A DNA stretch of 64,000 bases, from assembly GCA_025716815.1 (NCBI GenBank), contig JAIXMN010000004.1:186001-250000 (forward strand). The letters are read 5' to 3'. Positions 1 to 64,000 of the stretch are shown piece by piece. This stretch comes from Dichotomocladium elegans. Its lineage: Eukaryota; Mucoromycota; Mucoromycetes; Mucorales; Lichtheimiaceae. The position numbers and the translations under genes are program-made. Position 1 is the stretch's first letter. Each line of letters starts with the position of its first letter. The notes under the pieces are model-generated. The model worked only from the letters and a program-made list of their open reading frames with translations, did no database searches and had not been told where the DNA came from.

Positions 1-442
1 CCGACGTGGCGGATTCGATCACCATCTTTTTCCGTTCGTATTCCTCCTGAGGTGCCGATGTCGCGGCTGATTGTTGTTTATCGTTTTCTTGCACTGAGGC
101 AACCACCTGAGTTTTGACCTTGTATCCTGCCCCTCGCAGGGCTTCCACCTTCGCCTCCTCAATGACATTCAGCAAGAGCTTGAGTCTTGCTTCATCTTCT
201 AATTCCGATTCTGCCTTTTTCAGCAGCGCAAAAGCTTCCTGAGCTCGTTCATGCTTCACTTTATCGGGATGAATCATCAGACTCTTCTTTCTGTATTGCA
301 TCTTGAGCGTCTTTGCATTCGGCTTTTCGTACGGCAGTTCTAGGATCGAAAAAGGATCGAGTTTGAAGCAGTTCAACACACGATCGATTTCGAGTTGTTT
401 TTCGGATTGAGAAAAGTAGCGTTCGAGATCCTGATCAGCCAT
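1..442 (-). CDS. dnajc8: DNAJC8/Spf31-like J-domain protein (partial, runs off left edge)
   Basis: The ATG is at 442-440 and the frame is open without intron to the window edge, so about 147 codons are visible and the C-terminus is missing. A J domain lies at roughly residues 28-95, with the diagnostic HPD tripeptide at about residues 58-60 (context SLMIHPDKVKHERA). It is preceded by an acidic/polar extension (MADQDLERYFSQ) and followed by a charged helical segment. A J domain starting after about 30 residues with a Lys/Glu-rich tail is typical of DNAJC8 and fission yeast Spf31, nuclear J proteins linked to the spliceosome. The splicing role is known for the family, not visible here. Other small J proteins cannot be excluded without the C-terminus. 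Confidence 0.8.
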   Translation of the reverse strand, partial: MADQDLERYFSQSEKQLEIDRVLNCFKLDPFSILELPYEKPNAKTLKMQYRKKSLMIHPDKVKHERAQEAFALLKKAESELEDEARLKLLLNVIEEAKVEALRGAGYKVKTQVVASVQENDKQQSAATSAPQEEYERKKMVIESATS

Positions 443-913
443 ATGTGAGAGCGTGTTGTGTGTGTAAGAGCTGCTTTACGCGCTTCAAAAAGAAAAAGAG
501 AGAGAGAGAGAAAGAGGGAGAGAGCGGATGAAATAGAAAAAAATGCCAAGTTTGCTTGCTCATTCCCCGCGTCTCCCCACCACTCGCACATAAACGTCCA
601 AAATTTTAAATCGCCTTCGGTACAAGGAAATGAACATGTTGCCTCACGCGGCAGCCCTGTTTTGGCCGGGCGAAAGAAGGGGAAAAGGTGGTGGCCACTC
701 CTCCTTCCCACCCTGAGAAGAAGGGCCTGGCTCACGGATCATGAAAAATACCACTTTTGGTCGTCGACTATCTCTTATACGAGCGAGTTGAATGGGAAGA
801 CGTCCCCATGCATCCTCACGAAGCGGAACATTATTTTTATTTGCTTACCGCTGTTCCCTCCCCTCCCCCTTTTTCTGGATGGAAGAAGAAAGAAAGATAG
901 AAAACCAACTTGA

Positions 914-2539
914 ATGCTGCATCTGTTCATCCTTTTCCTTCTTGCTGCAACTTTATCCCATGCACAGATCACTGTTCAGCTCAACAACAGTCGTATTGTC
1001 CCAGGGATCATTGGCTCAGGCGATTTACAGCACTATTTTTTCTCAGCATCCACGCTCCCCCTCCTCGATCGCCGCTCACCTCAGGCACGGGCTGTGTCTC
1101 ATGTGTTCCTGACCTTGACCATTTGCTCGCAGCCGATGCCGCCAGCAAGCTACGAAGGACAAGTTCCGTCGCTGGACATCTTTCTTTCGACATCTAGCGC
1201 AAATACTCTTCCGGGGCCCAACCAAGGGGTGAGAGTCAATGACACCATGCTCGGCAGAATCGCCTGGGAGAGCGATATGCCGGTATCCGATCTATGGATC
1301 GGTGTTGTCGCGCCAACATTGACACAGAATTGGGTCGGTAACTGGACGTATCAGTTGGCGGTATCCACGCAGCGTAAGTTCACTTGAGGAGGATAACCGG
1401 AACCACTCCTGCGCAAAAGAGTTCGCTGATGCCTCCCACCCCACTCCCCATTGGATAGAATGGATGCATCCAGTGCTTGTGCGGCAAGATGGCTCATCTG
1501 AAATAAGCCTTGACGATACCGATCAAACACGAGCTCTTCTTTTGATCACTAATAACAACACACTGAAGCAAGACAACGCCTCTCTCATCATCACGTCCGG
1601 TGTTCCTGAAGAACTAAAACATTCGCTCTGTGCGGCTGAACTGCATCGCCAAAACAACCTGACCATGAACATAACCGAGACCGTCCGCGGTCAACAAATC
1701 TTGATCTCCAACCTGACCGCGAGCTCGCCTTATACCGCTTATTATATCCAGACCAGAGGCCCCATCCAGAGCATCTCGGCGCCATTGTCATTCCAAGCAA
1801 AAGCAGGCAAGGCCGCGCTTCCATCTATCTGTATTCGTGATCCGTATAAATGAAGCAGTACTTAACATTGCTTTTTTTTATAGATCCCAATTGCAAGCTT
1901 GTCTACAACCTTGCATTCTGTGATCAAGTTGCATATAGCGTGGCTGCCAACCCTGCTGATGATGATATCAGCAACTTGGCACTCCAGTACGATAATCAAG
2001 CCAGGGCGCTGTTTGAGCCGTTTAACATCGCCATATCTCAATTCAATTGCGAGACGACAAAGTATTCTCTTGTCCGGAATTGTACCCACTGCTACAACGA
2101 CTACAAGCGCTGGTTATGCGCCGTCTCGATCCCCCGCTGCACATCCTCTGCAGCACAAAACCAGACGGGCGTCGCGACCCGACCGGTGGAGACTAATCAG
2201 TCCCGGAATCCTTGGATCGACGAGACCCTCTCGCCAGGCACCTGGACAGAAATGCTGCCCTGCATGGATCTCTGTTATCAGGTCGTCCAGAGCTGCCCGC
2301 CGTTCATGGCATTCAACTGTCCCAAGGGCGACTTGGCATCACTCCAATATGGCTACTGGAAGAGGACGGTCACATTGGATAACGGAACCGTTGTCGAATA
2401 TGGTAATGACAATCCGACCTGCAACAGGGTAGGACTTGAGGAATCAAGGCTGGTCATCAGCGGGTCGTGGAGCGCTTTGCACCCATCGCTTTCGGTGTTG
2501 TTTTCTCTACCCTTGTTTTTGGCATTTCTTTTTTATTGA
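914..2539 (+). CDS. mid1: Mid1-like stretch-activated calcium channel regulatory subunit
   Basis: Three exons are inferred: 914-1373, 1459-1830 and 1884-2539 (introns 85 and 53 nt, phases agree), giving about 495 aa. The N-terminus (MLHLFILFLLAATLSHAQ) is a clear signal peptide. The middle has many N-x-S/T sites. The C-terminal third carries the Cys-rich Mid1 signature, with WLCAVSIPRC, then MDLCYQVVQSCPPFMAFNCP, then a final TCNRVG segment. The protein ends in a hydrophobic tail (SVLFSLPLFLAFLFY) that could be a GPI-type or membrane tail. In yeasts Mid1/Ehs1 works with Cch1 in the plasma membrane for calcium entry under stress. It converges on the next gene with only 25 bp between stop codons. 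Confidence 0.9.
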
Positions 2540-2564
2540 CAAGAATGATACCATTTGAAACGTC

Positions 2565-3657
2565 TCATTTTCTCATCGCTTCGATAACCTTTGCTATTTC
2601 CAGAGCGGACTCCACTTGTTCCTGGGTCGCACCCACATTGCGAGCTCCTTCAAGATGTGGGGCCAGCTATCGAATGAAAATCAATCATTAGAGTGTGGGG
2701 TGGGGGTGGGAGAAAGCACTGCCCTTTCATTTACTTGTGGGTTGGCGCCCATGGTGTAAAGATTGACGATCACAGATAGCTCGGTCTCGACTTCGGTCAT
2801 CCATAAGGTATCTGATACGTAGCTGTATCCATCCTGGACAAACATCCAGAGGTCTGGGTTGATGCCTCGGATTTCCGCCTCGATGGACTCGCTCTGCTTC
2901 TGATATACTCGATCGAAAAACGCCTTGCCACGTTCGGTGTAATCCCCCATATGCCTATGTATTTTTTTCTTAGAAAAAAAAAAAGATGTCGTGGTTTTGG
3001 GACGGATGATTTTTTTTTTTTTTTTACAAAAAATGGGAATGTGTTTGGAGTCGATTCGCGACGTCAGGGCTGACACACTTGACAAGAGCCATCGACGCAT
3101 TCATGCTCTGAAAGAGAGAGAGAACACAGGATGCGCATATCAGTTTTAAAAAAAAAAGAACCTTGTTCATGCTCCTTTGAAAAATAGATCCTACCCTTGG
3201 AAAGGAACAAATGACCCAGGCTTTGGCAATGGCATTTCTGGCGTACTCGACCCATGCTGCCTGTTCTTCGATAGATCCCAGCGTCTCGAGATGACGCGTT
3301 GCTATCGCAGCGACACCCATAGCATCATTGGCTGCCGTCAGACCGATGCACTGCAAAGGAAAAGGGGCGCACACATACGCGTGTCAATGGTTACTTTGTA
3401 GTTTGGGTGGGGGCGTGGGTGGAGTCTTACAAGAAGCATGGTCGCTTGCCGAGCATCCAATCCAGGCAGCGAGATCGCAAACGAATACAGATACTCGAAA
3501 CCTTTCAAATCACCTGCCATGGAAGAAAAAGAAAAAGATGCAGGAGAAAGAAAGAAAGAGAGAGACATACACAAACGTACGTATGTATTGCATTTGCAGT
3601 GCGCCTAATCGAAGCCATTACTGTTTATACATACACATAACCGATAGGTTCGCTCAT
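2565..3657 (-). CDS. Carboxymuconolactone decarboxylase (AhpD-like) family protein
   Basis: Six exons are inferred with consistent phases: 3657-3642, 3513-3431, 3350-3195, 3107-3028, 2954-2735 and 2666-2565, giving 218 aa. The first exon is only 16 nt (MSEPI plus one base). The C-terminal part (WMTEVETELSVIVNLYTMGANPQ, then GARNVGATQEQVESALE) has the helix-turn-helix look of the CMD fold. An upstream helix set (GLTAANDAMGVAAIATRHLE) suggests a two-module, all-helical protein. I see no CxxC pair of the kind used by AhpD peroxidases, so catalysis is uncertain. No signal peptide is seen. The start is chosen because it joins exon 2 in phase; an upstream start is possible. Confidence 0.75.
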
Positions 3658-4506
3658 CTCTCCCCCTTTTCTCTCTGTGTACTCCGAAACAAAGCCATGT
3701 CGGTTCGTTCATTTTCCCGGGAAATACATAGCGATGATGAACTTTATTTTCTTTCCTTCTGTACGCAAACACCCGCAGAGAGAGAGAGACTACATGCTCC
3801 AAAACTGAGCCCATGTCAAGAGGTGGCTGGACCTGAGCTGATGGACACGGTCGTTTGAAACCTGCATGTTTCTATATTAGGACGATGGCTCCGAAGCAAG
3901 CTTGCCGCATAACAAACATCGATCCCTCACTCCAATCTCCCATCCCGTCCAGTCCAGTCCAGTCCCAAAAACAAAAGACAGAACCAGTGAGGTAAACCAA
4001 CCTTTCAATAGCAACGGTGTGGAACGTCACCGTTGCTACAAGGCAAAATTTTTAATACAATCCTTTAAAACCAGACTCGGTTTCCGCAACAAAAGGCATT
4101 AAGAGAGCGTGTTGGACGCGAAAAGCTAAGTCTATTGTTCTTGCAGCAGCGTATGGGTACAGATACATAAGCCATTATAATGAAATCTATCAATGGATAA
4201 TGCAGACTTGCAGAACAGGAAAAAGTTGACGAAAAAAAGATCGCAAGATGAACATGGGCCCGAAGAAAGAGGATTACCAAATGATAGCGGCCATTATGAG
4301 CGTAGATTCAGCTCTATCCATTACTTCATGTAGCTTAGGAACAGGAACCTATCCTGGGATATGTGATAATGAAGGTAGTAATTCTGTTGATTGGTTTTAA
4401 CAGGTATCGATCCATAGGATGGAACACCCTTTTGCTTTTATTTTTGAAAAGAAGGTGGTTTCCTTGCTGTTGTGAAGCTCCAGGGGGAATGTGATTTGTT
4501 CAACTT
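3658..4506. other. Intergenic region, upstream of the CMD-like gene and downstream of the PNUTS-like gene
   Basis: Purine/pyrimidine-rich stretches and short ORFs only. It should hold the promoter of the minus-strand CMD-like gene and the 3' UTR of the PNUTS-like gene. I see no RNA gene or repeat I can support. Confidence 0.4.
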
Positions 4507-6908
4507 TTAGTTGCGATCATGGAGAAAGGGACAATCATCGCCGGAACGACATCCTTGGCTAGTCGTATAAAATCGACAAAGCGCTTTGCCCTTTTTACGT
4601 CCATAGGGCTTGTGCTTATTTTGGCGTGAATAAGGCAAATGCTGATGATCGATATTCCGAGACTCCCCATGCATACGGATGGCTCCTCCGCCACTACTAT
4701 TGCCATAGTTGTCTCCGCTAGGTGCGTTCCATTGCCGATTGGGGTGATGTCGATCACTATTCTGTCTTGGAGGGAGCGCGGAAGCAGGAGGCAGTGGTGG
4801 AGGAAGAGTGGGAGCCTGATACTGCAGTAAGAACAATGAATAAATAGATTTTTTCTTACACTAGTCTGTATGCGTACCGGTTCATGGGTTACTATGGGCT
4901 GCTGTGTTTTAAGCATCTGCATTGCCATCTGCATGATTCTGCATGTTGAGATACATATTAGCAAACATATACGACTACGAGCTAGCAGTATCTTACTCTG
5001 GATTATTAATCAGCATCTGTGACACTTGTGCTATGGACGGGCTAACATCGGTTCCTGATACAGGGGCAGCAGGTTCACTCGCGGGTAACTGCATGGAGGA
5101 TACCGGAGCTGGTTCAACCTGCGTCCATGTCGGCTGGAGCGCGATTTTTTCCGGTTCAGGCGGGCTATATGTGATAGCCTGAGGGCTGTATGGCACCTGA
5201 TCAAGAGAATCCTGAACTCCCATCGCCTCGTCATGAAGCGTGGTATCATGAAGTGGGATAATTTTCGTTACATTCGGATCACTTTCCTCAAGTACACTTG
5301 GTTCGGCCGGGGAGAACGGTATTTGCATTTTCGTTGGATATACTACAGGTGGCGTTCGCATTTCACGAACACGTTGGACCTGGACTTCATACGTATCCAC
5401 TTGCTTATGCTTCCTGTTTTCGGGCGCTAAAGCTATTAGGCATGGTACACGCCAATTGGCCATTGGTTGCAGTGCATGTGACTTAAAGGTAACTTAGATG
5501 AAGCGTGCGCCTCCAAATTTATCATCGGGATTATCATACCTTCCATTCATCCGGATCTCTCTCATACTCGCGAATTTGGACCAACTTATGATCAGGTTCA
5601 AACCGTACACGCTTTTTTAGTCTGGGCATAGCCACCTTATTATTCTCGTTATAATCGCGTTCCATCGAGGAAGACTGGGCGAGGCTAGCGGCAGGACCGG
5701 AAGACGGTTTCTTCCATTGCTCAAGAATACGATCTATAGATAGATTATTTGACGAAGATGACGATGGCCTATGAAGTACTTAGCAACGTCCCCATATCAA
5801 CAATAAACGTTTCTATCGTACCGGATGATATAGCTAGACTTTGGTTTTGCTGAAGATGTCAGACTCGTAAAAAAGTCCTTGTTGGTAATGGCTTTCGCAC
5901 GTGCCGGTGGGTCTTTTTGAAGTGCGAGTTTGATGCTTTTCTTAGAAGAGTCACCCTCCTTCTTCTGAATATTTAGGATAAGTATATAATGCGTTGCTTC
6001 TCAAGAACTTACCGCTGATGTACCTGCTGACGCATCCTGAGAAGCTGAAGTTGAAGTCAGTTATTAGCCTCTTTCCTGCACCATGCACAAAAGGGTGTAC
6101 CTTCAGCCTGCATGTCTTTCCATGTCTCTATTAATTTGTCGGCCAACTGCTGTACCTCGACCTTATCTGTAAAATATTCAATATAACGCAAATGTTATTC
6201 AGAAACAGACGCTTACCATTTACTTTTGCTTTGTCTTTGGTGCGCCGAACGGCTATACCCAGGTTATACTTGCGCACCTTTTTCAATTGCATCGGTAAAT
6301 GCATTAAAGTCTACATCACATGTATATGCGTTAACTTTAGTCGCATGACAGCGTGTCGTTACATGGATGCTACCTTCAACATATTTTCTAACAAGAGCCA
6401 TGATTGATCTTCTAATGCACTGTTCATCCATTTGCTGCAGCAGCTGCAGAATTTCTGAGAATTTGCAACGCTGTATTGAATAATGATAACATGAGCAGCC
6501 AGTTCATACCACATATTTCATAATCCTCTAGTTTGGGGTTTTCTCTTTGCATATTACAAACCTATCAAGAATATCCCGGGAGTCTGTGCGCTGAATAAGT
6601 TCAAGAACACCCAATCGCGCGTCTGTGTGGCTGTTACTTTTTATCAACTGGAGAAGATCTTTGGCTTGATCTGTATTTTCTAATCGCGAATGACCAGATA
6701 GTTTCTTCAGATATATGAGAACAGGGTCATCCCCATTTTGAACTTCATTTCGAACATGGTTGTCAGATTCGTCTTGTTGAGATGCTGTTGCCAACTCCGA
6801 TTCAGCTATTACACTCTCCCTGTTTGACTGAGGAGGACCCACTAATTGCGGAGCAGATCCGTCAACTTCATAGTTTTGTGAGGAATGATGCGAAGTTTGA
6901 AGGCCCAT
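4507..6908 (-). CDS. ppn1: PNUTS-like protein phosphatase 1 regulatory subunit (TFIIS-N/LW domain, RVxF motif, CCCH zinc finger)
   Basis: A multi-exon gene read from 6908 down to a TAA at 4509-4507. The start (MGLQTSHHSSQNYEV) follows an in-frame stop. The N-terminal exons encode a TFIIS N-terminal/LW-type helical domain (DPVLIYLKKLSGHSRL, KWMNSALEDQSWLLLENMLK, then TLMHLPMQLKKVRKYNLG). A later exon has KKRVRFEPDHKLVQIREYE, whose RVRF matches the PP1-docking RVxF motif. The middle is Pro/Ser-rich. The last exon ends in a single CCCH zinc finger (CRFYTTSQGCRSGDDCPFLH). This order of domains is that of PNUTS/PPP1R10 and fission yeast Ppn1, nuclear PP1 partners acting in transcription termination and 3'-end processing. 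Exact exon edges near 6430-6560 are ambiguous (several in-phase acceptors). Confidence 0.85.
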
Positions 6909-6965
6909 GGCACGAATCAAATTTGATTCGGAAGGCAAGTTGCTGTCCGATTCCGGGGTACTCTC

Positions 6966-8020
6966 TAAATATTGTGGAAAGAATTCACATGAATAGTCGC
7001 CTCATAGAGCAACCGATTTCCCATATACCGTGGTTGCTATCATGCCAAGATTCAATCTAAAAAATAAAAGTCAGCAAAATGCTGCTGTTGCATCCTTGAC
7101 ATCTCTACCTTTTTCGTTGTTGAGAGGCTATCTTCAATGAGAAACTTGGATGCATCAAGGCCTTCCTCTTTTGCCTCTCGACTGTTCGCTGTGCGGATTT
7201 GTTGAGCCTCGACTGGGTTTACCATAATGCCTGATTCAAGATGTAAATCAGTCACACACACACACACAAAGAAGGCTCTTATCGTGAAACATGCGCGGCT
7301 TCTCCGTCCTTTCTCTCTCTCTTTCTTTCTTTCCCCTTTCTATAGGACTAAATCTCAGCTTTCTCCAATGACCCTAAATTAACTGAATGCAACATCCCAG
7401 GACCACCCTTCTATGATCATGCACACACACGACACATTTTCTCCCCCAATGGTATGCAAAAAGATCAAGTAGACTGTTTCTTTTTAGTCTATGATATCTC
7501 TTTCTACATGCTCCATTGTCCAAGCGTGGAGGTATATTGCCTCGTTTTACTTTTTGGAGATGTGTCGTGTAATTTGCAATTTTCACTGATCCTTTTTTCC
7601 ATATTTTTTTTCTTTGTCCTGCATTGTCGCTGGTCTTATGATTTCAGTCTTTGGGCCCTATTCCTCCACTTTAAACTAAGCCAGAAGAGCATATAATTCC
7701 CAAGTTCTACTGTCTTGGTTATAGACGAACAGAACGTAGAATAGTGAACCAGCATAAGAGAAAGAGAAAGAGAAAGAGAAAGAAGAGAGAAAATGAAGAG
7801 AAATATGTCGACGAGAACAGAGAACAAAACACAGGTTGAACAGCTTACCCTGTGAAGACGAGGAATTAGGCGAACCTTGATAATCGGTCGACATTGAATA
7901 AAGGCGAGGATTATAGAATGAAGAAAAGCCAGTATTTTTTGCAACATGCGAAGACCACAGCTTTAAACAGTCCACGTCACAGTATAATAGACTCCGCACC
8001 AATCTTGAAGAGCTTCTCAT
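6966..8020 (-). CDS. Small protein, possibly mitochondrial, unknown function
   Basis: The first exon starts at 8020 with a basic, Ser/Leu-rich N-terminus (MRSSSRLVRSLLY) that resembles a mitochondrial presequence. It joins in phase (donor GTAAG at about 7850, acceptor at about 7222) to a polar exon (GIMVNPVEAQQIRTANSREA, DSLSTTKK). The last exon is uncertain. One acceptor gives a tail ending at about 6986 and another (QPRYMGNRLLYEATIHVNSF) ends at about 6966. I do not recognise the family. It lies directly upstream of the PNUTS-like gene on the same strand, and its 3' end is within 60 bp of that gene's start. A simple purine repeat lies in the first intron around 7757-7795. Confidence 0.45.
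7255..7270. repeat. Short (CA)n microsatellite
   Basis: An uninterrupted CA run inside the first intron of the small minus-strand gene; no function inferred. Confidence 0.8.
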
Positions 8021-8393
8021 TTGACGATGTAAAATAGGTTAGACTGATCAGTAGCAAATCTCTTTGTTTTTAAATTTAATCAAGGGTTTCCTTAGCACCA
8101 GAGTTGTAAAAAGGGCACGATTGAGATATATAAAACCTGTTATATGGCATTGGATTTGTTTAGAAACAAGTAAAAAAAAAAGAGTCAAGTGCTGTGACCT
8201 AAAGATCTCGGAAAATGTTATCCGTGGACTGCATTAGCTTCGATTCCTCGGGAGGTGATCGGCACGGATGGGGTAGTTATCTTATGACGGTCTGGTCTGC
8301 TCACATGTGTTTCATGCGCCGACTGAAACGATACCAAGAAAAAAATAAACGCGTCAAAGCACCTTTCTTTTTTCTTCTTCCACCACCTTCGTC

Positions 8394-9321
8394 ATGCCAC
8401 CCGCAAAAATTGCCCCTTCTATGCTCGCTAGTGATTTTGCCAACCTCGCTGCAGAAGCGCAGCGTATGGTTAAAAATGGTGCTGACTGGCTCCATCTTGG
8501 TAAGGGGTCACTTTTAGCTTATCCAAATTCTCCTCTTCTCATATGTGCTTTCAGACGTCATGGATGGGTAAATGGAACAGACATAATAGAGATTTGAAAT
8601 ATATATGATGGAACTGAACCCGGGAGTCTTGTTCAGGCACTTCGTACCCAACATCACGCTCGGAGCTCCCATCATCGCCGCTCTTCGGCCACATACGGAT
8701 GCTTATTTTGGTAATCTCTTCTCGTCTTAACCCGTTTCCGTCGAACGCAAAAACATTGACGTCAGCTCCTTCAGATTGCCACATGATGGTTTCTGAACCT
8801 GCACGATGGGTAGATGATATTGCCAAGGCCGGTGGTGAAATGTACTGCTTCCACCTTGAGGCCACGGACGACCCTCTCTCGGTCATTCGGCAAATCCACA
8901 AGGCCGGTATGAAGGCTGGCGTGGCAATAAAGCCGAAAACTCCGGCTGAGGCCGTTATGGGCGAAGTTGCTGAAGAGGCGGATATGATCCTTGTGATGAC
9001 TGTTGAACCGGGATTTGGAGGACAATCATTCATGGAAGAGTGCATGCCGAAGGTGGGATTGAGTGTGGAAGGCGTGAAGGAGAGGAATATTGATTTTTCG
9101 ATATCGGTCAGGTCGAGACGCTTCGAAGGAAGTATCCCAACAAGGATATTGAGGTCGACGGTGGCATTTCAATGAAGACGATTGACAAGTCCGCCGATGC
9201 TGGAGCAAACGTCATCGTTGCTGGTACTGGCATTTTCAAGGCCGAAGATCCAAGTGAGGTCATCTCCACGTTTAAAACCAAGGTGAACACGGCTCAAGAG
9301 AAGTTTGCGCAATCCGCATAA
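8394..9321 (+). CDS. rpe1: Ribulose-phosphate 3-epimerase
   Basis: Five exons with consistent phases: 8394-8499, 8555-8567 (13 nt), 8637-8710, 8775-9052 and 9112-9321, giving 226 aa, the usual length. The TIM-barrel epimerase signatures are present: KIAPSMLASDF at the start, the split DVMDGHFVPN, DCHMMVSEP, MTVEPGFGGQSF and IEVDGGI with AGTGIF. The enzyme interconverts ribulose-5-phosphate and xylulose-5-phosphate in the cytosolic pentose phosphate pathway. The metal-binding and catalytic Asp/His residues in DVMDG, DCHMM and VDGG are intact. The second exon is a micro-exon encoding most of DVMDG, so automatic gene callers could easily lose the active site. Identity is certain. Confidence 0.97.
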
Positions 9322-9711
9322 AAATAAACAACATTGGCTATGTAATCCATCCCCATGCGATCAATTTTTGGATGCCGCTATTAAATTTAACCACACAGTA
9401 GTCCACATTTCTGGTTAGTTCCCGGTAGTACAAGCCAGTCTTGAAAGATGGACCCCGATGCTCTGCTATGCATCCAGGAAAAAAAAAAGAAGCCAACTGA
9501 CAGAAGGGCATTTGAAGTGCACAGGTCATCAAACATAACTATGCAGATGTTACATAGGGCCTATCAGAAGAGATCGAATAGACAATATTTATAGGACATA
9601 TTGGTGCAATTGCTCTTTACCGAATACGGTTAATCCACTAAGGCTTCATAGTAAATTATTAGAGCGAACCAACTTGTTTTCTTCACTCTTATCTCTTTAC
9701 CGTCTTCTCAT
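9322..9711. other. Intergenic region
   Basis: 3' UTR of the epimerase gene and presumed promoter of the glycosyltransferase-like gene. I see no distinct element. Confidence 0.4.
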
Positions 9712-11300
9712 ATGAAACCCCGGAGCTACTTACTTCTTCTGTGCCTCTCTGTTGTCGCCACGCTCTACTGGTGCCGACTAACGGCGATCAGCCAATGGTC
9801 CTTTAGCGATCTGTCATCCATGTCACTGCCACGATCGCGGCCAACCAGCAACTTGCCCGTGTCAAAGGGCCAGAGCGACCCTCGGATACTGAAAGCGCTC
9901 CAAAGTGTCGATGAAAAGTACTGCGGGGGACCTTGTCGGTTCCTTCTACCTGTCTCCATCACTGAGCAAGGTACGTGCTAACCTTCGATAATCAGCTAGT
10001 TGGCCACATGGTACACTCACTCATACGCACATACATAGAGTCGAAAGGACAGATGCATTTTCGGCAGCTTGCATTTGCATCCGGCCTCGTAAATCGCACG
10101 TTGGTCCTTCCAAATGTTGGCGAATCACGGATAGGTGCTTGTATGAATCACAGCTTTTCATTCTACTACTCTAGCCAGTGGGCTGTTGATAACGAGCAAT
10201 ACTTCTCTCATATCACCATGGAGAGCTTCATAGCATGGATCAAGGAAAGACTCGCAGTCGGCGTACCTGCAACTTCACAGACACTACATATTCACCTTGA
10301 CAAAAACCACCCGCAACTTGTCGAGCCTCCCAACTGTTTTGAAGACTTTCTAAACTCTACAGCTCATCCTGAACGAACTCTCTATCTTCAGGACAGCTCC
10401 AATCCGAAAAGGCACAAATCAATACAGAAAAAAATACTCAAGTTCTTGGCTGAGGAGCAATATGACATCCCGGAAGTCCAGAGTGTTTACTATGACAGAC
10501 GGTAATTCGAGTAAACTCAAAGAGCTTAACTACTCTTGTTTTCATTCATTCATCATCGTCCCAAAAGATATCCTTTCATCCAGAATCCAGCGGCTGATGA
10601 ACCTATTCCTTATAACGAAGAGATCATGTCGCTTGTTCATAATATGGCGGATCAAATCTCGCCTTATTGGGCTATCCACTGGCGTACAGAACGTGTTGCT
10701 CCTCCCGAGAATCTTGTTGGTTGTGCAGAATCCTTGGAACAACTGTTTCATCGCCGAATCCGCCAGTTTAATCTAAGCCCAGCTCCAACGCTACTTCTCC
10801 TGACAGATTATCCGCATGTTTTTACTCAAGAGGCTGTTTATGAGGCTATCCAGTCACCAAACCAGAGCGCTGCCACCTTTCCCTATCCTCCGGCTTCCAC
10901 GTCTTTTGCTGCGTCTGATCTTACACCCTATCATCACCTCGCTTTCCAGTATCTGTACGAGCATATGGACATCAAAGTTACCCATCTTGGTGAACTCGAT
11001 ATGCCCAAAGGCATCCCACCTAACTGGACAGTTCTCCCTGTTTCAGGTGCTGTAGCGAAATTGGATCTTGGTATACTGGGCATCATAGATAAGATGCTTG
11101 CCGTTGAAGCCGACGTTTTCATAGCAGGTGACCCAAACTGGTGTGCTCGCCGAAGTAGCTTTACACGACGTATCATTGACGAGCGCATTGATCGGCTAAG
11201 GACAGAACTGGGCGAGCAGAAGGCTATTGGAGAGGAGAGTTGGTTCGAAGAGCCACAACATGTCCGTAATATTGTAGAATATTTTAGTCTGCCACAATGA
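9712..11300 (+). CDS. Type II membrane protein, O-fucosyltransferase-like glycosyltransferase (putative)
   Basis: Three exons: 9712-9970, 10039-10501 and 10568-11300, phases consistent, giving 484 aa. A short cytosolic basic N-terminus and one hydrophobic segment (SYLLLLCLSVVATLYWC) predict a type II Golgi/ER membrane protein. The lumenal part begins with a conserved block (GQMHFRQLAFASGLVNRTL, then VLPNVG) like the first nucleotide-sugar-binding loop of O-FucT-fold enzymes. Further on is IHWRTERVAP, in the place of the His/Arg motif of that superfamily. The C-terminal block ADVFIAGDPNWCARRSSF is typical of the sugar-nucleotide side. Two N-x-S/T sites are seen. Substrate cannot be told from sequence. 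The stop is only about 12 bp from the left end of the mobile element. Confidence 0.65.
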
Positions 11301-11504
11301 TGTATATATATACACCATTTTTCAAAATCAAAGTCGCACCCTGCCAGTTTTGAAGTCGCAGGATCGCAAAAATACAAATCGCATTTTTGTCCGGAAATCT
11401 TTACGCGTGATGACAAAGCAAAAGTCGCATACATACACGGAAAGATGTCGCAAATCCATCTCATCCTTATGACTCTTTCTCTTTATAAACTTTTACATTT
11501 TGAA

Positions 11505-11895
11505 ATGAGCAATCTATTATTTTACAACGATGGCCAAGGTCATGTCGCTGATGAGGAAATGTACTCACTTCAATCCGTTTGTTCTTACACTGACTATCTG
11601 TGTAGCATATCGTGCAAAGATAACTCTGAGTTTACTCTCTCACACATTCCCAAGCGAAAGGATACATACATTCGGATGAAAGAAGCGGGGATCAAGGGCA
11701 GTTACACAGCATACACTGATCAAGGCAAGGTCAGATGTTTCAAACTGGTGTTTGAGGAGGTATTGAGTGCAAAACAGCTAGGACTCCATGTTCGTTCAGC
11801 ACAGCGATGGGCATTACAGTAAGAAAAGGATCCTGACAGCATTTTAAGAAACGTAGAAGCAGGGGGCCGATCGTGTATTCTCGATGAAGAGCATT
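11505..11895 (+). pseudogene. Truncated IS630/Tc1-type transposase, N-terminal and HTH part only
   Basis: The reading frame MSNLLFYNDGQGHV runs on to YTAYTDQGKVRCFK and AKQLGLHVRSAQRWALQ, where a TAA interrupts it. The homologous sequence continues as EKDPDSIL and frameshifted debris to about 11895, then stops. The same segment at 29374 onward reads AAKQLGIHVRSAQQWVLQYE with no stop. The helix-turn-helix (LSAxxAAKQLGIHVRSAQxW) would bind the terminal repeats. The catalytic DDE region is absent from this copy. Confidence 0.75.
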
Positions 11896-12345
11896 TATTG
11901 TTCTAGAATGCAATTTTCGCTAAAAATAGCCGTACTCAAAAGAATCCTATATCGAGAAGACTAGGTTTATTCTTGGAAAGAACAAAGAACTATCAGAGTG
12001 TGCTTTCTTTGTCAATGAGCCATTTAGCCTAGGGATTGTAACTCCGAAGCTGGTTATCAAATGGAATAATGAATAGCTTTCAGGAGACTCCTGTGTTCTC
12101 ATTGTAATATTCAGAGAAATTATTCATTATGTACCTACACTTTCTGAACGTATGGATAAGGATGACAGCAGTGTCGTGTTTTGTTGTGTTGTAAGAGACT
12201 GAGAGAGTACGAAAAGAAGTACAATCTTCCTACACTACACAAGTGCCGGATATGTATCGGATTATTCTTGAGATGGTCTCTTGGAATTACTTGTTGGAAT
12301 TGTTTGGGATTTCATTGTTGATTTCAGACCGCTCTCACGTCGATA
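11896..12345. other. Internal element sequence without recognisable gene
   Basis: AT-rich DNA between the transposase remnant and the MITE. Short stretches could be decayed transposase, but I cannot align them confidently. Confidence 0.3.
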
Positions 12346-12517
12346 CAGTGGCCGCCCCTTATAGTTATACCCTCGGTTCCAGGAAATCGCATCACTATAA
12401 TGAATTATCACTATAATGAATTGGAATAAGCCCTACCTGGCAATTTTGTCCTTCATAAAGTGTATCGCTATAACGAATTATCATTATAATGAATATCACT
12501 ATAACGAGCGGCCACTG
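12346..12517 (-). mobile_element. Palindromic pogo/Tigger-like MITE, copy 1
   Basis: A 172-bp unit bounded by CAGTGGCCGC and GCGGCCACTG with TA on both sides (12344-12345 and 12518-12519). Its interior is made of repeated ATTATAGTGAT/TTATAACGAATT units, so much of it can fold on itself. The style of ends and the TTATAACGAA units are those of pogo/Tigger-class MITEs (family knowledge). A diverged copy lies at 31353-31508. The unit ends about 245 bp before the Fanzor ATG and could contribute promoter sequence. Confidence 0.8.
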
Positions 12518-12762
12518 TAAAACCTCATTAAAGAACCCAGTGGGAAAAAGAAAAACACTGTGGAGATGGATCATTGCTGACACTATAAATAGTGATGCTC
12601 AAGCAAGCTGTCCCTTTCCATTATCCACATACAAAACTAGAGCCCATTCAGCCTACAGAAAATAACACAGCACCACATTTACGGTTGAAAGGTAATACGG
12701 CCGCTTTCATACTCGGCTCTGCGATACTAAGAAATAATATACCCTAGGTCTTCACCCACCAA

Positions 12763-14961
12763 ATGGCCCAACCCCACCGCCCCGTCATTCCCGAAGGCAT
12801 GCGCACTGGCCACAGCATTGACCGCACTGGCCGTATAATTGGGGTGAAATCGTCCATACGGGGCATCGGCTGGCGACAGCAGTACCGTGAACGTCTGTAT
12901 CAGTTGGTTGACCTTGTCCACAACACCACAACACAGGCGTACGCGTTCGCCAAATATATTTTCATCAACGAGGCAGCGCGCGATCCAACTTTTAACATCC
13001 AGGAAAACATCACGGAGAAGTTCTTTTCAGAAGTTTGGCTCTCCATGGTTAACAAAGCCGAACGCCGCACCCAAGGTGAAACTGCCCGCATCCGAGAACT
13101 AATTAATCGCCACAAGGATGAGTACCTTCGGATATCCGGATACGACAGGCCTGCGTTCCCTTATTCCCAGCAATGTTCTTCTTACGAAGGCACCAAGATT
13201 TATACTGCTTACGTGAATAATGTCCACATGCGGTTCGGGCAACACCTTCGGCGTGTCATCAATGTCATCCTGAATCTTCGTCAGCGAAAAGCCGACCGCA
13301 AGCGAGAGTTAATCGCACAGGGCCTAAGCCCCGATCAAGTACGCCAGGACCTTTATGAAACCATCACCCGGCATGCCACAGGATTCAAGCAAGCAATTGC
13401 CCGTCGAGGTGTTTTGAGGGAAGACATTAACGCCGAACCTGGATTTCTTCGGGAAGCATACGATATCCTACAACCTGTCTTAAACGCTTACCCCCGAAAC
13501 CACCAATTCCAACACCAGAGTATCTATTACGACGCCAAGGCCAATCCTGTTAAGCATTTCAACGCCTTCTTCCAGCTTGCACGCGTTTGTCAACAGAACG
13601 GAATACGCGGATTCAACTGTTTTCCACTTCGTCGCTCGTGGTCACCATGCTACATGGAGATCGATACGAAAATCCTTTGCTACCATATCCTGGGCTGCAA
13701 AATGGAATCCCACACAAGCAATATGGAGTACTGGAGACGTGTTGTAAACCTGAAATCAAGAGCTTTCAAACCCCAAGAATCCGAGCTGCTCCAATTCCGT
13801 GGGACTATTCACACTGACGGCGTCGGTGTTACTGTGTTCAAGAAGACAAATGGCCTTCAATCGGGTTTCGGACAGAGATTTGGCATCCAGAGCGAAGATA
13901 TCGAATACGTCACCCCACAGATACTCCGGAACGAAGACTATAGAGGACAATGGGTCACCATTGATCCTGGCAGAAGGGACCTGTTGTATTGCGTTCATGA
14001 GAACTCGTCACCCGACAACCACCAGACCTTCCGATATACAAAGCAGCTTCAAGATCATACACGGAAGACCAAACGGTACCGCAGACTCCGAGAACGACTC
14101 AAGTTAGAGCGACCCGAGGTCGCGTTGGCTGAGCAGAATCTATCTCAATTTCAAAGTCATACGCTTTCCGTGCCCAACTACGACGGATACCTCGCCGCCA
14201 AGAATCGGGTCTCTGTAATTCTCAAGTCTTTCTACGCGACAACCACCACGAACCACCCGAACCCGCAATTTCTTTTTCGAAAACTTCGCCTGTCAGCGTT
14301 TTACAAGAAGCAGCAAGCAGATGAAAAGCTTCTCGATTCTTTGAATGCGAAGTTTGGCAGTAGATCCGTTTTCGTGATGGGAAATTGGTCTGCGCCGCAT
14401 ACAAGATATCACGAGCCTATCCGTGGTGTCGGCTTCCGGCGGCTGTTGAAGAAGAACAATTGCAATATTTATTTGGTCGACGAGTACAAGACAAGCAAGT
14501 GCTGCCCTGTATGTGGCAATGAAAGCCTTGCTACCTTTAAAATGGTTCCTAATCCACGCCCATATCGACGACCCGACAATCCGCTCACGATCTGCCATGG
14601 CCTGCTACGGTATGAAGGACGGGCATGTTGTGTTATACTTCCAAAAGATTATAATACAGTATTTTGATGTTTCAATAGATGCACAAATCAAAACTGTACA
14701 GCAGGCATGGCAGAGGGTGTTTGTCAACCAAGGTTATGGAACCGGGATCTGGCGGCGGCTCTCAACATGCATCATATCCTCCGGGGTCTTCGGGAAGATG
14801 GTATCATCCCAGCAAGGTTCCAGAGAAGAAATGCTGCACAAGCATCCGCAGCTGGTGGAAGACCACACTCACCTGAACCAGAGCAGCGCAGCGTGAGACC
14901 ACGACGGGCAAGGCCAGGAAGGCCACGAGGTGCACGCTCTGGCGGGTCAAGACGACCGTAA
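12763..14961 (+). CDS. Fanzor: eukaryotic TnpB-like RNA-guided nuclease (OMEGA family), apparently intact
   Basis: Two exons, 12763-14609 and 14679-14961, give 709 aa. Without removing the 69-nt intron (GTATGA...CAATAG) the frame stops at 14667 before RuvC-III. The N-terminal half (GWRQQYRERLYQLVDLVHN, HMRFGQHLRRVINVILNLRQ, FNCFPLRRSWSPCYMEID) is the Fanzor/TnpB WED/REC-like region. RuvC-I is WVTIDPGRRDLL with Asp about 401. The canonical RuvC-II spot (VMGNWSAPH, about 538-546) has no Glu. A Glu lies 33 residues on in VDEYKTSKCCPVCG (about 574), the displaced position known for Fanzors. The zinc finger is CxxC (581, 584) plus C617/C622 from exon 2. RuvC-III is WNRDLAAALNMHH with Asp about 639. 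The Arg-rich C-terminus could act as a nuclear signal. All catalytic positions look intact. Confidence 0.93.
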
Positions 14962-15240
14962 CCCCAACCAAGAATTTTCCGCGTCAGTTATCGCTGACGC
15001 ACCCAGGATAACCACAGCCCTTCGGGGCAAGCCCCCTTCCTTTGGAAGGACGGTGTGTTGTAAGTCAACGGGATTGGAGAAGGCGTAGTGTTTTCTGCTG
15101 ACTAACAGGGTTTCATCCATGGATGCGATATCTTTTTACCTATTGATACGACAAATTTATATAATCCTATGCGACATTTTTCTTGTATTTTGCACGACAT
15201 TATTTTATCTTGTTTACGAAATTTATTTTTGAAAATAAAG
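14962..15240 (+). ncRNA. Candidate Fanzor guide (omega) RNA region / element right end
   Basis: Directly after the Fanzor stop come three compact perfect hairpins: 14981-15000 (7-bp stem), 15017-15028 (GCCC-TTCG-GGGC, a UUCG tetraloop) and 15035-15049 (CCTTCC-TTT-GGAAGG). Then follow blocks shared with other right ends in the window: a GTAAGTYAAxGGxATGGAG block at about 15060, TTTTCTGYTGACTAACAGG at about 15091, and TGATACGAC near 15147. The unit ends in an 8-bp inverted repeat (TTTATTTT-TG-AAAATAAA) that also holds an AATAAA. In TnpB/Fanzor systems the guide scaffold is encoded between the ORF 3' end and the element right end (known). That this is such an RNA, and where it ends, is inference. 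Confidence 0.45.
14981..15049 (+). other. Three tandem perfect hairpins
   Basis: Stems 14981-14987/14994-15000, 15017-15020/15025-15028 (TTCG loop) and 15035-15040/15044-15049, all without mismatches within 70 bp. Fungal intergenic DNA rarely looks like this; it fits a structured RNA. Confidence 0.8.
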
Positions 15241-15298
15241 TATAAAGGACGATAGCGATATTGTATCTGGATTTGAAAGTTTATTCCCTTATCTCCAA

Positions 15299-16157
15299 TC
15301 ATGCTTGGGAACCTTTCTGCGATATGTTAAGCGTAGGTGGAGCACCCAGCATACGCGAGTTACCCGCTTTCTCGTCTTCATCTTTGACCTTCTTAAGGAA
15401 TTCCTCGCGGGCTCTGTCTTGCCATCGGTGCTGCTCGGCGATCTCGTGTATTTTAAAACCAAATATGCGTGGTTCATAACGATCATATGACTTGGCAGGC
15501 ATGTAGGACGGATGAACTTGGAAAAGCATGTGAGGGAAAGAAGTACCAAAGTAAGCCCCATCGATGGATGCATGACGGGACGAGCGTGGGTTGTAAATAT
15601 CTTCGCAGCGAGGGCAATAGAGTTTCACGGTTTTTGTCATGGGGATATCCGATAGTCCGACAGGAAGCAAGGCCTGCTGATTGCAGAGTACACGAGGGCA
15701 ACGACCAAAATCGCCCTTCTTATACTTGTCGAGCTATTCGCGCCAAAACCCAGTAAGATATTGTGTAGCAAAGCTGTATATCGTCCCCACTTACCATCTT
15801 CGCTAAACCACGCGTGGTAATGACAAAACGCGCGTGAATCAAGCCATACAAATGACGAGCTGCTTTTTCAATCTGATCTCGAACTTTGTTACTCAGTGCA
15901 TCCTCCTCTAAAAGGAACGCATCAAATCAATCGGCCGCATTTTTAGAAATCTCGCAATGCAACCTCATACCGAGATTGTCGGTGATCATATCCAACGCTT
16001 CCGTGTAGAAATGCTGCACCTCTTGATTGAGACCGGTCAGGTTAAAACGATCCAGGATATATTCCTCGTCTACTTCGCAAAAGTATTCGTTGCCCTTGAT
16101 CTCAATGAACCAGTCAATCCAGTATTTGGCATATTCGCTTTCTGTTCCGCTGCTCAT
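15299..16157 (-). CDS. ckb1: Casein kinase 2 regulatory subunit beta
   Basis: Three exons, 16157-15971, 15907-15795 and 15733-15299, phases consistent, 244 aa. The N-terminus ([17 protein letters not shown]) and the acidic loop are typical. The zinc-binding core is seen as CPRVLC and then [17 protein letters not shown], with [18 protein letters not shown] forming the dimer interface. [17 protein letters not shown] precedes it. CK2 beta forms the dimer that holds two catalytic alpha subunits and steers substrate choice in nucleus and cytoplasm. The upstream GTG-initiated reading is not needed because an ATG is present at 16157. The Fanzor element ends about 58 bp past the stop codon, in the 3' flank. 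Confidence 0.97.
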
Positions 16158-17060
16158 ATCGTCCACTATTTTCTTCCCTTTAGTCTCTCTCGACCATCAT
16201 ATAGTGAACCGCCTACTTTTGGGCCTTTTTGTCGTTTCGCTCGGGTGAAGAGTCTGTTCTACCTTGTGCTCAGATGTTCTAAAAATTGAACTGTGATCAG
16301 TAATGTCTCTTAGGCAATCACCCAGACCATACAAAGACGCTAAGGAAGGTCGGCATCACTCCGGATGACATTGTTTCTGTTCATCTCACAGCTCAACCGA
16401 AATCCTTTTGCTTGTCCTTGATGGAATCCGTATGCTCCAATACATTGAAAAAAGAAAAGTCGATTTTGGGGCTCACCTTTTCAGCTTGAGTATTTCCTAC
16501 AGCTCCAACGAAAACTGTGGGTACTTTTACTTTGGGCCGCACCCGGATCTTCGAAAATCCGCCCACAGTCACACGCATGGAATCTTTTCTTCCACCCACT
16601 TTCGCCAGAGTTCATAGGAAAAGATACAACAAGAAGAGAGCGAGAAAAAAAGGAACGGGGGTCTCATCTTTGCGTGTGCAAGGAGCTGTTTCTCTACATA
16701 GAGGCCGAAAACACCGAAATGGATACCATGCATACACACATTATCTTTTCTTCACACGGATAGAATTAGCAAAATTCGGTAATAATTTCATACATACTTT
16801 TGCAACGCTATTTATGACCATTAAAGAAGCTTCAGAAGGCACAATAGGCCTTGTACGCTATGGTCATCATCTTCGAAGAGTTTGCTCCGCAACACAGGGC
16901 TACATCTCTGAAATACACACGATAAGGGATATCTTTGATTGTCGAATAATTGAACGCCTGAATTTCCATCTATACTAATTCTTGCCTATCGAGCTAATAC
17001 TTGGTCTTCATGGATACGAAGCCGCGAAATAAGTTCATTTGAAGAATATGAAAATAGATA
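16158..17060. other. Intergenic region with a possible small minus-strand gene
   Basis: Promoter side of CK2 beta and 3' side of GMPPA. On the minus strand around 16480-16580 an ORF reads MRVTVGGFSKIRVRPKV and on to VPTVFVGAVGNTQAEK, then meets a plausible donor (GTGAGC). I could not find a convincing second exon, so it is left as a possible small gene. The plus-strand ORF at 16517-16978 has no recognisable content. Confidence 0.3.
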
Positions 17061-18649
17061 TTACATGAGAATCTCGCTATGGTAGGATGACTTTAACTCC
17101 TTGTGAGGGAGCACAATACAATTTCGGACAATGATTTCGTCCATTACAGAAACTTCTTTACCTAGGGGACAATGGAGTTAGCCTTTGAGCTGTAAACAGT
17201 TACTAAATTTAACTAACCCAGAATGGTGATACTTTGGCTCTTTACGCCATTTTTCATCATCTCAATATTATGATCGCTTGCGGGACTTCCTTCGACACGT
17301 GCCCACGCGCCAATTTTACTATTCCAGCCAATAATCGAATGCAGAATACAGGTGGCAGTCTAATAATGGCTCAATATCCCATGCATGCTTTGCTCCATTA
17401 ATACACTTACGCCGATCTGAACATTATCTAGAATGACCGAATCCTTTATACGAACGCCTTTGCCGACTGTTACACGTGGCCCAATAGATACATTCGGCCC
17501 GATCTGTCAAAGTCGTCGCAAGGTGAGTCCCATATTCCAACTCCTATCATTTTGGACTAACTCACCTTGGCTGTAGGATCGACGTGAGCCGATGGATGGA
17601 TATAGACGGCTCCAATAATTTCTGGGCCGTTGGGCTTGCGTTGCGCCAACTTTTCAGGACGCTCCTTAGCCATTTGCTCGAGATAAGCAGCGTTGGCGGG
17701 GATGGCGGAGCTTGTCAACGCTAGCAGTTAGTACCTTCCATGAAAATAGTGAAGCCTCAATGACACCTACCCAGCCGTTTTGATTTGTCTCCAGAATATG
17801 TCAGTAATGTACACATAAAGCTTGTGTTGCTCAGAGAGGGGTCTTAGAAGATCCTGCTCGAGGCGTAGCTTATCATCCGAGGGCGTCCAGAGATAATCAT
17901 TCTCCTCTGTCGCATCCTTTTTGCGCTCAATAGCCTTCTTCAGTTCACCAAATACAGCGGTATCAAAGAGATACACACCGCATGAGATAGTATCTGATAT
18001 GAATGTTTCCGGTTTCTCAACATAATGAAGGACCTCATTTGTGCCGGGTTTGGCAATCAGGCAACCATATTTGTTTGCTTGTTCACGAGCAACCTTTTCA
18101 AACGGTATAACGTCAGGTTGTCGGATTTTAATATATCAATTTTGCATACCATACCTTCGTTCCAAGCATGGTGCACAAACCGCGATGCTTCATATGGGCA
18201 TCAATCATCTCGTTCAGAGGGAAAGAACAGGCGATGTCCACGTTGATAACGAAGAACTGTTCCGGGTTACCTCGCAGGATTTCGTCACGGAAATGATACA
18301 AACCTCCCGCGGTACCAAGCTCCTGATACTCACGGAGGTAGCTACAAACGAATGAGGAAAAAGAAAAAAAAAATCCCTCAGGAATCGGCAATGGCATAAC
18401 TCACCGTATATGAAGGTCGGGAAATTCGGCAGAGGCATCTTCAACAAAGCGAGAAAACACATTGTCTTCAAAGAAGCCAATAATGAGGACTTCTTTCAAG
18501 TTGTGTACCTTGTTCAAGGCAGCCAGATGATGTGAGATGATGGGCGACCCGGCAACTGGAAAGAGTGGCTTGGGGACGTCCAGAGACAGGGGACGGAAGC
18601 GAGTAGCTCGGGAGGGGCCTCCAACTAAGATGACAGCTTTCAACGACAT
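17061..18649 (-). CDS. gmppa: Mannose-1-phosphate guanylyltransferase alpha-type (GMPPA)
   Basis: Multi-exon; exon 1 is 18649-18405, exon 2 is 18341-18155, and later exons run to a TAA at 17063-17061. The N-terminal nucleotidyltransferase domain has KAVILVGGPSRATRFRPLS, then PKPLFPVAGSPI, NVDIACSFPL and YGCLIAKPGTNEVLHYVEKP. The C-terminal exons form a left-handed beta-helix of hexapeptide repeats (IGPNVSIGPRVTVGKGVRI, GWNSKIGAWARVEGS) ending HSEILM. The signature GGxxRATRFRPL with Ala-Thr in place of GxGTRLRPLT is the alpha-type, which regulates the catalytic beta subunit in GDP-mannose synthesis. It diverges from the LIM gene with about 230 bp between start codons. Confidence 0.92.
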
Positions 18650-18876
18650 GATGATCAACAGACAAAGGGAACGCCGAGCTTTCGCGTTTGCCGGGTCCGC
18701 CGACGATCTTCCTAAAGGGAACAATTTGCAGGGGTGGGCTATGATTGGTTGGTGGTCTGCAATTCTAGTGCTGTCGGATTGCTTGATTCAGTATGCATAA
18801 GCTGGTGCAACCTACTCTCTCAGTCTGTTATTCACACAAATTTATTTATCCGCCTCTCCCTTCCTTTCTCCTCATC

Positions 18877-20898
18877 ATGAGCAAAGTGATGGCAACAAAA
18901 GAACGCATCTCTCAAATATTACCCACAGTGAAATGCTCAGATTGTGGTGAAGACGTGCAGATCCGCAAACTAGGCGAACACATCTGTTCCAACATGCCGC
19001 CCGTCCCATCGTTACCAATCCTCCCTCAACAGCGACAAGGTATATATTACCGCCTAACCCAGTGTTTCACCCCTCTCCAGCCCATGACCGCCCTATGCAA
19101 AATCAGGTATATGCATGCGTAGCAAAACCAAACAGTTTGTTGTCTAATCAAGGAGGCTAACAGACGAACTCAGTAACATAGCTTCATTTTTCAGATAAAC
19201 ACAAGATGCCACCCAAATCTCCTTCTTCTATAAGCCCCTTGCAGAGCCCTAAAGATTCAAGGTACGATAGAAACTATGGCCACCACCCGGACCCAGTTAC
19301 TCCTCCCTATTACGGATTGGCGCCAGATCTGCGTCGACCTTCTGCTAAGGAACATGGCTTCAATTCTGCATCATCACCACCACTGCGCGAAGACAGCCTT
19401 CGTAACACAGATGATCAATCCGACTATTATGGTAACTTCGCTCGCAGCCCGAAGACGCCTACTTTTGGAAATAAGTTTCCTGGAAACGATCGTCCATATC
19501 CTGGAAACAGCACTTCGCCTGCCCCTGGAGAAACCAGGTGATTCACTATCTCAAGATTCTACAATAACACCTGATTAACATTCATTGATATTAGAGCAAT
19601 TTCTCCCAGGCCTTACGCCCGCAATGATGACTATGACAGAGGTAATTTTATTCGGGAAAACGCTACCCCTAACCCCTTCCTAATCAAACGCCATTTTACC
19701 ACATCGCAAGGCTATGGCAGTAGCGAAAGACTTGCTGGGAAAGAGAATAACGCCTCAGGCACAGGCTCACTGGACAACCTCATGGCCGACTTGATGAGTA
19801 GCCTCGGCAGCGAAATCCATGATACCAATAGACGACCGTCCGCATCACATCACCCTGAAGATGCTTGTGCTGTTTGTGGAGATGAATTTGACTACCGTGA
19901 TGATGTAGTCAATAACCGCAACAAGGTTGGTCATTTAATCTGATTTCCTAACGCCACTAACATATGATATTTAGTACTACCATAAAAGATGCTATAATTG
20001 CCAAATGTGTCGAGTCAATTTTGATCCCCGCCGTCCCCCTTTCGAGCATAATGGCAAATTTTATTGTGAGAGAGACTACAACGTCGTCAAGAAACGCATC
20101 ACCTGTTCAGGATGGTAAAAACAAAAAAGAAAGATAATTCTTTGGAAAATATTATACGTCTGGCTAAGCGCCTCTTTAGCGACAGACCAATTACATCAAA
20201 CATAACACCCATTAAGGCTCTTGGTATGTATTACCATCCCGGCCATGTGAAGTGCTATCACTGCTATGAGCCCATTGATGAGACGACGGGATATAAGGAG
20301 CACCAAGGCCATGTCTATTGCCGCAAAGACTTCAAATCCCTGTTTCTGCCAACATGTCGTGCATGTGGTCGGCCAGTCGAACGAGAAGCTGTCTCAGCTA
20401 TGGACGGCAAATTACAAGGGAAATGGCATTTGGAATGCTTTGGTTGCCACGTAAGTTTCGCGATGTAGTTTGTTTTTGGGGGGGGTGGTAATACTGTACT
20501 GATCAGATATGTCCTGTAGATATGCCACCAAGAATTCCCGGACAATACGTTCTATGTGTTTGAAAATGCTCCATACTGTAAACGTCACTACCATCAGCTT
20601 AACAATTCGCTTTGTCGGACATGCGATGAACCTATTGAAGGTCCATGTGCTCAAACAATCGAAGGCTGGAGATTCCATCCCCAATGCTTCAGATGCAACG
20701 TAAGTAGGGAAACGAGAAAGGAAGTTATTTCAACCGAAAGTGTTAATCATGGAAATATAATAGGTTTGTCGATGTGCCATCACCGATATTTACTACATGT
20801 TTGAACGCCGTATTTACTGCGAAACGCATATTCGCCAGCTTCAACGACAGAGAAACATTAGGGCTGAGAAGAGGAAAACTCAATTCGGCCGAATCTAG
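18877..20898 (+). CDS. Paxillin-like protein with three LIM domains
   Basis: Multi-exon, ATG at 18877, stop at 20896-20898. The N-terminal part starts with a CxxC motif (VKCSDCGEDVQIRKLGEHIC) that looks like a small zinc knuckle, followed by a long Pro/Ser/Asn-rich, disordered linker with an amphipathic stretch (LDNLMADLMSSLGSE) resembling an LD-type motif. Three LIM domains follow: CAVCGDEFDYRDDVV...CERDY; CSGCDRPITSN...CRKDF; CRACGRPVEREAV...CKRHY. A further LIM-like unit CRTCDEPIEGP...CETHIRQL lies at the C-terminus, so the count may be four. Pxl1 and related fungal proteins act at sites of polarised growth and the septum. Exon edges in the linker are not fully fixed. Confidence 0.85.
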
Positions 20899-21960
20899 CT
20901 TGTTCGTACATCTCCACAGTTAATATAATACATACTTCTCTATAATAACTTCATGCGATAATACGTGCTTTCAGGAGTACCTCATCTGGCGGCAGGCTAA
21001 AAAAGCGAGACGAATTTGTTAACGTTGCAGATAAAACGAACACTCTGATAGCTGATGTGATTTATTATCATTGAACAACAGCTTCAATAGGTACTCGTCA
21101 ACCCCGTTCTATATCGGAAAGTGCTGTACAGCATGTGTCCCATCTCGATGTATGCGTCTTAATCGTACGTTGAACTTTGACATAAACTTATGTGTGTCTT
21201 CGGTTAATCAACAATAACCTACATTTTGATATGCCCGACAAAGTTCAAATGAATATAATAACAATTCCTTTACTGTATATGATGCAAGAGATTAGAGGTG
21301 TAGTGCTCGCGTCAGAGGTCGAGTAGTCTGGAGGCTAATCAAGCTGACAAAAAGACGTGTTGTACTATATTACTTTTACCTGTGTCTCTACACATATTTC
21401 ATCTTGACCATGACAAGCGTACACCATATAATGCTTTCCCGATGATTTGAGGCCATTTTAGGGTATCTGTTGTCTTCTTTCGAAAGCAGCTTATCCATAA
21501 AACTAAAAAAAAAAAGAGCTATATTTTTTTAATAGTAACATGTCTCCTTAACAGCAATGTCGAAAAGAACAATGGTTGCAAGATTCTGTATTTCACTGCT
21601 ACTGAGAACCAATGTAGGTGCTACGTACGCAGATGAGGCACTCTGCGTCCGATCCCTATCATGGATCTGTAAATATGGAGAATTATTCTACTGTAACGTG
21701 AGCAGTAAACCCGCCGCTGAAATTGTAATCCGTACAAATCACTATTGCGATCAGCATCAATGAATAGAAAGTCATCATGACTCTGAAAATAGGCTCGGAT
21801 CACGTAATAACAACTCCTCTCGCGACTCGATCAACTCTGAACATTCTTCCATAATCAAGGGGCGGTGACTTTCATACTCCGTGGAGTTAACCCCGAGGAA
21901 AAAATGTTGCGCATACTGTGTTTCTTCCCTTCTACGGTAGCAGGACATATTCATATACAC
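20899..21960. other. Intergenic region, about 1 kb
   Basis: AT-rich. A plus-strand ORF of 68 codons at 21557-21763 has no recognisable motif and is not called. The promoter of the tma22-like gene should lie near 21900. Confidence 0.35.
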
Positions 21961-22854
21961 ATGGCCATTCAAGCAAAGGAAGTGCTATACTGTGGAGGTA
22001 AAAATTTAGAAATCACGCATAGTGATATTGTTATTAAGCAATGACTATCAGTTTGCACCATGCCGCTGGAGGTACGTCGCAGCAAAACACAGCAGCTAAT
22101 TATACTAAGCAACGCCATCTTCCTCAGTACTGCGAATTTAGCGGTACACAGGGCAAATGCAAGTCTTGGCTTCAAGAATCCCATGAGGATGTATACAAGT
22201 CACTCTACAGTGATGATGGAGGTACACGTGCGACAACTTCAACGGTTTCTTGACTAAAAGCATCGATTGTAGATAAAACCGAGAAGGTGGCACAAGCCCC
22301 TGTCGAAGGAGAGGAAGCACGCTCGGATCGAACATTTGTCAAAGACAAGTCTGCACAACTTGAAGCTAAGCTGGAACGCGAAAATCAAAAGAAACTGGCA
22401 AGTGAGAGGAGGAAGCAAGAGATGATACATCAAAAAATAAATGGCCCAAGCTAACGGATACGGGGTTAGTCTTCGCGTGTCCTTGTGAAGCGAGTTGAGA
22501 GGACAAAACGAAAATGCGTCACGATCGTCCACGGCCTCGAGATCTTTGGTTAGTCTCAAGGAAATGTAAATCATATATCATCTTCTAATTATCGTCCTTC
22601 GAAAGATGTGGAATTGAAAAAGGCTGCCAAGATGTTTGCTAATCGGTTCGCATGCGGGTCCTCCGTAGCAAAGAATAATCAGAATCAAGACGAAATCGTG
22701 GTTCAGGGAGATTTCTCCGACGAGATCAAGGACTTGATCCTCGCGACCTGGCCGAAGGTAAACTCGCTACTGTATGTCCATAAAACCTACTGAAACAAAT
22801 ACATAGGTTCCTGAGGACAACATTGACCTGGTTGAGGAGAAAAAGAAGAAATAA
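21961..22854 (+). CDS. tma22: Density-regulated protein/Tma22 (DENR), ribosome recycling and reinitiation factor
   Basis: Seven exons: 21961-21997, 22052-22071 (20 nt), 22128-22221, 22273-22397, 22470-22548, 22606-22757 and 22807-22854, total 184 aa with all phases agreeing. The N-terminal zinc-binding segment is assembled from three small exons (EVLYCGVCTMPLEYCEFSG, then KCKSWLQESH). The C-terminal SUI1 domain has KRVERTKRKCVTIVHGLEIF, LKKAAKMFANRFACGSSVAK and EDNIDLVEEKKKK. Tma22 pairs with Tma20/MCT-1 on the 40S subunit. One intron (22398-22469) has a GC donor (GCAAGT) with a CTAAC-like branch site and TTAG acceptor; no GT donor keeps the frame. Confidence 0.9.
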
Positions 22855-22989
22855 ATCTGCTCACTCTGAGCTTTGGTCATATAATAAATAATCATAAAAG
22901 GGTATTAGTCGGCAAAAGCACCTTTCAAGATCTCGTCCTTGGTATTTATTTCACCACGTGGGAAGTGGGCGATCTCCCTGAAGCCAATA

Positions 22990-24849
22990 CTTTATTTTCA
23001 GAAATGAATTTCGCAAGGGAGGAAAATAAAATGTCGCACAAAAATATTATCAAAGTCGCATAAATAAGAAGGCCGAAACATACCCGTTAGTCAACAGAAA
23101 ATATCAGCCCCCTCCTTGTTACCGTTCAATTTACCCCGAACGTAGCTAGGTGTGCCATTGCGGTAACAAGGGCGGAAGAGAGAAGAAAGGAAGGAGCCCG
23201 AGCTGTTGATCGTCGAGGGCGGAAGGATTGGAGGAAGGAACGAAGAGGGACGACGACAACACCAGCGGCAGAAGCATCAGAGGAAGCAACGAAGTAGACG
23301 AACAAAAGCACCTCGACGAAGCCATGGTGGGAAACCTGCGCCGGCGCAGCTAAATCACTGTCCCACCCAAAGCCCATATCCTCTCCTCTCGAGGCACTTG
23401 AGTTAGGCTGATATCATTATCTATAGGGGGTCCGGACTATTAGAAGTTGCAGAATGAAACAAGTTGATATGATAGGGTGACCTATTGCGTTTTATTTCGC
23501 TCTTGACTACTGACCAAAACTTCTCAATCAGGTTGAGTTCAGACGAGTATGGTGGAAGATAAGCATATCGATATCCTCGAGACTCAGTGTATTTAGCGAT
23601 ATCCTGAGCTTTATTGATAGGTGCATTATCCATTAGCAAATAATGGCCATTCATATGCTCATACTTACCTATCTCGTCCATTGTAGCCTTAAGGAAGCTG
23701 AGACAATGTCCAATTACAGTTCCTCTGCTCGCAACTTCAGCTTGACTTGTCCTCTTTCTTTTCTGATAGGGGCTGCGCGAGTCTCGAACTACATTTAATG
23801 GTGCCTGGTGCTGAGATTGCTCCCAGGACGATGATTGTCTTTGCACTTGTCTTTGGTATTGTGACCGCTGCAGGAGTCCATTTCTTGGACCATGCATGTT
23901 GCGCTTCATTTAATATGGAATCCAGACTCCTCAAAGAAAATGCAGTTTTTTCTAAAGTCAATGTCGGCCCTGTCCCATTTGCGTACCCAGTCAGGGCGCT
24001 CATAGATCTTCGCAACGATATTCCTGTCTACAGGCTGAAACCGAGCCATTTCCAATGATGAGTTGCATTCGTTTTTCCTAAGTCGATCGAGCGTCGTTTT
24101 AGATGCTTTTACACCCTCAAATGTGTGGAATTGCTCCGTCAGCTGCTGCTATGACAATAGATGGATTCTCATCAACGCATTCTAAAATAACAATCTTATG
24201 TTCTTCATTGAGATACGCGAACAACTCCTCGCTTTAAGTTTCTTAAAGATGCTGTCAAGGACTTTTTCGTACTGTAATGCCCTGGACTGAACGAATATGG
24301 ATTTCTAGCTGTTTTGGAGCAGTTGATACACTCAAGTCCTTCTCAAACATCCGTATGAAAAATCAGACCTTGTCTTGGTCAGTATACGCTCTGGTCTCTT
24401 GTAGGGACTTTGCGGCATAAAGGTACTCGGGCTCCATTGTTTGATCGGCGATGTCTGTATCCTTTCACTTGGGAATGTGTGTGGTAGGAGGATCAGAGTT
24501 ATCTCTGCAAGATAAGTTACTAAGATATCCAGTGTGAGAACAAATGAATTGCAGAGAGTACATTTCTTCGCCAACAACATAGATCATAGGTTCAGGACAG
24601 CCACGCTTATCAACAACATAACCTTGGCCATCTTTGTAGAAAAATAGGTTGTTCATTTCAGAATGTAAAAGTGTATACAAGAGAAAGAACCAAAAGGAAG
24701 AGATGGATTGCCAAGCGACATCTTTTCGTGGATGCATATGACATTTGCTTTGTCATCATGCGTCTCCTGGAAAAAATGCGATTTTATTTTTGTCATCCTG
24801 CGACTTCAGGACTGGCAGGGTTGCGACTTCGATTTTGGGAAAAGGGCAA
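22990..24849 (-). mobile_element. Decayed IS630/Tc1-type element B
   Basis: Read on the minus strand, the left end is at about 24849 (TA|TTGCCCTTTTCCCAAAATCG, then AGTCGCAACCCTGCCAG). The right end is at 22990 (TGAAAATAAAG|TA), both next to TA. It carries a nearly full-length but broken transposase. Between transposase and right end lie about 400 bp that include TTTTCTGTTGACTAAC and the terminal palindrome shared with element A. This internal stretch encodes an Arg-rich frame on plus (23206-23406) and a short minus-strand match to the RuvC-III motif (GWDSDLAA versus LWNRDLAA), too weak to call a Fanzor remnant firmly. Confidence 0.65.
23421..24740 (-). pseudogene. IS630/Tc1-type transposase, interrupted (element B)
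   Basis: The 5' part reads MNNLFFYKDGQGYVVDKRG and resembles the A copy. The HTH region near 24300 is broken by stops and frameshifts. The DDE part 23421-23909 is open: GHYLLMDNAPINKAQDIA carries the second Asp and ELNLIEKFWSVVK the third acid. The copy cannot give a full transposase as it stands. The match to the copy at 29.4-30.4 kb is high across the DDE part. Confidence 0.8.
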
Positions 24850-24975
24850 TACGTCTCGTGTAACGAATGCAATATGAAGCTAATGTCGGCTTTTGTCCTG
24901 TCTATCTCTTTTTACCACTTACCTTAAACCCCTCACACTCCCTTTTCTTTAATAATGACTGGCTCCAGATTTACA

Positions 24976-26626
24976 ATGAGCCGCGATCGTCTAGCCGAGT
25001 TGCGTGTAGGTGTGCCTTACATATATACGAGCGGCTGATGAAGACTGATGTCGCAAATATAACATAGGGCGGTAATGGCCAGGAAAAGCGTTACGAGTAA
25101 GTCATGTTTCTGCGACTTCTGTCATATCCACTGACACTTCTTCTCCTAGCCGACTCAGGTAGCCTTATCCTCTCAAATTACTAACGGATCTAACTTGGAG
25201 ACGCTTTACAGTGATGACTACGATGACGCACCGCCGGTGCCTAGCCTCGCTGGACGACATGCTGCTGGCCAGCGCACCCATGCCTATAACGACAACCATA
25301 GCTACCGTCCCCCTGCACAACCATCGCCAGCCCACAATCGCAATGTAACAAAAGAACAGTATGAAATGACTGAACGAAAAGCGGAACCTAGCGATCTTGG
25401 GTCCACGGAAGCGTTTTTTCGCGAGGTACGATCAATTTTTTAACACTGATATTTTGTACTAACAATAGTACGAAAGATTGAGGAGATAAAGGAGCTGGTC
25501 CAGAGAATCAACACGAACATCTCAGATATTGAGGAACTTCACGGAGCATCCTTGGTGAACATAAGCGAAGAGCAGATGTCCGAAAATGCTCATCGTCTTG
25601 AGATGCTGAGTAACAAAACAAATAAGCTCAATAATCTTGCGAAGAAGAAGATAAAAGGTATGTACTGCTGCATCTATCCACCCATGGTACGTTAGGCTCA
25701 ACAGCTCGTAAAAGCCGTTGAGCTGAGTAATGCACAGCTACCAGCGAATTCGGGCGACAGGCCGATGCGGGTTACCCAAGTAAGGACACCGTATGCGACA
25801 CCGACATGGTTCGCTAACTTTAGGAATACTTTATTGCAGCATGCCGCTTTGAAAAAGCGATTTATTGAAACTATTCAAAGATACCAAGATATTGAGCGCA
25901 CATATCAACAAAAATACCGTCAACGTGTGGAGCGACAAATTAGGATTGGTAAGGGTGCACTGCTGTTATTACATACAGCTCATTCGATATATATATATAT
26001 ATATTGATATTCCTTGATTTAGTAAAACCCGATGCCACTCCGGACGAAATTGATCAAGTGCTTGATTCGGACGAACCTCCTCAGATCTTTGCACAGTCGG
26101 TAAGTCAATTACTATTGTCCAATATTTCGTTAGCCTGACTCCACAAACTGACTCGAATTGTAATAGCTTATGCAAGCCAATAGATCAGGCCATGCGAGAG
26201 CTGTCTTGAACGAAGTCCAGACCCGGCATGATGATATAAAGAAAATTGAAAAAACTATTCTGGTATGACGCTTTTGCTATTGGGGAAGGAGGCTTACTGA
26301 TATATTCATTCGGGCCACATAGGAACTTCATCAACTATTTATGGATATGCAAATGATGATCGAATATCAAGGGGAAACTCTCACTAAAGTAGAGCAGACA
26401 ACTGAAGCTGCCGTGGTGGATCTGGAACAAGGTAACGTCGACATTGGCAAGGCAATTACTCATGCGAGAGCGACTCGTTCGGTAAGTCTGACATTATCGA
26501 TATAAACTTGTATATCTAAATCGCTCTCAGAAAAAATGGTTCTGCTTTATTCTTGCTATCATCATCCTCGTGGTGATAGGAATACTCGTCTGGTGGTTTG
26601 CTTTCAACCATCCTGGCGTGAATTAA
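24976..26626 (+). CDS. sso1: Plasma-membrane syntaxin (Sso1/Sso2-type t-SNARE)
   Basis: Multi-exon, ATG at 24976 (MSRDRLAELR), TAA at 26624-26626. After an acidic/polar N-terminus (DDYDDAPPVPSLAGRH) come the Habc helices (FFRE, KIEEIKELVQRINTNI, NKLNNLAKKKIK, KRFIETIQRYQDIERTYQQK). The SNARE motif follows (RHDDIKKIEKTILELHQLF, MDMQMMIEYQGETLTKVEQT), with the central Gln of a Qa-SNARE apparently in the region around EYQGE. The C-terminal anchor is KKWFCFILAIIILVVIGILV. Sso proteins pair with Sec9 and Snc to fuse secretory vesicles at the tip. A 9-nt exon (CCGACTCAG near 25151) between exons 2 and the DDY exon is possible; both versions keep the frame. Confidence 0.92.
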
Positions 26627-29029
26627 TCAACAATACGTATGAATGCAATACTTTTCTGTGTCAGTCGTTCGTTCACGAAAATACAGCATCCCATTTAAAA
26701 TCGAATTCCACACTCCCTCCATCCAAACCCAAGAACAGCAGAACTTGAATCACTTAAAACTGTATACCTACATAATAAATCATGAATATTAGGAGTCATC
26801 GCTTATATTAATTAGCTTATTATGTCTTCGGCGCTTAACACGCCATTGGTTCCTTTTACATCCATCCATGGGTGACCTCATTTGTGTCACAAAACTTGGT
26901 TCGGCTTTGACATACGTCTTGTAGCTGGGGAGGGATATGGGATATAAGCTGTGAACGACCACGTCTCGCATTTCTTTTTGCATGCACGATAATTGTCGAC
27001 ATGTGCTACATCTAGTTAATCGCGACAAGGCAGGGGTGATGATCTATTTTGCTTTATAAGCTGCATATTAAGCCAGAAAGGAGGATCGTTGGCGGGTGAT
27101 CAGCGTCCATTGAGCTAACTAAATAGCTATGAAGGTTATTTACTCTGCACGCATTAGTCAATTATTTTCCCGTTGTTCGAATCTGATCCTCCCGCCAAAG
27201 AACAATATAATTAAATCAATCCGAAGGCAGTCTGAGCAGGACAAGCTTTTATGGGTAACAGATAAGTTCAACTTTAGATTCTTTAAGGAAAATTATTTGT
27301 ACCTGCATGGAGAATGCCTTTCATAAGGAGATATCTTATCCACGTGGTAAGAAATTTGCCTGTTTATCATCATATCCTCGAACTAGCGAGCCCACAATTA
27401 ATAAGCTCTTATTTTTAAGATGGTTTATGGTCAAATAGCAACACATCCCACTTCGCTCGATTGTTGCGTCGGCTGGGAGGCTTCCGCCTCCGGCCCCCAG
27501 TCCCGCAATAAATTAGTGCAATAAGGTGTATAAACATCCTATTCCCCAGAAAATCCTGCACGGTTGTATAATAAAATGTTCAGGGCTTCCAAAGTTATGC
27601 ACCTATTCAAGTGTCGTACAGGAAATGAAATACAATTTGTTGTCGTTCAGCTTCGTTCAGTGCTTGTCCAGTGCTTGTCCATCCATCCAATGGCCATTAG
27701 ACAGCTTTGCTTGATGCCTCTGACGAAGAATAGGAAATCCATCTTCCTGTCCTTGATGCAATGTACACTTCTGCATGATGCGTATTAGTATAAGCTAGTC
27801 CATTCATATAGGTTTCAATTTGGACATCTATCTTTAACGATGTCTTCTGAAAAACATTGAATTTGCAGGGTCTAGTATAATTTAGCGCTAGGCGGTGCAG
27901 AGAGATTCAAGAAATCATGCATATGCAGAACCATTCAGTAAATATCAGGCTCTTGCAGGGCCATGCAAGGCGGGGGGTTCAATCTAACAATTCAGCCTAT
28001 TCATACCCTGCAGAGTCGCGCATGATTTACGGTTGAACACGGTGAATAATCATCAATTAGATATAGCCATAAAGATAATAGAATATGTCTCTATGACATA
28101 CAAGTCTTCATTCACTTATGCACCTTCGAGAGACTGATCCATCTACTACGCTCTGCGTCATCCACCTGTGGGGCCCAGGGGTGGAAAACTGCTCGTTAAT
28201 ATAGTGGACAACCTATCATATTTACCCGTAATAATTCTCGTGTAAAGAAAACCGTTTAGCACCGTTACGTTTCTTGAGACATAATCGGCTAATTTGATAT
28301 TTTAACTGGGGAATATGTTGGTCCATCGTCTACGTGATGTACAATAGCAAAAGGTTCGGGTCGCAATTGGCCATTTGAACAAAGAGAATCAGCAAACTAC
28401 TTGCCTTGATCTATTCGAATAGTAACTACGAAGAGAGTAAGCCCAGGAAAAAGCAGTCAGTAGACGAATGAATGCCCTTTATTGTTAGATAAGTTCTCCC
28501 TTTATTTATATTGTTTACTTATACTAAAAATATGATATTGACATTCGTATGAATTATGTGTGTTTAAAGTAGTAATCTGCATATGTCATGATCCACGTCG
28601 ACCATAATATCAAATGAAGACGTAGGTCAAATGCTACGTCAGGGATCATACGAAAATGGTTACTCAAACAGCCGGGTGACATGATTACGACATCGCTGTC
28701 GTCATTCAATATTCATAGGTGCGAATAATTATTTCTGTTGCAGTTGGCAAGATGTCCTGACATAATACACAGCTATATGCTTTTTTTTATCCCTTTGCTA
28801 GGTACGCAACAATAGTCTTAGCCACCATTTCTACTCAAATTATGCAGCAGTACACTTGCATATTTTAGCCTTAGAAAACAGCATAAATATGGCCGAAAAT
28901 CTCTTGAAAAAAACCATTCACATATACTTTATATTTAATACCGTCAACTCTGTGGAACAATTTTACACAAGTGCGACAGTATTACCAAACGGCATAAGCA
29001 TTGTGTCGTTCTCCTCGTTTAGTGTAATA
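26627..29029. other. AT-rich gene desert, 2.4 kb
   Basis: Only short ORFs (the longest are 79 codons on minus at 26789-27028 and 65 codons on plus at 27129-27326) without motifs. It contains one GC-rich hairpin at 27473-27500 that stands out against the AT-rich background. No RNA gene seen. Confidence 0.35.
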
Positions 29030-29373
29030 TACACTACTTTTCACAATCAAAGTCGTACCCTGCCGGTTCTGAAGTTGCAGGATCGCAAATATACAAATCT
29101 ATATTTTTTTACGAAGATGGCCAAGATCAGGTCGTTGATGAGCGTGGCTGTCCTGAACCTATGGACTATGCCATTGGTGAGGAATATACTCACTTCAATC
29201 CGTTGTTCCCACACTGAATATCTGCGTAGCATGTCGTTCAAAGATAACTCTGAGCTTACTGCCACTCACATCCCCAAGCGAAAGGATACAGACATCGCCG
29301 GTCAAACAATGGAGCCCGATTGCCTTTATGCCGTAAAGTCCCTACAAGAGACCGACTGGCCGAAATTCGGATG

Positions 29374-30440
29374 AAAGAAGCGGGGATCAAGCGCAGTTAC
29401 ACAGCATACACTGACCAAGACAAGGGAAGATTTTTCAAACTGATGTTTGCGAAGGACTTGAGCGCATCAGCTGCTGCAAAACAGCTAGGAATACATGTTC
29501 GTTCAGCCCAGCAATGGGTATTACAGTACGAAAAGGATCCTGACAGCATTTTTAAGAAACGTAGAGGCAGAGGCCGTTCACGTATTCTCAATAAAGAGCA
29601 TAAAAGTACTATTTTAGAATGCGTTGAGGAGAATCCATCCATTGCCCTAGTGCAGCTGATTGATCAACTGCTCCAGAAATTCGAGGGTCTCAATCCAAAC
29701 GACGCTCCATCGATTTATGAAGAAACGAATCCAACTTGTCATTGAAAATGGCTCGGTTTCAGCCTGTAGACAGGAATAGCAATGCAAAAATCCAAGAGCA
29801 TCTTAACTGGATGCGCAGATGGGGCATGACCGACATTGACTTTAGAAAAAACCGCATTTTCCTTGATGAGTCTGGATTCCATATTACTATGAAACGTAGC
29901 ACGGCATAGTCCGAGAAATGGATTGCTGTAGTGGTTACAGTACCAAAGACAAGAGCAATCTCAGCATCTGGCATCATTAAATGTAGCTTGAGACTCCCGC
30001 AACCACCAACCAAGAAAAGAAAGAGGATACGTCAATCTGGAGTTGCGAGCAGAGGAACTATAACTGGACATTATCTCAGCTTCCTTAAGGCAGCAATGGA
30101 CAAGATGGATAAGTGTGAACATGTGAATGGCTATTATTTGCTAATGGATAATGCACCTATCCATAAGGCTCAGGATATTTCTAAATACATTGAGTCGCGA
30201 GGATATCGATACGCTTATCTTCCACCATACTCGTCTGAACTCAATTCTATTGAGCAGTTTTGGTCAGTGGTCAAGAGCAAAGTTAGACGCAATAGGCTCT
30301 TGGAAAGCGAGACGTTGATGACACGAATCAGCCAAGCATCCAATAGCTTAAAGCTGAGCAATTTCGAAGGTTTCATTTCTCATTCTCATATGTGCTTAGT
30401 TAACTGCCGTAATGGGAACAACTGTGATTCGACCTCTCCT
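29374..30440 (+). pseudogene. IS630/Tc1-type transposase, frameshifted (element C)
   Basis: The HTH part (29374-29690) is open: KDLSASAAAKQLGIHVRSAQ then WVLQYEKDPDSIFKKRRGRG. The first catalytic Asp is seen in another frame as FLDESGFHI near 29860. The rest (29931-30440) is open with YYLLMDNAPIHKAQDIS and SELNSIEQFWSVVKSK. The family is the DDE_3/IS630-like transposases. At least two frame changes and a TAG separate the parts. Confidence 0.85.
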
Positions 30441-31200
30441 CCACCTTCGGAGCTGCACCGGTTCTTGAGGGTACGTCCCTGCCCCTTCTCTTCTTGATAA
30501 TGGAGAATCCTACGCCATCCGTTTCAGATGTGCCTCGAAATCGAAGCACTCAATTCTCTGCAGGCTTGAAAGCTTTCGAATGGACATTGATGACTTCATC
30601 CCATCCGCCAGGATAAGGAACTTTTTTGTTCCATGAGCGACCCAGAATGTTTTGCCATACGATTTTCGCGTCAATCATTATGTATGGCGGAGACCATGAC
30701 CGACGAAGAGGGAAACAGTTAAATGCAGGCAACTGAAGTCGCTCAAAAAGGAGAGCGAGCTGGTAAAAGGCTGCCATATGTTGGATTGGATGAACCTTTG
30801 CATCGTAGTAGATGCTATCGTTGTCAAAGGTATGGGTACTGGTGTAGGCATCGAAAATTGGCCGGATGGGGTCGAAAGCTTCCTGAAGATAAGCTGGGTC
30901 TTCAAGGACTTCGTCTCTGGATACGTTTCGACCAGCTACAGTCTGTTTGAATGTTGTTGCGCAGGTAATAAGTGTCCCTCGGATGCGTTGGCTGATTTGT
31001 GTCGCGTCCAGACCGCAGCCAATCGGCTGCTCTTCAAGTTCCTCTTTCCGCTGTCGAACATTCAACAAGACATTGATAGCCAGCCGAAAGTGTCGGCCGA
31101 ATCGCATTTGAATGTTATTGGTGTAAGCAACAACCATCTTGGCACCTTCGTAGTTTGCAGATCGATGAACGTCCATACTTGGAAGGATTGTTTTAGTACG
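30415..31200 (-). pseudogene. Decayed Fanzor copy, truncated at both ends
   Basis: The minus-strand frame MDVHRSANYEGAKMVVAYTN to NVHSKAFKPAEN (31176-30550) aligns along its length with residues about 138-345 of the intact Fanzor: MRFGRHFRLAINVLLNVRQR, SIYYDAKVHPIQHMAAFYQL, FNCFPLRRSWSPPYIMIDAK. A TGA interrupts it at 30552-30550. Homology continues past it (VLRFRGTSETDGVGFSIIKK against LLQFRGTIHTDGVGVTVFKK) and ends near the 3' end of the transposase. The first ~130 residues and all RuvC and zinc-finger parts are missing, so no nuclease can be made. Confidence 0.88.
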
Positions 31201-31352
31201 GTAGGTTATCGATGAAACGAGTGTATGAAAGAAAAAGAGCGAGTGAGAGTAAATAAGCGGTTTTCTTCGCGGAAGTACATATTATCTATTCTTTCTTATT
31301 TCACTAGTCTCATACAAGCATTCAGTTTTTAGGATTAACGGGAAATCAATTA

Positions 31353-31508
31353 CAGTGGCCGCCCCTCATAGTGAGATTCGTTATAATGACCATTCATTAT
31401 AGCGATACACTGTATACAGAACAAAATTGCCAGGTAGGGCTTATTCCAATCCGTTATAGTGACGTGATTTCCTGGAACCGACGGTATCACTATAACGGGC
31501 CGCCACTA
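31353..31508 (+). mobile_element. Palindromic pogo/Tigger-like MITE, copy 2
   Basis: Starts TA|CAGTGGCCGCC and ends with a mutated copy (GGGCCGCCACTA). It aligns with the reverse complement of copy 1 over its length, including the central block AAAATTGCCAGGTAGGGCTT. It lies on the 5' side of the Fanzor relic, as copy 1 lies 5' of the intact Fanzor, in the same relative orientation. Confidence 0.8.
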
Positions 31509-32300
31509 CAATATAAATGCACATGCAACTTTATCAAACCGACCCCTGAATACGCCCAATACAATCCCGTTTCTAGCAGCATCACGGACGGCATGTCGAT
31601 TGCTGAAATACACTATGCGAGCAGCCTAGGGCTAGAAACATCAAAATAAACAGTATCAGTAAATGATGAAAATCGTCGATGAAAGAACATGTGATCCGCC
31701 GCTGTATTTACTGCAGCATCGTTTATCATAAAGAAATTTATTCTGCTCCTCCTTGATTTCCTACAAATAATGGACAGTCAAGAAATCTCTTTTCTCCATC
31801 AACTTTATCACGACCCTCTCTTCCATGGTCTTATCCGCTATGATCACTATAATACCAAGTTATTTTATTGCAACCAGCACTCACTGTCCTTTATAGATTA
31901 ACCAATCATACCCGTGCTTGATGAGCCATGGAAGAGAGGAGTTCCTGAACACCCTTCCGTTCTTTTCCGCTGCCACCTCAGGCCCCATTCCGCTCCTTCC
32001 CTCTTCCGCCACCGTTCCCTCGCCTGGCGCCCTGGCAGCAGCAGCCTGCCTCTTCTGGTGTGCTGGCTCTCTCCTCCTGTCTTTCCGTCCTGGTTATCGA
32101 GGGGACTACACATGTCTTATACTGGGTCCTTTGGGGCCCTTGAGTGTAAGTTAAAGCGTATGGAGGAGTAGTGTTTTCTGTTGACTAACAGGTTTTATTC
32201 ATGGATGCGAAATCTTTTTACCTACTGATACGAAAACTTTATACAATCCTATGCAGGATTATTTTATTTTGTTTACGACATTTATTTATATATTAAACAC

Positions 32301-33145
32301 CAAATTCTCCTACAGTGCTGACTAGGCAATAGATTGCTAGAGACAATGGTTAAGCTCACGAACTAGATGGCAGCAAAAGTGAGTCCCCTTTATTCCTACG
32401 TACTAGCCTTATCTATTGATGATTTGACTCTTCCCCAACTTCTTCGATGCCTTGGGATGTTTCAGATGATATGCCACCGAGGTCGATAATAGGAATCAAA
32501 CCAATAAAAAAACCGTAATAGGAGCAATATGCTTGGCTATTGCGTCGTATTGTTGGCGGATCAAACAGTAGTCAGAAACAGACAAATTGAAGATATAACA
32601 CAGTAGATTATTGCTGCGCATTTTCTTTACTGCGGACACATTTTATAATAATATAAATATCACCTTATTCTGTGTGAATAAACGACAGCTATCTGTTACC
32701 TGTCTCCTTCTATTGTTACGCTTGAGTCGTAGCTATTGTCGCGGCAATACTTTTGATATATGTGGCTGGACTCTATTGTCATGCATCTCTTTGCAGCAAC
32801 TGCATTGCCGCGCATACTTCGTCATCACTCTTCAATTCTCTGTGCAGCATGATAGAAGTGACGACTATAATGTGCGCAGAAACATATCGGATCTTGATCG
32901 GTATTATCTTTTGTATGATTGTATCATCTTATCTCTTTTATGCTGCGCCCTCCATCATTACTTAGCCACATCCAACAGTTAGAAATAGTGGAACATCACA
33001 TGGAATAAAATATCATCTTACGTTCTCTTTATCCTGTGTGGATCCAAAAAGAAGTCGACAGTGTAACAAAAGGAATGGCTAGTATCACGTGAGTAAAAGG
33101 ATTACGACACACATTTAAACCCCGCCTTTGCAGGGGAAAGAAAAT
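32301..33145. other. Gene-poor region
   Basis: AT-rich. An ORF of 123 codons at 32611-32982 is hydrophobic and Cys/Leu-rich but has no family likeness; I do not call it. Confidence 0.35.
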
Positions 33146-33218
33146 TGGAGAAGCTGGGCGTCGATCCCAGTACCTCTCGCATGCTAAGCGAGCGCTCTAC
33201 CATTTGAGCTACATCCCC
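33146..33218 (-). tRNA. tRNA-Ala(AGC)
   Basis: The reverse complement folds as a 73-nt cloverleaf: acceptor GGGGATG / CTTCTCC plus discriminator A, D stem GCTC/GAGC, anticodon stem CTCGC/GCGAG around TTAGCAT (anticodon AGC), and T stem CTGGG/CCCAG. No intron. One U-U mismatch is present at the sixth acceptor pair; elsewhere the stems are intact. Confidence 0.95.
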
Positions 33219-36142
33219 TTATATGTTTTAAGGGGATCAAATAATATATACATTCCAACATAACTAATATATCACGTGATATAATGTATATTACCCCATA
33301 GGTTGCATGTTGGTACCGTGTAATGCTGTCCATGGAGACCACTGCACTCTGTTGTAGTCGATTTTTTCTATTCTAGATATACTCATTTAAAATTACACAT
33401 ACATTCTCATATCACAAACACCTGGGCTTGAGCAGCATTTTGTTCATGACCAAAATGGGGTTATCCAAGAGTGCTCGTCCCTTACTGTATGATACCCTTT
33501 TCGCGGCTGCGTTTATTACTCCGTCCACATTTTTTTACTAAAGTCATTGCAACGAATCCCCAATATGTAGCATAGGTCTCTCTACCAGAACTAGTATACA
33601 TACCTTTGTGTTTGTTATAATAAACATCGTCAGATTACCCTCGTCATATATCATCCCCGGTCATCAGTTCTCCGTCTATCTGGTCTATCGATTCGTACCT
33701 ATCCTTGTCCTGTCTCTCCTGGCTCTGCCTTGTTCCTGGTAGCTATCCGAATTGGTGCATGCTGTGTGATTGGAAGTACCTAGCACCCCCCCACGTAGTG
33801 TAGTTCTTGTCTTGTCCTCTATCTCTTGCCCTGCCTTGTCTTGATTCTTTCCTGTGAGGCACAATTCTGGCTAGTGGTATTAGTATTGTTTTCTAGAGTA
33901 GTTCCTAATTTTCCCCTCTGCTCTGTTACCAGCACTGTCACTGTCAATCCGTTCTCAGCCCGTGCCTGCCTTCTGTTTTCTTGCCTTGTTTCTGCCTACG
34001 TCTCTACGTCTATCTGCGCTACACTTTCTTGTCTGTCCCGCGTTCGCTACATAATTACAAGATTTGCAGCACATTAGTACATTTACTTAGTTAATTGATA
34101 ATGCTGTTGCCATCAGAGATGCCATATGATGGTTTGTCTGCTGATCAGGTGCGAATCGCCTCAAATTTACAGGAGAAGATTTATGTGATCCTTCAAAGAA
34201 GTAAAGTACAGAGAATTCGCCCTTTTAAAGGGGTCAGCGATCTCTATTTCATTACAAAAGAGAAAAAGCATTTGCTGTTGAAGTTTTAACATGTCACATG
34301 CAGGCAAGGTATCAAGTAAGAGTATGGAAATCAAACATGCCGATCTTCGTGGCTAATTGTCGACGACGAGGATGACTATATTTTCTGAGGTTTCCGTCAT
34401 ATATCGGGGTAGTTCAACCTGCTGAGTGGTTTTATCAGCACGTTGCTACTGCAAATGTTCCTTTGCCCTGCGACTTCCACGCCAAATTGAAGTCGATACC
34501 AACTTGCAGCAATTTGTCGTATACTAGAAATGCCGCTAGATGCTTGGTACAGACCGTGCTATCATTCGATAGATGATCACTGAGGGCTTTCCCAACACAC
34601 ATCATCGTCGTCATCATGCGATACAACCAATCCTGAGAATGTGCATCCAGATATCGATCACTGCCTATCAAAACTTGGTGTAAAATTTATTAGTGAAATC
34701 AGCCTGCCGGAAGCGCCGAATCCTGACTCTATCTATATCTTATTGTTGGGTGATATCTTATTGATATAAAAAAATGGCGTAATTCCTAATACGCCTCATC
34801 ATGCTTGCACGAATACCCAAATCGTTGCACCTATCGTCTCTTCATGGCAAAGTGATAGATGTTCATTAATCAATATCTTTACATCAAATTGAAGCAGTTG
34901 TGGACCATCATGGGTTAATTCGGATTACTGCTATCACTCGGATTAGAATACCTGAGCCGCATCTCCACATCGCAGACAGCTTTTATGCTTCTCGACCTGG
35001 TGCTGCTTCCGCGCCAAGTTACATTTGGAAAAAAGGAGCGATCATGCTTTGCCTCGCCTTGCGAGTTGCAAATATTACTGAGCTGCTGCGGATCTGCTGA
35101 CAATAATGGCGTAGAGTAATACACGAAGAATAGCCCTACTTACTGCTCCAGCTATTCGTTCTGGCATATCCATGCGAGTAATTCTTTATCATGTAGATAC
35201 TGTGTATGCCGTCAGACATACTCACGAGATATGGATTGTTTTCCCCCTAACGATTGTATTTGTATATGTACATGATCAAGGACGTGAGGTGCCCAACTAT
35301 TAAATATTACGCATCTACCGAACGAGCGCAATCTACTCTGTCCAGCGATGTCCACAGCCACGATTGCCACACACGTAGAACAAGGTCATTTTCGCATCTG
35401 CGCGCCGTGAAGTCGACTGGAAGAAGACAGCTTCGTTATACCCACATTTTGCGCATGTCACGTTCGCACGTGGCTAGAAAGGGTATGGATTGATTCAGCA
35501 CGCGCATAATAATAATAAAAAAATTGTGCTTTTTACCAATGTCGGATCCGAGGTCAATTCAGAAATCACGGTTGTTTGTTCTCTGTCATCGGTCAACCGT
35601 CGGATCACATTAATAATCATTTCTTCTCTCTCTCTCACAACGCATGGATTCAATAGAGAGATTCATTTACCCAGCACTGTGAATGATCTCGTGCTTGTAG
35701 ACACAAAGATTGCTGGCATCTTCTTCATACTGACAGTTTCGGCAAGCAAAGAGCAAACGTCTATTGGTCTTGTCCTCTCTTGGGTATAGCAAGTTATTAC
35801 TGTATACATCGAATTACGAGTATTGAATGGTCGGTCATAAGGCGATGATAGCTGCGAATGATCGAAGGAACAAAGTTTACCAGTCTTGGCAGTATTTAAA
35901 AGTCGTCATTTGGAGCGCGAGAGAGAAAAGCTGCGAGAGTTTACTCACTACACACAGACACCGAGAGAAAAGAAAGGAAGAAGAAAGAAAGAGAGATAAA
36001 GAGAAGAGTCCGAACGTCACAGCTTTTCCGCCGCCCTTTCGCTCTCTCCTATTCTTTTGCTTTAGCTGCGTGTCCTTGGAAAAAAAAAAAAAAAAAACTT
36101 CCTTCCTTTTCCCCTTCCTTCCTCCATCATTTATTTTATTCA
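33219..36142. other. Gene-poor region, 2.9 kb
   Basis: Contains a strongly pyrimidine-rich stretch (about 33650-34050). There are short ORFs on both strands (34095-34289 plus; 34435-34671 minus, reading LDAHSQDWLYRMMTTMMCVG) that may be relics of unknown elements. The promoter of ubc13 lies near 35900-36140, where a purine-rich GAAAGAAA tract and a poly-A tract are seen. Nothing else is supportable. Confidence 0.35.
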
Positions 36143-37020
36143 ATGTCTCTTCCTAAGCGTATTATCAAGGTAAACAAATATTTTTTGGATGCTGGCCACC
36201 TCGATAAGGAAGAAACAAATTCGCCCCATATACGCTGACGATCGCTTTTCTCTTTTCTCCATCTTAAAAGGAAACCGAACGCTTATTAGCTGAACCTGCC
36301 CCGGGCATCAGTGCTACACCTCACGAAGACAATCTGCGGTACTTCGATGTTATCATTGCAGGCCCTACTCAGTCTCCTTTCGAAGGTAATTTCTCAGCTG
36401 AAGTAATGGAGGAGATGCAAGCCTTCAGCATATAAATATGGATAAAATAAAAATCGAGAAAGAGATTGCGCGTGTGCATGTGTGTGCGCGGTTTGGTCCG
36501 GGGGTATTGCGGAAACCGGGGAGGGGAGAATGTCGATTTGCTAAATGAGCATGGGCCCTGGTGGTTTTTTTTTCTCGTTTCTCTAGGTGGTATCTTCCGT
36601 CTGGAATTGTTCCTTCCCGAAGAGTATCCTATGGCGCCCCCAAAAGTGCGTTTTTTGACCAAAATCTACCATCCCAATATTGACAAGCTGGGGAGAATCT
36701 GCTTGGATATCTTGAAGGGTACGTAAATAGAGACGAGTTAGTGATCCAATGGGCCGGGAAGGAGACAGAGAGCTCTGTGTTACTCACGCGATGTATCCAT
36801 GATAGACAAGTGGTCCCCAGCCCTTCAAATACGAACAGTCCTGTTGTCGATTCAAGCACTGCTATCAGCGCCTAATCCAGACGATCCTTTGGCGAACGAT
36901 GTTGCGCAGCACTGGAAAGAGAATGATGAAGCGGCCATTGCAACAGGTATAACGACAAAAATGGAGAGAGCCGAGAAGGAAGAGGTCTATATTGATCAAT
37001 TCATGAATTATATATCATAG
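36143..37020 (+). CDS. ubc13: Ubiquitin-conjugating enzyme Ubc13 (UBE2N)
   Basis: Four exons, 36143-36169, 36271-36385, 36587-36718 and 36806-37020, in phase, 162 aa. The E2 fold is complete: [56 protein letters not shown] with the catalytic Cys in GRICLDIL, then [20 protein letters not shown]. The PAPG and the long C-terminal helix fit Ubc13 better than Ubc4 or Ubc1. With Mms2 it builds Lys63-linked chains in DNA-damage tolerance. The exon 1 stretch MSLPKRIIK is split off, as is usual in this family. The C-terminus is about 10 residues longer than the 152-residue human form. Confidence 0.94.
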
Positions 37021-38876
37021 CTCGCGAATGGACAAGAATGTATGCGCAACATTAATTTGGATACACCCAATCTTTTTATTATACATGAACGTATATAAAC
37101 CTTTGTAAAATGAGCGAGACTACAGCCATTCAAGAGCACGCTTATTCTGCAGATAAAAGGAACAAGAGACATGGCAGATATAAAGTTCATTAAAAACACA
37201 AGAAAAGCAAGTGTTGCTGGATGCGAGCAATAATATCCACATATTACGGTGTTGTAGCAAAAGAATTTATGTCAACGTATTTGCGCCACACTGATTCATT
37301 GTTCATCCATAATACGATGCCGCTCAAAAAGGACATTAAAACTCAAACTCTATAAGAATACGATGGTCCTTTTCCTTCTATACAAATTGATCTGTTTTCT
37401 GCCACGGTGATACGACAAAGGGTGACGCGATCAATGTCATCATTTTCAGTATCTACGTTATTGTCCCTGGATTGGTAAAGGATAAAGGACGGTGTCAATG
37501 GTCCAGAGAGCATTTGTTGCCTTGTATCCTACAGAAAACAATGGAAAATCATGCCACTAGAGGTGTGGAAATTTGTCTTTTGGAAAATGCCAACCACGCA
37601 GGGATGGTCCGCTACATCAAGTTTGATCTAACCTAGGCAATATGGCTCACACTCCCAGCCTTTTCTTTTCTAAAGTAACATGTCGTAACAATGATTTGAC
37701 CGTTGTTATCAGCATCATTATTGTCAAGTTGCGACAGTTAGCTGTCAATGGGATCTTTTCTATGGTCATGTGCCCCGCAAATAAAAGTTTGTCATGACCA
37801 TGAGGGCAAGCAGGCTCACTCTATCCGTCTCCTCTTCAAGAGCAAACATGATATTCATCCATGCATATTGACGCTTACACAATGTACCAAACGTCATTGA
37901 AAACTGCAGGAAGAGGAAGTAACGTCGCGAAAGGTCGCCAAGGGTAAGTCGCATATATTTTTTGGACACTAATTTCCTCTTCAGCAACAAGAAGAGGGCA
38001 TCTGGTCCTGTTCACGCTGTGTCTACCGTAACGGCTTATCATAGCCTGACGCCATTTCTATTCGGTTCCTTCCCCGCCCCGTCGATAATAGCGTGTAAAC
38101 CACTATACATAAGCGTTATAATTGGACTCATAAGTCTTTATGAACTTACCTCATAATATGCAATTAGTGGTGTTGTCCCGTCCAGACACAGTCAGAAAAT
38201 GATTTGTTCCTCTCTGACCAGGCTGTATGCTCCATCCTTGTATCAGGCAGGAGACGTACAAAAAGGCTGCCTTTTGTCCACTGAAAGAATGGCTTTTAGT
38301 CAAATAATAATAATAACAATCAGTACAAAGAGTGTGGGAATCACTCAGCTGTGTTGTGATTTCAGCTGAATACGGTTTGAGGAAGTAATCAACAATCGAT
38401 GGCATTCTTGTCGGATTAGTTCAGGTATGCGGTTGCGGCAATATCCTTGAGTAGCCGAGGGTTGATGTCGACAGCGATGATAATGATAGATCATCACGAG
38501 ATTCAGTTTTTATGAGTACATCAATGACGTATATCTCATTGAAATGATGTTATCAGAAGTATATATTAATAGATGTAAGGCAGGACATTGAGGGGTGTTA
38601 AGAAAGGGTGATACAACTCACGAGACAGGGGAAATAGTTAGCTGTGCTGTAGAGCAAAAGTGATGGTGGCCATCGCCAACCATCTCTCGACCGCTTCTTC
38701 GGATGATCTGGGGGAGGTGATTACTGCAAGAATCATGATGGAGAAGGAAGGAATGCATTTGGCTCCTCGTCCTCTTCTTCTCTCTTTGGCGCTTCTGACA
38801 AAGCATGTTATAGGTAGTACCAACTTGGTGAATTGGATTTGCATATTCTGTTTTTGAAGAAAAGCTTTATTTCGAT
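37021..38876. other. Gene-poor region with two weak minus-strand ORFs
   Basis: Minus ORFs 37766-37990 (ending MVMTNFYLRGT) and 38151-38405 (starting MPSIVDYFLKPYSAEITTQL, with splice-like signals near 38290) may be relics or a small unrecognised gene. No family likeness seen. The 3' side of the next minus-strand gene is included. Confidence 0.3.
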
Positions 38877-39749
38877 TCAACTGCTCCGCGAACCTACATG
38901 ATACCATACCAGCATGGCAGCAATGAACCCGATCATTCCCACAGAGACAAAGCTCATCCAGCGGTTCCACTCTCGAAACATGGCCCGTTCTCTTTCTTCC
39001 CAAATTAATGCTGTGGCTTCTTCCGAATACTCTTGCTCTTCTTCACCTTTGCCACCATCAGATGCACAAACGAGCGTGCAGGGCGTCGTCACCCGATCAT
39101 TGATCAATATCGGCGGATCTGCTATTTCGGTCGCCATTGTTTGATGAAAAAGACGGCAGATACAAGTGTGGCTGCTGTGGTATCGGGGCAGGGTAGAACC
39201 TGGATTGCTGACATGTTTCTTTACTGAAGATGAATTGCCTATATAAAAGGCACCAATCCACCAGCAAGGAAAGAAAAGGAAGCCGAAAACGAACATCAAC
39301 GACTGAGCGTGGAAGACGGGCGGTGATCTGACGGACCACAGTGGGAGCTGCGGTGTCATTGGGATGGTTAGTTTTGGGAGAAACGTGGCTGGATGCATGG
39401 ACTGCTGTGTTGTAGTGGTTGCGGACGAGATTGTTGCTGGCCTCCCGGCAAGATAATAGAACGGGGATGTGTTGGATGCCTTTACTGCTGTATCTAGGAG
39501 TGTGGCAGAGGATGAGCAAGGGACTAGAGGGTGGCGATAGGTGTCATCTAATGGGTACGTATAACGCCGAACCGTAGGATCATAGCAGTTGCTGTGGCTG
39601 CTGCCCATGCTGTTCATCAAGGCATTTCGTTGGAAGGTGGAAGTGGCCCAAGTATTCTGTCGGGTTTGCATCGTAAGGAAAGAAGGGACAGCAGAAAGAG
39701 AACATAGTAGCACCCCAAACAGATATACGCTATCTCTTACCTCGCACAT
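38877..39749 (-). CDS. Fungal membrane protein with two C-terminal TM segments, unknown function
   Basis: An intronless frame of 290 codons. The N-terminal half is Ser/Thr/Pro-rich. Two hydrophobic segments follow, LMFVFGFLFFPCWWIGAFYI and, near the C-terminus, MSFVSVGMIGFIAAMLVWYH, separated by a hydrophilic loop containing EERERAMFREWNRW. The Ser-rich domain followed by an FFPCWWIGA-type helix is a pattern I associate with conserved fungal membrane proteins of unknown role. Translation may instead begin at the internal ATG at 39671 (MQTRQN), because the first 26 residues look unlike the rest. A short intron in the loop is possible. Confidence 0.65.
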   Translation of the reverse strand: MCEVRDSVYLFGVLLCSLSAVPSFLTMQTRQNTWATSTFQRNALMNSMGSSHSNCYDPTVRRYTYPLDDTYRHPLVPCSSSATLLDTAVKASNTSPFYYLAGRPATISSATTTTQQSMHPATFLPKLTIPMTPQLPLWSVRSPPVFHAQSLMFVFGFLFFPCWWIGAFYIGNSSSVKKHVSNPGSTLPRYHSSHTCICRLFHQTMATEIADPPILINDRVTTPCTLVCASDGGKGEEEQEYSEEATALIWEERERAMFREWNRWMSFVSVGMIGFIAAMLVWYHVGSRSS

Positions 39750-40100
39750 TGAGCATTCCAGTCCCTTGGATTTTTGTACGGAAGGGGTCTACCAAACTCT
39801 CGCGAAGAAATATATGGATTATATTAAAAACAAAAAATGATACGGCCCCTTTGTTACCCCCATCGCTCTGCTATACTAGGACCCCGAAACGTAACTGTCG
39901 CACATGAGTAGGCCAAGAACCATGGACGTCTTCTACTGAGAGCTGCCACCGATTTTTCAGCGGTGACTGCGTAAGTTGAGACATGCACTTCTGACACGAT
40001 CAGAAACATGAAAAAGTGATGCTCAATAGAGTGACCGCATCTCATTTTGGAGATTTAATGGCTCTCTGCTACCCGCCATCGTGCTTTCCTTCATCTGTAT

Positions 40101-41167
40101 ATGAATAATAAGAAGACAACTCGCATTTTCATTGGACTACACCCCGGACAGACCGTTTCGGTCCCTTATAAGCTGACTGAGCCTGTTGCACGATTCTTGG
40201 GCCGCGTGCGCAGCAGGCTTCACCGTCAAGGGATAGAGAAAAGCTCTGCAAAGCTTTTCATCAATGGTGTCAGGATTGACCATTATGGATATATCATTGA
40301 CCACTATCGCGTCTTTGGTGACGTCTTCACTTTTCTTACGGTGGACAAGTCTCAGGAGCGTATACAGATTTATATTAGAACCATCGATAACAAGCTAATC
40401 AGCCATATGGCCGCACGAGAGCGCACTATTCGATACCTCAAGGCATTACTTCCTCCGGACCGTCGTAAGCATCCGTTCATGCTTGTAGGGTATAAATTGA
40501 ACAGTAACTGCGTGATCAAGAATCATAGTATCAATGCTACTTCGCTTCTCACGATGCGTCCAAGACTCATCTGGGGATGTCTCTCTTCCAATGCAAATTG
40601 CCTCCCGTCCACTACCGTGACACCGTTCGCTGATATCTCTTTACATGGACTCAAAAGGTATCTATTGGTTTCCGATGGACCCGCTTGGCGCACTGTGACG
40701 ACCGGTATCAACGTCTCCGTTAACCGTTGGTGCATGGGAACTGCAACACTTATTTGTCGTCACGGAATGTCTACCTATAAGCATGGAGTGACAGAACCTC
40801 GATGTCAAGACTGCAAAAGTTCGAGCGTAAAACCTACCACGATTAGGTTCCGTCGCTGTTTGGTTCGGATCGCATGGTTTAAAAGTGGATGGCTCGCCAG
40901 TGATGATTATTTTCAGAACACTGGGAGCACCCCTAGTATGTATGGTATAGGTGGACTAGTAATATTTCAGTATCTTACAACCATGTGACTCAAAGAAAGA
41001 TTGGTTTATGTTATGAAGTTGAAGAGAAAGCACTTCATAAACTAATCTGTATTTCACGACTACTGCCAACGCTTGCTTTCGGCAGTTGTTTTCAGTTAGG
41101 TGTAGGCAAGTTCCTGATGAGGATCAATAGCAATGTATTTTATAATTCCACATCGGGAAAACCTTGA
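40101..41167 (+). CDS. Protein with two ubiquitin-like domains and a Cys-rich C-terminal domain
   Basis: Starts MNNKKTTRIFIGLHPGQTVS. A first ubiquitin-like unit (residues ~8-82: KLFINGVRIDHYGYIIDHYR, VFTFL) is followed by a second (IQIYIRTIDNKLISHMAARE, LLTMRPRL). Then comes a domain opening with GPAWRTVTTGINVSVNRW and containing ICRHGMST and CQDCKSS, similar to a beta-rich, zinc-ribbon-like tail seen behind ubiquitin-like domains in other fungal/amoebal proteins. The frame stops at 40988. A 35-nt (GTATGT...TTTCAG) or 26-nt segment can be removed as an intron to reach SYNHVTQRKIGLCYEVEEKA. A further short intron leads to a stop at about 41167. Both are shorter than usual introns, so a decayed gene is the alternative. 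Confidence 0.55.
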
Positions 41168-41763
41168 TTATGTTTGGATGCTTTACCATATCAAACAGAG
41201 ACGAAACATTGGTTTTTGTGCGTATCTGCCTGTATTAATATGGGTAGTTGTTTACAGCTATCAAGCACCTCATTTGTTGGACAGGATTTCAAGATAATGC
41301 CACAGCAATCGATACCAGAAAAGTCAAGATAGAAGCTTAGTTTACATGCTTTGCAGTCCACGGGGACCTTGTTTCCTTGATTTACCTGGGTCATATCCGG
41401 AATGACTTTGACTAGTATCACATACTGGTGCATCAGAAGGTCTGCGCTCTGACAACTGCTATTAGTCGGGTGGAGGAAGTCTGCAACACAGTCCACATTG
41501 CAGGATGAAGAGTTATCATTAGCACATCAAAGCTAAATATGCTACGCCACTTGCAAGTGAGGATATATTCTACGCCGACCGCCATAATCCTTCGCGCGAC
41601 GTCTTTGACCGCAAAATACAAACAGGATTTGGATCGGTTACCTCGGTGACGATTGTGAATTCTTAGACAACAATACTTTTGTCAGAGTAACCAGGCTTAT
41701 TCTTGGCGAAATGCCATCTCCGGTTATCGCGGGGGACATGCTTGGCTAACCCTGTGCCGAGGC
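41168..41763. other. Intergenic/relic region
   Basis: A minus-strand ORF of 101 codons (41191-41496) has paired cysteines (VPVDCKACKLSFYLDFSGID then CC) but no context; unassigned. Confidence 0.3.
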
Positions 41764-41930
41764 TATAAGTTAAAGGGTATGGAGAAGGATCAATATTCCT
41801 TGTTGGCTCACAATTTTCTTTATTGTTTCCAATATCGATGCGAATTCTTTTTACCCATTGATACGACCACTTTATACAATCCTATGCATCGTTTTTTGTA
41901 CTTTGTACGACATTTATTTTTGAAAATAAG
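41764..41930 (+). repeat. Solitary right end of the IS630/Fanzor element family (relic E)
   Basis: Contains the TAAGTTAAAGGGTATGGAG block, TCTTTTTACCCATTGATACGA, ACTTTATACAATCCTATGCAT, and a final ATTTATTTTTGAAAATAAG. It corresponds to 15060-15240 of element A. No left end or transposase was found nearby. Confidence 0.75.
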
Positions 41931-42428
41931 TCATTAGCACAGTGAGCAATGTCACCTTATTTCCACTGTAGAGGGCTCTATAACACAACATAGAAAATAA
42001 AAATATTGGGAGGAGCACACGAGCATTATGTTATGGCTACAAATTGCTATAGACACACCACGCCTAGGTACAACGTTCTATACGCCGTCAAGAACATACT
42101 CTATATAGCCGTCATTTTGCTTGTTTCATCTCAAGTCCTTGAATGCTCGGTCGTCTCGTCTGAGGGAGTTCATCGATGGCTTTCGCAGAGACAAAGAGAG
42201 CAAGCTCTTCCTTTCAAAAATGAAGGACGGGAAAATAATGTATAACTTCGGGATGTTTTTGGTCGCGAAATTTCCTATGTGAGAATTTTATCCCATCGTT
42301 TTTGCTCAGACATGAAAGACCTCCAAAGCTGTAGCACAATCCCCACACCCATATTTTTAGTTATCGTTTCCCTCTTTTCTGTTCTGTCGCCTTCTCTCTC
42401 ACTCTCTCACTCCTCCATTTGAACAAAG
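41931..42428. other. Intergenic region, promoter side of the SDR gene
   Basis: Ends in a CT-rich tract (CTCTCACTCTCTCACTCC) directly before the ATG, a common fungal promoter/leader feature. No gene seen. Confidence 0.4.
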
Positions 42429-43468
42429 ATGACTCAGGATAAGAATACCAGCCAAGATGCCTTCCGTCTAAAGGGCAAGACTTGCGTCGGTAAAATCAGC
42501 CTTGCTTTTTACTTCTTATAACCAAATCCTCTAAAATGTATTGTTCAATAGTGACCGGAGGCGCTCGTGGTATGGGTTATGGTATCGTTCGTGGATTCGC
42601 TCAAGCCGACGCGGCAAAGATTGCCATCATTGATATCCGAGACGAGTTGGGTGAGAAAGCAACTGAGGAGCTCAGCAAAGAGTTTCCAGCAACTACCTTC
42701 AAGTATTACCATTTGGATATCAGCAATTATGAAGACGTAAGGCTTTTTTGCAAAGAGAGCGCTGTTAACTAGAGGAGAAAAAAGACTAACCGCGAAAGGA
42801 TGACGACACCCAACGATACAGGTCCAAGTGGTTTATGAGGCTATTGAGCAGGATTTCGGGGCAATCCATGTCCAGGTGAGCAATGCAGGCATTGCGGAAT
42901 ACAAGCCTGCACTTGAGCAAACCCCCGAATCGTGGCACAAGGTGATGCGCGTCAATCTCGATGGCACCTTCTGGACGGTGCAGGCAGCCGCCAAGAGAAT
43001 GGTGAAGTACAAGACGGGCGGATCCATCATCATCATCGGCTCCATCTCAGCACATGTCATCAATCGCCCGGACGCCCAGCCCGGCATGACCCATTACTGT
43101 ACTTCCAAGGGGGCCGTTGTCCATCTGGCTAAGGCTCTTGGTGTTGAGTGGGCCCAGTACGGTATCCGCGTCAATAGCCTGTCTCCTGGTAACATCGTCA
43201 CACCTATCGCGCCCTCGGACGCAAAGAGTCTCGAATACTTCCGCTACGCCACGCCCCTGGAACGTATGGGCTCTACCGCAGAAATTGCTCGACCGGCAGT
43301 CTATCTTGCTTCAGATGCTAGCTCTTTCCAGACGGCCACAGATGTACTTGTCGGTAATGTATTATACGCATATATCACACATCACGCACAAGCATTTCAT
43401 ATACTTGTTTACCACGCGCTAACTTTGACTTTAATAAATGCTTAGACGGTGGTTTGTGTGCGTGGTAG
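42429..43468 (+). CDS. Short-chain dehydrogenase/reductase (polyol/sugar reductase-like)
   Basis: Four exons: 42429 to about 42489, 42552 to about 42736, about 42822 to 43350, and the last from about 43445 to the TAG at 43466-43468. It is a classical SDR. The cofactor motif TGGARGMGYGI follows VTG, the NAG motif is SNAGIAEYKP, and the catalytic residues are Ser in GSISAHV and Tyr/Lys in YCTSKGAVV, with RVNSLSPGNIVTP after them. The end DGGLCAW is typical of SDRs of the mannitol/sorbose/arabinitol dehydrogenase type. Substrate is not decided. NADP or NAD preference is not clear from the Asp in IDIRDE (suggesting NAD). It converges on the GPALPP1-like gene with 18 bp between stops. Confidence 0.88.
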
Positions 43469-43486
43469 AGAAAGAAATAGGTAAGT

Positions 43487-44736
43487 TCAAAGGAAGGATG
43501 ATCTGCTGGAGCCGAATCGACTGCCTAACTCGCCCGCTCGCTTTAGCATCTCGTCGCGTTGGTGTCGATCCACTTTTCGGCGTGGCGCATTAAGAAAATC
43601 TTTTTCTCGGTCGAATGGTCGGCTTGCTGCATCCTCCTGTTCCGTTCTCCTTCGCCCGCCCATCTCCTTGTGAATCTCCATTAATGTCTTGGCTCGCTTC
43701 GAAGCCTGAATTTTTGTATATTAGTCAGTAAAATCTCCCCGTTTTCTTCATCACAAATCTTTACATTGTATTGGTCAATGTTCTGTCGAGTCTCCCTATC
43801 TTTCTGCGAGATGTGGTGACCAGAATCATCCTTCCGATGATCGCTTTTTCGCTTGCGTTCGCGGTCTGCGGGTGTGTCAGTCCATACACTGCGGTCACGC
43901 TCTTTGGCCGACAGGCTCGATGTGTTGAATCCACGCGAACGCGAAGAGTCAGCTATGTATTGGCGATATATACAGTGTCTATTAATAAGGCACCTGGGCA
44001 TCTATCATCCTCTTACCACCGCGAAGATAGTCAATTTCCGGGGGAACCAACATCCACTCCGGCCGCTCTATCTTGTCTGATTTGGCATTCGAGCGCGACT
44101 AGTTCAGCATCGTGTCAAAAAGAATCTGGTGAACTTTCTGGTCCACACGCATTCTCCCCTCCCCGAGACTCAGCAAAGCCAAACATACCTCATCCATTGC
44201 TTCTCGGCTCTTGCGGGCTCGTTCTTCGATATCTTCAATGGTAGAACGTACTGATGCCTATAGGACGCCATTAATAGAAAACTAACAAGGAGGAAGACTT
44301 TATAAACCTCTTCACGATTGTAATCGGACGGCAGGACCGGGCCGACAATGTCGTCATCGTCATTATGATCAAGATCATACGCTGAAGAGGGCAATGCGGG
44401 GCCTACGGGGGCTCGGCGACGTCTTTCAGACGGTTGCTGGGCAGCATTGCGTTTGCGACGCTCCTCCAGGAGATCAGGAGGAAGCGCAGGGGCATATGCA
44501 TCGGCATCATCGCTATCGTTGTCTTCCTTTTCATCTGTTTCTACACTCTCCTGCTGCTGACGCTTTCGAGCAAGTAATTCGGGCGGAATGACAGGGCCGA
44601 CTGAAACAGCATTACTCGCGTCTCCGTCATTTTCCAGTGGGGGAGGATGTGAAGGAGACGAAGGTTCACTGCCGGCATCGTGCTGTTGCTGTTGTTTCTT
44701 TTCTAGGATTTCCTTTGGTATTTCTGGGCCGATCAT
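43487..44736 (-). CDS. GPALPP motif-containing protein (GPALPP1/DUF3752-like)
   Basis: The start at 44736 reads MIGPEIPKEILEKK. The N-terminal exon has four GP-x-hydrophobic-P-x motifs (GPEIP, GPVIPPELL, GPALPSSA, GPVLPSDY), the signature after which GPALPP1 is named, within an acidic, Gln-rich disordered region. Later exons carry EDIEERARKSREAMDE, ATAN SLSAKERDRSVWTDTP, and the C-terminal DUF3752 end (KTLMEIHKEM, RPFDREKDFL, RHQRDEMLKRAGELGSRFG). Its molecular role is unknown. Several introns are needed between about 44270 and 43690. Confidence 0.88.
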
Positions 44737-44889
44737 AACAAGTAGAGAAAAGCGAAACAAGGTTAAATCCTGCGAAATTTTATCGGAAAAAAAGAAGACA
44801 CACACACCCACGACCGAAGCTGAGGGGCCCGTTTTCCTCTCCGGCTCACTGTTTTTCTTTCCTTTTTATCTGTATATATAATCTAGATA

Positions 44890-46815
44890 ATGAACACATC
44901 CATTCGGATTCCAAGTATGGTGCTTGTAACCTCGGGCATCGTCTCGGGAATATTCGTCATCACCACACTTACCTATCTTGCCAATCGATTCAGCCGCCCG
45001 TCACCACCGCGGTTAGTTCCGTCGACCGCCACCTCGACCGCAAATACCACCTCTTCCGAAGTTCGACGAACGACCCGATTACGGCGCGCACGCAATGTCC
45101 GCCCTCGTCGAAGCCGCTCACAACGCCGATCCGACGGCGAAGAAGTAGGCAACGGCAATTCTAGTGTCTCACCGTTACAGATTTTGTCGGATTCCGAGGA
45201 CGACCTATCTTTTTGGGGTGAGGACGAGAACAAAAACTTGCTCGGTTTGATCCATGCAATATCCGAGAATCAAGCACGCAAAGGTAAAAAGGAGAGGCTT
45301 CCGTGGCAAGGATGAGAACTTAAGGTAGAATGCTATGTATATGCACATTCTTTATAGAGGGGTACATCCACAGTAAGTATTTCTTTCATGCAGCGGCTAT
45401 CCGATGCTGATAAAGACCCACTGTCCTCTGTTAGGAGGCATCACTTGCAACAAGTGTGGCATGTCTCCGATCCGAGGCATTCGCTTCAAGTGTGCTAATT
45501 GCGTTGACTTTGATCTCTGTGAGATGTGTGAGAGCGCAAATACGCACTTTACAACCCACACTTTTCTAAAGATCCGAATACCCATTCCTCCCCTCGCTAA
45601 TCCACGAAGTGCGCTGTTGCCTGCCTTCTATCCTGGCAACGAGGAGAATACAAAGTGGGCACTCTCAGACGAAGTGGCACGAGAACTCCTAGAGATTTCT
45701 CATTGTATGTAACCATGTGGATGCGCATGTGCGTGTAACATTGGGTTCCGTTTCGCTCTACGCGAGAGTTTCTCACCGAAACAACCTTATCAACCTTTAG
45801 TTGACAAACTGGAACTTGAAGCGCTTCATGAACAATTCAAAGCTTTGGCAACCGTGGTCCGTAGTCCTCCTGCCGAAGAAGGCGAGTGCGGCATCGACAA
45901 CGAGACATTCGAACAGTGTCTCGGACCATTGGGTCTTGAAAAGAATCTCATCACCGAGCGGATCTTCGCGTTCTTTGACCAGGATCGCGATGGTGTGATC
46001 AGCTTCAAAGAAATGGTGTGCGGTCTCAGTGTGCTATCTAAGGGCAACTTGGATGAAAAGATTGAATGCAAGTTGGGCGAGGTTCATGCCTTCTTCGCTT
46101 TCCTTTTTATAGTCGGCTTGTGTTCACCTATTCTTGTCTTCTAGATGCTTTCAAAGGATACGATCTTGACGAAGACGGCTATATATCACGGGAGGAGCTC
46201 TATCGGATGTTCAAGTCATACTTTTATTTGTCGATGGAACTGGTGCGAGACGTTGTGAATGCCATGGAGGACGAAATGATGAATAATTTCGAGTTTTCGG
46301 CTTCACAACCCGTGAGCGCTGCATTCAACATCACCATTCCGTCGTCGTCTCAACGAAACAACGAAGATGATGAGCGACAAGAGCAAGGGGATGAGCAACG
46401 CCTGCGACCATCCTATCCACACAAGGAGGCATATTTTGAGGAACAGTATGCAAAGGAGAAACAAGATAGCAGCGGCAATGGTGTGGCTCCTTTGTCTCCA
46501 TCATCGCCGCTCCCAGCAATAGCAGAAGTTGATTGGTCTCGGAGCAAAAACAAGCAAAGGCAGCAGCAGCAGCAGCAGCAGACCAGTGACCCGAACATCA
46601 ACAGCGGAGCGATGACGCCGAGAAAATCATGGGAGGAGAAATTCCCGATCATGGAGACTATGTCGCAAGACGCGATCAATGAAATGGTGGAGAAAACGTT
46701 CAAGACCATAGATGTCAAGCGAGAAGGATATATTAGTTTAGACGAATTCAAGCAGTGCGTACAAACGGATTCGAGCATTGTTAGCTGGTTTGAAGCGCTC
46801 GGCACGGTATTCTAA
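44890..46815 (+). CDS. Membrane-anchored ZZ zinc-finger and EF-hand protein
   Basis: The N-terminus has one TM helix (MVLVTSGIVSGIFVITTLTY), then a basic stretch. A ZZ-type finger follows: CNKCGMSPIRGIRFKCANC then DFDLCEMC. EF-hand loops are FFDQDRDGVISFKEM and DLDEDGYISREEL, with a third, weaker one (IDVKREGYISLDEF). A (CAG)n tract at about 46561-46582 gives a run of Gln. A 13-nt exon (GGGTACATCCACA at about 45360) is needed to join the first exon to the ZZ exon in phase. Calcium binding is likely; the partner is unknown. The gene converges on the aspartic protease (5 bp between stops). Confidence 0.8.
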
Positions 46816-46820
46816 GTTTA

Positions 46821-48437
46821 CTATGACGATGCTAGCGAGCGCTGACGTCGTTGCTTTGCCAAAAGAATCCAGGCGAGATGAAGAGTGGCGCATAGTGCAC
46901 TAGTGATCATCAAAGCTATAAAGAAAGACTGCATGATCAGGGTATGATGGTAGCCCATATTTCTTCTACTGCTGAGTGCGGTCGGCGATATAATCATGTC
47001 TACATCCTGTGCAAAAGATGGGGTGCAGCATGTGTCTGGATTGGATAAGGCAAACCCTAGCCTGCCTCCACCGCGGTCCCAGATGGTAGTCTTGCCAAGC
47101 AGCAACGCGTTGCCGAGTATGGTACCGGCCATGCGATTGCCACCGCCATGCGAAAGGCCTGTAAGGCTTATATTAACCCATCCAGGCGGACTGTTGATCG
47201 GCACAACGCGGACAAGGTTATCCGTGGCAATATCGACGGCTTGGCCGCTCAGTTGGACTTCCAAGACGGCCTGTGTCGGGTCAAACTGGACTGCTTCGGC
47301 GGGCAGGGAGAGCTGGGCTCGGTGCAGCCAAAATGCCTTCTCGTCCTCGTGCGATATAAAGGTTCTGTCAAACACAATCATCTTCGTTTGCCAGAGTGCC
47401 TCGAGAAGCCCGTCGAGATTCTAATGCAAATAGATGGTCACATCACGTGATGATGATGAATCAAGTGGGGGGGATGGGCATACCTGTTGGCTCAGGAGGA
47501 TGTCCTTACTACCGGTATCCACGATGGACCTGGGATGGTTTAGGCTGTCATCCATCGGAACAGGAACTCCATTTACCATAAAGCGATCGATGGACACTTC
47601 ATAATAGAGTCTGCTTGTGAGCGGCACCCAGACAATTTCGGAGGACGGCGGGATGGCGTTGCTGGGGTATCCCCCGAGCCAGAAATGGCCGACGCGGTTG
47701 CCTCCGCATGCTGCTGGAAGGGACAATGACGATGCATTGCGGGTAATCATAGCCAAGCCTTGAGCGGTGCGTGAATCGATCTGGGCAGGTGCGCAGAGCT
47801 CGTACGTGAAGACGTCTGGGAGATCCAGCTTGGCATGCGCCATGTCCAGTACAGTCTGGAGCGCAGGCGTATGGTGTCGGTCATGGTTGAAATAACGAAA
47901 ACGTGGGCGGGTCTGCAATGCTGGATAGGCGAGTCCCCAGACACCTTGGTTATGCGGGCACCGATCGACAAAGAAACGATGGTGGCGGGCGATGACATCG
48001 ACCCGTGCATAGACCGTGTGGTTGTCTGCGATCGTGACGAGCTGGCCGGTCGCATACCCTTGCCAGGAACTATGCGTCTTGCCGTTGCCGTAACTGGCAT
48101 TCACGGGATTCTCCAGCGCAGCAGGGTCGACCGTTAAGTATGGCCGTTGCACGGTGTTGATGCATGTGGGGTGCGTGCACTGGTCTGAGATGACCGCAGT
48201 ATTCGCTGATCCGGTATCCAAGATGACGTTCATCGATGTGTTGGCCACCTTGAGTTTCACATGATAGTCGCACTCTGGAGACCCATGAATGTCAAAGTGG
48301 GCAGTTAGCATCATGGATGGCGGGGAAATGAATCGAGCAAGCGTGCTGCTATCATGAAGGAAGGGAGGTGCGAGTGAGGCCGTTACATGTCTGATAAAAT
48401 TGCAGGATACAATGTTTGCTTGCTTCTTGCTGTTCAT
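46821..48437 (-). CDS. Pepsin-like aspartic protease (A1 family), membrane-anchored
   Basis: Two exons, 48437-47484 and 47420-46821 (intron GTATGC...TTAG), 517 aa. Both catalytic motifs are present: VILDTGSANTAV in the N-lobe and SIVDTGSKDILL in the C-lobe. VWGLAYPAL and YYEVSIDRFMVNG are typical of pepsin-like proteins. Several N-x-S/T sites imply a secretory route. Near the C-terminus a TM helix (SFFIALMITSALCATLHLAW) anchors the enzyme, with a short basic tail. No clear signal peptide precedes the mature-like part (MNSKKQANIVSCNF), so the true start may be an upstream or later ATG. The start codons of this gene and the GH5 gene are only 59 bp apart. Confidence 0.88.
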
Positions 48438-48496
48438 GATAAGCCGAAAAAAAACACGCGGGCAATTTCTGCTTTTTTTTTTTTATCGTTTGCACT
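48438..48496. promoter_or_regulatory. Very short bidirectional promoter/leader region
   Basis: Just 59 bp separate the divergent start codons assigned to the aspartic protease and the GH5 glucanase; a poly-T/A tract fills part of it. Confidence 0.5.
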
Positions 48497-50142
48497 ATGA
48501 CCCGCCAAATAAAGTCATTGTTCAAGAAGCTCGAGAGACGCATAGGCAGCCCGACGGAGGCCATGGCGCCTTCCACGAAATCGATGGCGCCTGATCCGAA
48601 GCTGGCGCCATTTGATCCTGTGGTGGCTGAGGTGTTCCGACATCGCAAGCACGTTGGTGTGAATCTTGGAGGAGTGTTCTGCCTGGAAGGTTGGCTGGCA
48701 CCACCGACACTCAGGTCAACGGCCGTGCCGCAGGGCTGGCAATCTGAGATTGAGTTTCTCGGAGCGTGTTCGTCGCGAGAAGCGGCGCGCGAAGCCCTCG
48801 AAGATCATTGGCAGCACTGGGGAGTGACCGAGGCCGATTTTGGGTATCTGGCATCGGTCGGCATCAACGCGGTGCGGGTGCCGATTGGTTACTGGATTGT
48901 GGCGGGGCGTGACCCAGAATTGGTTGCGAGCCCTTTTAAGCACTATCTCGGTGTATACGATACAGCAATGCACTGGCTTCTGACATTGATCGCAAGCGCC
49001 GCCAAATATGACATTGGAGTTCTTGTTGATGTTCATGGAGCGCCAGGTTATAAAACGTTGCGTTGAAACACATGAGAGGGGGGATAAGAAAGACAGAGAA
49101 ATGCTGAACCACCCCCTCCCCACTACTAGGTGGCCAGAATGGTGACAGCCACTGTGGCGTCTCCACCCGCCATGCCCAGTTTTTTAGATTTGGTTCGCAG
49201 CATAACCAGTCCATAATGCTCAAGATATATCAGAAACTTGCAAAACTGCTGGCGCCGATCAACAACGTGATTGGGCTCGAGCTACTTAACGAACCACAGG
49301 ACGATACCGCCTTGATGTCTTTTTACATTGATGCCATCAAAGCAATCCGCCAAGCAGTGCCGGATATTCAGCTTCCAATCTACATTGGAGACTGCTGGCG
49401 AGCGGATAAATACAGTGAGTTTGTCGCCGCCCTCAACAGCAGCAACAGTCCTCTGGACTTCTTTGTATTGGACACGCATCAATACTTTTGCCACACGCCC
49501 GCTGACCATGCCAAGTCTGCTGACCAGCACACCAAGCATCTCACCTCAGGGCTCAAGACACATCTACAGCAGGTCGCAAGGCGAATCCGTGGCAATCTCG
49601 TCGTGGGTGAATGGTCGGTCGTCCTCAACGGCGCATCGATTCCAGCGGACGAGCACGACGGTCAGGTGATGAAAACATTTGGCGAATGTGAGCAGAAGGT
49701 CTGGAACGACGTTGCAGCCGGACAGTTTTATTGGAACTACAAGACAACAGATGACGGGTGGTACTGGAGCTTTGTGTACTGTCAAAAGAACCACATCCTG
49801 CCGTCCAACATGGGCGGCTTTATTCGCGCAACGACGACTGATACAAGTGACGAGCAAAAAGAGAAATGGCTCAACGAAGCCTTCGATCAGCATGTGCAGT
49901 ACTGGAGCTCACAAGACGGCGCTGAGGCCATTGTGCGCGACGCATGGCAGTTCCAGAAAGGGTTCGAGGTCGGGTACGATGTCGCAACGCGGTTCGTGCA
50001 GTCCCGGAGCATGGTAGGCTTTTCAGGCCAGTTGGCGGCCGAATACGCGTCACGACATTGTCCTGGTCAACATGCGTGGCAGTTCGAACACGGTTTTCTT
50101 CAGGCAATTGGTAAAGTCAATGAAACATGTATAATTGATTAG
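48497..50142 (+). CDS. Glycoside hydrolase family 5 glucanase (exo-1,3-beta-glucosidase type)
   Basis: Two exons, 48497-49046 and 49130-50142, 520 aa. GH5 features: GVNLGGVFCLEGWLAP, INAVRVPIGYWIV, VLVDVHGAPG, LELLNEPQDD with the acid/base Glu, DTHQYF, and VVGEWSVVL with the nucleophile Glu, then FYWNYKTTDDGWYWSF. No signal peptide is seen, so it could be a cytosolic exo-glucanase like fission yeast Exg3. The C-terminal ~100 residues (YWSSQDGAEAIVRDAW) follow the barrel. Substrate (beta-1,3-glucan or a glucosylceramide) is not proven by sequence. Confidence 0.9.
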
Positions 50143-50555
50143 TTATTTCTTAAATAAATAAATAAAAAGCGACTTGCTGCGGACATATCAGAAAAGAATG
50201 GTACATGAACAAGGGCAGTGACAACTCGTATCTTTTGTGAGTAAACTATATGAAGCAAAGGGTGTAAAAGAGGACATGTCAAAACAAGTGCAATCCATAT
50301 AAGCTTATATGGGTACAGATAACCGCTAACATGATAAGAAAAAGAGTCAAGTTTGATAGATTGCTGCGTACTTCACTTAATGTATATTAAAATACATGGA
50401 TACGCAACTACAATGGCGAAAAAAAAAGAAAGCGGTAGGATGCGCGGGTGGCGAAGATAGCGTTTTGTGCAGGGTAAAAAAAAGACAGCAAAGAAAGGTT
50501 ATACTGTGGCAAGGATGATCATATATATGTGCCGCTGCCACTGTGTCATAGATGG
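50143..50555. other. Intergenic region between convergent genes
   Basis: AT-rich 3' UTR region of GH5 and the kinase with AATAAA-like runs (AAATAAATAAATAAA at about 50150). No gene seen. Confidence 0.4.
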
Positions 50556-51582
50556 TTATGCTAGCCATGTCGATCGGCCATCGTTGCTGGGTGTTTGGGG
50601 TGGTGTAGGCGGGAAAATGTCCTGAAGCTTTAGCGCGGTTGCATGGGAAAAAGAAAGGGGATCCAAAGATAAAACGTGACCGTCTGTAAGTTTCTCCCGA
50701 TCTTCTACGTCAGCTGTCCGTGTAAAGAATTCACACTGGCGGATGAGGGTCTCGAGCTCGTCTAAGCCAATGCGACGGGTGGGGTCAATGCACAGGACCC
50801 GTTTGAGAATCTCGTGCAACTGCCGTGAAATCGGTAGGACTCGATAGATATGGTCTCGATCGGCTAAATAGGCCTTGAATGTCTCGTCATCAAGACAAGC
50901 CCGGTGCCATGGATTGCGACGTGCAGCCAGATTGATAAGAATGATACCGAGGGCCCAGACGTCATTCGGTGCGGTTGCATAAGTGTGAGAGGAAGGAAAC
51001 GGTGTGTGAGCCTCTTGGGACTCTAAATCCAGTGCTCGTTGAGAGACAGAGAGAAATGATAGGTGTGCATTCTTTTCTTTTACCTGGTGAGAAATAGAGA
51101 GTACTTCCGCATTCAAGTTCGTTGGTGACAGAGTCGAGGGTGGCTAGGCCAAAGTCAGCGATCTTCAGAGTGTAGCCGCTTTCAAACACAAGGATGTTTT
51201 CGGGTTTCAGATCCCTATGGTATACGCCACGTTGGTGACAGAATCGCAGTGCATCAATCAGTTGCAGAAACACGCGCTGGATCAGCGTGTGGTTGCTATA
51301 GTATGGATTTCTTTCGGTGATGACCTTAAAGAGGTCTCCTTCAGGTGCGTACTCAAGCACCATGTGAGCTGTTGTATCTGAGTCGTATAAAATTCGTTCA
51401 AGCCGAACGATGTGTGGATGAACCATCAATTTGGCATGTATTACGAACTCATCTCTGTTTCTGCGGCTTTTGTCAATAGATTTGATAGCATAGAGCCTGC
51501 TGGAGCGTCGATCACGAGCGAGGACGACTTGACCATAAGAGCCAGTGCCCAAGGTGGAAAGAACCTCGTATTGATCGTGCAT
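50556..51582 (-). CDS. Ran1/Pat1-like serine/threonine protein kinase
   Basis: Two exons, 51582-51084 and 51022-50556, 321 aa. All kinase landmarks are present: glycine loop LGTGSYGQVVLA, Lys in YAIKSID, YHRDLKPENI (catalytic Asp), KIADFGLAT and SPESQEAHTP, followed by YATAPNDVWALGIILINLAA. The insertion TAPNDVW with NPWHRA is the style of fission yeast Ran1 and yeast Vhs1/Sks1, negative regulators of meiotic entry and glucose/arrest responses. The protein is little more than the kinase domain. Expression and targets are not known. It diverges from the antiporter with about 330 bp between starts. Confidence 0.9.
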
Positions 51583-51915
51583 ATGAAAAAGAAAGATACG
51601 TATTTTCTGTTTTCCTGGAGTGTCTATTTGTATTCCATGGGCCCAATTTGGGGGGGATTGGACTGGGCATAAGGCGGGAAGCTCTTCGGGGGAGAGGAGG
51701 GAGAGGGCCAGAGTCCAGGCCGCTCATCCCGAAAGTAACGCATCTTTGTAACTTGTCGCACATATCCTCAACCCAAATTTGGAAACCCAGCGCGCAACTG
51801 CACTCCACCCATTCCGCCTTCTCGATTTGGGAATTTCGTTGTGTATCTACTGTGTTCGTGCGGTTGCAACTACGAATCCTGCGCGCATTTTCTCGACAAA
51901 AAGGAGCCTCACTCC

Positions 51916-54379
51916 ATGCGCATTGGCCCATTATTCCTTGTACTGGCCTACTGGGGCTGGACTTTAGTAACCTGTCTTCCGTCCGATGCAAAGGCAAATA
52001 CCAACAGCGTTTGTTTCTTTTCTCTCGAGGCATCCCTGACATTTTCACCATAGACATATAAAGCTCCCGACTCGATGCGAGTTGTTCAGATCATCGAACA
52101 AGGACGACGACATCGACACGAACTACAGCTCGAGAAAGAACGGCTTTACGAAAGTATCAAGCAGTTTAAACCTGGCAGTGATGAATTGTTTCGTCTTGCC
52201 GATGTCAAGCTTAGCGATTTTGACGCATTCGAGAATTTGGTATTCGGCATGATGGATATCTACGACCAGACTGTGCATCAACAGTTGACACAAACGAGCT
52301 ACGATTTCCGTACACCTGCCCTTAAGCTCACGTTTGATTTCCAGCTTGCCATTAAAGAATCCCACGAACATCTCCGGTCGCACTCCTTTGACGAACTTTC
52401 TGAGCTGAAACATCACGTCGACGAGCCTAGACAGCGCGTTGACCCCAACATGAATGGATACACACCTCACCATGTTCACAACGACGGCGATGCACCTGAC
52501 TCACATGAAGCCATCCAAGAAATACTGCAGGGCATGTTGCAAGAAATACGGCAAAATGCGGACCAGCTTGAAAAGGGAATGCAGGGCCATCACCTCAGCT
52601 TTTCAGGTGGCAAAATCGAGACTGTACTTAAGATGAATACTGACGACTCGGGGGGCGACTCGGGTGGCGACGAGAATGCGGTCCTCATTGATCAGGATAA
52701 TAATGAATATACCATGACTCGACCCTCTGATACGACGGTGATCTACGAAGGTATGAATAAGAGGGCAAATATGAAAGAAAAGCAAAGCCTCTGGTTAACT
52801 CTTTTTCTTTTTCAAAAAGATATGCAGCTGCTGCACGATTTTATTCTCATTGTGATATGCTCCTATTGCTTGGGCTGGATATTCGCGGCACTGGGACTCC
52901 CTGGTAAGGAAATGCTCAGTTGGATGCACAAAAACAAGCAAGAAATGAATACTAATAGAAGGAGGGTTATTTAGCCTTCTTTGGATACATTTTGGCCGGC
53001 ATAATAACAGGACCTGCGGGTTACAACCTAATCGAGGCAAGAACATTTTGGGGAGGATTCGTCTGGTATGCTGACTCTTTGAGAATAACATAGGAATTGA
53101 TCCAAACGGAGACGCTCGCACAGCTTGGTGTTGTTTTTATTGTTTTCGTGCTCGGCCTGGAGTTTTCATTAGATAAGCTTAAGGCCATGTGGCGCACTGT
53201 TCTGAGCGGTGCGACGCTGATCCTTGCAGTGACAGTCGTTTTCTTTGTTATTATGGGCGCGATCGTAGGCGCATCGGTAAAGGAGGCGATTTTTGTTGGT
53301 GCCTGCGTGAGCCTGAGCTCGACTGCGGTGGTTGTGAAGTGTATCAAATTGGATCATTTGGAGCAGCTGTATGGCCTTTTGGTGATGCAAGATGTGCTTC
53401 TTGGATTCATGCTGGTATGTGTGTGTGCATGAGCAGAACAACCAGCGACAACATTTTAATTTTTTGACATTGTGCCTTCACCGAAAACCCAATCTAGGCC
53501 ATCATTCCTGCATTAGCCGAGTCAGGTGTCCAAGTCTTCATTGCCATCGTTAAAATCGCTCTGGCGTTTGCCTTTTTTGGTGCGCTGTGCTATACCATCC
53601 TCAAGGGCATTCCGTACCTGCCAAAAGCACTTCACGCTATTTTCCCGCAGCTGACTGTTCACTACAGCCACGAGTTAACCGTGCTCGGCACAATCGCCAT
53701 TTGTCTGGTGATGCTTCTGATATCCAACCAGCTCGGCCTGGGCATGGAGGTCGGTTGTTTCACTGCGGGTGTGCTGCTTAGGTCGCGCCGCGGTATGTTC
53801 GAGTCTTCCCTCGCGGCTATTGAGCCAGTACGCGATCTGTTCGCCTGTCTCTTCTTTGCATCGATTGGTCTCCACGTGTATCCTTCGTTTTTGGCATCCG
53901 AGGCGCTTTTGCTGCTGACACTGGCAGCCGCCGTAATTGGGTTCAAATATGTGGCAACGCTCGGGATTCTGCTCTTTTTGGGAGTGGACCTATCTAAATC
54001 GTCGACCATGGCGGCTGCATTGGCGCAAATTTCTGAGTTTGCCTTCGTGTTGGCGTCCAGGGGCAAAATCCTGAATATCATCTCCAGGGAGGTGTATTAT
54101 TTGCTGCTGGCAGTGACTTCCTTGACCATTATGGGTACTCCTTTGCTATGGAAGTTAGTCGAGAAAACTGCACTCGCTGATGTCTCGACGTCCCAGCAAG
54201 GGTATAGCGTTAGCGGCGGTGTTAACCATCATACGGGACCTTCTGCTCTTAGCGGGGTCACTAACCACCATCATACCTCGCACCGCTCCACATCTTCGTA
54301 CCATAATCACCACCACCAATATGACCATGGTCCCAAGGTGGTAACCATCTCCATTGACGACAATGACAAGATTGCCTAA
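51916..54379 (+). CDS. CPA2-type cation/proton antiporter (KefB/TMCO3-like) with His-rich tail
   Basis: Multi-exon. The first exon (ATG 51916) encodes MRIGPLFLVLAYWGWTLVTC, a signal peptide, and joins in phase (GTTTGT...CATAG) to the exon beginning TYKAPDSMRVVQIIEQ. A ~230-residue lumenal, partly coiled region precedes about twelve TM segments. Antiporter motifs seen: AFFGYILAGIITGPAGYN, LGVVFIVFVLGLEFSLDKL, SSTAVVVKCIKL and VLLRSRRGMFE, then FFASIGLHV. The tail is His-rich (NHHHTSHRSTSS). CPA2 antiporters exchange Na+ or K+ for H+; the compartment is likely vacuolar/endosomal by family analogy, not shown here. The extended N-terminus resembles TMCO3. Confidence 0.88.
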
Positions 54380-54753
54380 GCAGTCTACTTTGTAGTGTAT
54401 ATATATATATATATATATATACAACATTATCTCTGCATGCATACTGAATTTGCACTAGTTTCTCCCTTCCCAACGATCCCTTTCCCTTCCTCCATAGATT
54501 TTGTCCATTTCAGTGGTTCTCTCTTTTATACATAGACTTTTTTATATAAATAAAGAAAATAAATAACGAACGTGGTATAACTACCAGGTCAAGTTGCCAG
54601 AGTAGCTCTTCATTTAGAAAGGTCGTTTTGTTTGGTCCCTCCCCCATTTCTTTTCTCTTTCGGGTCATAAAGACAGAAAGATGGAGATGGTATACATAAA
54701 CAAAAGGGGAAAACTTGATTCTTGGTGGAGGAGAAGACGGAGAGAGGGTAAGG
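54380..54753. other. Intergenic region between convergent genes
   Basis: Holds the (TA)n tract and AAATAAA poly-A-like signals near 54548-54565. No gene seen. Confidence 0.4.
54398..54421. repeat. (TA)n microsatellite
   Basis: A perfect TA run downstream of the antiporter stop codon. Confidence 0.9.
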
Positions 54754-55665
54754 CTAGACCTTTTGAGGTATAATCCATTCGCTCTTGATGTTATCCATGG
54801 TCTGGTATTGCAGCTGCTGACGCTTCATACTGCTTTCTCTGAGCCGGAGGAGCATCGACCCGTAGTTGTCAAAGTATCTTTTGAGCTCTGTGACGTCGAG
54901 CGCAGCCCAGCGTCCCTCATCGTCGTGCTTGACCAGATGGAGTGGATGGATGAGGCCGCGATATGCTTTCCAGATCTCTTTTTCAAACAAAGTGTTGTTG
55001 TTGTCCAGCTGCTCATCATCACTCTGGATCGGCAACCAATAGCCATAGCCCTGCCAGACAATCATCCAGCCCTCCTTATCCTTGGAGATATCGAGTGTAT
55101 TGTCGTACTCTACCGCTCTCGGATTCGTCTTCTTTTTTTCATTTTCCTGAGCTCCCGCCACGGATTCCTCGGGCATGATCATGCCTCCATGGAGGTCCGA
55201 CAGATCTTGGGTGACCAAGACAGGCACGAGTTGCATGCTGCTCCGATGCGTCGCCCGCTCTTCTTCGTTAGACTGTTTCAGTTTCTGAGGCGTCGCGTAG
55301 AGCACGGCCGACAAAGACCTGCGGATCTGGCTCTTGACCTCCTTGTGATTCGATTGATGTGCCTCCGTAGGATCGTACTGCGATGAGCGCTTGGTATTCG
55401 GTTGCTGCTGAATGGATGATCGGAATGACTTTATGTACAAACTCTGCGTCTTTTGCGTTCGTCGTTTTGGGGTTTGTGCCGGCTCTGGCGGGGCTTGTTG
55501 TGTATGTGGTTGCTTCTCCTCGAGGGTTTCTTCCGTTGCTGCTGTTGCCGCCGCCGCCGCCGCCGGAGCCGTTGCCGGGGCCGGAGACGGTGCTTTTGAC
55601 CTGCTGAAGAAGCCGCCAAAGGAAAATCGTTTGCTTTTTATGGTGGTGGTGGTGGTGGCGGCCAT
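54754..55665 (-). CDS. Uncharacterised protein with Ala/Pro/Gln-rich N-terminus
   Basis: A single exon of 303 codons. The N-terminus is low complexity (MAATTTTTIKSKRFSFGGFF, then Ala and Pro runs), followed by basic/Gln-rich disordered DNA. The C-terminal ~110 residues look folded: DKEGWMIVWQGYGYWLPI, KEIWKAYRGLIHPLHLVKHD, LKRYFDNYGSMLLRLRESSM. I recognise no family. The antisense frame (223 codons, 54715-55386) is a shadow. A CT-rich and (GA)n promoter tract lies upstream at 55670-55830. Confidence 0.7.
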   Translation of the reverse strand: MAATTTTTIKSKRFSFGGFFSRSKAPSPAPATAPAAAAAATAATEETLEEKQPHTQQAPPEPAQTPKRRTQKTQSLYIKSFRSSIQQQPNTKRSSQYDPTEAHQSNHKEVKSQIRRSLSAVLYATPQKLKQSNEEERATHRSSMQLVPVLVTQDLSDLHGGMIMPEESVAGAQENEKKKTNPRAVEYDNTLDISKDKEGWMIVWQGYGYWLPIQSDDEQLDNNNTLFEKEIWKAYRGLIHPLHLVKHDDEGRWAALDVTELKRYFDNYGSMLLRLRESSMKRQQLQYQTMDNIKSEWIIPQKV

Positions 55666-56243
55666 TGCGGTGGGAGGTAGGGTGGGGAGAGGGGGAAAGG
55701 CGGGAGTCGATAAAGCGATGAAGAAAAAAGGAGATGAGGTAAAAGAGAAAAAGAGAAGAGAAGCGAAAGAGAGAGGAAAAAAAAAAGCTCACGCTCACGC
55801 TCGCACTCGTACGCACTCGTACGCACTCTCCCTCTCGTTCCCTCTCACCCGCTTATTCTTTTGTTGCTGTTTTAAGAAAGAAGGAGGGAACTTTTTTTTT
55901 TTCATTTCTTGTCAAACATACACGGAGTTTGGACCCGCATGCAGACTTGCTGAATATGTCCAACCCGATATTCTGCTAACTGCAAACCATCCACCGCTGT
56001 ACCGATACGTAGATCGCGCACCAGATGCGTATGCGTGACTTAGTCAGGTTGGCTCTAAAGCTCAGAGAGTGAAAGGCCGGACGTATGGGTACCAAATCGC
56101 GTTTTCAGAGAACATGCTCTTTTGTGCCCTGTACCAACAGTCTACGTATCATTGACATACAGATTTGCTAAGTGAAGGAATCAGCACACGCCAGATTTTT
56201 GAGTCGAGGCGCTTGTCCCCCTCCACTGTTCTTGCTATTTTGA
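55666..56243. other. Intergenic region
   Basis: Purine-rich promoter region of the previous minus-strand gene, then unremarkable DNA to 56243. Confidence 0.35.
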
Positions 56244-56450
56244 TCATCCTCTGCTAACTTTACGGGCTCCATACCAATGCTCGAAATCGCTCGTCACGTG
56301 AGTACTAGGCTCAGTTTGGGAGTTGGAGTGATACAGTCGCTTTGAAAGCATGTCGGCTAGAAAAAAGGTTGCTATTAAAAAAATAATATAGAGCATAAGT
56401 GGGCTTTCTCCACGTGTAGAGCGATCTTTTGTCTTACCTGATACTCCCAT
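56244..56450 (-). CDS. Possible small single-pass membrane protein
   Basis: A 68-codon frame from an ATG at 56450 (MGVSGKTKDRSTRGESP) has one good TM helix (LMLYIIFLIATFFLADML) and a polar tail ending in ARKVSRG. A donor-like GTAAGA at its fifth codon means an alternative splice form is possible. No family recognised. It is kept because of the well-formed single-TM architecture. Confidence 0.4.
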   Translation of the reverse strand: MGVSGKTKDRSTRGESPLMLYIIFLIATFFLADMLSKRLYHSNSQTEPSTHVTSDFEHWYGARKVSRG

Positions 56451-56661
56451 TGTTTTTTTTTTCTCAATTCCCGCCTCCACTTCTAATCTACCGTCAGAAC
56501 TATTACTCTTGCAAACAATTAGACTGTATGAAGCAATTATCCTTATGGTGCTTCCTGTACAACGTGTCTCAAAATGGTACACTTACGAATGGCTGCAGAG
56601 CGCTCGCTTTGAGTCACGAATGGCAGGAGCATGTCTTGTTAGGATATGGATAGTATCCATA
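56451..56661. other. Intergenic region up to the element D relic
   Basis: No supportable gene. Confidence 0.3.
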
Positions 56662-57210
56662 CTTTATTTTCAGAAATAAATAATGTCGTACGAAATACGA
56701 AGAAAAAAGTCGCATAAAATTGTGACAGATAAATCCTACCAGTAGATGAAAGAGTTCAAATAACAACAGAGAATCCGATCCGTTTCCATATTCTTTAGCT
56801 TGTAGATAGCCTGGATCAACATCTCATCCTATTCGGATGTGGGCATCTGGTGATAGCCATGGCGTATGAATGGAATTAACGCGATAGTATTTTAGGGGTA
56901 TCCTCAGAATTCATGGAATCGACACGTTATCCATTCTCCAATACCGGCCTTTTATACATTCATATTTCTCTGTCTCATCCATTGTAGCTGAGGTAATATC
57001 CTGTTACAATTCGCTTGATTATATCTTCCCAAATGCCCCGCCATCTCTTGCATATTTCCGGCTACTTGCTGCGGGAATCTCTTTCTTGAACCATGTAATG
57101 CTGTATTTCACTTTAATATGGAACCCAGAAGCATCAAGGAGAACGTCGTTCCTTTTAAGGTCAATGTTAGTCATGATTTACCGGTACAGAAACCAGGGTG
57201 ATGACGAACA
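56662..57210 (-). mobile_element. IS630/Tc1-type element relic D (right end plus transposase fragment)
   Basis: The right end, read in reverse, is TTATTTATTTCTGAAAATAAAG|TA at 56662, with TATGCGACTTTTTTCTTCG further in. From about 57060 to 57180 the minus strand carries the segment around the first catalytic Asp of the transposase; the plus-strand shadow frame (ALMOST: LIWNPEASRRTSFLLRSM) is the same shadow seen behind the B and C copies (IWNPDSSRKMRFFLKSM). The left end was not found. Confidence 0.6.
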
Positions 57211-60200
57211 AGCGATCTCTTCTTTTGGTGTCATCCATATAAATGAATTATTCGAGGTCAGTGACTCAACATGTAGCATTGCCGTGCACCAATGTGCGAA
57301 TGCTTACGAAGAGCATTTGATGCATAGCATGGAAAAAGTGTGCAAGGCGCGAGAAGTACGATGATTTATAATAATGCAACATGAAAATGGCGTCGTTGTC
57401 AATATACTAGTGACAGTAGAGTGGGAGTGCGTCAGGTATGAGAAGTTAAAATCTGGTAATCTCGGAGCAGGTTGTATAGTCTTTTCATGTGACTAAACCA
57501 GCTAGTGGTATATCAAGATATAACATAAAGAGTCATTTTCTCTGTTAATATTAACTGGCATAAAAAATCAAGACACGAGCTACAGTCCCAAGAGTGCCAA
57601 GATTGGCAGCACTCTGAGTTCTTCTCTACATAGAGGAAAAGAAATCCGATAAAAATCTGAATGCCTTATCCTTTTTTATAAACATGCATTGCTTGTAGTC
57701 ATAAACATAGCACTCAGCTCTGTATGCTAGCTATGGGTAATTTTGCCACATATGGTAGCTGCTTTACCTCCTCCGTGCCGCAGTAGAACCATCTGCGTCC
57801 CTCTGTAACAAAGTTTTCCTCGGGTCGAAGATACATTTCAGGACTCTGTGTCGATGTAAAGCGGTCATCTCACTTGTCTGCCTGGAACACATCAGTGGAT
57901 CGTACCATTGGGATAGTCTGCGAATTACTTTTGGATTTACCGGCGACAGTAGAGGTACATTTCAAGAGCCATAAATAAGTATCATTCCACCTTAGCGTTT
58001 CGAATTGCAGATCCATGCTGGACTTTTCATTTTGGTTCGTCTGATTATGGTGCAAGAGAAAAAAGAAGCGAGGGTTTTCAATGTCGGGTGTAGCCCTTCT
58101 TGCGGCAAAGTTATGAAGGCTCTGTCGGGAAAATTGAGCCCTCCGATATTGGCGCCCCGGTATACATCCAAAGCTGTGATACCAGTCGCATTCCGATAAT
58201 GCTCACTTGCATCCTGCGCCGGCAGCCTGATATCCAAGGTTGCCGTGTTTCTTGTTCGATTCCTTTTCTGTATGCTTCTCAACAGGTACTTGACCGCGTC
58301 TGTTCGTGGATGATTCTCTGGCACAGCAACCTGCTTTTGGACCTAGCAGCGAAACAGGTTTTCATCATTGCACTGATGATGTATTGCGCAATCGCGTTGA
58401 ATCCAATAACAGACTGGTCAGGGTCCGCTTCAGAGTCGACTTCACTTTCGGGGTGTTTCTTTGTCTGGTGCAAAGATCGCCTTCCGATAACTTGGTTTCT
58501 CATTAAGAGCATTTTATTAATGTGCGAGTTCAATATATCCTTTGTCTTGACCGTCTATTCAGACCGACGAAATCGCCCAAGCGCACCAAGTAAATTGTCT
58601 CTTTGTAGCGATCAAACCTTATAGCTGCACCGACGAGAGAGCCCGGAATACGGTATATTATGGTCTTTCCAACACAGCGTAGGGAGAAGGGATATTTGCG
58701 TTCTCCATTCTTTCGCTACTGCGTCAATTACATTGATGTCACTGTTTGAATGGGCAAGGAATGGAATAACGGCAGTGGGTAGAAAAGTTGACAAGAGTCA
58801 ACAAAGGTGACGGAAGAAAATAGAATTGACGCGAGCCAACAACAGCAAAAAAAAGAGTAGAAAGTTAATAAGAGAGAGCTTGCCTATTCATCTTCGCCTC
58901 ATCTCATGGAGGTACATCATGACTGTAATGACAAATCGCCATACGCATGAACATTATGCATGCACAATCCATAGTCAGCGTTCCACGCCAACTACTTTTT
59001 ATTTTTCATTTTCATTATTTAAAATTCATGTTCCTTTCTTTACTTGACCCAGAAATAAGAACGAACAGAAAAAGGGCGATGGATGGCCAGTCCGATCGCC
59101 CATAAACAAACAAAATGGAAAAGGGGGGACACATTTTCCACAGTTGATTACAACCTTTCCAAAATGGTAAAAGTTTGAACAACGGCAATAGTATCCAAAA
59201 AAGCTGAACAATGAAAAAAATGGATGAGGGTCTCCAGAACTTGGAAAATGGCCTTTATTTATAGTTTTTCCTTTCATGCTCAGCCGGTAATGTGACCTGT
59301 GACTTTCCCTCTGATTATCAGTTGATTATCGATCTCCCAAGTCTTTCACCTCAGATGAAGACGGGCGACCACTTTCCCCTGGGTAAGTATCCAACAACAG
59401 GTTGTGTCTGATCGGCGAACAGCCAGTCTGTAACCTATTCTCTGCCCCGCATTTTGTATTCTTTTCAATCATCTCAGACGTTATGCTCCGAAACCCAGAC
59501 ATACCTAAACAGATATGGAGGGGATGTAGCTACCACTACGATCAGCATGGAGAATGCGGATATGAAGTGGAAGATAAAAGTCCCCTACAGACACTCCAAA
59601 TATTTGTAGATGAATGTATAGAGCATGCACCTCATTTATCTATATCTTCATCCCATTTCAGTGCATTTAAAGGCGTCAATTCCATTAGCGTACCATCGGA
59701 TGCTGTCCTTGGCATAGGTATACACCTCACTGTAGAAGCATCGTTTCGGTGCACAGGGTTGTGCTTCCTAAACTACCCTCAGCTTTCTGCGTGCGTAGTA
59801 ATTCCGCCAATTTTAACTTGTATTCTTGGATGGAGCCTCAAAAAGACGGTCGATCTTTTCCGAGTGATGCAAACAAGCAAAACCTATTGATCACAGTCAA
59901 GACCTCCATTTTCAGAAAGTCGAATCATGACGAGCGCGTCACGATACACTTCATCTGCTATTAACAAGGGCAACTCCATTAGGATAGCTATATTGTTGGC
60001 CAATCCATTGTACCAGAGCATATGGTAGTCCCATAAATACGTACAAAAAAACGATCATTAACAGTATGGCACATGTGTATGGCGCTTGATATATAGCATG
60101 GCGGGATAAGACGTACCGGGCTGGAGAGGTACGAATTATAGTAGTATAAGACTTTGACATCCGAGTGGAGTATGGTCATGTACATACGGAAATCGGAGAG

Positions 60201-60605
60201 AGCGGATCTAGCGAGAGAGGAAGGTGTGCTGGTGCGAAGCTCATAATCCGAGGTATGGCAGTATCCACGGCTGGAACGAATGCTATTCATTGGATTTCGG
60301 GAATCTTTTATGTATTATTCGCGAAATATACCGTATTTTACGTGCAGCGCATTACTTCCCGAACAAAAGCATGTTGAAGGGTTCTAATTCTTCGACTACA
60401 GGCTCAATAAGAAAAATCGGGAGGGAAAGCGTTCCACTCTCTGTTTGATTTTGCATAAGGGCTCTCATTGGTTAAACTGCAAGTTGGGATTTTTTGCTTG
60501 ACCGGGTAGTCGTACAACCTTCCCCCCGCACCTAGCACCTTGCCGCCACTCCTTTTGTGGGTCGCGCGTTCCTTTATTCTGCTTTGTCGGAGACGAGAAC
60601 CATAA
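57211..60605. other. Gene-poor, relic-rich region, 3.4 kb
   Basis: Minus ORFs at 57992-58324 (reading HYRNATGITALDVYRGANIG), 58279-58533 and 58612-58794, and a plus ORF at 59402-59890 (YHYDQHGECGYEVEDKSPLQ) look like fragments of coding DNA. The last seems to continue in another frame to about 59964. I recognise none. The Vps51 promoter lies near 60400-60600. Confidence 0.35.
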
Positions 60606-63597
60606 ATGAGTGACATTCAAACAAGTTCACCAGAGCATAAAAAAGCAGGACGATCGCGTGAACGGAACGTCAATCTGCTCAAATATTACGGTGTTGGCAC
60701 AGCAAATGGCGAGACAAAACAACCCTTAGACATTGGTAACAACTCGAAGCGAGTTTCCGAGATGATGTTCATCCATTGGTTCTTTTAACGTGCAGACGGT
60801 GGTACTTTTGAGCCGAACAAATACTTTTCTCGGCTTCTCAAAGAGAAAACACTCAGTGGCCTCGTCAAGCGAGACAATGAGCTTGTAGGAGGTATGGGAC
60901 CGAGGCGAGATCCACCACCCAAAAAGCGTGAATGGAATGTGCCTTATTTGTATTTCACTGCAGAAATCCGGGAAATTGACGGTGATATGAAAACTCTTGT
61001 CTATGAAAACTACAGCAAGTTCATTAGTGCGACTGACACCATTCGCAAGGTAAAGTCAAACCGATCGCAGGAAAAGCGCTTGCGAAAGCTCACCTGAAAG
61101 TAGATGAAGTCCAATGTCGAGAGCATGGAGTCGGAGATGAGGCACCTCAACGAGAGTATGTCCGGTATAACGCAGCAATGTGAAGAGATCAGAGGAGCGC
61201 TTGGACCCAATCGTGACAAGATTCGTCAGCTTTTGAATGTTCATAACCTCCTTAAACGGCTGCAATTCATCTTTGAACTACCTGATCGGCTTGGTCGATG
61301 TTTAGCAACTGGACACTTTACACAGGCGGTTAAATATCATGCTAAAGCCACACGACTCCTCAACCATTACGAACACCTGACAGCGTTTAGGGGAATCGAG
61401 AGAGACTGTGAGGTGATCATGGAGAAGATTAAGGGCGAGATATACAAAAACATGCGACAGTCAAATCGTGAAATCGATAAATTGGCTGATGATATGAGGC
61501 TACTTCTTTTGCTCCACGAAGATCCACAGAGCCTGTGGAAAGAATATATCAGCATGTAAGTTATTCATAAGAGGACGCGATTGAAGCCAGGGCTTATTTG
61601 CGATATTATCTATTTTGCACAGACAAATGATGCGACTGAACATTTCTTCCAAGCCATCCAGCTCCATTGAGGAGCTCACATCGACATATTTAATCCCACT
61701 TGAACACATCGTGGCGCATTTTGAGAAACTTTTTCTAGCATCATCAATTGCGGAGGATGAGCGCTCTTCAGGCTATGTAAATAAGGGCAGGAATATGGAG
61801 CGTTTTGCTAAGGAATGACACTGAATCTACTCCAGGATGTGGAAGAAGCAAGGCGTGACCTGGTTGATGCAGTAATGCCACATCTTGATGCATTCTTTAC
61901 GCAGGCATATTCCTATATTCATTCTTTGGTAATTAAGAACTATCATATTGGAAAATAGGTATCTAAGGCTATACGATGCAAATAGGGGACATCATCAGAA
62001 GGACCGCAAATAATTGGCCAGATTCAAGCATTGAATGAATTTGTAGACGCGGTTTCTAAACACGGAGAAGTGCTTCTAAGGATAACAGCGTCTGACATCC
62101 GCATGACAGAAATGACCCAAAAGTGGGAATCTGAACTGATTGATAGACTGATGTCTACTGTATCTGAACAGCTGAGAGGTAATAATGGATGAAAAAGACG
62201 GTAGTGGGATGTATGCAAGGCTAAATTTTTCATCAGGGCGAATGTCCCGCCTAAATGAATTTAATGTGGATACGATCGACGGCCTTAGCGGAGAAAAAGA
62301 TGCGCTTAGCGACTTTGTGATTGAAACAGAGATGTGGCTTCAGCAGCATATTCAAACTGCGTGCCTCGAGCCTCTTTATGAATTGATGAATGCACGCGCT
62401 TCGGGCAATCGGTCAGGCTTTTATCTTCGGGTTCGAAAAAATGTCCAATGCATGTGGGAAAGTCTCCTGGATATTATCTGTGTAAGGAACCAATGGTGTA
62501 ACCTTGCGTGTGTAACCGGATCAGAATTTTAACATCAAACATTAGAACTCTAAGGCTAAGAACAGCGCTATTCGGCGGGTCGTTAGTTCACGATTGTGTT
62601 ACGATATTGCTGAACAATGTATTCCGCAGGTGTACGGGAATTTCCCAAAGGAACTGGCCAGTGATACAGCTTCCCAAGGGAATAAGCCTGATGCGGCGGA
62701 CAATCTGGTCAAATTGGATGCCGGCGAAATAGCTGAGCTATATACACAGAAAGGCCGGAGTCTATTGAATGAACACACAATGCAGGAAGGTTGCAATTTG
62801 GGATCACTAGTGCAGAGGTACTACCTTGCCGCAGGTCGAGCAGATAAAGTACCAAGCGATGTTTCCCAAGTCTGGTGCAACGTCCTGCAGCGATTACGTT
62901 ATACCGAACAACTTGTCGAGACCGTCTACCCGCAATCTCCTTCGCCTGACGGGGCCGCTGACACATCTGATACAGACTTTGAGTATCGCTTTGGCTCTGC
63001 ATCCGAAGGCCTTTATGTTCGACCTCTTCAGTCCTCTCAGAGTGTTACAACGGCGTCCTCTGAGACACCAGGCGAATTGACAGGTCTGGGCATAATGCCC
63101 AAATTTGGCTTCGACATGACACTGAACATGATGAACAACATTGATAAATTGTTTGCGGATCGTGTCGACGTGTATCGACCTGTGGAGGCGACTCCTGCGG
63201 GTGTATGTATAGGACTCATTCGAGTTCTGCTCAAAGCCTTCCTTGAAACTGTACGCCAGATGCGTCTAAAGCAGGCGGATTACCAGCAGCTGCAAATTGA
63301 TGCAGAGTACTTGCGGCTGATGCTCTGGAACTATACGCAGAATGACAAGTGAGTTCAGACTGGTTTATTTATATTGTTCAATTTCTATATTTAGTAACGG
63401 ACCGTATTAGCAAGTGGATGAACTTGATGCTCCAAGAGATCATTTCAAGCGCTTACACACGGTGTAACTCTCCCATCCCGCTCGAATCAGAGGTTAGTGG
63501 TGTTAGTTGAAGTATGTACAAGTCATCATTAGCGCTCATCGCCTCTATGATTAACAGGAGCTAGAACCTATTCTATCTAATTATTTACCTTCTTGAT
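60606..63597 (+). CDS. vps51: Vps51, GARP/EARP tethering complex subunit
   Basis: Multi-exon, ATG at 60606, stop TGA 63595-63597. The N-terminal exons give the Vps51 signature: NVNLLKYYGVGTA, FEPNKYFSRLLKEKTLSGLV, then EIREIDGDMKTLVYENYSKF and SATDTIRK joined to MKSNVESMESEMRHLN, an amphipathic coiled coil. The helical CATCHR-like body follows (FELPDRLGRCLATGHFTQAV, YHAKATRLLNHYEHL). The C-terminal exons end MLWNYTQN, KWMNLMLQEIISSAY and LEPILSNYLPS. GARP tethers endosome-derived vesicles at the trans-Golgi. Exon limits between 61560 and 62630 are approximate. Confidence 0.9.
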
Positions 63598-63812
63598 ACC
63601 CTTGAATACACATTATGGGGCGGGGAGGGGTGGGCGCCAAAGTTCTTAGCTCACCCGGCTTCGAGCGGACCTACAGCTTCAGTAATGCCCCAATAATTTA
63701 GAGCCTTTTAAAAGATCTGTCTTTCTTTTTCAGAACGTGGTCCCCTTTTTCCACCCTCCTTTCCCCTGTTTTATTTTTATCGCCTTGCCATTCCTTTCAA
63801 CGAACACGAAAG
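63598..63812. other. Intergenic region
   Basis: Short spacer with CT-rich promoter tract; includes the leader of the next gene. Confidence 0.4.
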
Positions 63813-64000
63813 ATGATTAAGAATCTTGGAAAATTACGCCAGGTGTGTTGATTCTCTTAACGATCTATAAACTGGGGAGTAGTATGGCCAAGCGTGTGAA
63901 GCTTGCCGCTTTTCCCTTCATCGCGTTATATGTTTTTTGAGCAGCGGCTAATAGGATCACACTATTTCTTTTTTCCTTTCCTTAGTGGACTGGAGAACGT
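63813..64000 (+). CDS. Start of a gene, possibly a BAR-domain protein (partial)
   Basis: The 30-nt first exon, 63813-63842 (MIKNLGKLRQ), ends at GTGTGT. The second exon begins at 63986 (acceptor CCTTAG) with WTGER before the edge. The KNLGKLRQWTGER start resembles the amphipathic N-terminus of some fungal BAR-domain proteins, but only 15 residues are visible, so this is a weak guess. Confidence 0.4.

Follow-up and report, generated by a model that had tools for sequence, protein, structure and literature searches.

The locus studied here raises the question of whether a fungal genome encodes an intact Fanzor, a eukaryotic RNA-guided nuclease, and what kind of element carries its gene. We analyzed a window of 64,000 nucleotides of Dichotomocladium elegans DNA, and positions given without a contig refer to this whole stretch. 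A sequence-only reading of the window had proposed an intact Fanzor whose zinc finger is cut by an intron. As judged from homology and conserved motifs, the region 12763..14961 is a Fanzor1 gene in a fungal genome, and it is divided as follows.

12763..14609, plus strand: Fanzor exon 1, with RuvC-I D401, the displaced RuvC-II E574 and the first half of the zinc finger
14610..14678, plus strand: putative intron of 69 nt (GTATGA...CAATAG), from homology across the junction and splice sites in the copies
14679..14961, plus strand: Fanzor exon 2, with the second half of the zinc finger, RuvC-III D639, a basic Arg/Pro/Gly-rich tail and the stop codon

Translation after removal of 14610-14678 yields a Fanzor protein of 709 aa, in which we recovered all the motifs at the positions first proposed: RuvC-I (TIDPGRRD) with D401, VMGNWS starting at residue 538, the displaced glutamate E574 within VDEYKTSKCCPVCG, the zinc finger with CHGLLRC at 611-617 and TNQNC ending at 622, and RuvC-III (WNRDLAAALN) with D639. 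The last residues, 667-709 (window ~14830-14958), are basic, rich in Arg, Pro and Gly and find little match in 17 aligned homologues. This tail is possibly a nuclear import signal.

The completeness of the protein depends on the intron. Without splicing, the frame ends at the stop codon at 14667 after 634 aa and lacks the last catalytic acid, which agrees with the apparent truncation described before. This shows how such genes escape notice, since an ORF caller would report a 634-aa protein without D639. We enumerated GT-AG removals that start within 14480-14666, span at least 41 nt, end by 14739 and leave the frame open for more than 700 codons. Seven met these conditions, and only 14610-14678 restores the C-x4-C pair at the position found in the relatives. 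One other candidate, 14632-14715, has a poor donor (GTTATA), and its removal would create a C-x2-C pair at the finger. The alignment to both solved Fanzor1 proteins continues through the splice junction (CHGLLRCTNQNC), with the post-intron residues CTNQNC in register. The C-x4-C pair is present at the junction in 13 of 17 aligned homologues; P0015 has no recognizable match there and the spacing is shorter in P0033. One metagenomic homologue (P0013, 40% identity) departs from the alignment directly after CHGLLR, into tyrosine. The D. elegans Fanzor does the same when read unspliced, and P0013 has the look of an unspliced reading. Similarly, 7 residues of M. saturninus P0003 are missing from the Mucor mucedo model P0002, precisely at the junction. 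An intron thus appears to occupy the same site in these two relatives. Among 20 genomic copies of the gene, the GT donor is kept in 19 (it is lost in L013) and the AG acceptor in all. Homology, the splice sites of the copies and the gene models of relatives together uphold the proposal that this intron completes the CxxC...CxxxxC finger, and the Fanzor mRNA is most likely spliced at 14610-14678. Introns reportedly occur in Fanzor genes, as Jiang and colleagues are said to have described in 2023. In the accessible portion of PMC11471210, we found nothing about introns of Fanzor genes.

The class of the protein was assessed by homology and by published definitions. A sequence search of solved structures with the spliced protein matched Fanzor1 of Parasitella parasitica (PpFz1, E=1.6e-128) and of Spizellomyces punctatus (SpuFz1, E=4.5e-52), and these two characterized Fanzor1 proteins were the sole matches up to E=10. 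Counted along the alignment, D401, E574 and D639 lie opposite D383, E541 and D606 of SpuFz1, which the available text of Saito et al. (PMC10432273) names among the metal-binding residues. The excerpted definition of Fanzor1 by Bao and Jurka (PMC3627910) is D-x(125,275)-[TS][TS]-xx-C4 zinc finger-x(5,50)-RD, and its elements are found here as D401, T577 S578, C581-C584 with C617-C622, and R638 D639. The definition in the part of Yoon et al. at hand calls for DPG at RuvC-I and a Glu six residues before the finger; the protein has D401 P402 G403 and six residues between E574 and C581. The solved Fanzor1 matches, the displaced glutamate, the DPG and the C4 finger thus bear out the claim of a Fanzor in a fungal genome.

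From a database comprising 5.8 billion proteins, the 8000 candidates with most words in common with the query were scored, and at least 33 homologues were found among them, with E-values from 1.2e-185 to 4.9e-32. Fungal names (Mucor, Rhizopus, Syncephalis, Coemansia, Bifiguratus and Radiomyces) are attached to 25 of them and eight have none. Precomputed annotations place PF26935 on 30 of the 33 homologues, PF07282 on one and neither on two. When we scanned the D. elegans Fanzor against Pfam, PF26935 was not found, and the only match was a sub-threshold one to a Cas12f1-like TNB domain (E=0.01). In NCBIfam, the exon-1 frame matched guided_TnpB weakly (E=2e-4, 20.7 bits vs a cut-off of 100).

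We identified the carrier by comparing copies of the gene with their flanks. The features of the element are listed below.

11309..11310, no strand: left TA target-site duplication, from copy comparison and one related empty site beside copy L024
11311..15240, plus strand: whole mobile element of 3.93 kb, 5' TACACCATTTTTC ... GAAAATAAAG 3', with sharp ends in 20 copies
11311..11338, plus strand: imperfect terminal inverted repeat of the left end and subterminal motif GTCGCA, from a search with a degenerate 26-base pattern of this end
11339..12343, plus strand: decayed remnant of a Mariner transposase (DDE_3 type), N-terminal part, from DNA alignment with the Mariner at 29026-29650
12346..12517, no strand: small nested element (MITE) with CAGTGGCC/GGCCACTG ends and TA duplications, from sequence reading and relatives elsewhere
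14962..15119, plus strand: 3' non-coding block with three short hairpins, a candidate omega-RNA scaffold
15086..15109, plus strand: right-end motif TAGTGTTTTCTGCTGACTAACAGG, common to transposase-bearing and ghost-like relatives, from a genomic motif search
15222..15239, plus strand: right terminal inverted repeat, with the perfect 8-bp palindrome TTTATTTT-TG-AAAATAAA just inside the end and the 15-mer TTTGAAAATAAAGTA
15241..15242, no strand: right TA target-site duplication, followed by T in the flank

The ends at 11311 and 15240 are common to the 20 copies compared, and the flanks are unlike. TA is found at both ends in 19 of these copies, L027 being ambiguous with a truncated right end, and one paralogous empty site (~75% identity) lies beside L024. 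Two other boundaries were considered. A duplication of TAT, or TAT carried along without any duplication, is disfavored by relatives that read AAAG-TAC and AAAG-TAA and by the empty site at L024; an element ending in GTA was rejected, since it would leave about one third of the duplications broken. The terminal sequences are widespread in the genome. With up to 2 mismatches, the left-end 26-base pattern occurs at 157 places and the 24-base motif TAGTGTTTTCTGCTGACTAACAGG at 127, and the 15-mer TTTGAAAATAAAGTA is present at 263; none of the three was found in the reversed control.

Two hallmarks of Tc1/Mariner elements are present, TA duplications and terminal inverted repeats (imperfect here); of the third, a DDE transposase inside the element, only a decayed N-terminal part was found. 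Copies of this stretch, 11339..12343, were recovered by a transposase query, and it has no Pfam match of its own. It contains RSAQRW (11793-11810), which we take to be a helix-turn-helix. Several left ends elsewhere in the genome are followed by a DDE_3 domain within ~0.7-1.1 kb. Given these left ends and the first kilobase that aligns with a Mariner, we read the element as a Mariner whose transposase has been lost and which carries a Fanzor. Small repeats of the CAGTGGCC type are nested in copies of the element and also occur beside copy L014 and at ~31353-31510 in an older element. The open frames upstream (11301-11819 and 10530-11297) matched no Pfam family. The element begins 8 bases past the stop codon of the upstream frame (window 10536-11310), and from the other side, on the minus strand, it is faced by a gene for the beta subunit of casein kinase II (15302-15733). 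Its two neighbors thus appear to be convergent genes. Farther along the window, the gene at 49216-50139 matches a D. elegans glycoside hydrolase at 100% over 80% of the query.

A DNA search of the 39.4-Mb D. elegans genome with 12700-15100 yielded at least 41 matches, a lower bound since 40 of 217 candidates were scored. Four of the matches listed are partial; the other 37 extend over 2.2 kb or more of the 2.4-kb query, with 94-100% identity. This high identity indicates that the copies of the element are young. The 20 copies studied here are the best-scoring of the 37 near-full-length ones, fetched with their flanks. The spliced frame is intact in 16 of these 20, which is an upper estimate of intactness because the sample consists of the best copies. 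The other four frames are broken by length differences (L020, L022 and L027) or by an early stop (L025).

It could be argued that the gene is dead: the intron would be retained, and a stump of 634 aa without D639 and without a full finger would be carried along passively. The four broken frames and the copy without a GT donor are in line with this view, as are the rates of change along the element. The non-coding leader (12521-12762) and the intron differ by 3.7 and 4.4 per kb per copy, about as little as exon 1 (3.8) and exon 2 (3.9). The Mariner remnant (8.0) and the nested small repeat (9.6) differ more, and past the stop codon the rate rises from 3.0 in the first 99 bases to 8.9 in the next 90 and 20.2 in the last 90, a stretch with deletions or changed ends in several copies. 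Because the rates are also low in leader and intron, the case for selection rests on the codon test. Across the 20 copies, distinct changes from the majority comprise 56 nonsynonymous and 55 synonymous ones against an expectation of 70% nonsynonymous (p=1.6e-5), and dN/dS is ~0.45 (0.43-0.46) in the true Fanzor frame vs 1.85 and 1.58 in the two wrong-frame controls. Exon 2 alone has 7 nonsynonymous and 7 synonymous changes (p=0.14), too few to show selection. These results suggest that the Fanzor is most likely under purifying selection across its copies. Such frame-specific selection, the 16 intact spliced frames, the register of exon 2 with the solved Fanzors and the apparent same-site intron in two relatives all speak against a dead gene. 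Short elements that possess both ends and no listed Fanzor or transposase do exist (see below), so the ends may suffice for spread; all in all, we consider a dead passenger improbable. The copy at 12763..14961 is probably functional, a view that the frame-specific selection strengthens.

Relatives of the element were found in the window and elsewhere in the genome, in the latter case with coordinates given by contig (the window lies in C57).

29030..32292, plus strand: older relative with a Mariner left end, a broken transposase (plus strand), a Fanzor fragment (minus strand), a small repeat and the same right-end motif
30481..31167, minus strand: partial Fanzor gene from a second lineage, corresponding to residues 136-364 of the first (tblastn E=6e-63)
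C33:945516-946804, C36:846302-847592, C39:607135-608423 and C46:1029411-1030645: ghost-like elements

The older element extends from 29030 to ~32292, its right edge being degraded. Its Fanzor fragment is 45% identical over 229 aa to the Fanzor at 12763..14961 and belongs to a second Fanzor lineage in related Mariners, which is older. With 150 of 451 candidates scored, this fragment has at least 156 genomic matches, which include its own lineage, the lineage of 12763..14961 at 41-45% identity, and others. We compared by eye the coordinate lists of left ends, DDE matches, right-end motifs and Fanzor fragments and found at least nine loci where a left end, a DDE domain on the same strand and a Fanzor fragment on the opposite strand follow in this order; for three of them (C1:255309, C35:297085 and C46:802280) the right-end motif is also listed. 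In addition, at least four places, the ghost-like elements above, have both ends and the right-end motif within 1.2-1.4 kb and no Fanzor or DDE match among those listed, an absence that is provisional. In those on C33, C36 and C39, the distance from the left 26-mer to the start of the motif is nearly constant (1265-1267 bp). Yet another related Mariner, also broken, lies on the minus strand at ~23421-24860 of the window, with a DDE_3 match on the same strand (C57:209478-209699).

Two Mariner-type transposase frames of 475 aa without stops were found, at C44:468593 and on the minus strand at C57:1664289. As judged from their open frames, they are candidates for the active transposase partner. 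Both loci match the family from query base 79 inward, with the first 78 bases unaligned; we found no intact transposase with exactly the ends of the 11311-15240 element, to which the 475-aa frames are not tied. Four other loci were rejected as autonomous partners, L041 and L042 as degraded Fanzor copies and L043 and L044 as short or truncated derivatives. Since the element has no working transposase and its copies are nonetheless 94-100% identical, hence young, one might suppose that the intact Fanzor protein mobilizes its own element without any transposase. The TA duplications and Mariner ends are, however, those of a DDE transposase, and the genome does contain related transposases with open frames of up to 475 aa. 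Fanzors are also not known to integrate DNA. We regard self-mobilization as extremely unlikely.

The explanation that we think likely, including its conjectural steps, is that the Fanzor1 gene is carried by a D. elegans Mariner-type transposon whose own transposase has been lost. The spliced mRNA would give the 709-aa nuclease. The right end (14962-15240) and the adjoining flank might be transcribed as an omega-RNA, whose 3' end would serve as the guide. A transposase from elsewhere in the genome would excise a copy of the element. Fanzor would then cleave the site matching the guide, whether the emptied one or its sister, and the element would be restored through repair templated by the occupied copy. 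The omega-RNA step is conjectural: the right-end motif is shared and variation is low over the first 99 bases past the stop codon, but the whole right end folds no better than shuffled sequences (z=-0.47, 30 of 100 shuffles as good) and Rfam has no match up to E=1 within 14600-15400.

Alternatively, the Fanzor may be kept for another role, such as an attack on rival Mariners with the same right end or a task for the host, with the Mariner merely spreading it. The right-end motif occurs at its 127 places across Fanzor-bearing, transposase-bearing and ghost-like elements, which would let guides from many loci serve one protein, and the accessible part of Saito et al. (PMC10432273) suggests help in trans. 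On the other hand, the flanks would supply the guides, and no common flank was seen among the 20 copies. We find such a role rather unlikely. According to the same part of Saito et al. (PMC10432273), the biological role of Fanzors is unknown. The D. elegans setting allows the question to be posed of whether the nuclease helps a cut-and-paste transposon persist: with a Mariner carrier that can be named, related transposases, young copies and ghosts, help by Fanzor in the persistence of its transposon, as we propose, becomes directly testable.

Several of these features have counterparts in known systems. The closest solved protein is PpFz1 of Parasitella parasitica (PDB 9cf0 to 9cf3), which aligns in two stretches over residues 22-666 and shares the catalytic residues, DPG, displaced Glu and C4 finger. 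Between the aligned stretches, PpFz1 has an insert of ~93 residues (chain 1001-1095) that the D. elegans Fanzor lacks; it is probably the cyclophilin-binding FRI domain of which the consulted part of PMC11423790 speaks. All 17 aligned homologues likewise lack an insert of this size at that place, where P0017 has roughly 40 extra residues.

Spu-1 of Spizellomyces punctatus, with SpuFz1 (PDB 8gkh), is alike in being multi-copy, with terminal repeats, a non-coding right end and gene-less ghosts. The available sections of Saito et al. (PMC10432273) give 42 Fz loci for Spu-1, of which 19 are full length, and 134 ghosts, and they state that no transposase was found between the ends of the S. punctatus elements. 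The ghost-like elements of D. elegans resemble these ghost loci. In D. elegans, by contrast, the ends are those of a Mariner family whose transposase genes are also found in the genome, and the D. elegans copies are 94-100% identical in DNA whereas Spu-1 has, in the same sections, ~82% protein identity.

Since 2013 the literature has included Fanzors from Mariner elements as well as from Mucorales fungi, as the accessible text of Bao and Jurka (PMC3627910) documents. Among the elements described there, PUl-4 has the same arrangement, with Fanzor1 only, Mariner repeats and TA duplications, in another host species, and PUl-1 and PGv-1, from other hosts, combine Fanzor1 with a Mariner transposase. 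In contrast to these, the D. elegans genome on its own has both Fanzor-only elements and forms with transposase and Fanzor on opposite strands. A Fanzor in a Mariner was thus already known from that source, and D. elegans adds a nameable carrier with many intact-looking copies. Our literature search did not find Fanzor, Mucoromycota and transposon together in one paper. The likeness to bacterial TnpB (IS200/IS605 and IS607) lies in the weak guided_TnpB match of the exon-1 frame, and the differences concern the position of the glutamate, the size, the intron and the DDE-type carrier.

Finally, insertion sites of the Fanzor-bearing family are asymmetric. Among the first 100 of the 263 listed right-end places, the TA is followed by T, in one orientation, in 15 of 17 members of this family, compared with 36 of the remaining 83 right ends of the same transposon family (p=0.0009). 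The background frequency of T after TA is 35%, from which the other right ends do not differ (p=0.13). Their group includes L041 and the Fanzor-less C35:1769323 (95% identical right end), both with T; counting them there reduces the contrast. On the left, A or T occupies the two positions ahead of the TA in 19 of 21 and 18 of 21 copies, respectively, and C is absent from all 21 at the base before TAT (p ~0.02 vs background). A preference of the transposase could explain both the T after TA and the A or T before it. The TAM of PpFz1 is 5'-ATN. It is conceivable that the WWTAT footprint is the TAM of the Fanzor and that copies persist only where Fanzor cuts the emptied site, in which case the G before the right-end TA would protect the element itself from cutting. 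We hold this reading to be doubtful; if true, it would constitute natural evidence for a eukaryotic RNA-guided nuclease that maintains a cut-and-paste transposon.

A smaller comparison, superseded by the count above, had given T in 19 of 21 vs 2 of 6 (p=0.011), with the ambiguous L027 counted as not T and L041 added. The right ends of ten relatives were fetched for it, nine of them near a listed DDE_3 match and the tenth (L047) not. In five of them an AAAG-TA end could be read, with C, C, T, A and A as the next bases, and the other five, in which no end could be read, were dropped; the sixth readable right end, that of L044, is AAGG-TA followed by T.
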